The notes beneath the pieces were generated by a model that saw only the letters and a list, made by a program, of their open reading frames with translations, made no database searches and was not told where the DNA came from. A program made the translations under genes and the position numbers. Of a stretch of DNA of 34,053 nucleotides, positions 1 through 34,053 are shown piece after piece (the stretch's first letter is position 1; each line of letters opens with the position of its first letter). Source of the DNA: a virus; the IMG/VR virus record IMGVR_UViG_3300027852_000118, positions 1 through 34,053 of that record. One strand, given 5' to 3'.

Positions 1-615
1 ATGGATAAGCCTCTGAAGTTCTTCTTCCACTTTTCCCAGATGACGCTTGTAAGCAGACTCATAGATGATTTCTTTGGCCTGGTTGATGACAACACTGTTA
101 AGGCTCACCGATCCCGCATCAATACCTGATCCAATGTTCAATCGTTGTGTGGTGGCGTCCACAATACGCATGCCTGCAAGACCCGCCGCTACGCCTTTTG
201 ATTTATTATCGTAAGTGTAAAAGTTGACTAACAACTCTACTACAGTGCCTGTATACAGCATTGGCGCGTACGCTTGAGGGTTTAACTCATTTCCGTTCAT
301 GTCGTAAACTTGCGGTGAACCGTTATATGTTCCAGCGTTCATACATTTGAAACCCTCAAACCCGCCGCCGAATTCGCCGTTATTTACATCACTGATAGCG
401 AACCGTCCTGTAGGCGGCAACTGACCTTTAAATTTACCATCTGTCAATTCTTGAGTAGCTAAATTAAAAACATCTATCGCCTCTTGTGACTGTGGATGAA
501 ACACAATTTTAGCAGTGTGTTTCATTTTACCTTGATCGTTTGCCTCTGGTCTTGTTATACCATCCCAAACCAAAATACCTGTGATAGTGCAGTGTTTACC
601 GTCCGGTGTTATCAT
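1..615 (-). CDS. DUF2815-like single-stranded DNA-binding protein (partial, C-terminus off the left edge)
   Basis: The minus-strand frame is open from an ATG at 615-613 to base 1, giving 205 residues with no stop, so the gene is cut by the window edge. The segment near residues 130-150 reads VNFYTYDNKSKGVAAGL, which resembles the core of DUF2815 proteins; these are thought to be T7 gp2.5-like ssDNA-binding proteins of phage replication modules. A purine-rich AAAAGG lies about 8 bases before the ATG. The start overlaps the end of the DUF2800 gene upstream by 20 bases, which implies co-translation. The DUF2815-DUF2800 pairing is common in phages and supports the call. The last ~45 residues do not match my memory of the family's usual tail, and the DNA there (bases 1-180) is somewhat richer in G+C (about 45-48%). 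Confidence 0.7.
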   Translation of the reverse strand, partial: MITPDGKHCTITGILVWDGITRPEANDQGKMKHTAKIVFHPQSQEAIDVFNLATQELTDGKFKGQLPPTGRFAISDVNNGEFGGGFEGFKCMNAGTYNGSPQVYDMNGNELNPQAYAPMLYTGTVVELLVNFYTYDNKSKGVAAGLAGMRIVDATTQRLNIGSGIDAGSVSLNSVVINQAKEIIYESAYKRHLGKVEEELQRLIH

Positions 616-1780
616 GTTTGTATACCTTTTTTTTACCAAAAACTAAATTGGCTTTTGTTGTGTCAGAATCGACTAATATTGATCCGCCTGATTTAATTGA
701 AGCGTAAGCCTCGACAAGTGACGGATCAATGATTTTTTTGGCTTGAGTCGGTGTTACGCAAACCTCTTTTGTTAATTTAACATTTAATAACTCACCAAGT
801 GATTTTATTTCTTGATCTGAGTTACTCCATTCAAGACGACCTTTTTTATTATCAAGTTTCAGCCCCGCAACATCTACATTATTAGAAATTAAAGTTTCTA
901 TTTCTGTTTCAATTGCTTTCAACCGATTTTTGAGTGTGTCGTTAGCCGCTATTAATTGCGCCCTGTGTGCTTTCAATTGGTCGGGGGGTATTACTTCTAT
1001 CGTAATCCGATCATTATAGTCAATAGCGTTGTTACACGCATTTAAAGCAGTACCGCAATTAGATAAAGCAGTGCAGTTTTTACAATGAGATCCGCTTTTT
1101 GAGGGAGGGTTAGGTTTTAACGCTAGTGACGTTTGGGCGATCATAACATTAACTATTGCTCGTAAATCGATGGATTTAACTGTCCATTTTCGGATCACGC
1201 CATCGCCGTTATAACAGCGAGGTTGAATTATATAGAAGTCAATCCTTAATGATTCATCAAGCATCGCATTGCCGCCGGTCACAATATCTAAAATACCTAT
1301 TGCATACTCTATCAATTGTGTGTTTTCAAAAACGTCAACAAACGAATGACCGAATTTAAAATCCCAAACCGACAACACACCACGCGAACCGTCCCATAAA
1401 TAATTGTCAGGCGTACCCCCACATTCAGTAGGATGTATTCGTGGAATTTGTATTGATTGTTCTGTTTTCAATTGTTGCATTAATCCAAATTCACCCGCTA
1501 CTTGTAATACATGTGTAGTGTAAACATCCACAGCCTCGATCATTTCTTCTGTTATGACGACACCGTTAGGTGCTGGTTTATTTAAAAAATAATCAGACAA
1601 TAATAAACCAGAGTTAGGATCTTGATAAGACTCTAAAACGCTACTAGCAACCCAATGACAAGCAGTTCCATCCTTAGCCTCTTGAGTTTCTTCGCCACCC
1701 GTGAACAATTCCTGCATTTGCAAACTAGCAGGGCAGTGAAGAACCTTATCAGATCCGCTAGGTCTTACGCGGTAAGCCAT
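596..1780 (-). CDS. DUF2800 phage nuclease, Cas4/AddB-like PD-(D/E)XK fold
   Basis: A 394-residue protein of the DUF2800 family, predicted to be a PD-(D/E)XK nuclease of phage replication or recombination modules. Candidate active-site residues are E107, D125 in GTPDN, then D140 and K142 in WDFKFG, with a following Q155 and nearby Tyr in the QxxxY-like position. The cysteines are arranged as in Cas4 and AddB nucleases: C16 near the N-terminus, then C233-x2-C236-x5-C242 far downstream, the pattern that holds a 4Fe-4S cluster in those enzymes. A C-terminal segment (about 270-310) looks alpha-helical and charged. It lies between the WDxRIH protein and the ssDNA-binding protein, overlapping both (16 and 20 bases). 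The nuclease role is inferred from family and motifs. Confidence 0.85.
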   Translation of the reverse strand: MAYRVRPSGSDKVLHCPASLQMQELFTGGEETQEAKDGTACHWVASSVLESYQDPNSGLLLSDYFLNKPAPNGVVITEEMIEAVDVYTTHVLQVAGEFGLMQQLKTEQSIQIPRIHPTECGGTPDNYLWDGSRGVLSVWDFKFGHSFVDVFENTQLIEYAIGILDIVTGGNAMLDESLRIDFYIIQPRCYNGDGVIRKWTVKSIDLRAIVNVMIAQTSLALKPNPPSKSGSHCKNCTALSNCGTALNACNNAIDYNDRITIEVIPPDQLKAHRAQLIAANDTLKNRLKAIETEIETLISNNVDVAGLKLDNKKGRLEWSNSDQEIKSLGELLNVKLTKEVCVTPTQAKKIIDPSLVEAYASIKSGGSILVDSDTTKANLVFGKKKVYKHDNTGR

Positions 1781-2424
1781 AACTGATCCAAAGATGCATC
1801 TACTACTGGGATTAACTCAACCATCGGAATTAACGCGCTCAGTGATGGTATTTTATTATCAGCTAAAACGGCTTGTACTGTTTGCGCAAAATCTGGCTTT
1901 TCTAATTGTCTAGCCGTGGTCTTTTTCATTAATTCCGCAAAACTGATCGGCGTTGTAGTCACATGTGGTTTTTGTTCATTGTTACCGCCGAACGCTTGAT
2001 TCGCAATGCTGTTATTTTCAATTTGTTCAACTTCGCCACCCGCACCAATTTCAAAACCACCGGTTGCGGTTTCACTTACACCCGCTGACATTTGGTTTTG
2101 TTCTTGCTTCACTTGTGCAATTAATTCAGGTGTTGCTTTACCTTGCAAACGAAAAATACCACTTTTCAAAACTGCTTTACTAGCAACATGAATTCGTGAA
2201 TCCCATCTCAAACCATCCTTGTCAACAATGGGCGTTTTGTCACCCTCTGTGTTCACAGTGTTAGTTATTTCCGGTGAAGTGTCACCTGCGATTTCCGGTG
2301 AAGTGTCGTTAGTTGACGGCGGTGTTTTAGAATCAAGATCTTTTGCTAAACCGTGAAGCATATCCGACCCACGGATCAAAGCCCCTTTGTTATCTAGCGG
2401 AATTGTTAGCGTTAATACGTTCAT
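1765..2424 (-). CDS. phage protein with WDxRIH motif, unknown function
   Basis: A 219-residue acidic protein starting 121 bases from the divergent helicase gene. The ATG at 2424 is preceded on the minus strand by AGAGGG at a good distance. Residues ~68-95 contain a GLRWDSRIH...K...GIFR stretch, a pattern I know from unannotated phage proteins encoded beside DUF2815/DUF2800 genes. The region before it (about 35-60) is low complexity, with a short repeated DTSPEI. The rest is rich in Gln, Ser and Thr. No catalytic motif is visible. As first gene of the leftward operon it may be an early replication accessory protein, but that is inferred only from position. Confidence 0.7.
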   Translation of the reverse strand: MNVLTLTIPLDNKGALIRGSDMLHGLAKDLDSKTPPSTNDTSPEIAGDTSPEITNTVNTEGDKTPIVDKDGLRWDSRIHVASKAVLKSGIFRLQGKATPELIAQVKQEQNQMSAGVSETATGGFEIGAGGEVEQIENNSIANQAFGGNNEQKPHVTTTPISFAELMKKTTARQLEKPDFAQTVQAVLADNKIPSLSALIPMVELIPVVDASLDQLWLTA

Positions 2425-2466
2425 TATTTTAAACCCTCTTTTAATTAGTCTTAGTTGACGAAATAA

Positions 2467-2515
2467 AGTTTATTACATTGTTGACAACATTGTCAACTTT
2501 ATTTTATTATAGATT
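2467..2515. promoter_or_regulatory. divergent promoters overlapped by an 18-bp palindromic operator
   Basis: The sequence GTTGACAACATTGTCAAC at 2480-2497 is a palindrome with 8-bp arms and a 2-bp centre. It contains a consensus TTGACA on the plus strand (2481-2486) and another on the minus strand (2496-2491). Rightward, TATTAT at 2505-2510 lies 18 bp downstream and would start transcription about 28 bases before the helicase ATG. Leftward, a weaker TAAACT-like -10 lies at 2472-2467. A dimeric repressor bound to the palindrome would cover both -35 boxes, so both halves of the replication module could be switched together. The repressor is not identified. Confidence 0.65.
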
Positions 2516-2544
2516 TTTTACTAATTACAACGTAATGAAACACG

Positions 2545-4170
2545 ATGCAGTTAAGAGACTACCAGCAAAATTTAGATTTTCAGATCAACAAAAGTTGGCA
2601 GTCAGTCCGCAATGTTTTAGCCGTCGCGCCAACCGGTAGCGGTAAAACTGTAGTAATGGCGAAAAAAATAAACGATCATGTTGGTGCATCTGTTGCTATA
2701 GCGCACAGGTCTGAATTAGTTAGTCAAATATCTATTGCTTTAGCTCGTTTTGGTGTTTATCATAAAATAATAGCACCCGACGCAATGATAAGAGAGATAG
2801 TAGCTTATCATGTTGGAGAGTTAGGAAGATCATACTATAACGCCTCTGCTACTTGTGCAGTGGCTAGCATAAACACTTTATTAGCCCGTAAAGATAAATT
2901 AAAAAATTGGTGCGATAGTGTAACGTTGTGGGTTACTGACGAAGCACATCACTTGTTAGAGTCTAATCAATGGGGTAAAGGGTGTGCTTTATTTCCTAAT
3001 GCGAAAGGTTTAGGGTTCACAGCAACGCCACTTAGAGCAGACGGAGCGGGTCTAGGGTCACATGCTGATGGTGTATTTGGTGACTTGATCGAAACAGTCA
3101 CGATGCGAGAGTTGATTGATCAAGGTTTTTTAACAGAATATAGAATTTTTGCGCCACCATCAACGCTTGACATGGATGGTGTTAACACTACAGCAACTGG
3201 TGACTATTCAAAAACACAAACTAAAAAACGAATAGAGCGATCATCTATACTAGGTGATGTTGTTGATCATTATTTAAAAATAGCACCTTTCAAGTTAGGT
3301 ATTACTTTTGCTATTGATGTAGAAGAGGCTGAAAAAATAGCATTGCGATTTAATAATTGTGGCGTACCAGCTAAAGTAGTGAATGCCAAAACACCATTAG
3401 CAGAACGAAATAAAATATTAAAACAATTTAAACGCCGTGAGATTTTACAGCTTGTCAATGTGGATCTGTTTGGTGAGGGTTTCGATTTACCCGCGTTAGA
3501 GGTTGTTAGTTTTGCTCGCCCTACAATGAGTTATTCACTTTATGTTCAACAATTCGGACGAGTGTTAAGACTTTTAGAGGGTAAACTTTACGGTATAATA
3601 ATTGATCACGTAGGTAATGTTGATAGACATGGTTTACCGGATAAAAAACAATTTTGGACATTAGATAGAAGAGAAAAAGCAAGAAGAAACAAGCATGATC
3701 CTGACTTAATACCTCTTAAAACTTGCTCTAAATGCAGTGGTAAATTTGAGGCGTATTATTTAACCTGCCCTTATTGCGGTGCGGAAAATAAACCAACTGA
3801 AAGATCAACTGTTAAACAGGTTGACGGTGATTTAAAAGAGTTAGATCCGAGTGTTTTAGCAATCATGCGTGGCGAAATTGCAAAAATTGACGAGGATGTT
3901 AAATTGCCGTGGGGTGCAAGTGGTAACATACAAGTCGGTATTATAAATAAACACAATGCTAAACGAGAAGTGATTAACAAGCTGAGAGAAACAATTAGAT
4001 ATTACGGTGGATCACATTTAGCTAAAGGTTTAACCATGTCACAAAGTCAAAAACTTTTTTACTACCGTTTCAATATCGATGTGATGACGGCACAAACTTT
4101 ACCACCGAAAGCGGCTAAAAAATTAACAGAAGAAATTGAACATTTTTTAAATAGCGAGGTTACAGCATGA
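2545..4170 (+). CDS. superfamily 2 DEAD/DEAH-box helicase
   Basis: A 541-residue helicase with all main SF2 motifs: Walker A APTGSGKT (28-35), Walker B DEAH (132-135), motif III TATP (159-162), motif V around GEGFDLP (310-316) and motif VI QQFGRVLR (335-342). After the two RecA-like domains comes a zinc-ribbon-like CxxC...CxxC (C394, C397, C408, C411), then a ~120-residue helical C-terminal domain. Phage enzymes of this type unwind branched DNA or replication intermediates. The ATG at 2545 has no clear Shine-Dalgarno sequence; the predicted promoter starts the transcript only about 28 bases upstream. The end overlaps the next gene by ATGA. Confidence 0.93.
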   Translation: MQLRDYQQNLDFQINKSWQSVRNVLAVAPTGSGKTVVMAKKINDHVGASVAIAHRSELVSQISIALARFGVYHKIIAPDAMIREIVAYHVGELGRSYYNASATCAVASINTLLARKDKLKNWCDSVTLWVTDEAHHLLESNQWGKGCALFPNAKGLGFTATPLRADGAGLGSHADGVFGDLIETVTMRELIDQGFLTEYRIFAPPSTLDMDGVNTTATGDYSKTQTKKRIERSSILGDVVDHYLKIAPFKLGITFAIDVEEAEKIALRFNNCGVPAKVVNAKTPLAERNKILKQFKRREILQLVNVDLFGEGFDLPALEVVSFARPTMSYSLYVQQFGRVLRLLEGKLYGIIIDHVGNVDRHGLPDKKQFWTLDRREKARRNKHDPDLIPLKTCSKCSGKFEAYYLTCPYCGAENKPTERSTVKQVDGDLKELDPSVLAIMRGEIAKIDEDVKLPWGASGNIQVGIINKHNAKREVINKLRETIRYYGGSHLAKGLTMSQSQKLFYYRFNIDVMTAQTLPPKAAKKLTEEIEHFLNSEVTA

Positions 4171-4382
4171 AATTATTCAAAAGAAAAAAGAAAATTTCAG
4201 CGTCAATTTACATACACTTAACGAAAGTAATATGCAGTTGTGAAAATTTAGAACAACTACAAAACGTTAAAGCATGGGTTGATGGTGTGATTGAAAGACA
4301 TATTGTAAGTGACAACATTCAAAAAAGAATTGACAGTAAATTTCTTCTAACTTATTCAAGGATGGTGTGTTTTGAAAAGTGA
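4167..4382 (+). CDS. small basic protein, unknown function
   Basis: A 71-residue protein coupled by ATGA to the helicase stop and overlapping the VRR-NUC gene by 11 bases. It starts with a lysine/arginine-rich stretch (KLFKRKKK) followed by two predicted helices. I recognise no family. Its tight packing between helicase and nuclease genes supports it being translated and probably part of the replication module. Confidence 0.65.
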   Translation: MKLFKRKKKISASIYIHLTKVICSCENLEQLQNVKAWVDGVIERHIVSDNIQKRIDSKFLLTYSRMVCFEK

Positions 4383-4728
4383 ACAAGCAGTACAACAAGC
4401 TTTACAATTGAAAGCTAGTAAAATGGGTGCGAGACTTTGGCGTAACAACGTTGGTGTTTTGTTTGACGATCGTGGCGTACCTATACGTTATGGTTTATGT
4501 AATGAGACATCACAAGAAAATAAAAATTTAAAGTCAAGTGACTTGATCGGAATAACGCCTGTTACTATAACGCCTGACATGGTAGGGCGAACAGTCGGTG
4601 TATTCACAGCATACGAGTGTAAAAAAGAGGGTTGGTACTACACCGGAAACAATAGAGAAAAAGCACAATTAGCTTTTATTAATTTAGTTCAACAGTTGGG
4701 CGGACGTGGTGGTTTTGTGAATGAATAA
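4372..4728 (+). CDS. VRR-NUC domain nuclease
   Basis: A 118-residue stand-alone VRR-NUC protein, a PD-(D/E)XK nuclease family common in phage replication modules and related to the nuclease domain of FAN1. Visible family features are an N-terminal helix followed by RNN (24-26), GVPIRYGL (35-42), D57 in SSDLIG, E82-x-K84 in TAYECKK, Q99 and a final GG motif. D57, E82 and K84 are the likely catalytic residues. Translation probably starts at TTG 4372, since AAGGA sits at 4358-4362 with a 9-base spacing and no in-frame ATG would leave the domain whole. It probably processes branched DNA together with the neighbouring helicase (inference). Confidence 0.88.
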   Translation: MKSEQAVQQALQLKASKMGARLWRNNVGVLFDDRGVPIRYGLCNETSQENKNLKSSDLIGITPVTITPDMVGRTVGVFTAYECKKEGWYYTGNNREKAQLAFINLVQQLGGRGGFVNE

Positions 4729-5434
4729 TTATAGAGTTCAACAAACTGACGCTATCAGTTTTTTATCAAGCTTACCTCGCGGTAGTGCTAAGTTGATAGT
4801 TACTGATCCGCCTTACGATATACCTAACACTAAAGCGGGAGGTAATAGTAATCTCGCTAAAACTATGCAATCATATCAAGACGAGCTGAGATTAAATAGT
4901 TTAGATAAATGTCTAGGGGTGGCGTGGTGCGAGTATATAAGTCATATTCAAGATGGTAAAATAAATTGCTACATTTTTTGTAATAAAAAACAAATACCTA
5001 TGTATTTGAATTACTTTGTCGGTAAACTAAAATGCTCTTTTGATATTTTGATCTGGTATAAGACAAACACGCCACCAACTTTTTATAACAAATATATGAG
5101 CGATAAAGAATACTGTCTTTACTTTAGAAAATCCGGTTATTGTATGCCCGCCGATCATAAAGATGCGTGCACTTTATTTACTAGCCCGATGAACGTAAAA
5201 GACAAACAAAGTTTTCAACATCCTACTGTTAAACCGTTGGAAATGATTGATCGAATCATCCGCAATAGTTCGCAGGTTGGGGATACTGTAATCGATCCTT
5301 TTATGGGGTCGGGCACAACGGGAGTAAGTGCCGTTAAAAACGGTCGCTTATTCATGGGCTGTGATATTAACGATCAGTTTGTGGCAACAAGTCAAGCGCG
5401 TTTATTTGACGCTCAAATGGAGATGAACAAATGA
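4721..5434 (+). CDS. DNA N6-adenine or N4-cytosine methyltransferase, beta class
   Basis: A 237-residue enzyme of the N6_N4_Mtase family, using S-adenosylmethionine to methylate an amino group in DNA. The catalytic motif DPPY is at 29-32. HPTVKP (167-172) and the SAM-binding DPFMGSGTTG (192-201) come after a variable region that should recognise the target. Catalytic motif before SAM motif is the beta-class order, as in CcrM. No restriction partner is nearby, so it is probably an orphan enzyme protecting phage DNA or marking it for regulation. The recognition site cannot be read from sequence. It overlaps the VRR-NUC gene by 8 bases and the next gene by ATGA. Confidence 0.92.
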   Translation: MNNYRVQQTDAISFLSSLPRGSAKLIVTDPPYDIPNTKAGGNSNLAKTMQSYQDELRLNSLDKCLGVAWCEYISHIQDGKINCYIFCNKKQIPMYLNYFVGKLKCSFDILIWYKTNTPPTFYNKYMSDKEYCLYFRKSGYCMPADHKDACTLFTSPMNVKDKQSFQHPTVKPLEMIDRIIRNSSQVGDTVIDPFMGSGTTGVSAVKNGRLFMGCDINDQFVATSQARLFDAQMEMNK

Positions 5435-5748
5435 AAAAATTAATTGAAAATTTAAAACTAAAACGTCAGGATTTAAATGAACAGTTAGACGAAGTATCAA
5501 AGCAAATTGCAAATGCAAAATTAAAAATGTATGAGCAGAAAGGTTTCGTCAAAGGTGCTGATATTTTAGTTAACAGCAGTTGGTACGGTGGAAAAAAAGA
5601 CACTCCCGCTATTATAATTGAAGTACTCACCAACAATCATTGTTTAGATAGTATTCCGTGGATTAAATATTGCATGTTTAATAAAAATGGTGAGTTGTCT
5701 AAAATAGTCAAGATTGGTTATCCTGATGATTGGGAGTTGCTAAAGTAA
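5431..5748 (+). CDS. coiled-coil protein, unknown function
   Basis: A 105-residue protein coupled by ATGA to the methyltransferase gene. Residues 1-40 are charged and heptad-like (a probable short coiled coil), followed by a compact domain with a WYGGKKDTPAIIIEVL segment. I recognise no family. It sits in the replication operon. Confidence 0.65.
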   Translation: MKKLIENLKLKRQDLNEQLDEVSKQIANAKLKMYEQKGFVKGADILVNSSWYGGKKDTPAIIIEVLTNNHCLDSIPWIKYCMFNKNGELSKIVKIGYPDDWELLK

Positions 5749-5993
5749 TGCAATCGACGACTGATAGCGTGTTAGAATCAATAACCAATATATTGATCCG
5801 CGCCCCTATAAATATGAGTGCTAATTATTATATTTTTCCTTTGTTAGGTTACGAAATATCATTGACTATAAATTTTACATTCATGGTCATTTTCACAGTG
5901 ATTAGTTTCGTAACTTCTTTTTTAATTCGTCGATTGTTCAATCATCAACCTGTTTACAAAACAATACTAAGGTTTTTTAAAAATGAAAGCTAA
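5748..5993 (+). CDS. small membrane protein
   Basis: The ATG at 5748 overlaps the preceding TAA (TAATG), giving 81 residues; an in-frame start further upstream at 5730 is less likely. One strong membrane segment lies at about residues 42-62 (FTFMVIFTVISFVTSFLI), followed by a basic tail (RRLFNHQ), so the C-terminus probably stays in the cytoplasm. A membrane protein inside a replication operon is unusual; it could anchor replication or act on the host envelope. It does not look like the holin, whose candidate is at the right edge. Confidence 0.6.
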   Translation: MQSTTDSVLESITNILIRAPINMSANYYIFPLLGYEISLTINFTFMVIFTVISFVTSFLIRRLFNHQPVYKTILRFFKNES

Positions 5994-6273
5994 AGACAGA
6001 AAAAAACAACTTTTGATAAGTGCTGTACAAGCGTGTGAAAAATACGGGTATCATAATTTCAATAGAGATCACATTGCTGAATTTAGCGGTGCTAGTGCTA
6101 CACTAATAACCGTTTATTTCCCGACTGTTACACAATTAAAACGTGCGATCGTTCGTTACTCTATTAAAAACGAAGTGTTACCAGTGATCGCACAAGCGTT
6201 AGCCGTTGGTGATAAACAGGCGTTGAAGTGTAACGACGAATTGAAAATTAAAGCACTACAAACAATTAGTTAA
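5983..6273 (+). CDS. TetR-type HTH protein lacking the ligand-binding domain
   Basis: A 96-residue protein whose first ~50 residues match the TetR N-terminal helix-turn-helix (YGYHNFNRDHIAEFSGASATLITVYF region, residues ~21-47). A complete TetR repressor is about 200 residues; the ligand and dimerisation domain is missing and replaced by a short helical tail. I know similar short TetR-like proteins from phages just upstream of primase genes. It is a candidate DNA-binding regulator of this operon. It overlaps the upstream gene by 11 bases and is 12 bases from the primase gene. Confidence 0.8.
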   Translation: MKAKDRKKQLLISAVQACEKYGYHNFNRDHIAEFSGASATLITVYFPTVTQLKRAIVRYSIKNEVLPVIAQALAVGDKQALKCNDELKIKALQTIS

Positions 6274-6285
6274 AGGATCTTTAAA

Positions 6286-8736
6286 ATGCAGACATTGCCA
6301 CAAGCTTTACAGCCTTTCGCTAACTATAAACAATTTGTTATTTGGCAAGCAATACCGAATAAAAAGAATCCTAATAAATTTGATAAAATCACTTTAAATC
6401 CTAACACTTTATTTAATCACAATGCACATGATCCGGCTATTTGGTTTAGTGCTGAAAATGCGTTATCAATGCTTAATAATTTAGGAGGTGAACCGTTCGG
6501 CGTTGGTTTTGTATTTACTGACAACGATCCTTTTTGGTTTTTTGATATAGATGGGTGTGTTGATGATTCAGGTAACTGGACAAACGACGCTAGATCCTAC
6601 TGTGATTATTTTGCAGGGTGTGCTATAGAAATCAGTCATAGTGCTAGGGGATTACACATTTTTGGAACGGGTGAATTTGATAGCAATCATACTAAAAAGA
6701 ACATCCCTTTAGGTTTAGAATTTTATCACAAAGACAGGTTTGTTGCTCTAACCGGAAACGGTGCGATTGGTGATGCTTTCCATAACCCTGAAAATAAAAT
6801 AACAGAATTCGTCAAGTACTATTTTCCACCTAAACAAGTGACTAATAATATTAACTGGACTACAGAACCAGATCCTAACAGTAGACCGCTAAAAACAAAT
6901 AAAGCGTTAATTAAAAAAATGTGTGACACTACAAGTGCGGGATCTGTTTTTGGTGCTAAAGTAACAGCACGCGATTTGTGGGAATGTAACGATGAAAAAT
7001 TAGCAGTTGCTTATCCTAGCTATAACGACAGTGACCCTTTCGATCGGTCGAGTGCTGATCAAGCGTTATGTAATCATCTAGCTTTCTGGACAGGTAAAGA
7101 TTGTGACCGTATAGAATTACTAATGGGCGAAAGTGGGTTGTTGCGCGATAAATGGCAAGATCGAGAACAGTACAGACGTGATACTATATTAAACGCTGTG
7201 AATGCTTGCAAGGAGGTTTACGGGTCGCAAATTGCTAAAAAAGAAAACGCAAGCGTTGACTGGAAACCCGATCAAATGATCGCAACCAACGGATCTGAAA
7301 TATTAGCAAATGGCGGATCGCAAATGGTAGCTTATGAAGATCGACCAACTTTCTTTAACAATCATTATTTTTTAACATCAAATTCAAATGTTTTTTGTCC
7401 GGATGGTGTAGTAAGAGGACAAACAGCCTATAACGCGATGTATTCAACCGTTGAGTTCTTAGAGGCGTTTGGGGGTAAACCGATTAAAGAGGCATGGAAA
7501 GCATACGTTACAGCCACTGATGTTACTCGCGCAGAAGTATTTGATCGCTCTTATCGTCCTGAATATGATTATTTGACTGTTTTTAATGATGGTGGGCGAC
7601 GATGGGTTAATGAATATGTTAACCGTGACGGTGAGCGTGTACAGGGTGATGCTACACCGTTCTATAATCACATCAAGCTGATGTTACCTTGTGATAACGA
7701 TGCTGAAATATTAATAAGTTGGATGGCGGCGTTCATTCAAAATGCCGGTAAAAAGTTTTTTTGGTCACCTTTTATTCAGGGTGTCGAGGGTAACGGGAAA
7801 AGTTTAATAACTAGAGTTCTTTCTTACTGTATCGGTACAGAGCATGTTGAGGATATAGATCCAGAAGATTTTTGCAACAGTGGCGGTAAATTTAACGCTT
7901 ACATCAGAAATCACAGGCTAGGTGTTTTAGAAGAAATTAAAACAGGATCAAGAAACCAAGCGGAAAACACTTTAAAACGTTTCATCGGTAACTCAAGAAT
8001 ACAAGTGCAGAAAAAAGGCGTTGATCAAGAAACAATCCCTACTTGTATTAATTTCATACTAATGAGTAATTACAAAGACGCGATCAAAGTAACAGATCAT
8101 ACTCGACGGTTCGCTATATTGTTCACTGATCAACAAGAAGTAAGCGACTTAGTTAAACAAGGAATGCAAAAAGGAGGATCTTATTTTAAAAATTTGTTCG
8201 ACTGGTTTCACAATGACAACGGATGGGGTAAAACAGCAAATTTTTTAGCAAACTACCAGATCCGTGATGAGTTCAACCCCGCCACATTAGCAGATAAAGC
8301 ACCTGTGACGAGTAGTTTTTTAGAGGCTATAACAGAAAGTAAAAGCGCGCCACATCAAGCAGTTATAGAGGCAATGAGTAGCGGTAAAACAGGCACTTTG
8401 AAAGGGTGGTTGTCTGTGCAGGCTTTAAGAATGATTTTACAAAGCGATTATGGTTTAAAAGCACCCAGCGGTAAAATGTTAGCTCAATATTTAAAACAAG
8501 AGGGTTATATTAAACACCCCGCTCTAACGAACAACGGACGCGCTACAAGAGCGATAATACAAGAGGGCAACAATAGATCAGTTCTATATGTGAGAGCCGA
8601 TAGTGTGCAAGCACAATTACTTGGAGCTAACAACGTGACAGATCACTATCAAAAAGCGCAAGGCTACATTAATGAACTGCCTTCATCTAAAACAAATCAA
8701 TTGAATCACAATAACCCGTTGACAACCATACAATAG
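6286..8736 (+). CDS. primase-helicase (AEP-like primase plus DUF5906-type helicase)
   Basis: An 816-residue replication protein. The N-terminal part (about 1-185) is a prim-pol/AEP-like domain: FFDIDG with D87 and D89 as the metal pair, then SHSARGLH (117-124) as the sxH nucleotide motif. The middle to C-terminal part has Walker A GVEGNGKS (499-506) followed by a conserved helicase/ATPase block resembling DUF5906/D5-type phage proteins. The last ~90 residues look like a winged helix. It should prime and unwind at the phage origin. AAAGGA precedes the ATG at a good distance. Its final codons overlap the downstream promoter cassette. Confidence 0.9.
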   Translation: MQTLPQALQPFANYKQFVIWQAIPNKKNPNKFDKITLNPNTLFNHNAHDPAIWFSAENALSMLNNLGGEPFGVGFVFTDNDPFWFFDIDGCVDDSGNWTNDARSYCDYFAGCAIEISHSARGLHIFGTGEFDSNHTKKNIPLGLEFYHKDRFVALTGNGAIGDAFHNPENKITEFVKYYFPPKQVTNNINWTTEPDPNSRPLKTNKALIKKMCDTTSAGSVFGAKVTARDLWECNDEKLAVAYPSYNDSDPFDRSSADQALCNHLAFWTGKDCDRIELLMGESGLLRDKWQDREQYRRDTILNAVNACKEVYGSQIAKKENASVDWKPDQMIATNGSEILANGGSQMVAYEDRPTFFNNHYFLTSNSNVFCPDGVVRGQTAYNAMYSTVEFLEAFGGKPIKEAWKAYVTATDVTRAEVFDRSYRPEYDYLTVFNDGGRRWVNEYVNRDGERVQGDATPFYNHIKLMLPCDNDAEILISWMAAFIQNAGKKFFWSPFIQGVEGNGKSLITRVLSYCIGTEHVEDIDPEDFCNSGGKFNAYIRNHRLGVLEEIKTGSRNQAENTLKRFIGNSRIQVQKKGVDQETIPTCINFILMSNYKDAIKVTDHTRRFAILFTDQQEVSDLVKQGMQKGGSYFKNLFDWFHNDNGWGKTANFLANYQIRDEFNPATLADKAPVTSSFLEAITESKSAPHQAVIEAMSSGKTGTLKGWLSVQALRMILQSDYGLKAPSGKMLAQYLKQEGYIKHPALTNNGRATRAIIQEGNNRSVLYVRADSVQAQLLGANNVTDHYQKAQGYINELPSSKTNQLNHNNPLTTIQ

Positions 8737-14807: not shown

Positions 14808-14904
14808 TAGAGCGTTTGGTCTACTTAGAGATCACGGCGTCTTTTACGTGCCCGCCATAGCTCAAACCAGCAACGACGCGGGCTGTAGAGCGTTTGGTCT
14901 ACTT
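14808..14904 (+). repeat. 19-bp direct repeat TAGAGCGTTTGGTCTACTT, two copies
   Basis: Copies at 14808-14826 and 14886-14904 are identical, 78 bases apart. Each includes one octamer; the second copy is followed directly by another octamer (GTCTACTTGTCTACTT). Confidence 0.9.
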
Positions 14905-14921
14905 GTCTACTTGAAACCAAC

Positions 14922-14959
14922 TTCTTAATATATACTATAGTTATTCTTAATATATACTA
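14922..14959 (+). repeat. 16-bp AT-rich direct repeat
   Basis: TTCTTAATATATACTA occurs at 14922-14937 and 14944-14959, inside the AT-rich core between the inverted octamer pairs. Confidence 0.85.
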
Positions 14960-15053
14960 CTGTATTATTATATAATCTATATACTATATATATTTATAAG
15001 TAGACAAGTAGACTAATAGAGTATTTAATATATTAAAATCAATGACTTAATGC

Positions 15054-15167
15054 TAATTAATTTGGTCTACTTACCAATTACAAGTAGACAACTAACTAGA
15101 CAAACCCAGTGGAAACCCTTACAGCTTATAGCCTACAGCCTTTTAGCTAAGTAGACCAAATTAATTA
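15054..15167. repeat. 19-bp inverted repeat TAATTAATTTGGTCTACTT
   Basis: 15054-15072 is the exact reverse complement of 15149-15167. The arms enclose 76 bases that include a further reverse octamer (15082-15089). Confidence 0.9.
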
Positions 15168-15191
15168 TATCTATTGTATTAGCGTTTCCGC

Positions 15192-15204
15192 TATAATTAA
15201 AATA
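15192..15204 (+). promoter_or_regulatory. terS promoter -10, predicting a leaderless transcript
   Basis: TATAAT at 15192-15197 lies 6 bases before the terS ATG at 15204, so a normal start site would fall on the A of ATG. There is no Shine-Dalgarno sequence. No TTGACA-like -35 exists at 16-18 bp spacing, so an activator may be needed; the nearest octamer is at 15149-15156, about 50 bases upstream. Confidence 0.5.
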
Positions 15205-15632
15205 TGAGAGAGCTATCAGACCAAGAATTAAGATACTGTGAACACTACGCTATTCATCGTAAGAGTGGCGCGGCGTATCGTCATGCGTACGCTTGTAACG
15301 GCTGGTCTACTGAAATGATATCCAGCGAGTCGTGGAAAATTAGACAACGCCCGCAAATCGCCCTTAAACTTTACGAATTAGCGGAGGCAGGTAACGATGC
15401 GTTTAAAGTATCGGTTGCAGAAAAAAAACAATGGCTTAAAACAATCATTGAACTTAACACTCAAGTAGTGACTGACGCCAAAACAAATCTACAGATTACT
15501 TTCGGTGATGCTAAAGCGGCAATTAGTGCAGTCGCAGAATTGAACAAAATGGATGGCGATTTAGCGGCGCAGAAAAAAGAAATCACTGGAATCATAGGGA
15601 TCAACATTGACAGTGATGACGACGAACTTTAA
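15204..15632 (+). CDS. terS: terminase small subunit
   Basis: A 142-residue protein resembling the Terminase_2 small-subunit family: N-terminal DQELRYCEHYAIHRKSGAAYRHAY (residues 5-28), a helix-turn-helix that binds the packaging site, followed by KIRQRPQIALKLYELAE, and a helical oligomerisation region. It forms rings that recognise phage DNA and load the large subunit. The ATG has no Shine-Dalgarno and sits next to the octamer-rich noncoding region. It overlaps terL by 26 bases. Confidence 0.88.
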   Translation: MRELSDQELRYCEHYAIHRKSGAAYRHAYACNGWSTEMISSESWKIRQRPQIALKLYELAEAGNDAFKVSVAEKKQWLKTIIELNTQVVTDAKTNLQITFGDAKAAISAVAELNKMDGDLAAQKKEITGIIGINIDSDDDEL

Positions 15633-16866
15633 AAAAACAAATCAACAAATAAAAGCGACTAAAGTTTTATCTAGCTACAAACACTCTTTATTGTTTGGAG
15701 GCAGTCGATCAGGTAAAACATTTCTTGCTGTAAGATCGATTATCGTTCGAGCCTGCAAAGTTAAATCAAGACATCTCATAGCTCGTTTTAGATTCAACGC
15801 TGTTAAAACATCGATAGGCATGGACACACTACCAAAAGTGATGAGTCTGTGTTTCCCTTATTTGCCCTACAAATTGAATAAAACAGACTGGTACGTAGAA
15901 CTACCGAACGGTTCGCAGATTTGGCTCGCGGGTACTGACGACAAAGAGCGAACAGAAAAAGTACTAGGTACTGAATTCAGCACTATCTATTTCAATGAAT
16001 CTAGTCAATTCAGCGACTATGAAACGATCACTATTTTATTAACTCGACTAGCTGAAAATACAGAGCTGACGAATCGCGCGTGGTATGATTGTAACCCACC
16101 GTCTAAAAATCACTGGTCTTATTTGATATTTATCAAAGGGGTGATGCCCAAGACGAAAGAACCGGTTGGGAAATTCAAACAGAACTACGGTCACTGTATA
16201 ATGAACCCGTCGCACAACATTGATAACCTACCACCTGATTATATTGAAATGCTCGAAAACTTACCCAAGCGACAAAGACAACGATTCTTAGAGGGAAAAT
16301 TTTTACTTGACATTGAGGGCGCGCTATGGAATCAAGAAATGATTGATAACGCTTTAGCGCGTGATGAACCGTGGCAATTAAAAAGAACGTTGGTTGGTGT
16401 TGACCCTGCTACTACTGACAATGACGATTCCGACATGTGGGGCATTGGCTGTGCACAAGAGTATAATAATAATGTTTATTCAGTTGAAGAAGATAGGTCG
16501 CTGAAAGCAAGCCCAGCAGTAGCTATCCAAGTAGCTATTAATTTATATAATGACCGTAATGCCGATGCTATCGTTGTTGAAACGAATCAAGGCGGTAAAA
16601 TGATTACTGAATTATTACGTAACGCCGGATACACAGGGCGTATTATTGAAGTTCATGCGAGCAAATCAAAGTTTGCGAGAGCAGAGCCTGTAAGTGCACT
16701 TTATGAGCAAGGGCAAATTAAACATCGAGCAGGTCTTGATGATTTAGAAAACGAGTTGATGGAATACGTGCCTGCTACAAGTAAAAAGTCACCGAACCGG
16801 TTAGACTGGCTCGTTTGGTGTTTAACAGAACTAACCGGCTGCGGATTGTCAGCGGGTGGATTTTAG
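15607..16866 (+). CDS. terL: terminase large subunit
   Basis: A 419-residue packaging motor and nuclease. The ATPase domain has Walker A GGSRSGKT (31-38) and a Walker B-like IYFNES (127-132, with Asn where Asp is usual, then the catalytic Glu131). The RNase H-like nuclease has D266 in VGVDPA, E325 in VVETNQGG and D400 in NRLDWLVW as its acidic triad. TTG 15607 is chosen because AGGGA ends 6 bases before it; ATG 15616 would lack a proper ribosome binding site. Both possible starts leave the domains whole. Confidence 0.95.
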   Translation: MTVMTTNFKKTNQQIKATKVLSSYKHSLLFGGSRSGKTFLAVRSIIVRACKVKSRHLIARFRFNAVKTSIGMDTLPKVMSLCFPYLPYKLNKTDWYVELPNGSQIWLAGTDDKERTEKVLGTEFSTIYFNESSQFSDYETITILLTRLAENTELTNRAWYDCNPPSKNHWSYLIFIKGVMPKTKEPVGKFKQNYGHCIMNPSHNIDNLPPDYIEMLENLPKRQRQRFLEGKFLLDIEGALWNQEMIDNALARDEPWQLKRTLVGVDPATTDNDDSDMWGIGCAQEYNNNVYSVEEDRSLKASPAVAIQVAINLYNDRNADAIVVETNQGGKMITELLRNAGYTGRIIEVHASKSKFARAEPVSALYEQGQIKHRAGLDDLENELMEYVPATSKKSPNRLDWLVWCLTELTGCGLSAGGF

Positions 16867-16874
16867 CCTATAAT
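16846..16874 (+). promoter_or_regulatory. candidate promoter before the portal gene
   Basis: TTGTCA (16846-16851) and a perfect TATAAT (16869-16874) are 17 bp apart. The -35 lies inside the end of terL. It could give extra transcription of the head genes. Confidence 0.5.
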
Positions 16875-16901
16875 CCGACAAATTAAACCAGAGGTTGCAA
16901 C

Positions 16902-18290
16902 ATGTCAGTTCACGAAATAACAACAAAGAGCAGTAACGAGCAGTCGTTTTTCGTTAACACGATAACTTCATTGTTGCGACGATTTGGTGGCGGGTCGTTT
17001 GGGATAAGCCCTGATGGAAAGAGAGATTATAATAAAATTTATGGTTACGGCGAGTCGCTAACATACAATGATTTTTACGGAATGTATGATCGTGGAGGCA
17101 TAGCAAACGTAATAGTTGAAAAAATGGCTAAAGCTTGCTGGGGTGAATTGCCGAAAATCAAAGCTAACGATGACGAAATATTAACCGATGAAATATTAGC
17201 ACTAAATAACGTCGGTTTTTTCAGTGCTTTGCAAAGAGCCGATATACTAAACAGGATCGGTAATTTTAGCGTGTTAGTCATTGGGTTGGGCGACGGTTTA
17301 GACTTAGACAAACCACTGGGTAAAGTAAGTAGTAATGAGATCAACGATCAGCTTTATTTCAACCCGTACAACTATGATGGCATCACCATTAAATCAAATG
17401 AAATAGATCCTGAGAGTCCGCGATATGGTTTACCTAAAATTTACCAGTTGTCTTTGACCACCACGGCGGGATCTAAAGACGTCACAAGTAACAGCGTGTT
17501 AGTCCACTATTCAAGAGTAATTCATTTAGCTGAGGGCGCGTTAGATTCTAAAATAGAGGGGCGATCCGCTTTACGTGCACCGTGGAATGCTTTAATTGAT
17601 GTGGAAAAAGTTAGAGGAGGTGCGGGGGAGGCTTATTTTAAAAATGCTAGAACACAACGAGTTTTAGAGGCTGGTAAAGACGCTCGCTTAGAAAAAGACT
17701 CAGACGCAATGAAGACTTTAAAAGAGAACCTTGATGAATTTGATCAAGGGTGGAGTAATACGCTACGGCTTCAAAACATGACGAGCAAGCACATGCCTGT
17801 CAGCATGATTAGCCCGCGTGATACATTTGACATAGCTGTAGAAACAATAAGCGGTCAAACTGGCATCCCCATTAGAATTTTAACGGGTGTAGGAGGTGGT
17901 CAAACAACGGGAAGTGAAGATCGGGCTACTTGGAACAGCCTTGTTATTGATCGGCGCAATGATTTTTGCAATAACGCATTACTGCAAGGTTTGACGATTT
18001 TAAGTAATGCCGGATTTTTTGATTTGCCTGATAACGCAAGCGTTGAATACCCGCCTCAAAGATCAACTAATGAAAAAGATCAGGCTGTTGTTAACAAAAC
18101 GAAAGCAGAGACGCTTAAAATTGTAATTGAGGCGTTAAATAGGCCAGTAGGCGATGAGGCGGACATCGATACAGTTTTAGAGACTGTGGGTTTAGAAGAC
18201 ATTGAAATTAACACAGATTCAATCAAGACTCACGAACCAGAACCTAAGAATAAACCAACCGATTTATCAGATCCTGATTTAGATGATTAG
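16902..18290 (+). CDS. portal protein (DUF1073 family)
   Basis: A 462-residue protein of the DUF1073 portal family, the dodecameric ring through which DNA enters and leaves the head. Recognisable parts are the N-terminal YNDFYGMYDRGGIANVIVEK region (residues ~54-73), the mid-protein HYSRVIHLAEGALDSKIEGRSAL segment, and GGQTTGSEDRATWNSLV near residue 340. It follows terL directly and overlaps the Mu F-like gene by 8 bases. GAGG lies before the ATG. Confidence 0.92.
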   Translation: MSVHEITTKSSNEQSFFVNTITSLLRRFGGGSFGISPDGKRDYNKIYGYGESLTYNDFYGMYDRGGIANVIVEKMAKACWGELPKIKANDDEILTDEILALNNVGFFSALQRADILNRIGNFSVLVIGLGDGLDLDKPLGKVSSNEINDQLYFNPYNYDGITIKSNEIDPESPRYGLPKIYQLSLTTTAGSKDVTSNSVLVHYSRVIHLAEGALDSKIEGRSALRAPWNALIDVEKVRGGAGEAYFKNARTQRVLEAGKDARLEKDSDAMKTLKENLDEFDQGWSNTLRLQNMTSKHMPVSMISPRDTFDIAVETISGQTGIPIRILTGVGGGQTTGSEDRATWNSLVIDRRNDFCNNALLQGLTILSNAGFFDLPDNASVEYPPQRSTNEKDQAVVNKTKAETLKIVIEALNRPVGDEADIDTVLETVGLEDIEINTDSIKTHEPEPKNKPTDLSDPDLDD

Positions 18291-19176
18291 TGACAACCCG
18301 ACTAAGACGCGAGGTATAGAAAAGCGATGGCGTGCTGACATTAACCGCCGCTATCGTTTATTCTATAAGCGCGTCATTAAAGCGTTGCGCGACTTAGATC
18401 AAACAGGATTGATAGTAAATGCTTTTGATTTAGATCCTGTGCAATTAAGGGTTTACATTGCTTATTTTCAGCAACAAATTGACGAGTTGTTAGGCGGTGA
18501 TTGGCAAGATGCTTATCAGTTGAGTGCGTACGAGTTAGCAATCACAAGAGCAATGGCAGAACTAAGGCGGTCAGGTGCTCGGTTGGATATTACAGCAAGT
18601 GATCGAGAGCTTGCATCTAGGATAAGTAGTTTTACTGCAACCAGTTCGCTAGGCATTAGCGCGGTCGATATTGCAAGCGCACCCATTCACCAAGAGACCT
18701 TAGAGTTTTTATTTAGCAGATCGTTTAATTCGCTTGCTGGTTTTAATAACACGATGTCTAATCAAGTCAGGAATTTATTATTTCAAGGTGTCGAACAGGG
18801 TTCAGGAATAAGACAAATAGAGCGACAAATAAAAGATCGTGTGAATGTCGCGCGGTCAAGAGCTAGATTAATTGCTCAAACAGAAACTATCCAAGCATAT
18901 CAGCGAGGTACTATCAACCAAGCACTTTTAGCTAGTCAGCAGTTAGGTGAAGAAGTCAAACTAAGATGGCTTACTCGCAGAGATATTAAAGTGCGAGCGT
19001 TACATGTTGACTTTCACGGCGAGATAATGACAGACAAGCAGGCTAGGCGAAACATATCAATCAGCCCTTACAATTGTAGATGTGGTTTATCGGTAATTAT
19101 TAAAGAATCAGACACGCCGGAAAAAACAGAAAAATTTAAAACAGAACAAAAAGAGCTTAGATCATTGACACCTTAG
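18283..19176 (+). CDS. Mu gpF-like minor head protein
   Basis: A 297-residue protein. Its C-terminal ~110 residues match the Phage_Mu_F domain: RARLIAQTETIQAYQRGT, then LRWLTRRDIKVRALHVDFHG, and finally ISPYNCRCGLSVI with the usual paired cysteines. Such proteins join the portal in procapsid assembly and may be ejected. Position after the portal fits. Confidence 0.9.
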   Translation: MISDNPTKTRGIEKRWRADINRRYRLFYKRVIKALRDLDQTGLIVNAFDLDPVQLRVYIAYFQQQIDELLGGDWQDAYQLSAYELAITRAMAELRRSGARLDITASDRELASRISSFTATSSLGISAVDIASAPIHQETLEFLFSRSFNSLAGFNNTMSNQVRNLLFQGVEQGSGIRQIERQIKDRVNVARSRARLIAQTETIQAYQRGTINQALLASQQLGEEVKLRWLTRRDIKVRALHVDFHGEIMTDKQARRNISISPYNCRCGLSVIIKESDTPEKTEKFKTEQKELRSLTP

Positions 19177-19199
19177 CACCTTTAAACTAGGATCAAAAT

Positions 19200-20495
19200 A
19201 TGAGAGTAACAATTAACAGCCAAACAGATGGTAATTACACCCGTTCTAATGTGAATGGGCGTTCGCACATCGTCACTAAAATGATGCCTATCAGGGGTGA
19301 CATTGCGATGAACGGTGTTTTATATCCGTTACAAGCTGTCAAGGATTCTTTCGACCAGTTAGACAATTTACCCGCACCGAACGGACATCCTAAAGTTAAC
19401 GGTGTCCATGTTAGTGCATTTACTCCCGTCGCGATGAATGCCTTTAACGTTGGTGGATTTATCCGCAATCCTACAATGGATGGTAAAAAAGTATTTGTTG
19501 ATTTCATGCTTGATGAAACAGTAGCTAACATGAGCGACGATGGGCGAGAAATGATTAAGCGAATAGAGGCGGGCAAATCTATAGGCGTTTCCACCGGTTT
19601 AAATATTAAAGACGTCACGGCGGCTAACGGTGTTGATGATTTTGGTGAAAGTTACACGCGAACCGGCGATGGTTTTAATTTTGACCACGTAGCTATTTTA
19701 TTAAACGAACAAGCGGCAGGACATCATGCTGGTACTGAATTAGTGCTTAACACAGAAGATCCTAAAGACCCGATCCACGTTGTTGATTTGTCTATTAATG
19801 ATTTATCAAGTGATGATTTATATAGTGAATTGAGTAATTTAATAGAGTCTTACAGGACGGGTGACGGTCATTCTTGGGTGAATAGTGTTTACCCAGAGGA
19901 CTATTATTTTATATTTACTGTAGATGGTACGCTTTACAAACAAGATTATACTACTGACTCAAACGACAAAGTTGCTTTGTCCGGCGAACGGTCAGAAGTG
20001 ATTAGAAAAACAGAGTACATTAAACCAACCACCAACCACCAAAGAGAGGATCACGACATGAACAAAGACTTAATTGTTTTGTCGATCATCGCTAATGCTA
20101 ATAACGCTTTCACAAGTGCGGATAAGGATCGGCTTAGTGCTATGTCTGAACCTCAACTTGTGGATGCGTTAAGTGTTAACGTCGATCAAAATAAAGCTAA
20201 AGAGGTCTTGACCGCCAACGGTTTTGATTTTAAAGCTTATGATAATTTCACTACTAACAAGGAAAAATTCGACGCTTTTTTAGCTAACGAAAAAACCAAG
20301 TTAGATGAAATTAAAACGGTGATTACTGCTAATTCTGACTACACTTCTGAAATGCTTGCGGGCAAGGACGAGATAGAATTAAACGCGATCAATTCATTAA
20401 TCACAAGTAAGAAACAGACTAAGCGAATTCTTGAGAACGGATCGCCTGATCATGTTAATTCTGATTCGTCAGTTTCTTACAGCATGGAGGACTAA
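19200..20495 (+). CDS. DUF2213 prohead protease fused to a scaffold-like domain
   Basis: A 431-residue protein. The first ~190 residues match DUF2213, a head maturation protease-like domain (NGRSHIVTKMMPIRGDIAMNGVLY; APNGHPKV with a candidate His; GKSIGVSTGL with a candidate Ser; FDHVAILL with a second His). Residues ~190-285 are a linker. Residues 287-431 are helical and charged, like a scaffold. An in-frame ATG with its own strong Shine-Dalgarno at 20058 probably gives the scaffold alone. Catalytic residues are inferred. Confidence 0.85.
   Translation: MRVTINSQTDGNYTRSNVNGRSHIVTKMMPIRGDIAMNGVLYPLQAVKDSFDQLDNLPAPNGHPKVNGVHVSAFTPVAMNAFNVGGFIRNPTMDGKKVFVDFMLDETVANMSDDGREMIKRIEAGKSIGVSTGLNIKDVTAANGVDDFGESYTRTGDGFNFDHVAILLNEQAAGHHAGTELVLNTEDPKDPIHVVDLSINDLSSDDLYSELSNLIESYRTGDGHSWVNSVYPEDYYFIFTVDGTLYKQDYTTDSNDKVALSGERSEVIRKTEYIKPTTNHQREDHDMNKDLIVLSIIANANNAFTSADKDRLSAMSEPQLVDALSVNVDQNKAKEVLTANGFDFKAYDNFTTNKEKFDAFLANEKTKLDEIKTVITANSDYTSEMLAGKDEIELNAINSLITSKKQTKRILENGSPDHVNSDSSVSYSMED
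20043..20050 (+). promoter_or_regulatory. internal Shine-Dalgarno for the nested scaffold start
   Basis: AGAGAGGA lies inside the protease gene, 7 bases before the in-frame ATG at 20058. It is as good as the best ribosome binding sites in the window, and better than most genes here have. Confidence 0.65.
20058..20495 (+). CDS. predicted nested scaffold protein
   Basis: Same frame and stop as the protease gene, starting at codon 287 of 431, giving 145 residues. The N-terminus MNKDLIVLSIIANANNAFTS begins where the protease linker ends. The product is charged and helix-rich with a SMED tail. This copies the lambda C/Nu3 arrangement, in which the scaffold is made separately from inside the protease gene so that it exceeds the protease. 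Its existence as a separate protein is inferred from the ribosome binding site and domain boundary. Confidence 0.6.
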   Translation: MNKDLIVLSIIANANNAFTSADKDRLSAMSEPQLVDALSVNVDQNKAKEVLTANGFDFKAYDNFTTNKEKFDAFLANEKTKLDEIKTVITANSDYTSEMLAGKDEIELNAINSLITSKKQTKRILENGSPDHVNSDSSVSYSMED

Positions 20496-20499
20496 CGCC

Positions 20500-20940
20500 A
20501 TGAGTCAAGTAATCATAGCTCTTTCTAACCAAACAGGTCAGCCTGTTATTAGTGAGAGAAAAAGCGCGGCTGGATCGGCTATAAAAGCCGGTTATTTGTT
20601 ACAGCAAAATGCCGCTAATGAAGTTTTAGAACACGCTGTGGCGGGCGGGTCAGGTCAAAAGCTTTTTGCTTTACCTAATTTACCTGTAGGTGGAACTACT
20701 TCTGATACTTACGCAGTTGGTGACAGTGTCCGTTTAGGTGCTTTTCACAGTGGTCAAGAGGTTTTTGTAAAATTAGCCCCTAGTGCCGCCGCGATTGTCA
20801 TAGGTGACGAAATTGAAAGTGCCGGTAACGGTACAATGAGAGTTCAAGCGGCAGGTGAAGTTCTAGCCTATGCTGTTGAATCCGTAGATAACTCAGGTGA
20901 CGCGGTAAACGAAGCGTTCATTAAAGTGAGGATTGCTTAA
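20500..20940 (+). CDS. head decoration (cement) protein
   Basis: The ATG at 20500 with GGAGGA upstream gives 146 residues; an in-frame start at 20431 would overlap the protease end and is less likely. The sequence is small, beta-rich and Gly/Ala/Val-rich (AAGSAIKAGYLLQ, AVGDSVRLGAFHSGQEVFVKLAP), like capsid-stabilising proteins encoded just before major capsid genes. Confidence 0.75.
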   Translation: MSQVIIALSNQTGQPVISERKSAAGSAIKAGYLLQQNAANEVLEHAVAGGSGQKLFALPNLPVGGTTSDTYAVGDSVRLGAFHSGQEVFVKLAPSAAAIVIGDEIESAGNGTMRVQAAGEVLAYAVESVDNSGDAVNEAFIKVRIA

Positions 20941-20941
20941 C

Positions 20942-22027
20942 ATGAATTTACATACATCAATGCACGCAAACCGCGCACAACACGCGGTAAACATAGCGAT
21001 GGCGGCTTCATTGTGGGCGGACTATGAATCAGTTCATGCTAACGCTTTCAAAGAGCAGAATTTGCAAAAAATGGTAGTTGTTAACTCTGATGGTAAAATT
21101 ATCGAGCGAAACGATGACAAAGCGGCTCTTGTTAGTCACGCTAACGGTACTGTCAGACACGAAGATTTTCTTGTCATTCGTGATATGATTGTAGAAGTAC
21201 GCAGACGTTCGTTGACAGGTGTTAACGATCTGAAAGCGGCGGGTTTGACTTTTAGCGCAAATATTTCTGAGCAGTTGATCGGGTTTGAAGTGATTAACGA
21301 ATTCACAGCGGCTAAGCAAGAAATGAATCCTACGGATTTTGATAATAACGACTCTGTTTTTACAGAAGATTATGTGCCTAATCCGATCACTCATAGCTCG
21401 TTCACAATTCCGTGGAGACAAGAGGGTTTCAATTACAAACGCTCGCTGGGTCTAGCTGAGTCTTTAAGAATGACAGCCGAAAGATTGGATGAAACAATAT
21501 TCAACGGTAACGATGACATAGCAGTCACTTACAACGGCGTGCAGGCTAAAATATACGGCTATACTACCGATCCTAATCGTGGTACTGGTACAATTTCAGA
21601 CTGGTCGTTACCTGCTAATAACGATGCTATAGTGACGGACGTAATAGCACAGTTAGGAGCAATGCATGCCGATCAGGGCGGAGTACCTAACGATAGTGTG
21701 ATTCTTTATGTTTCAAATGATTTTTGGGTTAATTTCCAAAATGACTATAAGACTACCGAGGCTAGCCGCACAGTGTTAGAGCGTTTAAAAGCAATAGCTC
21801 AAATCAAGGATGTTAAACCCGCTGAGAAATTAGCGAGTAAAAACGCTGTACTTGTAGAAATGTCTAGCAGAAGTGTTGAATTAGGTATTGCCAGCGATAT
21901 TATTGCACTACCACACACTAAAACCAACGCTATGCAAGCGCAAGGAATTACTGTTTATGCCGCTATGGTTCACAAGATTAAAAGTGACGTAAACGGCAAG
22001 ACAGGTGTCAGGCATTTAACTATTTAG
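20942..22027 (+). CDS. major capsid protein, HK97 fold expected
   Basis: The ATG at 20942 has GAGGA 9 bases upstream and gives 361 residues; TTG 20933 lies too close to that site. The sequence resembles encapsulin-related phage capsid proteins: the region NPITHSSFTIPWRQEGFNYKRSLGLAESLRMTAERLDETIFNG (about 145-190), then TVYAAMVHKIKSDVNGKTGVRHL at the end. Position after protease, scaffold and decoration genes and before a strong terminator fits. The fold is inferred. Confidence 0.85.
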   Translation: MNLHTSMHANRAQHAVNIAMAASLWADYESVHANAFKEQNLQKMVVVNSDGKIIERNDDKAALVSHANGTVRHEDFLVIRDMIVEVRRRSLTGVNDLKAAGLTFSANISEQLIGFEVINEFTAAKQEMNPTDFDNNDSVFTEDYVPNPITHSSFTIPWRQEGFNYKRSLGLAESLRMTAERLDETIFNGNDDIAVTYNGVQAKIYGYTTDPNRGTGTISDWSLPANNDAIVTDVIAQLGAMHADQGGVPNDSVILYVSNDFWVNFQNDYKTTEASRTVLERLKAIAQIKDVKPAEKLASKNAVLVEMSSRSVELGIASDIIALPHTKTNAMQAQGITVYAAMVHKIKSDVNGKTGVRHLTI

Positions 22028-22055
22028 TAAAATACTTAGTTGTTTGTTAGTGAGT

Positions 22056-22090
22056 AAAGGGCTACAATGTTAACACGTTAGTAGCCCTTT
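22056..22090 (+). terminator. strong intrinsic terminator after the capsid gene
   Basis: AAAGGGCTAC (22056-22065) pairs perfectly with GTAGCCCTTT (22081-22090) around a 15-base loop, and a long T run follows. It would reduce transcription of the tail genes relative to the capsid gene. Confidence 0.9.
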
Positions 22091-22120
22091 TTTTTTTAAT
22101 TAACAAAGAGAGATCAGGAA

Positions 22121-22567
22121 ATGTCAAAATTTAAAGAATATGTTGTGATTAAAGGCGGTGTTTGTGTTGACGCCAAAACTACAAAAGAAACACCTGTAGG
22201 GTCAATTATTAAATTAAGTGACGGTAAAGCACAATCACTTGTTGGTAAAGTTGAGCTTTTAAAGGACGTTAAAGCTAAAAGAGACAGTAAGGATAGTGAA
22301 AAAGTTGCTCTTGCTAACGACAAATTAGCAAGCGAAGTTGCAGAGTTAACAAGTGCTAACGACAAATTAACAAGCGAAGTTGCAGAGTTAACAAGTGCTA
22401 ACGACAAATTAGCAAGCGAAGTTGCAGAGTTAACAAGTGCTAACGACAAATTAACAAGCGAAGTTGCAGAGTTAACAAGTGCTAACGACAAATTAGCAAG
22501 CGAAGTTGCAGAGCTAACAGCTCAATTAGCAGAGCTAGCAGAGTCGATGAGCGCAAAGGCTAAGTAA
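22121..22567 (+). CDS. tandem-repeat coiled-coil protein
   Basis: A 148-residue protein. Residues 1-50 form a small domain (KEYVVIKGGVCVDAKT, then GSIIKLSDGKAQSLV), like head-tail adaptor-region proteins found after capsid genes. Residues ~65-134 are five 14-residue repeats (ANDKLASEVAELTS), i.e. two heptads per repeat, making a parallel coiled coil. The Ala/Thr residue alternates (KLAS, KLTS), so the true period is 28 residues. AGGA lies before the ATG. Confidence 0.75.
   Translation: MSKFKEYVVIKGGVCVDAKTTKETPVGSIIKLSDGKAQSLVGKVELLKDVKAKRDSKDSEKVALANDKLASEVAELTSANDKLTSEVAELTSANDKLASEVAELTSANDKLTSEVAELTSANDKLASEVAELTAQLAELAESMSAKAK
22313..22522 (+). repeat. 42-bp tandem repeat, five units
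   Basis: Units start at 22313, 22355, 22397, 22439 and 22481. Units 1, 3 and 5 have TTAGCA where 2 and 4 have TTAACA, an 84-bp super-period. The units are otherwise almost identical, and the last one diverges at its end. Such near-identity at DNA level indicates recent expansion, and copy number may vary. Confidence 0.95.
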
Positions 22568-22920
22568 TGCCACGCAATACCGAGTGTGAAGTTAAAGCAA
22601 TAAGACCAACCGATTTGGCGATCAAACCGATGATCGACGCTGCAAGTCTTATTGTGGATGGACTTAACGACAAATTCGGCAAGTCGTTTAGTGATACAAC
22701 GTTGACAGCGATAGAGCTTTGGTTAGCGGCTCATTTCGTTGGTACAATTGATCCGCTGATTGTTAGAGAAAAATTTGAAAATTCAGACATTACAAAACAA
22801 GTAGGTAATACTAATTTGTCAGGTATCATGTCTGACAAATACGGTCAAACAGCTAACGCATTAGCCAGTGGTTGTTTGGTTGAATTAGATAAATCAGTTG
22901 CCTGTGTTGATTTGTTATGA
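22567..22920 (+). CDS. head-tail connector protein (DUF4054-like)
   Basis: A 117-residue helical protein, starting TAATG on the previous stop. IELWLAAHFVG and the surrounding helices (about 45-60) resemble the small adaptor proteins that bind under the portal (HK97 gp6/DUF4054 type). It sits first in the usual connector cluster of four genes. Assignment rests on size, position and faint pattern. Confidence 0.6.
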   Translation: MPRNTECEVKAIRPTDLAIKPMIDAASLIVDGLNDKFGKSFSDTTLTAIELWLAAHFVGTIDPLIVREKFENSDITKQVGNTNLSGIMSDKYGQTANALASGCLVELDKSVACVDLL

Positions 22921-23234
22921 GTTCTTTAAAACTAACACAAATAGCTACCTATTGGACTGTAGCATCAAGAACTAGTACTGGTGGCAAGACATACAATAAA
23001 GGGATTAAAATAAGTGCTAGGATAGCAGACTCAAGCGAAGTAATGTTTACTAAAGAGGGTAAACAGTTCAAAGCTAAACGAGTATTTTATTCGACTGTTA
23101 AATTTTTAGAGGAATCGTACATTGACGAGGGTGATCATAGTGCATTAGGTTCAACATTATCATCTGATGCTCAACAAGTAATGATCGTTAAAACAAACAG
23201 TTCGATGAGTGATTTACAAAAGGCTGTGACGTGA
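22917..23234 (+). CDS. putative head closure protein
   Basis: A 105-residue, beta-rich protein, coupled by ATGA. It lies where phages encode the head closure/stopper ring. Motifs such as TYNKGIKISARIADSSEVMFTKEGKQFKA support a small barrel. Assigned mainly by gene order. Confidence 0.55.
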   Translation: MSSLKLTQIATYWTVASRTSTGGKTYNKGIKISARIADSSEVMFTKEGKQFKAKRVFYSTVKFLEESYIDEGDHSALGSTLSSDAQQVMIVKTNSSMSDLQKAVT

Positions 23235-23605
23235 GACGCAAAGGCGCAAGGGTGAAAGGACTAGGTAACGTTCTTAAAAACTTGCAAAAACATATTGAAA
23301 AAACAGACGAAAATAGTAGAAAAGCGTTTCAAGCAATAGGGATATTTGTTAAGAGTGAATCTCAAGAAATAACACCGCACAGTGAGGGTGTTTTAATAAA
23401 CAGCTCTTACTATTCGACTTCTTGGATCGGAGCAGGATGGGTAGTTAGAGTAGGGTATACTGCAAAGTACGCGCCTTTTGTTCACGAAATGCCGGACTCG
23501 ACAAATTGGTCTAAGTCAGGGACAGGCAATAAGTTCTTGTTTAAAGCAGTTCATAACAACGAAAGTAAGATTACTGAAATTTTAAAAAATAGGTTGAAAG
23601 TTTGA
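23231..23605 (+). CDS. HK97 gp10-like tail completion protein
   Basis: A 124-residue protein from GTG 23231, overlapping the previous TGA (GTGA). Residues ~73-105 (VRVGYTAKYAPFVHEMPDSTNWSK, then GTGNKFLFKAV) match the gp10-like/minor capsid family, which joins head and tail. The next start overlaps its stop. Confidence 0.75.
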   Translation: MRRKGARVKGLGNVLKNLQKHIEKTDENSRKAFQAIGIFVKSESQEITPHSEGVLINSSYYSTSWIGAGWVVRVGYTAKYAPFVHEMPDSTNWSKSGTGNKFLFKAVHNNESKITEILKNRLKV

Positions 23606-24000
23606 ACGCTGTAAGCATAGACATCTCGCAGTTTTTACACGATAATGGTTTCGGTGTGATCAACGATGATCTATTTGCTATGGAGTGGCGTGAGGGTAAG
23701 GATGCCCAAACCTTAATAATTGACACATCAGGAAGAGACAGTGATCAACCTGTTACTTATGAAAACCCGTACTTTCAAATATTAGTACGAGGCGCGAAAA
23801 ACGATGATGTTAACGCTAGCTATACAGTGTTGAAAGCTATACACGATTTTATAATTGAACAAGATCAGAACACGATAGTTATTAACGGAGATGACTATTT
23901 AGGGATCACACCTATTGGTACACTCACACCACTAGGGCGAGACGATAATGACCGGTTTGTTTGGTCTATGAACTATTTTACTTTTAGAAACGGTACTTAA
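23602..24000 (+). CDS. tail terminator protein
   Basis: A 132-residue protein starting TTG 23602, overlapping the previous TGA (TTGA). The sequence resembles the minor capsid/tail-terminator family (PF12691-like): PVTYENPYFQILVRGAKNDD, then YLGITPIGTLTPLGRDDNDRFVWSMNYFTF. It stops tail-tube growth and meets the head. Its place just before the major tail protein fits. Confidence 0.7.
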   Translation: MNAVSIDISQFLHDNGFGVINDDLFAMEWREGKDAQTLIIDTSGRDSDQPVTYENPYFQILVRGAKNDDVNASYTVLKAIHDFIIEQDQNTIVINGDDYLGITPIGTLTPLGRDDNDRFVWSMNYFTFRNGT

Positions 24001-24016
24001 TAAAGAGGATTATATC

Positions 24017-24448
24017 ATGGGTAACGGCGTAAACATGAAGGACTTCAAGCTCAGTTTATCAACTGATGCGGGTGTCACTTTCAACCCTATTGCTGGGTTT
24101 AAAGCGCGGGAATTAACCCGTGAGAATCCAGTAGAGGACAACACCAACCAAGCGACCACTGGCAATGAGACAGAAAGTTGCTACACTGGTTACTCAACAG
24201 TGAACATCAGCGGGTCAGGAACTTGTGACACCCGTACAGCGGCATTACATGCACTAAACGATTTGATTGCAACAGCCAACAGTGCAGATCCTGTAGTGTT
24301 GATCCGATTAGAAAACACTGCAATGGGTAGTTACGAGGGCAACTTTAACATCACTAGCTTTGGTATTGATGGTGAAGAGAACGGACTGGCTAAATTCTCG
24401 ATTGCGTTACAAAACGAGTCAACTGTCACGTTCACAGCAGGTGTGTGA
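24017..24448 (+). CDS. major tail tube protein
   Basis: A 143-residue protein with AGAGG before the ATG. The sequence is beta-rich and has the usual pattern of tail tube proteins (FKLSLSTDAGVTFNPIAGF at the start; CDTRTAALHALNDLIATA; GNFNITSFGIDGEENGLAKFSIALQNES at the end). The next genes are the tail chaperones and the tape measure, which supports the call. Confidence 0.8.
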   Translation: MGNGVNMKDFKLSLSTDAGVTFNPIAGFKARELTRENPVEDNTNQATTGNETESCYTGYSTVNISGSGTCDTRTAALHALNDLIATANSADPVVLIRLENTAMGSYEGNFNITSFGIDGEENGLAKFSIALQNESTVTFTAGV

Positions 24449-24452
24449 TTAG

Positions 24453-24941
24453 ATGGCGTCTAACAAACTATTAGGCGTCGTTGATGTTGAATGTGGAGAA
24501 GATATTTATGTTTTCAAAGCAGATTTTAATTTTTTAGCAAAATTGAATGAATCAACTGATGACCCGATGAAAATATATGTTGATTTGTCTAACGGATCTA
24601 ACAACCCTGAGATTATAAGAAACATAATGATCGCAAGTGTGAAGACTAAAAACGAAACACCTGTTAAAAAAGCAAAGGACGAGATTGAAAATCTAATCAC
24701 TCGCTATGGCTTACAAGAGTGTTGGCTTTTATGTCGTCATTTACTTGCTTATTCTATGATAGGTGACGAAAAAAAGTTAGAGCTGTCGAGCATAGAACCG
24801 AACCTGATAAGCAAGATGATCACAGAGCCTTTCCTATTGGAAAGTTCGAGGAATCGGCAATTGTTATGGGCGTATCATCTATTGATTTCTGGCATTTGTG
24901 CATGTATCAATTTCAGTCTTTATATAATGCTTACTGTTTGA
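24453..24941 (+). CDS. tail assembly chaperone (G-like)
   Basis: A 162-residue protein, counterpart of lambda gpG, which binds the tape measure during tail assembly. Residues ~80-108 (ITRYGLQECWLLCRHLLAYSMIGDEKK) match the chaperone pattern. The slip site A AAA AAG encodes that final EKK. After it the zero-frame tail (54 residues, ending in a hydrophobic stretch) looks less protein-like than the -1 frame, so much of the product may come from the shifted frame. Confidence 0.75.
   Translation: MASNKLLGVVDVECGEDIYVFKADFNFLAKLNESTDDPMKIYVDLSNGSNNPEIIRNIMIASVKTKNETPVKKAKDEIENLITRYGLQECWLLCRHLLAYSMIGDEKKLELSSIEPNLISKMITEPFLLESSRNRQLLWAYHLLISGICACINFSLYIMLTV
24770..24776 (+). promoter_or_regulatory. 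programmed -1 frameshift site A AAA AAG
   Basis: In the chaperone's frame, codons GAA AAA AAG form the heptamer A AAA AAG, the same as in E. coli dnaX and among the most efficient bacterial slip sites. The -1 frame is open from 24767 to the TAA at 25022-25024. AGGTGA at 24761-24766 could act as an upstream stimulatory Shine-Dalgarno, although nearer than in dnaX. Confidence 0.8.
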
Positions 24942-25024
24942 AAAACGGAATGCGGGAAGATGGTACAAGTAAAGATTATCATTCGCGAGAAGAGCTGACA
25001 GAAATTATGAAAATGGGATCGTAA
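24776..25024 (+). CDS. T extension of the GT frameshift chaperone (-1 frame)
   Basis: After the slip, 82 residues are read from 24776 to the stop at 25022-25024; joined to the first 108 zero-frame residues this makes a 190-residue GT protein. The segment FPIGKFEESAIVMGVSSIDFW and the end HSREELTEIMKMG resemble the T half of tail chaperones. It ends 4 bases before the tape measure gene. No start codon with a ribosome binding site would let it be made alone. Confidence 0.75.
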   Translation, partial: VRAVEHRTEPDKQDDHRAFPIGKFEESAIVMGVSSIDFWHLCMYQFQSLYNAYCLKNGMREDGTSKDYHSREELTEIMKMGS

Positions 25025-25028
25025 TGAA

Positions 25029-27107
25029 ATGGCTTTAAAATTAGGATCATTATTTTACGACATCGGCGCGGACACCAGCAATTTAAAAAGGGCTGAGGAT
25101 GAAGTAACAAAAACTACAAATAAAATGGGTCATTCTTTCAATAAACTGAAAGGTTTGATCGTCGGTGCGTTATCTTTTCAGGCTATAAAATCAACTGTGA
25201 TGCTAGCTGATAAAATGAACATGCTAGATCAAAAAATCAAAAACGTTTCAAACTCAGCTAAACAATTCCAAACGATCCGACAAGGCGTTAGAGATATCGC
25301 CAAAGAAACCGGCGGATCAATCGAATCAATATCCACATTGTCCCAACAATTACTTATTGCTGGCGAATCAGTAGGAGCAACTGACGAACAAATAGTTCAA
25401 ATGACAAGTAACCTGAACAAACTAGGTTCTATAGGTGGTTCATCTGGTGAACAAATGGGTAATTCTATGCTTCAATTCGGTCAAGCTATGGCGGGCGGAA
25501 TTGTAAGAGCAGAGGAATTCAATAGTATTGTGGAAAATACCCCCGTGATAGCTAAATCAATTGCTACAGGCATGGGTTTGAGTGTGGGTGAGCTACGCAA
25601 AGCAGTAATAGAGGGGCGTGTACTAAGTCAAGACGTATTTAACTCACTGGGTAAGCAAACGGACGGTATTAACAGCAAGTTCGCGGCAATGCCTTTGACT
25701 GTTGACAGAGCAAGCGGAATGATAGCTAATTCTTTTGCTGTTGCTGTCCAAGAAATAGATCAGGGGTTGGGTGTTACTGAAACAATCGCCGAAACAATGA
25801 AATATATCAGCGAGATTATAGCAAGCGATTTAGTGCCTTTTGTAGATGAGGTTTATTTGAATTTTAAAGAAATATCAATACTATTAGATAGTGTGACAGG
25901 TTCACTGGAAGACAGCAACATCGAAACTTCACGATGGGGTGAGAATATAGAGGCTGTGAAAAAAACAATTGGTTTCATATGGACTTCAATCAAACAACTA
26001 CCAGTAAATCTTAGCGGTCTTTTTACAGTATTGATCGGTGAAATAGATCAACTTTTCATGAAGTCAAAAGCATCAGTAAAACAGTTCACTTTGTTTTTCT
26101 GGAATGGTATGAATTCTGCAATAGCATCTGTAAAGTCTTCTTTTTTTAAATTTATCGGAGGGATGCAGAGTAAATTAGCATCTGTCTTTGAATTTTTTGG
26201 GGGGGACGACATAGCAGACTCATTACAGCAAACAGCTAATTCAACATTTGAGATTGCAGACAAAATTACTAAGAATGAAGAAGAACAGGCACTGATCAGA
26301 TCTGACATAATAGATGCTGAAATAGCAAAAATAAATGAAAAATTAGAGGTTCAATTAGTCGCGTCACAAATGGCTATTGAGATAGGTTTGAATGAAACAG
26401 AAGAGATAAAAAAACAAACAGCTAAACGGATTGAAAACATCCGCAAAGAGATGAAAGCAAAGCGCGATGCTAGCAAAGTGGAAGTTAAAACGGTAGAAGA
26501 GAAAAAAGATATAATTCAGAAGAATTACAAAGAGGAACAGCAGGCATTATCCGCTCATTCTCAAGCGTCTAGTATTTTACGATCAGCGGGGTTAATTGAT
26601 GCAAAATCAGATGCTGTTATACAAGCAGGTATTAGTGCGGCAATGGCGATCAGTAAATCGAGTGAGGTAGGTTACCCTCAAGCCTTACCGTTTGTCGCTC
26701 AAGCTTTCGCTAACTTTGCAAATGTCAAGCGGGTGTTGTCAGGATCAGGGCGCGCCAATGGTGGTACTGCTACGGGCGGGCTACCCATACCGGTGAATGA
26801 GCATGGATCACCTGAAATGTTTATAAATAACGCAGGGCGTCAATTTCTACTACCTGACCAATCAGGTAAAATAATACCTCTTAATGCTGGTGGTAACACA
26901 TCAGCAAGTAACGGTTTAAACTTAGTGATCAATAACAATTCAAACGCAGTGGTAAGCGAACCAGTGGTGACACAAGGCGAAATGATGATCGAGATAAACA
27001 ACGCTGTTGAAAGAGCTGTTGAACAAGTTAACACAAGTTTAGCTACCCAGCGCGGATCAACTTCTGATGCATTGAATCAAGGTTTTACACAAACAAGGAA
27101 TATTTGA
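25029..27107 (+). CDS. tail tape measure protein
   Basis: A 692-residue, helix-rich protein. The N-terminal ~200 residues match the phage tape-measure N-terminal domain (ETGGSIESISTLSQQLLIAGES; GNSMLQFGQAMAGGIVRAEEFNSIVENTPVIA). Hydrophobic stretches follow near residues 320-390, then a charged coiled-coil region (about 415-500). Tape-measure length sets tail length; at roughly 0.15 nm per residue this predicts a tail around 100 nm. Its place after G/GT fits. Confidence 0.93.
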   Translation: MALKLGSLFYDIGADTSNLKRAEDEVTKTTNKMGHSFNKLKGLIVGALSFQAIKSTVMLADKMNMLDQKIKNVSNSAKQFQTIRQGVRDIAKETGGSIESISTLSQQLLIAGESVGATDEQIVQMTSNLNKLGSIGGSSGEQMGNSMLQFGQAMAGGIVRAEEFNSIVENTPVIAKSIATGMGLSVGELRKAVIEGRVLSQDVFNSLGKQTDGINSKFAAMPLTVDRASGMIANSFAVAVQEIDQGLGVTETIAETMKYISEIIASDLVPFVDEVYLNFKEISILLDSVTGSLEDSNIETSRWGENIEAVKKTIGFIWTSIKQLPVNLSGLFTVLIGEIDQLFMKSKASVKQFTLFFWNGMNSAIASVKSSFFKFIGGMQSKLASVFEFFGGDDIADSLQQTANSTFEIADKITKNEEEQALIRSDIIDAEIAKINEKLEVQLVASQMAIEIGLNETEEIKKQTAKRIENIRKEMKAKRDASKVEVKTVEEKKDIIQKNYKEEQQALSAHSQASSILRSAGLIDAKSDAVIQAGISAAMAISKSSEVGYPQALPFVAQAFANFANVKRVLSGSGRANGGTATGGLPIPVNEHGSPEMFINNAGRQFLLPDQSGKIIPLNAGGNTSASNGLNLVINNNSNAVVSEPVVTQGEMMIEINNAVERAVEQVNTSLATQRGSTSDALNQGFTQTRNI

Positions 27108-27108
27108 G

Positions 27109-28695
27109 ATGGCTATTTCTTACCCTGTAAATATGCCTTTACCTTTAGTGTCAGGTTACAACAACACAGATGCTAAAAAGATTGATGTTGTGACCGTAGT
27201 GAAAGGTGCACCACGTTTTGAATTAGTGAGTGACGCGGGTAACGCTGTATTTAATTGCACTTGGTTGTTCACACCTCTACAAATGAAAGTTTTTGATGGG
27301 TGGTTTAAGCATGATTTGAATTTAGGTGAAATGTCGTTTGACATGTCTTTGAAAGTTGGATCTGGTTTAATGAGTCATGAATTTACTTTTATCAAAAATT
27401 ACAAGTCAGTTACTAGGGGTAGAAAGTGGAAAGTAACAGCCAGCCTGATCACTAACGCGAAAAGGTACGATGATTTATCGACATATGAGGGTGCGCGAGA
27501 TGAGTTAATATTGAACGGTGGCGGCGGTGCTGGTGGCGGTGTTTTTGTACCACCTGATAACGGAATTTCTAGTTTCACAGAGTCAGTGAACGCATTATCA
27601 CCCGTGAACTGGTTTAGATTTACCGAAGTTCAAGCAGATCCGAAAAGAATAATAGATCACGGCTCAAGAGCTACTGATTTAATACAAAATAACGATTTGT
27701 CATTAATACAAACAAACAGTTCATCTAATTACACCGGATCGGGACAAAAAGCAATTGAGCTTGATGATGACTTAGAGTTCATTTTAGAATCAGCACCGAA
27801 TAATAATTACAGTTTACCTAACGTATCAACAATTGAGTTCGCATGGAAACCATCCAGCGGTGTTTTCACTAGCCAGATATTAGGTGTTACTGACGATGTT
27901 AATGAATTTGCTATACTGTGGCATTTATACAGAGAGCAAGGTTTATTTGAACCCCCAACACTTGCGATCTTCGGAAATAATAATCCTATAGGAACTAGGG
28001 TACAACTCTGCGATGATTTAACACCTTTTGTCGATCAGTGGAATTACGTATCAATATCGATCGACAAAACAGGTTCTAATACTGTTAACTGTAAAATCAA
28101 CGACGTTTTACAATCAGATGCATCACTAGGTGTACTGGTGTTTGGTCAACCCAGTAATTCACAATTTTTTATGATGGGTGGTAACGGCAATAGAACATCA
28201 GGTTATGATGAGTTTCAATTGTACGACAAATTACTGACTGACAGCGAAAGGACGAGAAATTACAGGTATTGGTTAGGAGGGTCTGAGTTTTTAGGGTTCG
28301 GGACAGATATAGAGGCTACCCAAAACCCACTAGACAATGACGGTTTAGAATTAGGTGTTGACTCTACGCCTAATTCTTTCACGTTGTCACCTGACAGATA
28401 CCACGCTTTCAAACTACCTGACCTTGCTGGTTTCCAAGCAACAGGATCTTTTGAATTACTAACTAACACCAGCGGTCAAACAGTAGACATGTTTATAAGA
28501 CGCGACGATACACCAAGCGATCCGTTTTTGTTAGCTGGTAGTAATTTAGGGATGGATTCGCAAGGAAGTAATAATATTTTCAACCCAGTAATAACAACAT
28601 CACCTGACCCTGTGAACTACTGGCTCGTTGTTAAAAACAGCGGTATTGCTGATAACACTATTTCAGTGTCATTATCAGTTGATGATGGTCAATGA
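27109..28695 (+). CDS. tail protein with LamG-like domain
   Basis: A 528-residue protein. Residues 1-135 are homologous to the start of the next gene's product (both have NCTWLFTPL and SFDMSLKVGSGL). A glycine-rich hinge (GGGGAGGG, about 137-144) leads to a LamG/concanavalin-like beta domain (about 155-390: SPVNWFRF, VSTIEFAWKPSS, WNYVSISIDKTG, YDEFQLYDKLLTDSERTRNY). A further beta domain (about 400-528), PPC-like, ends the chain. LamG domains often bind glycans, so this may help attachment to the host surface. AAGGA precedes the ATG. Confidence 0.75.
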   Translation: MAISYPVNMPLPLVSGYNNTDAKKIDVVTVVKGAPRFELVSDAGNAVFNCTWLFTPLQMKVFDGWFKHDLNLGEMSFDMSLKVGSGLMSHEFTFIKNYKSVTRGRKWKVTASLITNAKRYDDLSTYEGARDELILNGGGGAGGGVFVPPDNGISSFTESVNALSPVNWFRFTEVQADPKRIIDHGSRATDLIQNNDLSLIQTNSSSNYTGSGQKAIELDDDLEFILESAPNNNYSLPNVSTIEFAWKPSSGVFTSQILGVTDDVNEFAILWHLYREQGLFEPPTLAIFGNNNPIGTRVQLCDDLTPFVDQWNYVSISIDKTGSNTVNCKINDVLQSDASLGVLVFGQPSNSQFFMMGGNGNRTSGYDEFQLYDKLLTDSERTRNYRYWLGGSEFLGFGTDIEATQNPLDNDGLELGVDSTPNSFTLSPDRYHAFKLPDLAGFQATGSFELLTNTSGQTVDMFIRRDDTPSDPFLLAGSNLGMDSQGSNNIFNPVITTSPDPVNYWLVVKNSGIADNTISVSLSVDDGQ

Positions 28696-29438
28696 CGATG
28701 GCTGTTGCGTATCCTGTAAATATACCATTGTGTTTGAATGACGGTTACAGTAATGTTGACGGTGACCATGTTGTTAAAAACCCTTTATTGACCAGTGTTA
28801 TTACATTAAGTAAACTTACAGAATATAAAGAATCTTTACATAATTGCACTTGGTTGTTCACCCCTTTAGAAATGCAAGTATTTGAAGGGTGGTTCAGACA
28901 TGATTTAGTTTTTGGGGCAAAGTCGTTTGACATGTCTTTGAAAGTTGGATCTGGTTTGAAAAAACACGAATGTTATTTTAAAGGTGTTTATGAGTCTACA
29001 CTTAAAAATAAAATGTGGAAAGTGACCGCTGTTTTAATGTCTACGGGTAAATATTACGATAGTCTTGCTGAATATAATAGTAGTAAAAACTCGTTAGTTT
29101 TGAATAGTAAAGCAGTAATAGGTGAATTGTCAGAAACATTAAATATAGTCACACCACCATCTACAACTAAAACTGTAATAGCTATTTTGAATAATAAAAG
29201 TGACAGGGTGATAAATGTAAACAGGTTGAGTACAGATGCACCCAACACAAGCGATTATATAATAAGAATAATTGCAGATGGTGTTGATCATTACGATAGT
29301 GGTGTATTGTCTGATGCTTTAGAAGAATTGACACCGTTGAATATAGTTGCTAGTTCTAACATTGACGTTCTGGTTTCCAATTTAGATAATAGTGTTAATT
29401 TAAACATCACAGTGACTGTGGGGTACAGCGATGGCTAG
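28692..29438 (+). CDS. tail protein, paralogue of the preceding gene's N-terminal domain
   Basis: A 248-residue protein overlapping the previous stop by ATGA. Residues 1-~135 are paralogous to the preceding protein, and the DNA is partly identical (36 bases at 28922-28957 equal 27333-27368). It lacks the Gly hinge and LamG domain; instead it has a ~110-residue beta-rich end (TKTVIAILNNKSDRVINVNRLS). Both sit between the tape measure and DUF1833 genes, so the shared domain probably attaches to the tail tip. Confidence 0.7.
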   Translation: MTMAVAYPVNIPLCLNDGYSNVDGDHVVKNPLLTSVITLSKLTEYKESLHNCTWLFTPLEMQVFEGWFRHDLVFGAKSFDMSLKVGSGLKKHECYFKGVYESTLKNKMWKVTAVLMSTGKYYDSLAEYNSSKNSLVLNSKAVIGELSETLNIVTPPSTTKTVIAILNNKSDRVINVNRLSTDAPNTSDYIIRIIADGVDHYDSGVLSDALEELTPLNIVASSNIDVLVSNLDNSVNLNITVTVGYSDG

Positions 29439-29949
29439 TATTGACGAGTACAAAAAGTTCACAGCCAGTGCACCTCAAGCACAACGCGAATACAGAACTA
29501 TTGAATTATTCCATCCTGATTTCAATGACACTTTGAGATTTGTGCAGGACTTCGTCAATATAGATCTGACTTTAGAGTCAAGCGCACCACGCGAAGCATC
29601 ATCTACAGTGACGTTCAAAGCAATCAGTTTGAAAATAAACGAACCTAGCGAAAACGGGCAAGTAGATCAGATCCTAAGTGTTGACATGGGGGCTGTAGGT
29701 AATGAAGTTAACGAACAACTGGACTCTATAACAGATGCTAACGTTCTCACGCAGATCGAACTAATCTATAGAAAATTTTACAGCGGCGATCTCAGTGAAC
29801 CAGTTCTGGTTTTGTATTTGAGCGTTTCAGATGTTAGTTTTAAAGATTATAACAACGTTAGTTTTTCAGGAGAGGATGTTGATTTTGCAGTAAAAAGGTC
29901 AGGCGAATTATACACAACTGAAAGATTCCAAGGGTTGAGAAAAATTTGA
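29431..29949 (+). CDS. DUF1833 tail protein
   Basis: A 172-residue protein of the DUF1833 family, tail-tip proteins of siphoviruses of Gram-negative hosts. The start (YKKFTASAPQAQREYRTIELFHPDF), the FKAISLKI core and the VLYLSVSDVSF end fit. It overlaps the previous gene by 8 bases. The NlpC/P60 and hub genes follow, as is usual for this family. Confidence 0.85.
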   Translation: MASIDEYKKFTASAPQAQREYRTIELFHPDFNDTLRFVQDFVNIDLTLESSAPREASSTVTFKAISLKINEPSENGQVDQILSVDMGAVGNEVNEQLDSITDANVLTQIELIYRKFYSGDLSEPVLVLYLSVSDVSFKDYNNVSFSGEDVDFAVKRSGELYTTERFQGLRKI

Positions 29950-30356
29950 TTGATTTTAACAAATATGTAGGTATACCGTGGCGATGTGGTAAGTCAAGCA
30001 TTAAAGGTGCTGATTGCTGGGGCATAGTTTGTATAGTATACAAAGATCTGTTTGACATTGAATTAGATCATTTTGCTGTCACTTCAATAAACAGTGTAGA
30101 CAAAACAACTATGAAAATAGAAAAAGAAAGACGCGACAATAAAAAATGGGATAAGGTTGAACACCCCATTAGAGGGGATGTTGTTATGATGTTTAGTCGA
30201 ACCAGTGAACGACCAGAGCATGTTGGTATTTATTTGTCTAATGGTTGGGTATTACACTCACTGACGAGGGAAACAGGACAAAGCGAAATACACAAAATTA
30301 AAATGCTGAACAAACTGTTTAAGAAATTAGAGTTTTATAGATATGTCACACCCTAG
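29946..30356 (+). CDS. NlpC/P60 cysteine peptidase of the tail tip
   Basis: A 136-residue NlpC/P60 protein. Catalytic residues are Cys24 in KGADCWG, His92 in PEHVGIYL and probably His104 in WVLHSLTRE. It should cut peptidoglycan stem peptides when DNA enters the cell, or process tail proteins (lambda gpK homologues lie at the same place). The start is TTG 29946, overlapping the previous TGA (TTGA). It overlaps the hub gene by 14 bases. Confidence 0.9.
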   Translation: MIDFNKYVGIPWRCGKSSIKGADCWGIVCIVYKDLFDIELDHFAVTSINSVDKTTMKIEKERRDNKKWDKVEHPIRGDVVMMFSRTSERPEHVGIYLSNGWVLHSLTRETGQSEIHKIKMLNKLFKKLEFYRYVTP

Positions 30357-33147
30357 TATAATAATACATCGCGATCCAGAAGGTATTAACAAGCGAGAGT
30401 TTGTACAGTGCAACAAAGGTGAAATGTTGCTGGATGCGTTAATTCGTGTTTACGGTCATGACGGCTTCACAGTACCCACGTTGATATTTAAAGGTTCGAT
30501 GATTGAAGAAAACATGATCGACCAGTTAGATTTCGATCAGTTGAATCAACCACTGGTTGAATACGACATCATAAATATAGTACATAGACCTTTGGGTACA
30601 GAATTAATTTATGCCATCGTGACGGCTGTTTTAGTAGTGGCTTTAACACCTACACCATCACCGCCACCAGTTCCCGAAAATCCTAATTTTCAAAAAACTA
30701 ATGAAAGCCCGAACAATCGATTGACAGGGCAAACTAACTTGGCTAGACCCCAAGGCAGAATACCCGATATATACGGGCGCATGAGAGTGTACCCTGACTT
30801 GGGGGCTAAGACTGTGACTGAATACATAAGCCATGTGAAATTTGTAACGGAATATTTAATCATAGGGAGGGGTAGTTATCAAATAGAAGATTTAAAAAGT
30901 AGCGAAACTGGAATAGACGATATAAAAGGGACGTCTCACATCATCTATTCACCGAACCAAATCATTCCTAGAATAACAGATGCTACTCGTTCAAATGAAG
31001 TAAATGGTCAATTGTTGAAAGCACCGAACGAAACGGGAGTGATGACTTTTAGCGATGATAATTTATCATTTAGTAATTCTTTCGGTTTTGGTGTAATTAC
31101 TAACGATGACATAATTGACACATCGTTAGGTGATTTTTCGGCACTAGCACAAGGTGACCAGTTCACCATAACTAACTCAGCGTCCAATGATGGTACGTAT
31201 ACTTTTGAAAGTTTTACTGAAACATTAGTTTCTGGCGATAGCGGAGAAGAGAACTATTATTACACGATCAAAGTACTAGAGGCATTCACTATCGAAAGTG
31301 TGGGGGCTACACTGGTAGATTTTCTGGAATTATCAGGATCTAACACAATAGGTGCGTTTGTAGTGAGTGGTAAAACCAGCGAGATTTGGCTTGACTTCAT
31401 AGCAAATAGGGGTTTAGTAGACCGTAGGAATGGTAGTAACGTGGCTGTGACTTTGGAATTCGACATTATATTAGATGAGTTAGATGATGCTGGTCTAATT
31501 ATTTCTACTCAAACAATCACTAAAACTTTTACCGATAACAATATAGACCAGAGATTCTATACTGTTAAAGTAGTCCCTCCTGTGTTAGATGCTAGATATC
31601 AAGTTAGTTGCCAAAGACAAACAGAAACCGTTGATGATTCTGCCTACTATGATGATTTGAAATGGTCGGGATTAACGGGTATAGGATTTATTGACAATTT
31701 CGCCCAAGGTAATGTAACAAGTGTGTTATTGACCACGCAAGCGACTGACCAAGCGACTCAATCACAGGAAAGGAAATTCAATGCTGTAGTCACTAGAAAA
31801 CTCAGAACTTACGACACTAACACATCCTCTATAGTTGAAAGCATCGACAACTTTCCTCTGGTCGATGCCATAGCGAACGAAACCAATAGAACGTTTTTAA
31901 TAAACGTATCGTTTACCGACGTTAGAGCCAAATTCTTAACTTTAACGTCAGGTGACGTTTTTACTATAGTCAACTCTCAATCAAACATTCATGATGGTAC
32001 GTACACTTTAGACGTCGTGATATCCCAAGCTAGTGAAATAATAGTGACAGTCAATGAACCAGTGTCAGAACTAACTATATCGACTATGGACTTTATATTC
32101 CCTACTACTGATGCCCCAACTGTTAAGATGGCAGACGCTTTATTACACCATTTAACAGATCCTTTGATCGGTAATAAACAAGTTGGTGATTTAGATTTAG
32201 ATGATCTATATACGATACAGGACAACTTGGATAATGTGGTTAATTATGATGACTATTTAGGTCGTTTTAGTTATTCTTTCAGTGCTGAAAAATCAAGCGT
32301 TAAAGATGAACTAATCACGATAGCTAATTCATGCAGGTGTTACATTACTAAAATGGGTAATAGGATTGGGTTCACCCGCGACGAAACGTTACCCAACCGA
32401 ACGACTTTATTTAACGGTAGAAATAAAAAACCAAACAGCGAAAAGAAAACTTACCGACTGCAAAAACCTACCGACCCAGATGGAATACAATTACAATGGG
32501 TTTATGAAGACACCGGCGAATCATTCACGGTTCATTTCCCAGAAGATGAGAGCGCGTTGAACCCTAAAAAAATAGAGGGTGCTGGTATTAGAAATTTCAA
32601 GCAAGCATGGAACAGAGCAAAAATTGAATACAACAAGTTAAGACTGCAAAGGTCGAATGCTCAAGTCACAGTGACAAAGGATGGTTTGAATTTATCAATA
32701 GGTGATCGAATAGCTAACGCTGATGGTACAGACGTAAAAACCCAAAGTGGTGAGGTGAAAGATTTAGCAGGGTTAGAAGTAGTGACTTACGATGCTGTTG
32801 ACTTCAAAGGTAACGCTGATGCTGTTGTTATTTTGAGAAACGAAAACGCTTCGACAACAGAAGAAATTACAGTAACGCCACGCAATGACGGTTTCAACGG
32901 TTTCATAATGTCTAATGCACCTGTAGGTTTTACAATAAGGGTTAGGGGTGATTTAGACTATCAGATAGGTACGCTTTACACTTTTGCTTTAACAAACGAG
33001 CAAAAAATAAAAGATTACGTGATCCAAAAAATAACGCCTAAAGATCAACATTATGTTACTATAGATCTATTGAACTATACGGATTCTATTTATTTACCCG
33101 ATACTGAAATACCACCTACTCACGAAACAATAACAGAGGCTCAATGA
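30343..33147 (+). CDS. central tail hub/host specificity protein (TipJ-like)
   Basis: A 934-residue protein, comparable to lambda gpJ (about 1130). The N-terminus contains a hydrophobic segment (ELIYAIVTAVLVVAL, about 86-100), a Pro-rich linker (TPTPSPPPVPENP) and NNRLTGQTNLARPQGRIPDIYGRMRVYPDLG, the typical start of TipJ hub proteins. Long beta-rich segments and a phage-tail_3-type domain around residues 590-800 follow. The hub caps the tail and may contact the receptor. No tail-fibre gene follows; the endolysin comes next. Confidence 0.88.
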   Translation: MSHPSIIIHRDPEGINKREFVQCNKGEMLLDALIRVYGHDGFTVPTLIFKGSMIEENMIDQLDFDQLNQPLVEYDIINIVHRPLGTELIYAIVTAVLVVALTPTPSPPPVPENPNFQKTNESPNNRLTGQTNLARPQGRIPDIYGRMRVYPDLGAKTVTEYISHVKFVTEYLIIGRGSYQIEDLKSSETGIDDIKGTSHIIYSPNQIIPRITDATRSNEVNGQLLKAPNETGVMTFSDDNLSFSNSFGFGVITNDDIIDTSLGDFSALAQGDQFTITNSASNDGTYTFESFTETLVSGDSGEENYYYTIKVLEAFTIESVGATLVDFLELSGSNTIGAFVVSGKTSEIWLDFIANRGLVDRRNGSNVAVTLEFDIILDELDDAGLIISTQTITKTFTDNNIDQRFYTVKVVPPVLDARYQVSCQRQTETVDDSAYYDDLKWSGLTGIGFIDNFAQGNVTSVLLTTQATDQATQSQERKFNAVVTRKLRTYDTNTSSIVESIDNFPLVDAIANETNRTFLINVSFTDVRAKFLTLTSGDVFTIVNSQSNIHDGTYTLDVVISQASEIIVTVNEPVSELTISTMDFIFPTTDAPTVKMADALLHHLTDPLIGNKQVGDLDLDDLYTIQDNLDNVVNYDDYLGRFSYSFSAEKSSVKDELITIANSCRCYITKMGNRIGFTRDETLPNRTTLFNGRNKKPNSEKKTYRLQKPTDPDGIQLQWVYEDTGESFTVHFPEDESALNPKKIEGAGIRNFKQAWNRAKIEYNKLRLQRSNAQVTVTKDGLNLSIGDRIANADGTDVKTQSGEVKDLAGLEVVTYDAVDFKGNADAVVILRNENASTTEEITVTPRNDGFNGFIMSNAPVGFTIRVRGDLDYQIGTLYTFALTNEQKIKDYVIQKITPKDQHYVTIDLLNYTDSIYLPDTEIPPTHETITEAQ

Positions 33148-33148
33148 C

Positions 33149-33712
33149 ATGATTAAAAAAATAACACGTTACGCACATAATTTTAAAATTGCTATTATTT
33201 CCATATTGCGACATGAGGGCGGTTTTAGTGACGTTAAAGAAGATCGAGGCGGTGCTACAAATTACGGCATAAGCACTCGCTTTTTAAAACTCATTGGTAA
33301 AGATTTAAACGGTGATGGTCATGTGAATGAAAAAGATATATTGTCAATCACGAAAGAAACAGCTATTGAACTATACTACAAGTATTTTTGGTCGCACTAC
33401 AAACTAGATTCTATTCGTGATGTGAAAATAGCGACTAAATGCTTTGATATGTTTGTTAATATGCGCGGAAAATCAGCAGGTAAGATAATTCAAAAATCTT
33501 GCAACGCATTAGGTTACAAACTGAAAGAAGATGGTATTTGCGGAGTACTTACTTTTAGCGCAATCAATCGTTTATCAAGCAATATTGCCGATCACGGTTT
33601 ATTAATGAACGAGTTGCGAGAACATCAAGCAATGCACTATGAAGCAATAGTGAAAGCTGATAAATCACAATCTAAATTTTTAAATGGTTGGTTGAACAGG
33701 GCTAGGTCATGA
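33149..33712 (+). CDS. endolysin, GH108 N-acetylmuramidase
   Basis: A 187-residue GH108 enzyme which hydrolyses peptidoglycan for lysis. Catalytic Glu23 lies in RHEGGFS and the typical DRGGATNYGIS is at 32-42, followed by a C-terminal peptidoglycan-binding-like domain (EDGICGVLTFSAINRL). The N-terminus has no clear signal peptide, although residues 12-20 are mildly hydrophobic, so a holin is probably needed. It overlaps the holin-like gene by 4 bases (ATGA). Confidence 0.92.
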   Translation: MIKKITRYAHNFKIAIISILRHEGGFSDVKEDRGGATNYGISTRFLKLIGKDLNGDGHVNEKDILSITKETAIELYYKYFWSHYKLDSIRDVKIATKCFDMFVNMRGKSAGKIIQKSCNALGYKLKEDGICGVLTFSAINRLSSNIADHGLLMNELREHQAMHYEAIVKADKSQSKFLNGWLNRARS

Positions 33713-34053
33713 GTTGGTTTAACCCGCTATCATGGGGTGAAAAAGTAGCTACCGATGTGTTAGACAAAGACAACGGGTTGTTATCTCAAGTAGGAGGATG
33801 GATCGGCGGTTTAACGCTAACTGACCAAGAAGTAGCAGAGTACAACGCTAAGACCGTAGATAGCGTGCAAGATTTTGTGAAAGCAACATTGTCAGAAAGT
33901 ACAGATCGATCTAAAACAAGGCGAGCAATTGCTGTTTTATGGATCAAAGTCGAATTAGGGATCGTGATCATGGCTTGCATTTGTGCCCCGTGGGATATGG
34001 CGTTAGCAGTTTTTTATTTGAATTTAGCAACTAGCACATTAATGCTAACAACT
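33709..34053 (+). CDS. holin-like membrane protein (partial, cut by right edge)
   Basis: The frame is open from the ATG at 33709 (ATGA overlap) to the window end, giving 115 residues without stop. After a soluble ~60-residue stretch (SWFNPLSWGEKVATDVLDKD...), SKTRRAIAVLW leads into a first membrane span (about 72-92), and a second begins near residue 96 (MALAVFYLNLATSTLML). Position after the endolysin and topology suggest a 3-TM phage holin. The end is not seen. Confidence 0.65.
   Translation, partial: MSWFNPLSWGEKVATDVLDKDNGLLSQVGGWIGGLTLTDQEVAEYNAKTVDSVQDFVKATLSESTDRSKTRRAIAVLWIKVELGIVIMACICAPWDMALAVFYLNLATSTLMLTT

Follow-up and report, generated by a model that had tools for sequence, protein, structure and literature searches.

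The polymerase of phage NrS-1 is known to need no primer and to initiate DNA synthesis site-specifically. It does so at the template sequence 5'-TTTGGTTA-3', its primase sites being GTGG/GTGA (PMC8718748), and the structural paper on the enzyme states only that recognition sites in the NrS-1 genome may serve as the origin (PMC7102993). Iteron origins served by a primase-helicase initiator are, as a kind, already known. In the case of SaPI Rep, SaPI5 Rep and SCCmec Cch2, short iterons are read by a self-loading helicase, which is often fused to or encoded beside an AEP primase; the SaPI origins immediately follow the gene of their initiator, while in Cch2 the C-terminal domain binds the putative origin and binding by two hexamers has been proposed (PMC7581432). 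The alpha protein of P4, as PMC4234260 describes it, binds origin repeats via a winged-helix domain, unwinds them and primes. ORF904 of pRN1 combines an AEP primase, an SF3 helicase and a winged helix, with the origin just 3' of its gene, and its authors have suggested that this class of proteins recognises stem-loops (PMC4234260).

Here we describe an array of octamers upstream of terS in a 34,053-bp IMG/VR contig (hereafter the window, meaning this whole stretch of DNA), which has no end repeats and from which part of the genome is therefore probably missing. Sequence comparisons make it likely that this array is the replication origin of the phage and that the NrS-1-type primase-polymerase (PrimPol) encoded in the same contig is its most likely initiator. 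As in the SaPI and SCCmec systems, several PrimPol replicons have such an array directly 3' of the initiator gene; the window differs from these systems in its initiator, an NrS-1-type PrimPol whose binding is predicted, and in its iteron sequence. Moreover, the window array lies 6 kb downstream of the initiator gene, adjoining terS, and we do not file it as a SaPI-type origin proper because the arrangement of the origin directly after the initiator, which is seen in NrS-1, Achromobacter phage phiAxp-1 and the loci G008, L058 and L064, is not seen here. With NrS-1 the window shares the polymerase family (PF22763, DUF5906), and the start site of NrS-1 falls within an array of iterons just ahead of terS. 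However, the NrS-1 iteron is GGTTACACTTT as opposed to GTCTACTT in the window, a TetR-like gene of the window was not found in NrS-1, the window array is devoid of TTTGGTTA, and the window protein has no match to PF22761 or PF22762. P4 alpha offers a parallel for binding, unwinding and priming by one protein, although its primase is of the Toprim type. Like pRN1, the window has an inverted repeat (20 bp, with a 74-nt loop), but the pRN1 stem-loop comes without iterons whereas the window has both; the arrays suggest iterons, rather than stem-loops, for the NrS-1-type branch.

Layout and conservation of the octamer array

The array lies in a 522-bp gap between flanking genes (14682-15203), for which the initial annotation had given 437 noncoding bases. 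The eight exact GTCTACTT octamers that it had listed are all confirmed in place and strand (Table 1), four of them reading TTTGGTCTACTT. The record, for which 1.3 copies would be expected, has no further exact ones; all eight lie within 14819-15156, and at least eight copies were obtained in 0 of 100 shuffles, indicating that the repeats exceed chance. The 19-bp direct repeat (14808/14886) is likewise as described, and the inverted repeat is present, but is perfect over 20 bp rather than 19. The tandem pairs do face each other across 85 bp; the intervening spacer, however, is not nearly pure A/T as had been claimed, since it includes 3 G and 10 C. The genome-wide peak in A+T content nevertheless falls within this core, with the array surrounding the 80 bp that are richest in A/T. 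When the whole genome was scanned in 400-bp windows for words repeated in inverted orientation, the array region ranked first (score 113; next 33; median 5). Second in repeat strength within the record is a window at 22121-22567, which is coding and specifies a protein with tandem repeats (SANDKLTSEVAEL).

A search of Rfam gave no match, and a scan for promoters and terminators returned nothing above chance and listed no promoter before terS. The cumulative GC skew, which had been suggested as a check, was computed; it tracks gene direction and is hence uninformative, with no switch at the array. Alongside the TATAAT ahead of terS, neither a -35 box nor a ribosome-binding site is clearly recognisable; the TATAAT, found 9 nt before the ATG in two relatives, can be read as belonging to a leaderless terS message or as having a non-promoter role. 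An ORF at 13277-13894, adjoining minus-strand genes, resembles a C5 cytosine methyltransferase or a related enzyme.

Table 1. Features of the array and of the genes discussed (window coordinates)
Feature	Position	Strand	Remarks
Outer left iteron GTCTACTT	14819-14826	+	Within 19-bp direct repeat 14808-14826
Left tandem iteron pair GTCTACTTGTCTACTT	14897-14912	+	With second 19-bp direct repeat copy 14886-14904
A/T-rich core, candidate unwinding element	14913-14997		85% A+T, genome maximum
Right tandem iteron pair AAGTAGACAAGTAGAC, facing left pair	14998-15013	-	Invariant in both near relatives
Iteron in left arm of 20-bp inverted repeat 15054-15073	15065-15072	+	
Iteron within inverted-repeat loop	15082-15089	-	
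GTGG in AAACCCAGTGGAAACCC, inverted-repeat loop	15109-15112	+	May be a priming tetranucleotide; statistically weak and no more than a lead
Iteron in right arm of 20-bp inverted repeat 15148-15167	15149-15156	-	
terS	15204-15632	+	TATAAT 15192-15197, 6 nt ahead of ATG
NrS-1-type primase-polymerase (PrimPol), DUF5906 helicase domain, C-terminal domain predicted winged-helix-like; proposed initiator	6286-8736	+	
Small TetR-like HTH protein, rival binder	5983-6273	+	No homologue found in several strong-array replicons

The initial annotation had made the standing of the element depend on whether any relative has the repeat, and the repeat is indeed kept. Two viral contigs, G1 (43,482 bp) and G2 (38,111 bp), have a gene order in common with the window, with PrimPols that are 73% and TerS proteins that are 50-55% identical to those of the window. 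Each has four exact octamers, all in the gap upstream of terS, and G2 aligns at ~70% to the noncoding stretch 14891-15169, which an alignment of G1 at 68% encompasses. The right pair is identical in all three genomes, the left pair is represented at the aligned place in G1 and G2 by a degenerate GCCTACTTGTCTAGTT, and both retain the inverted octamers to the right as well as the GTGG of the loop. In the more distant L035 (PrimPol 61%, TerS 39%), the same gap has weaker variants, such as ATGTCTATATGTCTATTT and GCCTACATGTCTATTA, which are not significant alone in the terS-upstream repeat scan. A similar stretch also occurs just before the left pair, reading CTGTAGAGCG in the window (14883-14892), CTGCAGCGCC in G1 and CTGCGGCACC in L035.

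The TerL of G2 matches that of the window over only 199 of 416 residues (59%), and yet the array is kept. Compared to G1, the N-terminal half of the G2 TerL (L015 1813-3279) differs, with TerS and the array being nearly identical, a pattern that has the appearance of a terminase swap beside an unchanged array.

A direct search of phage genomes with the noncoding region gave no match, and the first scans, of viral contigs with TerS and of genome contigs with PrimPol, returned nothing. Searching viral contigs with the 16-mer GTCTACTTGTCTACTT recovered 14 stretches, which by our estimate is about chance for a collection of this size; accordingly, most of them (L006, L007, L009, L010, L012, L016 and L017) were excluded, and the analysis relied solely on multi-copy clusters. 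L005 and L018 look like a separate repeat type. The unrelated L014 (56% GC) has GTCTAC iterons upstream of genes for an HTH protein and a D5-type primase; as it was found via the 16-mer, its iteron sequence is a product of selection, whereas its layout is not.

Arrays across PrimPol replicons

The same design, with facing iterons by an A/T-rich core, recurs with other repeat sequences in PrimPol phages and prophages, where the array is often directly 3' of the PrimPol gene. Phage records with a detectable PrimPol match number 597, with 86 of these matching over at least 80% of the PrimPol length. When the same inverted-repeat window scan was applied across replicons, the top window coincided with the array in the window itself, G1, NrS-1 (323; next 22), phiAxp-1 (148; next 32), Stenotrophomonas phage B2 (75; next 23), Vibrio phage VchM-138 (43; next 31) and L127 (40; next 17). 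The best window is at or just 3' of PrimPol in phiAxp-1, VchM-138 and several PrimPol loci from bacterial genomes and metagenomes (G008/L032, L057, L058, L059, L061, L062 and L064), and two further loci from the same sources have a near-best window at the PrimPol 3' end (L060, rank 2; L063, rank 3). Under a strict rule, which demands a rank-1 window centred 0-700 bp 3' of the PrimPol stop, 7 of 16 loci qualify as against ~3% per locus by chance; the resulting p of ~3e-7 is rough because the loci are mostly PrimPol-centred and not all independent.

The individual arrays vary on this theme. L060 has two copies of TTGGAACCC facing two of GGGTTCCAA, L057 has GTCCGC three times facing its reverse three times, and L058 has eight copies of CCGTGA followed by two inverted ones. 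The first GTCTAC iterons of G008 come ~50 bp after its PrimPol stop, and the pair AAGTAGACAAGTAGAC borders an A/T-rich core on the right, as it does in the window. NrS-1 (AB746912) has repeats of the iteron GGTTACACTTT in the interval from the PrimPol stop (17051) to terS (17459), with 10 of the 11 genomic copies of TTACACTTT at 17063-17376. Inside this array, at 17198-17205, is the single exact TTTGGTTA of the genome, as opposed to the two recognition copies given in the literature. The two exact copies of TTTGGTTA in the window record are at 20526 and 22718. That the window iteron is the NrS-1 site itself (TTTGGTTA versus TTTGGTCTA) was considered and rejected, as the near relatives keep GTCTACTT and not TTTGGT. 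An annotated hypothetical protein of NrS-1, NRS1_29 (L152 17055-17456), overlies the array and encodes a repetitive sequence; it is probably a spurious ORF rather than a gene.

The pattern also has its limits. Among 30 records with a related TerL, there are three NrS-1-type HBD matches, two of them over the cut-off (L127 and L035); L127 has a clear iteron and A/T array before terS and L035 a weak one, with L067, which is the same contig as L035, scoring with other words. Klebsiella phage KpV52, LAPP1, SppYZU01, Scuro and L035 have the A/T-core gap with repeats that are short and weakly or not enriched, and in 9NA, which has a PrimPol, no array was found in the part scanned. A second A/T-rich cluster in KpV52 (L147 13951-14350) has five copies of CGGGGTA, the same word as in its terS-upstream gap, and may be read as pointing to two origins or to a shared operator. 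The terS-upstream scan also scores L138 (a coding ORF repeat), L093 (a fragment) and L106, none of which has an HBD match. In L106 (3000-3700), which has another primase-helicase family, the interval separating the primase gene from terS has an A/T core and GGGCCTCA repeats. The choice of some repeat motifs and comparisons was made after the data had been seen. Two candidate regularities were discarded: ACCC-GTG as a conserved priming motif is observed 7 times versus 2.6 expected, but shuffles reach 9, leaving it as a lead only; and the iteron type tracking the clade of the PrimPol C-terminus (GGGTA in KpV52, LAPP1, Scuro and SppYZU01) shows only a modest enrichment.

Candidate binders and alternative roles

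The PrimPol of the window contains the HBD (PF22763, 2.6e-20) and DUF5906 (4.8e-17) domains and matches the solved N-terminal primase-polymerase domain of NrS-1 (6a9w, 1.5e-19). The models of the NrS-1 head (PF22761) and tail (PF22762) match NrS-1 only and not the window protein, implying kinship at the level of the broader family rather than a detailed correspondence to NrS-1. For the C-terminal 147 residues of the window PrimPol (about residues 670-816), the model gives H-E-H-H-E-E, a predicted winged-helix-like order, with a core pLDDT of 85-91; a Foldseek search with this model had no match at E <= 0.001, and several of the top-ranked entries are winged-helix DNA-binding proteins. The AlphaFold model of the whole PrimPol was too poor (pLDDT 53). 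As a member of a family for which template-sequence recognition has been shown, the PrimPol, already named by the initial annotation as one of several proteins that might bind, is the best candidate binder of the array.

Conservation narrows down the other candidates. The PrimPol, the small TetR-like protein, TerS, TerL and other replication genes are conserved in G1, G2 and L035; among the genes between PrimPol and the array, two small ORFs after PrimPol have weak matches there and the rest none. The poorly conserved set includes three minus-strand genes beside the array and the multi-HTH protein (9793), which had been put forward as a binder but is not plausible as a general one because it lacks a homologue in relatives that retain the array. 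The TetR-like protein is a further rival: it could bind the array as an origin and then recruit the PrimPol, and its gene, which sits just before that of PrimPol, occurs in 13 loci, with all near relatives among them. We nevertheless consider this unlikely, as no homologue was found in the array-bearing NrS-1 and phiAxp-1 (both complete genomes), G008, L014 or L057-L064, which means that the gene is not required for an array; the protein may regulate replication in its own branch.

Two further readings, both raised by the initial annotation, tie the array to terS itself, and the comparison of NrS-1 with NrS-2 bears on each. Pac sites are often found immediately upstream of terS, the very position of the array in the window and many relatives, and the array could thus be a packaging initiation (pac/cos) site read by a TerS ring. 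However, NrS-2 has a TerS and a TerL that are identical to those of NrS-1 at 115 of 128 (90%) and 380 of 398 (95%) residues, respectively, and, starting 11 bp before terS, the two DNAs are 87% identical; the annotation of NrS-2 features no primase and instead a recombination-protein/SSB block, TTACACTTT is found nowhere in its genome, and its terS-upstream region has no repeat excess. Almost identical packaging proteins and an almost identical terS hence do without the array, which argues against a TerS site as well as against general activator sites of terS. Nor does the repeat follow the terminase genes between genomes: the phiAxp-1 array, within 7246-7592, is directly 3' of the primase gene and 11 kb distant from the genes of the terminase, those of G008, L058, L061, L062 and L064 are beside PrimPol, and G2 keeps its array despite its divergent TerL. 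We accordingly regard a packaging site as highly improbable. Operator or activator sites for a late terS promoter are no more credible, for while the last octamer ends ~35 bp upstream of the TATAAT with no good -35 box, the facing pairs around the A/T-rich core reach 380 bp upstream, the near-identical terS of NrS-2 lacks an array and arrays occur away from terS; activator and origin roles could, however, coexist.

Proposed mechanism and implications

Of the functions initially offered for the array, that of a replication origin is thus well supported, whereas those of a TerS site and of terS activators lost ground to the NrS-1/NrS-2 contrast and the PrimPol-following arrays away from terS. 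As in iteron origins, an A/T-rich segment lies beside the iterons, here between the facing pairs, and an initiator helicase is encoded in cis, namely the PrimPol with its DUF5906 domain, which we take to be cognate to the array. Besides layout and conservation, the association with PrimPol genes in unrelated replicons, the dissociation from the terminase and the position of the NrS-1 start site inside its array are the observations on which a PrimPol-served origin draws; from them we infer that the PrimPol binds and unwinds the array, that replication proceeds in both directions and that the array acts as an origin. On the model of SaPI Rep, SCCmec Cch2 and P4 alpha, we posit that the C-terminal domain of the PrimPol would bind the octamers such that the facing tandem pairs set two helicase rings head to head. 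These rings would open the A/T-rich core between them, and the primase-polymerase domain would start primer-free DNA synthesis on the exposed strands, with forks leaving bidirectionally, aided by the phage SSB and helicase.

In the literature searched, which covered few subscription journals, we found neither a defined array for NrS-1-type PrimPol phages nor a placement of the NrS-1 start site inside an array. The arrays provide a concrete candidate origin for NrS-1 and many related phages, along with a rule for finding others, namely to search 3' of the PrimPol gene, or shortly ahead of terS, for facing iterons that adjoin an A/T core. Known enzymes can thereby be used to test origin binding, the loading of two rings and the primer start. 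More tentatively, the NrS-1-type PrimPols might be widespread one-protein initiators with fast-changing, lineage-specific iteron origins, one branch of which has its origin beside terS. If true, the origin in this branch would be separated from the primase gene and situated where early genes give way to late ones, and its position beside terS could link replication initiation with late transcription.
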